11,825 nt of DNA from Actinomycetota bacterium (GTDB lineage: Bacteria; Actinomycetota; Thermoleophilia; Gaiellales; Gaiellaceae), in the NCBI GenBank assembly GCA_016870235.1, contig VGCB01000025.1:1-11825 (forward strand). Reading direction: 5' to 3'. This document shows positions 1 to 11,825 of the stretch, one piece after another; the first letter of the stretch is position 1; each line of letters opens with the position of its first letter. The notes beneath the pieces were generated by a model. The model did no database searches, was not told the origin of the DNA, and worked only from the letters and a program-made list of their open reading frames with translations. The position numbers were made by a program, and so were the translations under genes.

Positions 1-658
1 CGCCGCGGCCGCCCACGACGTCGGCGCCACGCTCGTCGTCGACAACACGTTCGCCTCGCCGTACCTGCAGACCCCGCTCGACCTCGGCGCCGACGTCGTC
101 ATCCACTCGGCGACCAAGTACCTCGGCGGCCACTCCGACGTCGTCTCCGGCGTGATCGCGACGAACGACGCTGCGATCTCGGAGCGGCTCCGATTCCTCC
201 AGAACTCGCTCGGCGCGATCCCCGGCCCGTTCGACGCGTGGCTCGTGCTCCGCGGCCTGAAGACGCTCGCGGTCCGGATGCGGCAGCACTGCGAGAATGC
301 GCGCGCCGTCGTCGAGTTCCTCTCGGGCCACCCGCGAGTCGAGCGCGTCCTCTACCCGGGGCTCCCCGACCATCCCGGGCACGAGATCGCCGCCCGGCAG
401 ATGCGCGACTTCGGCGGCATGGTCTCCTTCCTGCTCGCGAGCGAGGAGGAAGCAGTCGCGACGGTCGCGCGCACGAAGGTCTGGACGCTCGCAGAGTCCC
501 TCGGCGGCGTCGAGAGCTTGATCGAGCACCCGTACCGCATGACGCACGCCTCGACCGCCGACGCGCCGTTCGCCGCTCCCACCAACCTCGTGCGCCTCTC
601 GGTCGGGATCGAATCGGCCGAAGACCTCGTGGCCGACCTCGACGACGCGCTGTGTTGA
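1..658 (+). CDS. metB: Cystathionine gamma-synthase/lyase, 3' part (5' end outside window)
   Basis: PLP-dependent trans-sulfuration enzyme of the Cys/Met metabolism fold-type I family, acting in the cytoplasm on O-acyl-homoserine plus cysteine or on cystathionine. The frame is open from base 2, giving 218 visible residues, a little over half of the usual 380-400. Visible residue 14 is the Asp of VVDNTFASPYLQTP, the family's cofactor-contacting strand. The Schiff-base lysine is K39 in SATKYLGGHSD. The C-terminal signature TLAESLGGVESLIEHP followed by MTHAS is intact. A Glu sits in ESLIEHP where cystathionine gamma-lyases have their specificity Glu; actinobacterial MetB-type enzymes also carry it, so synthase and lyase cannot be separated from sequence. 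It ends in TGA just before a strong hairpin (670-733). The ATG-like start at 152 is internal to the enzyme and is not the gene start. Family assignment is firm; the symbol is tentative. Confidence 0.5.
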   Translation, partial: AAAAHDVGATLVVDNTFASPYLQTPLDLGADVVIHSATKYLGGHSDVVSGVIATNDAAISERLRFLQNSLGAIPGPFDAWLVLRGLKTLAVRMRQHCENARAVVEFLSGHPRVERVLYPGLPDHPGHEIAARQMRDFGGMVSFLLASEEEAVATVARTKVWTLAESLGGVESLIEHPYRMTHASTADAPFAAPTNLVRLSVGIESAEDLVADLDDALC

Positions 659-669
659 TTGCATGCCTG

Positions 670-733
670 CACGTCCTTCTCGCGCGTCAGGTGGAGTGAG
701 GGACCGACGTACCTGACGCGCGAGAAGAACGTG
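670..733. repeat. Hairpin repeat, copy A (conserved GTGAGGGAC loop)
   Basis: The left arm 677-692 (TTCTCGCGCGTCAGGT) and right arm 711-726 are perfect 16-bp complements around an 18-nt loop, GGAGTGAGGGACCGACGT. An outer 5-bp extension (CACGT/ACGTG, 670-674 and 729-733) pairs past a 2x2 mismatch. The element starts 11 nt after the metB-like stop and could end that transcript, but no T-run follows. The same loop recurs at 909-926 and, inverted, at 1527-1543, so this is a dispersed repeat rather than a gene-specific terminator. Confidence 0.5.
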
Positions 734-744
734 CCCACTTGGTC

Positions 745-871
745 AGGGCTGGGGCTCGAATCAAACGCTCCGTCTCCTGAAGCCAGGGGAACGGGGCTCC
801 CCTAGGGAACCCCTCCTGCACTCGGATCCTCCACCTCGCCCTTCCGCGTCTGGCTTCAGCCAGACGCGACC
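745..871 (+). repeat. Body of composite repeat unit A
   Basis: This stretch follows hairpin A and matches 960-1086 closely over its whole length. Shared blocks in order are GGGCTGGGGCTCGA, CCTGAAGCCAGGGGAAC, GGGAACCCCTCC, CACCTCGCCCTTCCGCGTC and a terminal palindrome at 845-868. That palindrome has 11-nt arms, CGCGTCTGGCT and AGCCAGACGCG, around TC. Block CTGAAGCCAG (778-787) is also the complement of CTGGCTTCAG (850-859), so a longer fold is possible. There is no credible reading frame. Confidence 0.5.
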
Positions 872-887
872 TTGATCGAGTGCTCGG

Positions 888-947
888 CCGTGTTCTCGCG
901 CGTCCGGTGGGGTGAGGGACCGACGTACCAGACGCGCGAGAACACGG
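888..947. repeat. Hairpin repeat, copy B
   Basis: Arms 888-908 and 927-947 pair over 21 bp with a single C/A mismatch (905 against 930). The 18-nt loop 909-926, GGGGTGAGGGACCGACGT, differs from the copy A loop at one position. The core TTCTCGCGCGTC recurs 216 bp after its position in copy A. The outer stem here is CCGTG against CACGG, whereas copy A has CACGT against ACGTG, so both sides of the stem have changed together. Confidence 0.5.
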
Positions 948-959
948 CTCCACTGTTGT

Positions 960-1086
960 AGGGCTGGGGCTCGAGTCGATCGATTCGTTTCCTGAAGCCA
1001 GGGGAACGAGGTTCCCCTTGGGAACCCCTCCGGGACTCGGGTCCAGCACCTCGCCCTTCCGCGTCTGGCTTCAGCCAGACGCGACC
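960..1086 (+). repeat. Body of composite repeat unit B
   Basis: Second direct copy of the unit body at 745-871. It contains an internal hairpin, GGGGAAC (1001-1007), GAG, GTTCCCC (1011-1017), then GGGAACCCCTCC and the terminal palindrome at 1060-1083, identical to 845-868. In copy A the equivalent internal hairpin has one mismatch. No coding signal is present. Bases 1087-1163 after it are single-copy and show nothing recognisable. Confidence 0.5.
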
Positions 1087-1163
1087 CGACGGACGCCGTC
1101 GATCACCAGGGCGTCAGAGCGCGGAAGCCCTGATCCCGTGCAGACTGCCTCGTCCCTGGAGAC

Positions 1164-1428
1164 GCGTCTGGCTGAACCTGGATCCACCGATTCGCGCGGG
1201 CGGATGCATCCTGCCGGGCCCGCCAGGCCGCGTACCACCTGGGCTTCGCTTGATCTCGATCACCTCGGTGGTGTTCACCCAGGCGGCGCGCTCCGCGCGC
1301 GGAACCGTTCGCAAAGGCACACGCATTCACGAACGGTTCCGCGCACGTCCTGACGACCCCGGCAGGCGCGCGCAGTCGAATGATCGAGCGATCACGCGCA
1401 TCGGTGGATCCAGGCTGAAGCCAGACGC
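1164..1428. repeat. Element bounded by imperfect inverted repeats of about 34 bp
   Basis: The left end (1164-1198) and the reverse complement of the right end (1395-1428) both read GCGTCTGGCT, then a 2-3 nt variable patch, then an identical CCTGGATCCACCGAT (1177-1191 and 1400-1414), then a GCGCG-type end. The interior of about 200 bp is non-coding and rich in smaller inverted repeats: CCTGGG/CCCAGG at 1238/1278, CACC/GGTG near 1261, and a perfect 15-bp hairpin at 1297-1344. The size and terminal inverted repeats resemble a non-autonomous transposable element (MITE). I see no target-site duplication, and no transposase is present. Confidence 0.5.
1297..1344. repeat. Perfect 15-bp hairpin inside the 1164-1428 element
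   Basis: GCGCGGAACCGTTCG (1297-1311) and its exact complement (1330-1344) enclose an 18-nt loop, CAAAGGCACACGCATTCA. The loop length matches hairpins A and B, but the arm and loop sequences are unrelated. No T-run follows on either strand, so a terminator is unlikely. Confidence 0.5.
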
Positions 1429-1564
1429 GGAGGCCCTGGGGCACGGCGCCAGACTCGACCTCGAGGGAGGGCCCCCAGGGAACCGGAGGTTCCCGGCTTC
1501 AGGATCCGCAGGCTCGCGCGTCTGGTACGTCTGTCCCTCACCCACCAGGCGCGCGAGCCTGCGG
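1413..1564 (-). repeat. Composite repeat unit, inverted copy C, with hairpin at 1506-1564
   Basis: Read on the minus strand this starts with a 21-bp hairpin (1544-1564 against 1506-1526, one G-T type mismatch) around a 17-nt loop, GGGTGAGGGACAGACGT. CTGAAGCC follows, then the internal hairpin GGGAACC/GGTTCCC (1478-1494), a diverged spacer, and CGCGTCTGGCTTCAGCC (1414-1430). The order matches units A and B, but the GGCTGGGGCTCGA block is missing and the terminal palindrome is broken, running into CTGGATCCACCG. The outer edge at 1564 abuts a Nudix-like gene remnant. Confidence 0.5.
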
Positions 1565-1580
1565 CAGCAAACACAGCGGG

Positions 1581-1694
1581 GTCGAGTGGCTGCCTGTGGA
1601 ACGCGCCGAGGAGGCGATCGCGGCGGGCGAGGTGACGGACGGGTTCACGCTCACGGCGCTCCTCTGGACGCTGCGGGCTCCCACGAGCCGCTGA
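1581..1694 (+). pseudogene. C-terminal remnant resembling a Nudix hydrolase (ADP-ribose pyrophosphatase type)
   Basis: In this frame the DNA reads VEWLPVERAEEAIAAGEVTD, then GFTLTALLWTLRAPTSR and TGA: 37 codons. The pattern of a Trp-x-Pro strand, a short helix, GE(V/I)xD and a helix with xTLxALL is the usual C-terminus of ADP-ribose pyrophosphatase-like Nudix proteins. The Nudix box and everything N-terminal are absent, and the matching sequence begins within about 15 nt of repeat copy C. The simplest reading is a gene whose 5' part was lost when the repeat tract formed or expanded. The family match is from memory of the C-terminal pattern only; a chance resemblance is possible. Confidence 0.5.
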
Positions 1695-1796
1695 CGCCCG
1701 CGTCGCGAGCACGGTCGTCGCGCGGCGGTCGACGGCCGCGCCACCCGCCGAAACGGAATTGGTGCAAAGTCGACACGCAATCGGCACACGCCGACA

Positions 1797-1825
1797 CAGA
1801 CACGCAACACCTTCCCCGATAGAAT
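1797..1825 (+). promoter_or_regulatory. Putative sigma-70-type promoter
   Basis: CAGACA (1797-1802) and TAGAAT (1820-1825) are separated by 17 nt, matching the -35 consensus at four positions and the -10 at five. Transcription would begin near 1832, immediately before AGGGGAGGAGGT. The next solid gene starts at 1995, leaving a leader of about 160 nt. The metallo-hydrolase also has its own closer leaderless-type -10, so this may be a second promoter or one belonging to an unrecognised small product. Confidence 0.5.
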
Positions 1826-1861
1826 CGATCTCAGGGGAGGAGGTCGGTGGCCCAGGGACAG

Positions 1862-1876
1862 TGTCCGAAACGGACA
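1862..1876. repeat. Short inverted repeat TGTCCG-AAA-CGGACA
   Basis: A perfect 6-bp inverted repeat with a 3-nt AAA centre, preceded by another half-site in the order GGACA, TGTCC, GGACA (1856-1876). It lies about 30 nt downstream of the predicted transcription start from the 1797-1825 promoter. It could be an operator or a small RNA hairpin; nothing identifies a regulator. Confidence 0.5.
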
Positions 1877-1982
1877 GCGCAGGCGGGCGACGACGGACGA
1901 GCAGCGGGCGCGGCGGGCGCCGTCGACAGCCGATCACACCGACACCCCCGCACCCGTCGCCGGCCCCCGACCGGCCCTCGGG

Positions 1983-1988
1983 TACCGT
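1983..1988 (+). promoter_or_regulatory. Leaderless-type -10 element for the metallo-hydrolase
   Basis: TACCGT ends 6 nt before the GTG at 1995, placing the expected transcription start at the start codon itself. There is no Shine-Dalgarno sequence. The same TANNNT-to-start geometry occurs before four other genes in the window. Confidence 0.5.
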
Positions 1989-1994
1989 CCCGCC

Positions 1995-2861
1995 GTGAGG
2001 AGCCACGCCCCGATCGACCTCCTCCACCGCGGTCTCGAGCGCGGCGTCGCGAGCTACGTCGTCGAGACGAGCGACGGCCTCGCGCTCCACGACTGCGGCC
2101 CGGCGAGAACCCTCGCTGCGCTCGAAGCGGGCCTCGCGGAGCGGGGCCTCGCGTTCGCCGACCTCCGGCACATCCTCCTCTCGCACATCCACTTCGACCA
2201 CGCCGGGGCCGCCGGCGCGATCGTCCGCGCGAACCCGGCGATCCAGGTCCACGTCTCCGCGATCGGAGCCCCACACCTGATCGACCCGACGCGGCTCGAG
2301 GCGAGCGCGCGCCGCCTCTGGGGCGACGCGTTCGACACGCTCTGGGGCGCCGTGACGCCGATCCCCGAGGAGAACCTCCACATCGTCGGCGGGAGCGTCC
2401 TCGGGCTCGAGTGCTTCCCCACCCCCGGGCATGCACGCCACCACGTCTCGTACCTCCACGAGGACGGGACGCTGTACGCCGGCGACTCGCTCGGTGTCCG
2501 GATCACGCCGGGCAGCTACATCATCCCACCGACGCCGCCGCCCGAGATCGACCTCGACGCCTGGGAGCTCACGATCGAGGAGAGCCGCCGCCGCGCGCCT
2601 GCGCGTCTCGCGCTCAGCCACTACGGCGTCTTCGACGACGTCGAGTCGCACATCGACACGCTCGAGGCGACGCTCCGGCTCTGGGCCCGCCGCGTCGAGG
2701 AGGGCATGGGCGAGGAGACGTTCACGCGCCTCGCCCGCTCGGAGCTCGCCGCCTCCGATCGCGAGCTGATGCCGATGTACGAGAACGCCGCCACGATCGG
2801 CAACTGCCACTCGGGCATCGCCAGGTACTGGCGGAAGCGCAGGGAAGCGGCTGGTTCGTGA
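1995..2861 (+). CDS. Metallo-beta-lactamase-fold hydrolase
   Basis: A cytoplasmic-type MBL-fold metallo-hydrolase of 288 residues without signal peptide. All canonical metal ligands are visible: H64, H66, D68 and H69 in SHIHFDHAGAAG, H146 in PTPGHARHH, D164 in YAGDS and H209 in LSHYG. It should therefore be a catalytically competent dinuclear metal enzyme. The substrate cannot be told; the broad family includes glyoxalase II-like thioesterases, lactonases and other hydrolases. The C-terminal part after residue 215 is a helical extension beyond the core fold. The GTG start is chosen because TACCGT lies 6 nt upstream (leaderless geometry) and the protein begins directly with the first beta-strand region. 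It is followed within 6 nt by a hairpin repeat and appears monocistronic. Confidence 0.5.
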   Translation: MRSHAPIDLLHRGLERGVASYVVETSDGLALHDCGPARTLAALEAGLAERGLAFADLRHILLSHIHFDHAGAAGAIVRANPAIQVHVSAIGAPHLIDPTRLEASARRLWGDAFDTLWGAVTPIPEENLHIVGGSVLGLECFPTPGHARHHVSYLHEDGTLYAGDSLGVRITPGSYIIPPTPPPEIDLDAWELTIEESRRRAPARLALSHYGVFDDVESHIDTLEATLRLWARRVEEGMGEETFTRLARSELAASDRELMPMYENAATIGNCHSGIARYWRKRREAAGS

Positions 2862-2866
2862 CGCCC

Positions 2867-2921
2867 TAGTGCGGCGTCTCACAACCTCAGACAGGAAAGG
2901 TCGTTGTGAGACGCCGCACTA
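2867..2921. repeat. Perfect 19-bp hairpin repeat (copy 1), possible terminator
   Basis: Left arm 2867-2885 (TAGTGCGGCGTCTCACAAC) and right arm 2903-2921 are exact complements around a 17-nt loop, CTCAGACAGGAAAGGTC. It begins 5 nt after the metallo-hydrolase stop and could terminate it, although no T-run follows. A diverged second copy lies at 2938-2994. Stem and loop lengths resemble hairpins A-C upstream, but the arm sequences differ. Confidence 0.5.
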
Positions 2922-2937
2922 CCATGCCTTCTTCTGA

Positions 2938-2994
2938 CAGTGCGGCCTCATGGGCGCTGGAGTGACCCGTCGAACGTTGTGCGAGGCCGCACTG
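2938..2994. repeat. Diverged hairpin repeat (copy 2) spanning the exporter's start codon
   Basis: CAGTGCGGCCTC (2938-2949) and GAGGCCGCACTG (2983-2994) are perfect 12-bp complements. The arms align with copy 1: AGTGCGGC-CTCA against AGTGCGGCGTCTCA, and CGTTGTGCGAGGCCGCACT against CGTTGTGAGACGCCGCACT, with overall lengths of 55 and 53 nt. The ATG of the MFS gene is the first base of the 33-nt loop, so the first 15 codons of the annotated gene lie inside the repeat. Confidence 0.5.
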
Positions 2995-4212
2995 GCGCCG
3001 CTCGGCCATCGGGAGTTCCGGCTCCTCTTCGCCGGCCGCGTGACGTCGTTCATCGGCAGCGCGATGGCGCCGATCGCGCTCGCGTTCGCCGTCATCCACC
3101 TGGGCGGCTCGCCAACCGATCTCGGCCTCGTCGTCGCAGTCGGCGTCGTTCCCCTGATCGTCTTCCTGCTCGTCGGCGGCGTCATCGCCGATCGGATCCC
3201 GAAGAACGTGGTCATGGTCTGGTCGAACGTCGGCGCGGCGGCCGTCCAGGGGGTGGCGGCGGGGCTCCTCCTCGCCGGCGTGGCCGAGATCTGGCACCTG
3301 GCGGCGATCTCGCTCGCGCGGGGCACGATCAGCGCGCTCTTCTTCCCCGCCTCTTCCGCGATCGTCCCGCAGACGGTGCCGCGGAGCCTGCTGCAGCCCG
3401 CGAACGCGCTTCTCCGGCTCGGGATCAACGGCACCAACGTCGGCGGGGCCGCGCTCGGCGGGCTGATCGTGGGCCTGGCCGGCCCCGGCTGGGCCTTGCT
3501 CGTCGACGCAGCCTCGTACCTCGTGTCCGCGGTCGTGCTCGCGCTGATGCGGGTCGAGAGCCCCGCGGACGCCGGCGCCAGGCTGTTCCTCGCCGAGCTG
3601 AAGCTGGGCTGGCGCGCGTTCGCCGCCCGGACGTGGCTCTGGGTCGTCGTGATCGCGTTCGCGTTCGGGAACGCCCTCGAGTCGGGCGCGATGACGGTTC
3701 TCGGCCCGATCGTCGCGGAGCAGTCGCTCGGCGGCGCCACCACATGGGGGCTCGTCCTCGCCGCCCAGGGCATCGGGCTCGTCGCCGGCGGGCTCGTCGC
3801 CGGCGGCCTCGTCGCTCTGCGGATCCAGGCGCGCCGACCGCTCCTGTTCGGCGTGCTCGGCGCCTGCGCGCTCCCACTCCCGATCGTCCTGCTCGCGATT
3901 CCGGCCCCCGCGATCGCGATCGCCGCCGGCGCCTTCGCCCTCGGCGTCGGGATCGAGGTGTTCGCGGTCAACTGGGACCTCTCCGTCCAGGGACACGTCC
4001 CCGCGGAGCTCCTCTCGCGCGTCTACGCCTGGGACGCGGTCGGCTCGATCGCGCTGATGCCGATCGGCCTCGCGATCGTCGGCCCGATCGCCGAGACGGC
4101 CGGAACGAGCGCGGCACTGTGGGGCTGCGCCGCGCTCGGCCTCCTCGCGATGACGGCGCAGCTGCTCGTCCGCGACGTGCGCGAGCTCGGCCGCCCCGCG
4201 CTCGACGCATAG
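2950..4212 (+). CDS. Major facilitator superfamily exporter (EntS-like, MFS_3 type)
   Basis: A 12-TM inner-membrane secondary transporter of 420 residues, normal for the family, probably a proton-driven drug or small-molecule exporter. The N-terminus LAPLGHREFRLLFAGR followed by TSFIGSAMAPIALAF is the usual beginning of EntS/MFS_3 exporters. Motif A between TM2 and TM3 appears as GGVIADRIPKN. The substrate is unknown. The start is uncertain: ATG 2950 has neither a Shine-Dalgarno sequence nor a leaderless -10, an in-frame TGA at 2935 blocks extension, and codons 1-15 fall inside a hairpin repeat. GTG 2962 or TTG 2977 are alternatives, and family similarity begins only about residue 15. It converges on DUF2237 with both stops in one hairpin. 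Confidence 0.5.
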   Translation: MGAGVTRRTLCEAALAPLGHREFRLLFAGRVTSFIGSAMAPIALAFAVIHLGGSPTDLGLVVAVGVVPLIVFLLVGGVIADRIPKNVVMVWSNVGAAAVQGVAAGLLLAGVAEIWHLAAISLARGTISALFFPASSAIVPQTVPRSLLQPANALLRLGINGTNVGGAALGGLIVGLAGPGWALLVDAASYLVSAVVLALMRVESPADAGARLFLAELKLGWRAFAARTWLWVVVIAFAFGNALESGAMTVLGPIVAEQSLGGATTWGLVLAAQGIGLVAGGLVAGGLVALRIQARRPLLFGVLGACALPLPIVLLAIPAPAIAIAAGAFALGVGIEVFAVNWDLSVQGHVPAELLSRVYAWDAVGSIALMPIGLAIVGPIAETAGTSAALWGCAALGLLAMTAQLLVRDVRELGRPALDA

Positions 4213-4246
4213 CCCAGCCGGCGACGCCAGCCCGGCCGGCTATGCG
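4206..4246. terminator. Bidirectional hairpin between convergent genes
   Basis: CGCATAGCC (4206-4214) pairs with GGCTATGCG (4238-4246), and inside it GCCGG (4217-4221) pairs with CCGGC (4232-4236). The exporter's TAG (4210-4212) lies in the left arm and the DUF2237 TAG (4242-4240, minus strand) in the right arm. No T-tract follows on either strand, so its role as a shared terminator is inferred from position and symmetry. Confidence 0.5.
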
Positions 4247-4605
4247 GAGCGGGCCTGGAAGTCCTCGAGCGTCGCGAACTCGAGAGCCGAGACGTGCGTC
4301 GCCTCGAGGACGACGGGCGGCGCCACGTCCGCCTCGAGGGCCTCGCGCCAGCGGTCGGCGCAGACGCACCAGCGGTCGCCGGGCTGGAGGCCCGGGAAGC
4401 CCCACTCCGGCCGCGGCGTCGAGAGGTCGTTGCCGACGGCCTTCGAGAACGCCAGGAACTCCTCCGTCATCTCCGCGCAGACGACGTGCATCCCCCGGTC
4501 CTGTGGCCCGGTGCGGCACGTGGCGTCGCGGTAGAAGCCCGTCAGCGGATCGAACGAGCAGGGCTCGAGCTCGCCTCCGAGGACGTTGCGGCCGGCGGTC
4601 TCCAC
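4240..4605 (-). CDS. DUF2237 family protein
   Basis: A small soluble protein of 121 residues, full length for DUF2237. Family hallmarks are present: NVLGGELEPCSFDPLTGFYR at the N-terminus, CRTGPQDRGMHVVCAEMT, FSKAVGNDLSTPRPEWGFPG, then GDRWCVCADRW and APPVVLEATH. The several conserved Cys residues suggest metal binding or redox chemistry, but the family has no established function. Start is GTG at 4605, supported by TAGAGT 6 nt upstream (leaderless geometry). It diverges from the biotin carboxylase with only 67 nt between the two start codons, so the two promoters may influence each other. Confidence 0.5.
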   Translation of the reverse strand: METAGRNVLGGELEPCSFDPLTGFYRDATCRTGPQDRGMHVVCAEMTEEFLAFSKAVGNDLSTPRPEWGFPGLQPGDRWCVCADRWREALEADVAPPVVLEATHVSALEFATLEDFQARSA

Positions 4606-4611
4606 GGCCCC

Positions 4612-4617
4612 ACTCTA
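4612..4617 (-). promoter_or_regulatory. Leaderless-type -10 element for DUF2237
   Basis: On the minus strand TAGAGT is followed by GGGGCC and then the GTG start at 4605, a 6-nt spacing that places the transcript 5' end at the start codon. No convincing -35 is visible. Confidence 0.5.
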
Positions 4618-4659
4618 TGCGAGCGACGGGAACCGCACCGGCGCGAGACGCGGACGGAA

Positions 4660-4665
4660 TATGCT
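4660..4665 (+). promoter_or_regulatory. Leaderless-type -10 element for biotin carboxylase
   Basis: TATGCT lies 7 nt before ATG 4673. It overlaps the alternative in-frame ATG at 4661, which would then be upstream of the transcript, so it argues for 4673 as the true start. Confidence 0.5.
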
Positions 4666-4672
4666 CGGGCGG

Positions 4673-6013
4673 ATGGAGAAGGTGCTGATCGCGAACCGCG
4701 GCGAGATCGCCGTCCGGATCGTCCGCGCCTGCCGCGAGCTCGGCCTCGCCACGGTCGCCGCGCACTCGACCGCCGACGAGCACGGCCTCCCCGTCCTTCT
4801 CGCCGACGAGTCCGTCTGCATCGGGCCGCCCCGCGCCCGCGACAGCTACCTCAACGTCGACGCGATCGTGCAGGCGGCGAAGCAGGTAGGCGCCGACGCG
4901 ATCCACCCGGGCTACGGCTTCCTCGCCGAGAGCCCGGCGTTCGCGCATGCGTGCCACGCCGCCGGGATCACGTTCGTCGGCCCGTCCGCCGACGTGATCG
5001 AGCGGATGGGCGACAAGGCCGCGGCGCGCGCGGTCGCGCGCGACGCCGGCGTCCCCGTCGTCCCCGGCATCGACGGGATCGCCTCGGTCGAGGACGCGCT
5101 CGCTGCGGCGGACGAGATCGGCTTCCCCGTCATGATCAAGGCCGCCGCCGGCGGCGGCGGTCGCGGCATCCGCGTCGCGACCCGCGCCGACGAGCTCGCC
5201 GTGCTCGTCGACGAGGCCGCCCGCGAGGCGGAGGCCGCCTTCGGCGACGGCCGCCTCTACCTCGAGCGGATGCTCGTCGGCGCCCGCCACGTCGAGGTGC
5301 AGGTGCTCGGCGACGGCCGCGGGAACGCGATCCACGTCTTCGAGCGCGAGTGCACCCTGCAGCGAAGGCGGCAGAAGATCCTCGAGGAGTCGCCCTCGCC
5401 CGCGCTCACGCCGGAGACACGGCAGGCGCTCTGCGCGTCGGCGGCGCAGCTCGCCTGCTCGGTCTCGTACGCGGGCGCAGGCACGCTCGAGTACCTCCTC
5501 GACGCAACGGGCGCCTTCTTCTTCATCGAGATGAACACGCGCATTCAGGTGGAGCACCCGGTCACCGAGCTCGTCACCGGCCTCGACCTCGTCAAAGAGC
5601 AGCTCCGGATTGCCGCCGGAGCGCCGCTTTCGGTCACGCAGGAGCAGGTCCGGCAGACCGGCCATGCGATCGAGTTCCGGATCAACGCCGAGGATCCCAC
5701 GCGCGGCTTCCTGCCCTCGCCCGGGACGATCGCGGAGCTCCGGCTGCCCGGCGGGCCCGGCGTCCGCATCGACACCGCGATCTACGCCGGCTACACGATC
5801 CCGCCGTTCTACGACTCGCTCGTCGCCAAGCTCCTCGTCTGGGGGGTCGACCGCGAGGAGGCGATCGCCCGCGGGAAGCGCGCCCTCCGCGAGCTGCACG
5901 TCGAGGGGATCAAGACCACGGCGGCGCTCCACCTCGAGCTGCTCGACGACCCCGCCGTCCGCGCCGGGGCGGTCGACGTCGAGTGGCTCGAGCGGCGGCT
6001 CGAGGAGCGCTGA
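4673..6013 (+). CDS. accC: Biotin carboxylase subunit of an acyl-CoA carboxylase
   Basis: ATP-dependent carboxylation of the biotin on a carrier protein, the first half-reaction of acetyl- or acyl-CoA carboxylases. The 446 residues match a stand-alone biotin carboxylase with no carrier domain attached. It begins MEKVLIANRGEIAVRI. The ATP-grasp glycine loop is KAAAGGGGRGIR (K156), and RHVEVQVLGDG carries H206. The catalytic stretch FIEMNTRIQVEHPVTE gives E286, N288 and R290, with E273 the second Mg ligand and IEFRINAEDP following. One change stands out: the family's QRRHQK is QRRRQK here, so the position of E. coli H236 is Arg233; pyruvate carboxylases also vary there. No carrier or transcarboxylase gene is adjacent, so partners must lie elsewhere. 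Its TGA abuts the stop of the convergent MATE gene. Confidence 0.5.
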   Translation: MEKVLIANRGEIAVRIVRACRELGLATVAAHSTADEHGLPVLLADESVCIGPPRARDSYLNVDAIVQAAKQVGADAIHPGYGFLAESPAFAHACHAAGITFVGPSADVIERMGDKAAARAVARDAGVPVVPGIDGIASVEDALAAADEIGFPVMIKAAAGGGGRGIRVATRADELAVLVDEAAREAEAAFGDGRLYLERMLVGARHVEVQVLGDGRGNAIHVFERECTLQRRRQKILEESPSPALTPETRQALCASAAQLACSVSYAGAGTLEYLLDATGAFFFIEMNTRIQVEHPVTELVTGLDLVKEQLRIAAGAPLSVTQEQVRQTGHAIEFRINAEDPTRGFLPSPGTIAELRLPGGPGVRIDTAIYAGYTIPPFYDSLVAKLLVWGVDREEAIARGKRALRELHVEGIKTTAALHLELLDDPAVRAGAVDVEWLERRLEER

Positions 6014-7318
6014 TCAGCTCCAGCCGGTCACGAGCCAGCGCCGCGTCCGGAACCGCGCCCACATGAGCGCGAAGCGGACGACGACGAGCACCGTCAGCGC
6101 CGACCAGACGCCGGCGCCGCCCCAGCCGTAGACGAGGGTCGCCACGAGCACCCCGCCCGCGGCGACGAAGGCGATCGCCATCGAAAGCGCCAGGTACGGC
6201 CCGTCGCCGGCGCCGATCAGGATCCCGTCCAACGCGAAGACGGCGCCGGCGATCGGCTGCATCGCCGCCAGGAACCACCAGGCGGTCCGCGCCTCGCCGA
6301 GGACGTCGGCGTCGGAGGTGAATGCGCGCGGGACGAGATCGATCAGGGCGAGAAGCACGAGCGTGAACACGCACCCGAGGGCGACGGAGAGCACGACCAT
6401 CCGCCGGCCGGCCTCGTAGGCCTCCTCGCGGCTCCCGGCGCCGAGAGCGCGTCCGACGATGATCTGCCCGGCGATCGCGATCGCGTCGAGAACGAGCGCG
6501 AGCAGCAGCCAGAGCTGGAAGCCGATCTGGAAGGCGCCGATCGTCGGGTCGCCCGCGCGTGACGCGACGGCCCCGGCGAGGATGAACGCCGCGATCAACG
6601 AGGCCGTCCGGACGAGAAGGAACTTCCCGACCGACAGCAGCCGTCGCGCGAGCGCGGGCACGGCATCCGCCCGACCCGCGCCGATGCGACGGAGAACGAG
6701 CACGGTCAGCGTGAGACCCATGCAGGTCTGGGCAACGGCCGTTCCCCAGGCGGAGCCGCGGATGCCGAGGTCGAACCCGTACACGAGCACGACCACGAGC
6801 ACGACGTTGAGCAGGTTCGCCGCCACGAGGACGACGAGCGGCGCGCGGAGGTCGCCGACCCCGCGCAGGAACCCCTGGCCACCGAGCGCCACGAACGCCG
6901 ACGGGATCCCGATCGCGACGATGCGCAGGTACGTCTCCGCGTACTCGGCCGACCGGCCCTCCGCGCCGACGAGCGAGACGATCGGCCCCGCGAGCACGGC
7001 GACGAGGACGGCGAACGGAAACCCGAGCCCGAGTGAGAGCCAGAGCGCCTGCGCGCCGAGCCGCCGGGCTGTCTCGTCCTCCCCCGCACCCGAGGCGCGA
7101 GCCACCTGCGCGGTCGTGCCGTACTGGAGGAAGTTGAAGACACCGACGACGCCGAGCACGGTCGCAGCCACGCCGAGAGCTGCCAGCTGCGCCTTGCCGA
7201 GATGCCCCACGATCGCCGTGTCCGCGAGCACGTAGGCGGGCTGGGCCGCGAGCGCGCCGAGCGCCGGGACTGCGAGCCGGAAGATCTCCCGGTCGTGGCG
7301 AGAGCGGAGGGCGCGCAT
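6014..7318 (-). CDS. MATE family efflux transporter (DinF-like)
   Basis: A 12-TM inner-membrane antiporter of 434 residues that exports cationic or other small compounds using an ion gradient. The N-terminus EIFRLAVPALGALAAQPAY, then VLADTAIVGHLGKAQLAALG, is typical of the DinF branch. The second MatE half is recognisable from FQIGFQLWLLLALVLDAIAI, then GQIIVGRALGAGSREEA and DGILIGAGDGPYL. The substrate is unknown. The ATG (7318-7316) shares its A with the TGA of the upstream epimerase gene, which fixes the start and implies translational coupling. The same frame stays open far upstream through other genes, but only this part has protein character. It is the last gene of the minus-strand operon, and its stop directly touches that of accC with no terminator between them. 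Confidence 0.5.
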   Translation of the reverse strand: MRALRSRHDREIFRLAVPALGALAAQPAYVLADTAIVGHLGKAQLAALGVAATVLGVVGVFNFLQYGTTAQVARASGAGEDETARRLGAQALWLSLGLGFPFAVLVAVLAGPIVSLVGAEGRSAEYAETYLRIVAIGIPSAFVALGGQGFLRGVGDLRAPLVVLVAANLLNVVLVVVLVYGFDLGIRGSAWGTAVAQTCMGLTLTVLVLRRIGAGRADAVPALARRLLSVGKFLLVRTASLIAAFILAGAVASRAGDPTIGAFQIGFQLWLLLALVLDAIAIAGQIIVGRALGAGSREEAYEAGRRMVVLSVALGCVFTLVLLALIDLVPRAFTSDADVLGEARTAWWFLAAMQPIAGAVFALDGILIGAGDGPYLALSMAIAFVAAGGVLVATLVYGWGGAGVWSALTVLVVVRFALMWARFRTRRWLVTGWS

Positions 7319-8349
7319 CACGCGAGGCGCTTCAGCAGCCCCAGCGCCTGCTGGTTCCACGGGACGCGGTGCGTCGTGCCCGCCTGCCCCAGTGCGTCCC
7401 GGTGGGCGAGGTACCAGTCGTAGGTTGCGCAGAGCGTCTCCGCGTTCGAGAGCCGCGGCACCCAGCCGAGGAGGTCGCGGGCGCGGTCGATCGCGACGAA
7501 CGAGTCGCGGTATGCGGTGCGGTAGTGCCACTCGGCGAGCGGCGACAGCCGCGCCAGCTCGAGCGCGCGGAGCGCCAGCTCTGCAGGACGCGCCGGCACA
7601 GGGCGCAGCCGGGCGCCGGAGCCCGCGTGGTCGATCAGCGCCTGGAGATCGTCGCTGACCGTGCCGAACCGCTCGGCCCCGACGTTGAGGGCGCGGCCCG
7701 CGACGGGAGCGTCGAAGCAGCGGACGACCGCGTCGACGAGATCCTCGACCGCGAGCAACTGGTAGCGGTTCGCGCCGGAGCCGAGGATCGGGATGCGTCG
7801 CCCCTCCCGGATCCAGTCGAAGAGGATCTCGAAGACGCCCAGGCGCTCCGGCCCGACGAACGTCTTCGGCCGGACGATCGCGACCTCGAGGCCACGCGGG
7901 CCGAAGGCGGCGCAGAGCCGCTCCGCCTCGATCTTGGAGGCGCCGTACGCGCCGACGCCGACAAGCCGGTCGTCCTCGACGATCGGATGGTGGTCGGGGA
8001 CGCCGTAGACCGCGGTCGACGAGATGTGGACGACGCGGCGGACACCGGCGTCGGCCGCGGCAGCGAGCAGAGTCGCCGTCCCCTCGACGTTGACGGCGCG
8101 GATCGCCGCGAGCTCGTTCAGGATCGGCAGCGCCGCAGCTGCGTGGACGACGACCTCGGCGCCGGCGACGAGCGAGCGCACGTCCCGCTCGACCGTGACA
8201 TCGCCTCTCAGCTCGTCGACGCGGCCGGTCAGCCCGGGGGCGTCGAGCGGCGCCAGGTCGAGCGTGCGCACCGTATGGCCGTCGGCGAGAAGACGGCGCG
8301 CGAGGTGCAGGCCGAGGAAGCCGGCCCCGCCGGTGACGGCGACGAGCAC
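7318..8349 (-). CDS. NAD-dependent epimerase/dehydratase (extended SDR)
   Basis: A cytoplasmic extended short-chain dehydrogenase/reductase of 343 residues, normal length. The nucleotide-binding motif is TGGAGFLG (residues 6-13) on the first beta-alpha-beta unit. The catalytic set is S110/S111/T112 in HISSTAVYG and Y135/K139 in YGASK. PKTFVGPERLG and YQLLAVEDLVDAV match sugar-nucleotide epimerases and related sterol/NDP-sugar enzymes. Substrate cannot be assigned; cell-envelope sugar modification is plausible. GTG start at 8349, 9 nt after the copC-copD stop, without a clear Shine-Dalgarno sequence. The stop overlaps the MATE start by one base, so it sits inside a five-gene operon, though a functional link with the copper genes is not evident. 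Confidence 0.5.
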   Translation of the reverse strand: MLVAVTGGAGFLGLHLARRLLADGHTVRTLDLAPLDAPGLTGRVDELRGDVTVERDVRSLVAGAEVVVHAAAALPILNELAAIRAVNVEGTATLLAAAADAGVRRVVHISSTAVYGVPDHHPIVEDDRLVGVGAYGASKIEAERLCAAFGPRGLEVAIVRPKTFVGPERLGVFEILFDWIREGRRIPILGSGANRYQLLAVEDLVDAVVRCFDAPVAGRALNVGAERFGTVSDDLQALIDHAGSGARLRPVPARPAELALRALELARLSPLAEWHYRTAYRDSFVAIDRARDLLGWVPRLSNAETLCATYDWYLAHRDALGQAGTTHRVPWNQQALGLLKRLA

Positions 8350-8358
8350 GGGTGCGCG

Positions 8359-9681
8359 CTACCGGCCGGCCTGGATCGCGGGCACCGCTCCGCTCGCGGG
8401 GGTCTCGGGCGCCGGCGGCGAGCCGTTGACGAGCACGGCCGCCAGCACGAGGACGGCCATCGCGACGGCGCTCTCGCCGAGGAGGGTGCGGCCCGCCACG
8501 CGCGGCATCTCGCCGCGCTCGAGCCGGGGACGGACGACGAGGTGGTGGAAGGCGCCCCACGCGAGCGCCAGCCCGACCACTCCGACCTTGACGAGCAGGA
8601 TGCGGCCGTAGGACGTCGTCCAGAGGTCGCTCAGGTCGGGCAGCCGGACGACCGCCATGTAGGTGCCCGCGAGCACGACGAGGCCGATGAGGACGACCGC
8701 GAGCCGCGCGAACCGCAGGAACGCGTCGCGCCTGGCGTCCCGGGCGAGCGGCCAGACGATCACCGCGAGCCCGAAGACGCCTCCGAGCCACACCGACCCG
8801 GCCACGAGGTGCACCCAGTCCGCGAGCTCGGTCAGCGCCGACGAGTTCGGCTCGGTCGCTTGGTGGCCCGAGAGCGACCAGCCGGAGGCGAGGAGCGACC
8901 CGAGGCCGAGCGTGACCCACAGGAGCCCCGGGCGATCGAGCACCCAGGCGAGCAGCGCGAAGAGCGCAACGACGCCGAAGCCGACCGTCATCACGAGGAA
9001 CGCGATCCCGAACCGCGTCTTCTCCGCGAACGGCGACAGGTCGCCGTAGAGCATGTCGAGGAAGCCGAGCTGGAGGGCGTTCGACGACCGCAGGATGAAG
9101 GCGAGGATGCCGACGTCGATGACTGCGAACGAGGCGACGGCCGCGGTCGCGTAGAAGGCCTTCCGCGCCCGCGGCCCCGGGTCGACGCTGCGAAGCAGCA
9201 CGAGCCAGAGGACGAGCGGTCCGAGGAGCGCCGCCAGGGCCACGAACGCCGCCCAGCGTGCGACGTCGTCCTTCCAGGTCATCCCCGACGCGCCCACGGC
9301 CTCGGTCGGCGGCGGCGCCGGCACGCCGACGCCGAAGGTGTAGACGCCCGACCCGATGTGCCCGTCCGCCGAGAGCTCGCGCCAGCGGACGGTGTAGGCG
9401 CCGCGGTCGAGCTGCTGGAGGCGCGTCACCATCTCCCGGCCCCTGTCGGCGGCGACGACGGGGCCCGACACGAGCCGACCGTCGGCCGCGAACACCTCGA
9501 TCGACCGCGGCACGATCGTCACCGCCTGGTCGAACCGGAGCCGCACCTCGCGCGGCGCCGTCTCCACACGGGACTGCGTCGCCGGGGAGGTGGAGCCGAG
9601 GGTCGCATGGGCGGAGGCGACGGCGGGCACGACGACGGCGACGAGGAGCGCGCCCGCGAGCGCGATCGGCAGCCGTCTCAC
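8359..9681 (-). CDS. CopC-CopD fusion, copper-binding/transport membrane protein
   Basis: A 440-residue fusion of a periplasmic-type CopC domain with an integral CopD domain, implicated in copper uptake or handling. A signal sequence (residues 1-24, ending VASA) precedes H25, which would become the mature N-terminus. H25 together with D106 and H108 in SADGHIGSG are the three ligands of the CopC Cu(II) site. No Met-rich Cu(I) site is visible. From about residue 130 the protein has some eight TM segments with the CopD motif WVHLVAGSVWLGG, plus SGHQATEP and FHHLVVRPRL contributing further histidines. The GTG start (9681-9679) overlaps the upstream TGA as GTGA and puts the signal peptide in register. 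It lies between two unknown membrane genes and an epimerase in one operon. Confidence 0.5.
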   Translation of the reverse strand: MRRLPIALAGALLVAVVVPAVASAHATLGSTSPATQSRVETAPREVRLRFDQAVTIVPRSIEVFAADGRLVSGPVVAADRGREMVTRLQQLDRGAYTVRWRELSADGHIGSGVYTFGVGVPAPPPTEAVGASGMTWKDDVARWAAFVALAALLGPLVLWLVLLRSVDPGPRARKAFYATAAVASFAVIDVGILAFILRSSNALQLGFLDMLYGDLSPFAEKTRFGIAFLVMTVGFGVVALFALLAWVLDRPGLLWVTLGLGSLLASGWSLSGHQATEPNSSALTELADWVHLVAGSVWLGGVFGLAVIVWPLARDARRDAFLRFARLAVVLIGLVVLAGTYMAVVRLPDLSDLWTTSYGRILLVKVGVVGLALAWGAFHHLVVRPRLERGEMPRVAGRTLLGESAVAMAVLVLAAVLVNGSPPAPETPASGAVPAIQAGR

Positions 9682-10259
9682 TTGCTCTCGCCCGCGAACT
9701 CGGACAGGTGGCCGAAGATCGGCGCGACGTCGCGATCCGTGTACAGCAGCACCGCGACGACGATGACCGTGACCGCGAACCCGGTGCTCCAGATGGCGAG
9801 CCGCGGCCGGATCGCCTTGCCGATGGGGAAGAGCGCCGCGGCCACCAGCACCCAGCCGATCGCGTGGTGGAGGAAGGCGGAGCGCGAGAAGAGCCAGCCG
9901 TTCTGCTCGTGCACGAGGAACGAGGCGCCGGAGACCGCGAGCATGCCCGCGGTGACGAGCGACCAGGCGGGCCGGCGGAGGAGGCCGCGGACGACCGCGA
10001 GCTCGACGGCACCCGCGATCATCGCGGCCTGCGCCCAGATCGAGTGGGCGATGAGGTGGAGCATCGAGAACGTCGAGAGGGCCGCCACGAGCCAGAGGAG
10101 GACGCCGGACGCGAGCGCCGTCGCCGGCCACAGGTAGCGTCGCCACGGCCTGCGGCCGAAGACCGTGGGCCCGACGATCACCTCCGCGAGCAGGATCAGC
10201 CCGAGGAGCAGGAAGATCGACGCGAACCACCAATGCGCGATCTCAGGACGCGGTTCCAT
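9678..10259 (-). CDS. Unrecognised 6-TM membrane protein with intramembrane histidines
   Basis: I do not recognise this 193-residue protein. It is strongly hydrophobic with six likely TM segments (about 9-33, 43-61, 66-90, 98-116, 128-147 and 154-174), separated by short Arg-rich loops such as RRPWRR. Histidines fall in or next to the membrane: H68 and H72 in MLHLIAHSIW, four residues apart on one helix; H117 in LVHEQ; H131/H132 in FLHHAIGW. Paired helix histidines are how b-type haems and some copper sites are held. Its GTGA overlap with copC-copD suggests the two are made together. A role as a haem- or copper-binding partner of CopD is an inference. Start is ATG 10259, inside the end of the preceding gene (17-nt overlap). 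Confidence 0.5.
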   Translation of the reverse strand: MEPRPEIAHWWFASIFLLLGLILLAEVIVGPTVFGRRPWRRYLWPATALASGVLLWLVAALSTFSMLHLIAHSIWAQAAMIAGAVELAVVRGLLRRPAWSLVTAGMLAVSGASFLVHEQNGWLFSRSAFLHHAIGWVLVAAALFPIGKAIRPRLAIWSTGFAVTVIVVAVLLYTDRDVAPIFGHLSEFAGESK

Positions 10260-10554
10260 CGTCTTTCCGGTCGTCGTTCTCGACCCGCCGCATGTCCTCC
10301 AGAAGACCAGGAGCGATGAGGAGCGAGAAGACGAGACCCACGAACACGACGAGCAGCGGCGGCTGCCCGAGGTAGTCCCAGAGCCCCTTCTCCGTGTCGC
10401 GCAGGAAGACGAGACGGTACGGCTGGGCGATCGCCCAGACGACGCCCGCGAGGATCGTCAGCGGTCCAAGCGCCTCGATCGCCACGAACCGGGCCCGCTT
10501 CGTCGTGATGCGATTCTCCGCTCGCTCCTCGAGTCGACCGACGAACTCGTTCAT
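10243..10554 (-). CDS. Unrecognised 2-TM membrane protein, first gene of the operon
   Basis: A 103-residue protein of unknown family. The N-terminal 25 residues are charged (MNEFVGRLEERAENRITTKR). TM1 spans about 27-45 (ALGPLTILAGVVWAIA) and TM2 about 66-84 (PLLVVFVGLVFSLLIAPG), joined by a loop RLVFLRDTEKGLWDYLGQ. The tail is highly charged (EDMRRVENDDRKDD). The start ATG 10554 is chosen because AGAGGTGG lies about 9 nt upstream, the only good Shine-Dalgarno site in the window. An in-frame extension to 10629 would add 25 basic residues without ribosome-binding support. Its stop lies inside the next gene. Position suggests a small accessory subunit of the copper membrane module. Confidence 0.5.
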   Translation of the reverse strand: MNEFVGRLEERAENRITTKRARFVAIEALGPLTILAGVVWAIAQPYRLVFLRDTEKGLWDYLGQPPLLVVFVGLVFSLLIAPGLLEDMRRVENDDRKDDGTAS

Positions 10555-10588
10555 CCCCACCACCTCTTGCCTTGTTGCGCCCACAGTC

Positions 10589-10613
10589 TGTATCCTCCGC
10601 GGCCGGATTGCAA
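10589..10613 (-). promoter_or_regulatory. Weak candidate promoter region of the minus-strand operon
   Basis: On the minus strand TTGCAA (10613-10608) precedes GATACA (10594-10589), about 35 nt upstream of the first gene's start. The 13-nt spacing is too short for a standard sigma-70 promoter, so the exact -10 is unclear. This is simply the least GC-rich patch in the right place. Confidence 0.5.
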
Positions 10614-10657
10614 ACCGATCCTGCCGCATGCGCCCAGCCCGGAAAACGCCCGAAAGT

Positions 10658-10673
10658 CCCCTGGGAGCAGGGG
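10658..10673 (-). terminator. Possible weak terminator after the CDGSH gene
   Basis: CCCCT (10658-10662) pairs with AGGGG (10669-10673) over a 6-nt loop, 23 nt past the CDGSH stop on the minus strand. It is followed by ACTTTC, which is a poor U-tract. Termination between the CDGSH gene and the operon is therefore uncertain and read-through is possible. Confidence 0.5.
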
Positions 10674-10695
10674 AAAAGCGAGAGGGTGCCGCGCC

Positions 10696-10893
10696 TCAGG
10701 CTCCTGCCGACCAGCCGATCTCGCGATGCGAGGCGTCGCAGAACGGCTTGTTCTTCGAGTGCCCGCACCGGCAGAGCGCGATCGTCTCGCGCCCTTCGAG
10801 GTCGATCTCCTCACCGTCCGAGTCGACGAGTGTGACCGGGCCGCGGATCTTGTACGGCCCGTCCGGCATGACCTGTACCTTGACATCGCTCAT
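10696..10893 (-). CDS. CDGSH-type iron-sulfur protein
   Basis: A 65-residue soluble protein with one CDGSH domain, which binds a redox-active, pH-labile 2Fe-2S cluster through three Cys and one His. The motif CRCGHSKNKPFCDASH supplies C41, C43, C52 and H56, with the family's conserved Ser46 and Pro50; CDASH replaces the canonical CDGSH. The N-terminal strand-rich part (VQVMPDGPYKIRGPVTLVD) is typical of the short single-domain bacterial members. Electron transfer or cluster donation is the usual suggestion; the partner is unknown. Start is ATG 10893, supported by TAGGCT 6 nt upstream. It may be transcribed alone or read through into the copper operon 142 nt downstream. Confidence 0.5.
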   Translation of the reverse strand: MSDVKVQVMPDGPYKIRGPVTLVDSDGEEIDLEGRETIALCRCGHSKNKPFCDASHREIGWSAGA

Positions 10894-10899
10894 GGGCTG

Positions 10900-10905
10900 A
10901 GCCTA
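10900..10905 (-). promoter_or_regulatory. Leaderless-type -10 element for the CDGSH gene
   Basis: Minus-strand TAGGCT, then CAGCCC, then ATG at 10893: a 6-nt spacing with no Shine-Dalgarno sequence. Confidence 0.5.
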
Positions 10906-10943
10906 TCGCGAACGCGATCGCCGGTTGCAGGCGCAACGGGTCG

Positions 10944-10968
10944 GGACGGGGGCGTGACGGCCCCGTCC
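10944..10968. repeat. Inverted repeat in the divergent intergenic region
   Basis: GGACGGGG (10944-10951) and CCCCGTCC (10961-10968) form a perfect 8-bp inverted repeat with a 9-nt centre. It lies between the divergent CDGSH and glycosyltransferase genes, upstream of both -10 elements, where a regulator site could sit. Chance pairing is possible in sequence this GC-rich. Confidence 0.5.
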
Positions 10969-11008
10969 GCGGGTCGCCGGCCCGGCGGAGGGCCCCGGCA
11001 TCAGGCTC

Positions 11009-11014
11009 TACACT
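11009..11014 (+). promoter_or_regulatory. Leaderless-type -10 element for the glycosyltransferase
   Basis: TACACT, then CGGCCC, then GTG at 11021: the same 6-nt spacing as at 1983, 4612 and 10900. No Shine-Dalgarno sequence precedes the gene. Confidence 0.5.
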
Positions 11015-11020
11015 CGGCCC

Positions 11021-11825
11021 GTGCACCTGCGGATCTGCTTCGTCACCCCCTTTGCCTGGTCGCAGCCACACGACGTCAACGAGCACGTCGAGGGCGCCGC
11101 CTCCGCGCTCCGCGCGCGCGGGCACGAGGTCACGGTCCTCGCGCCGTCGGGGCGCCGGCGCGACCTCCTCGCCGGGCGCCACGCCCTCGCGCGCGGAGGG
11201 CACCACGACCTGATCGCGATCGGTCCCGCCGTCCCGGTCTCCCGCAGGAGCGTCGTCGGGGTCGCCTCGCGGGCGAACCTGCGTGTGGCGCTCCAGCAGG
11301 GCGCCTTCGACGTCGTGCACGGCTTCGAGCCGGGCCTGCCGAGCATCTCGCAGCTCGCTCTGACCGAGTCGAGCGCCCTCACCGTCGCCACGTTCACGTC
11401 GCCCGACCGGCTTCGAGTCCCCTCGACGCGGGCGCAGCGCGACCGGTTCCGGGCTCGGGTGGACGCGCTCCTCGCGACCTCTCCCGAAGCGGCCGAGGCG
11501 GCCGCCGACCGCTTCCCCGGCGACTTCGAGGTCGTCCCGGCCGGGGTCGACCTCGAGCGCTTCCACCCAGGGGCGAAGCGGCAGACGATCGTCGCCCACG
11601 CCGAGTCGGGCAGCCGTCCGCTCGCGCGGGCGCTCGTCCGGGCGCTCGACGAGCTGCCGGGCTGGGAGCTCGTCCTGCTCCACCGGACGCCGCTGACGGT
11701 CCGTCCCGCGATCCCGCGGCGGCTGCGCGACCGCGTGTGCGTGCGGCTCGGCCGGCGGCCCGAGGCGCGCGCCGCGATCCTGAGCGCCGCTGCCCTCTTC
11801 GTCCCCGCCACGGAGGAGGGCGACC
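11021..11825 (+). CDS. GT4-family glycosyltransferase, 5' part (3' end outside window)
   Basis: A retaining GT-B glycosyltransferase that moves a sugar from a nucleotide donor, probably onto a lipid or envelope glycan. The first 268 residues are visible out of a usual 370-400, without interruption. The N-terminal Rossmann domain begins LRICFVTPFAWSQPHDVNEH, continues with LRARGHEVTVLAP, and has FDVVHGFEPGLP as the next acceptor-side strand. The inter-domain linker VVPAGVDLERFHPG corresponds to the family's VIPNGVDxxRF, with Ala in place of Asn. The donor-binding domain then starts (PLARALVRALDELPGWELVLL) and the window ends at FVPATEEGD, before the usual E-x7-E region can be checked. The GTG start is supported by TACACT 6 nt upstream and by the immediate first beta-strand. 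Donor and acceptor are unknown. Confidence 0.5.
   Translation, partial: MHLRICFVTPFAWSQPHDVNEHVEGAASALRARGHEVTVLAPSGRRRDLLAGRHALARGGHHDLIAIGPAVPVSRRSVVGVASRANLRVALQQGAFDVVHGFEPGLPSISQLALTESSALTVATFTSPDRLRVPSTRAQRDRFRARVDALLATSPEAAEAAADRFPGDFEVVPAGVDLERFHPGAKRQTIVAHAESGSRPLARALVRALDELPGWELVLLHRTPLTVRPAIPRRLRDRVCVRLGRRPEARAAILSAAALFVPATEEGD

Follow-up and report, generated by a model that had tools for sequence, protein, structure and literature searches.

A palindromic repeat array of probable REP/BIME type in a Gaiellales-like bacterium combines long-loop hairpins with REP-like palindromes

The window considered here, an 11,825-nt stretch of contig VGCB01000025.1, contains a metB-like gene, which by its Pfam match encodes an enzyme of Cys/Met metabolism and ends with a stop codon at 656-658. 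The next gene starts at 1995 and encodes an MBL-fold protein, whose named matches include proteins from Thermoleophilia (62%), Gaiellaceae (64%), and Gaiella sp. (63%). The two genes are separated by 1336 bases (659-1994). In 11 of 14 relatives the corresponding distance, taken between match ends, is only 5-130 nt, while in the other three it amounts to 1.0, 1.3, and 4.0 kb; one additional genome, in which the two genes lie on different contigs, was left out. The gap of the window therefore looks expanded. Four of its hairpins, namely A, B, C, and the one at 1297-1344, have stems of 15 pairs or more, and stems of this length did not occur in any of 200 dinucleotide shuffles of the gap.

A few neighboring features should be mentioned here. 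Two of the relatives, G257 (locus L149) and G259 (locus L147), have one palindrome each, of different sequence, in their short metB-MBL gap, which may therefore be a favored site. In the window, two further hairpins lie between the MBL and MFS genes, at 2867-2921 and about 2938-2994, with folding z scores of -8.0 and -3.5, respectively. Their left arms are alike by eye (GTGCGGC.TC.CACAAC), and their motif has no match in the relatives' loci that were compared. Finally, a short, stop-terminated frame on the + strand (1575-1694) adjoins hairpin C. We take it to resemble the C-terminus of a Nudix hydrolase; it has neither a Pfam match nor a match in 15 relatives, and could be what is left of a gene.

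Hairpins A, B, and C (Table 1) are found at the positions given in the first-pass annotation, with stems that are longer than the 16-21 bp reported there, namely 21-24 pairs including one C.A mismatch each. The nearly identical loop of 17-18 nt that had been described is confirmed, the identity being 17/18 between A and B and 16/18 for both A-C and B-C. The folding z scores of the three hairpins range from -6.0 to -7.0 over both strands, and in all six combinations of hairpin and strand each of 200 shuffles folded less well.

In a three-row alignment of the stems, 95.8% of the cells pair. Invariant pairs make up 16 of the 24, one pair departs only through an unpaired cell, and one-sided variation is absent. 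Both sides have changed in the other seven pairs, a number reached in 0 of 500 shuffles (mean 2.7); this covariation comes from three copies at a single locus, and because A and B are arranged in tandem, the independent evidence in it is small. When the arms are gapped by hand, double compensated changes appear at 5 of 24 positions, together with two paired indels, and the uncompensated changes amount to one for A-B, two for A-C, and three for B-C. In this alignment, the stems of B and C are set apart by four double compensations along with three changes on one side only. The outer pairs had been said to differ between the copies while remaining paired. The changes are indeed paired, but A and B have homologous outer stems; the notion that these are unrelated was dropped, as hand alignment reduces the difference to the flip of a single pair plus two paired indels. 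The internal position described as A-T in A and T-A in C is occupied in B by its C.A mismatch.

The loop of A and C, with its 16 of 18 identical positions, stands against an adjoining spacer in which only 44 of 85 positions agree. Such a difference points to a constraint acting on the loop and the fold, more than to the copies being merely young. The proposal of selection on the folded form is borne out, in that the hairpin is held as a structure, its stem changes being paired, with the loop kept while the spacer is nearly lost.

Each hairpin opens a larger repeat unit, which closes with a second palindrome, CGCGTCTGGCTTCAGCCAGACGCG; in unit 3 this palindrome is split, and the spacer is shorter by about 31 nt. 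The 9-mer CGCGTCTGG occurs eight times in the window when both strands are counted: six times in the REP-like palindromes, once in hairpin B, once in hairpin C, and nowhere else, while hairpin A has an altered form of it. As the 9-mer is common to the palindromes and to B and C, the two kinds of hairpin share an inner stem.

Table 1. Coordinates of the repeat array and of the element inserted in it.
Feature	Position	Strand	Details
Unit 1 (hairpin A, palindrome, and between them a spacer that has weaker hairpins)	660-876	+	from tandem spacing (hairpin A to hairpin B, 215 nt) and folds; ends approximate
Hairpin A	669-734	+	24 pairs, one C.A mismatch; loop 693-710
REP-like palindrome closing unit 1	845-868	+	apex CTTCAG; folding z -6.5
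Unit 2 (hairpin B, spacer, palindrome)	877-1089	+	from tandem repeat and folds; ends approximate
Hairpin B	887-948	+	22 pairs, one C.A mismatch; loop 909-926
REP-like palindrome closing unit 2	1060-1083	+	identical to the palindrome of unit 1
Unit 3, inverted, split by insert	1155-1565	-	ends approximate
Unit 3 palindrome, outer half, cut at apex	1163-1176	-	our reading; 9-mer at 1163
MITE-like insert, 238 bp	1177-1414	.	inverted ends CCTGGATCCACCGATNCGCG
Unit 3 palindrome, other half	1420-1429	-	our reading; 9-mer at 1421
Hairpin C, inverted copy	1506-1564	-	21 pairs, one C.A mismatch; loop 1527-1543

The palindrome of unit 3 is split at its apex by an insert bounded by two copies of CTGAA (1172-1176 and 1415-1419). 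With terminal inverted repeats, target duplications, and no transposase gene, this insert has the features of a MITE. Its end sequence was found at seven sites in 3 of 129 relatives (0 for the control). In three of the seven loci the two ends are present together with a 5-bp duplication (CTCAG at L192, CTGAG at L193, and CTAAG at L196), while the remaining four have a single end or no duplication. A MITE-like element with the ends CCTGGATCCACCGAT and differing lengths is seen in three or more Gaiellales genomes.

The REP-like partner palindrome, present in the window as two whole copies and a split third, is multicopy in relatives. A search of 129 genomes of one order found its exact 18-mer core, GTCTGGCTTCAGCCAGAC, 56 times; these sites belong to six genomes, with 35 in a single one (G250), and the reversed control gave no site. 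A looser pattern, with three free stem positions per side, matches 326 sites in 19 of the 129 genomes, as compared to two control sites in all 129; the numbers are 77 in G255, 68 in G258, 67 in G259, 35 in G250, 29 in G248, 15 in G257, and 12 in G249. Like REPs, which measure about 20-40 bp, the CTTCAG palindromes are short and occur in many copies per genome. They are also arranged in inverted pairs in a BIME-like manner: 61 copies form 28 pairs of neighbors no more than 120 nt apart, which are oriented -+ in 12 cases, -- in 8, ++ in 5, and +- in 3. A second palindrome family, e.g., GGGGTCAGGCACC...GGTGCCAGACCCC, was noticed in several copies in the first 400 kb of G258 (L092-L111); it keeps a non-pairing base in the middle of the stem.

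The stems of the CTTCAG family vary in pairs. Among 150 listed sites, whose same-genome copies are kin and hence not independent events, Watson-Crick pairing is seen for N-N at 136 (against 42.8 if the arms were independent), for R-Y at 144 (against 84.7), and for S-S at 148 (against 124.6). Full complementarity is seen at 130 of these 150 sites, which display nine stem types. Such a variety of stems around a fixed apex is hard to explain without a held structure. Pairing specific to the individual copy extends beyond the core, with a mean run of 3.49 in 55 copies against 2.08 when the arms are re-paired, the highest of 2000 shuffles being 2.53. The gain comes mainly from outer positions 1, 3, 4, and 5; positions 4-9 jointly give 121/330 against 99.0 (sd 7.7), a value exceeded (125) by at least one of 2000 shuffles. 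Outer pairing private to the copy is therefore a habit of the CTTCAG family too. In both kinds of hairpin, complementary arms are kept through paired changes, and the apex or loop is the stable part.

The unpaired GTAG or CGTC tag that marks one end of a REP was not found at a fixed place beside 109 CTTCAG copies, and past the third base from the core no flanking position exceeds 0.33 bits. GTAG is not enriched within 25 nt of these copies (9 on the left and 3 on the right, about 6.8 expected). CGTC is present within 25 nt on the right side of 24 of the 109 copies and on the left side of 14, about 13.7 being expected from the left flanks, which is a mild excess on one side with no fixed place.

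Further copies of the long loop, by which the first-pass annotation had proposed to judge the family, have not been found so far in the genome collection, in viral contigs, or in 129 genomes of the order and 399 of the class. In the genome collection the loop pattern matched twice, in Kribbella and in a Defluviitaleaceae MAG, and both were rejected: the hairpin model R1 gave them 13.3 and 20.1 bits, as compared to 86-92 bits for A, B, and C. The viral contigs gave no match to the pattern, and plasmids and phages no match either. Over the 129 genomes, R1 found two candidates at E <= 0.01, both lacking the loop sequence, in a lossy search that scored the best 39 of some 90-660 candidates per genome among those shown. 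In the 399 class genomes, drawn from a larger group, the core of the loop matched three times, as did the control, with no hairpin match over the stem; the three matches were discarded, as R1 covered only model positions 27-44 at 12.7-14.4 bits. Units 1 and 2 as queries against the same 399 genomes, with the best two candidates per genome scored, retrieved no unit, the matches at E <= 0.01 in at least 34 genomes reaching at best 48 bits over 56 bases. The open frame running through units 1 and 2, used as a protein query, gave 160 candidates, none at E <= 1.

The remark in the first-pass annotation that no named family with this loop is known agrees with the absence of any Rfam match to them in 500-3100 at E <= 1. 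The Rfam family mir-H3 was matched by the other stem, at 1297-1344, and was rejected (E 0.42, 26.8 bits against a gathering threshold of 70). Searches of the open-access literature returned no report of repetitive extragenic palindromes in Gaiella or of actinobacterial extragenic palindromes with a hairpin, and for palindromic repeats in Thermoleophilia only work that is unrelated by its title and the start of its abstract; none of the RAYT papers found there mentions Actinobacteria. So far, the long loop appears to be private to this contig.

A nearby REP-associated tyrosine transposase (RAYT) had been suggested as something to look for. Of 18 relatives, 12 have Y1_Tnp genes at E <= 0.001, and in 10 at least one of these genes lies above the family cut-off. 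In G257, a RAYT-like gene of 206 aa (L130, 3407-4027, - strand) is flanked on both sides by CTTCAG palindromes, three exact and one imperfect (the whole spanning 3240-4122). The gene scores 28.1 bits with Pfam Y1_Tnp (cut-off 23) and 52.7 bits (E 3.9e-14) with the NCBIfam model for REP-associated tyrosine transposases, below the curated cut-off of 80, and matches a solved TnpAREP only at E 0.26. The suggestion is thus upheld in part, by a flanked RAYT-like gene in one relative and by the inner stem shared with the palindromes there, but this concerns only one of 18 Y1_Tnp loci: the same scan found no CTTCAG palindrome beside the other 17, and G250, which has the most exact copies (35), has no Y1_Tnp match. 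We regard the link between CTTCAG palindromes and RAYT as suggestive only. The gene of G257 and its flanking palindromes may represent a natural pair of protein and substrate.

On the basis of the above, the array is probably a patch of REP/BIME type, that is, palindromic repeat DNA of a Gaiellales-like bacterium whose hairpins would be read by a RAYT-like protein. That the DNA is of the REP type is the part of this reading in which we place the most trust, and we lean toward folded DNA over RNA. That a RAYT is the mover is a tentative proposal, and the direct reading of the loop by a protein is put forward with similar reserve. In the unit, an ordinary REP-like palindrome, with its fixed apex CTTCAG, would be combined with a long-loop hairpin that is built on the same inner stem sequence. 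This hairpin resembles bacterial repeat elements already known, of which it would be an unusual variant with a long loop. The hairpin would fold when the strand is single, during lagging-strand replication or transcription, and a RAYT or a similar hairpin-binding protein would then read the apex or loop together with the inner stem. Copies that keep these parts would persist and spread, while the outer stem would drift in pairs. The 17-nt loop might then be a lineage-specific recognition loop. No long-loop copy was found outside this locus in the genomes and contigs searched, so that the mobility of the long-loop hairpin itself is putative.

We have also considered that the long-loop hairpins form a class of their own, mobile or regulatory, in which the fixed 17-nt single-stranded loop is recognized and the stem is only structural. 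They would have arisen from an untagged Gaiellales REP family and be read together with it, one protein recognizing both kinds of hairpin through the shared inner stem; this we hold to be doubtful. Another account invokes local duplication, by slippage or unequal exchange, with template switching between the arms and without selection, the loops being alike because the copies are young. The tandem arrangement of A and B, the two paired indels among their paired changes, and the confinement of all copies to one locus, with none found elsewhere, are what it would predict. However, with the spacer between A and C so decayed and five stem positions changed twice, youth alone does not account for the likeness of the loops, and in many genomes the stem of the partner palindrome varies in pairs while its apex stays fixed, which makes this account unlikely. 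It is also improbable that the hairpin and its loop are selected at the RNA level, as a cis-acting element or a small RNA. The strong folds would suit a structured RNA, and the three C.A mismatches become G.U on the opposite strand; hairpin C additionally has an unpaired G.A at its base. However, three mismatches are few, and the REP-like family, with 6 G.T and 7 A.C cells, has no strand bias; A and B are oriented one way and C the opposite way, and Rfam offers no match to the hairpins.

Two further possibilities relate the hairpins to transposition in trans and to the ends of genes. A non-autonomous unit of the IS200/IS605 type, mobilized by a Y1 transposase acting in trans, would have neither terminal inverted repeats nor a target duplication. 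It would account for a hairpin near each end of the unit with a shared inner stem, and the Y1_Tnp genes of the relatives could supply the enzyme. Units 1 and 2 are moreover preceded by TTGAT (655-659 and 872-876), the target of ISDra2, but as these units stem from one tandem event they provide at most one independent case; TTGAT is absent before unit 3, and there is no second locus, so that we find such an origin quite improbable. The hairpins could instead be transcription terminators of metB and its neighbors that are alike by chance. Hairpin A does start 10 nt past the stop codon of the metB-like gene, and several REP-like copies in relatives sit just past stop codons (by eye, uncounted), but no T-run follows hairpin A and a 17-nt loop would not be common to independent terminators. 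We judge this last explanation most improbable, and a terminator effect of the hairpins could be a side effect.

The location of the MITE-like element in a REP-like palindrome recalls the insertion sequences that target REPs (PMC1525189 and PMC8450116); the element differs from them in being short, MITE-like, and geneless, and in lying at the apex with a 5-bp duplication. For the RAYT protein TnpAREP, the accessible text of PMC8266576 names GTAG as a main determinant. The mechanism proposed here is similar to that of TnpAREP in that a protein would read loop or stem irregularities of a folded single strand, whereas the CTTCAG copies have no fixed tag beside them and the RAYT candidate is known here from the relative G257. 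The REPINs described in the consulted sections of PMC3116915 are REP doublets that form hairpins, with paired changes within the REP hairpins. The present hairpins are similar in that their inverted arms fold into one long hairpin and that changes in one arm are compensated in the other. However, REPINs conserve the outer REP while the inner spacer varies, whereas A, B, and C conserve the inner stem and loop while the outer stem varies, so that they are not REPINs in this sense.

The closest likeness in the type of repeat is to the REP/BIME elements of the GTAG and CGTC superfamilies, which the portions of PMC3733652 at hand describe as small multicopy extragenic palindromes, often in inverted pairs, with sub-families that have alternative complementary stem residues and with some copies inside other palindromes. 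The GTAG families have stems of 6-13 bp and mostly loops of 2-3 bp, although a few loops are complex. Multicopy extragenic palindromes, inverted pairs, and alternative paired stem residues are likewise found here, but the CTTCAG family is without a fixed-place tag, and hairpins A, B, and C, at 59-66 nt, exceed those palindromes in length and have a conserved loop of 17-18 nt. The REP families compared, as far as the excerpts go, are sorted by their GTAG or CGTC tags, next to which the Gaiellales palindromes would stand as an untagged REP family with a fixed apex and covarying stems, accompanied by a long-loop relative with the same inner stem. Such natural variants of stem and loop would serve to learn what a hairpin-reading transposase needs.
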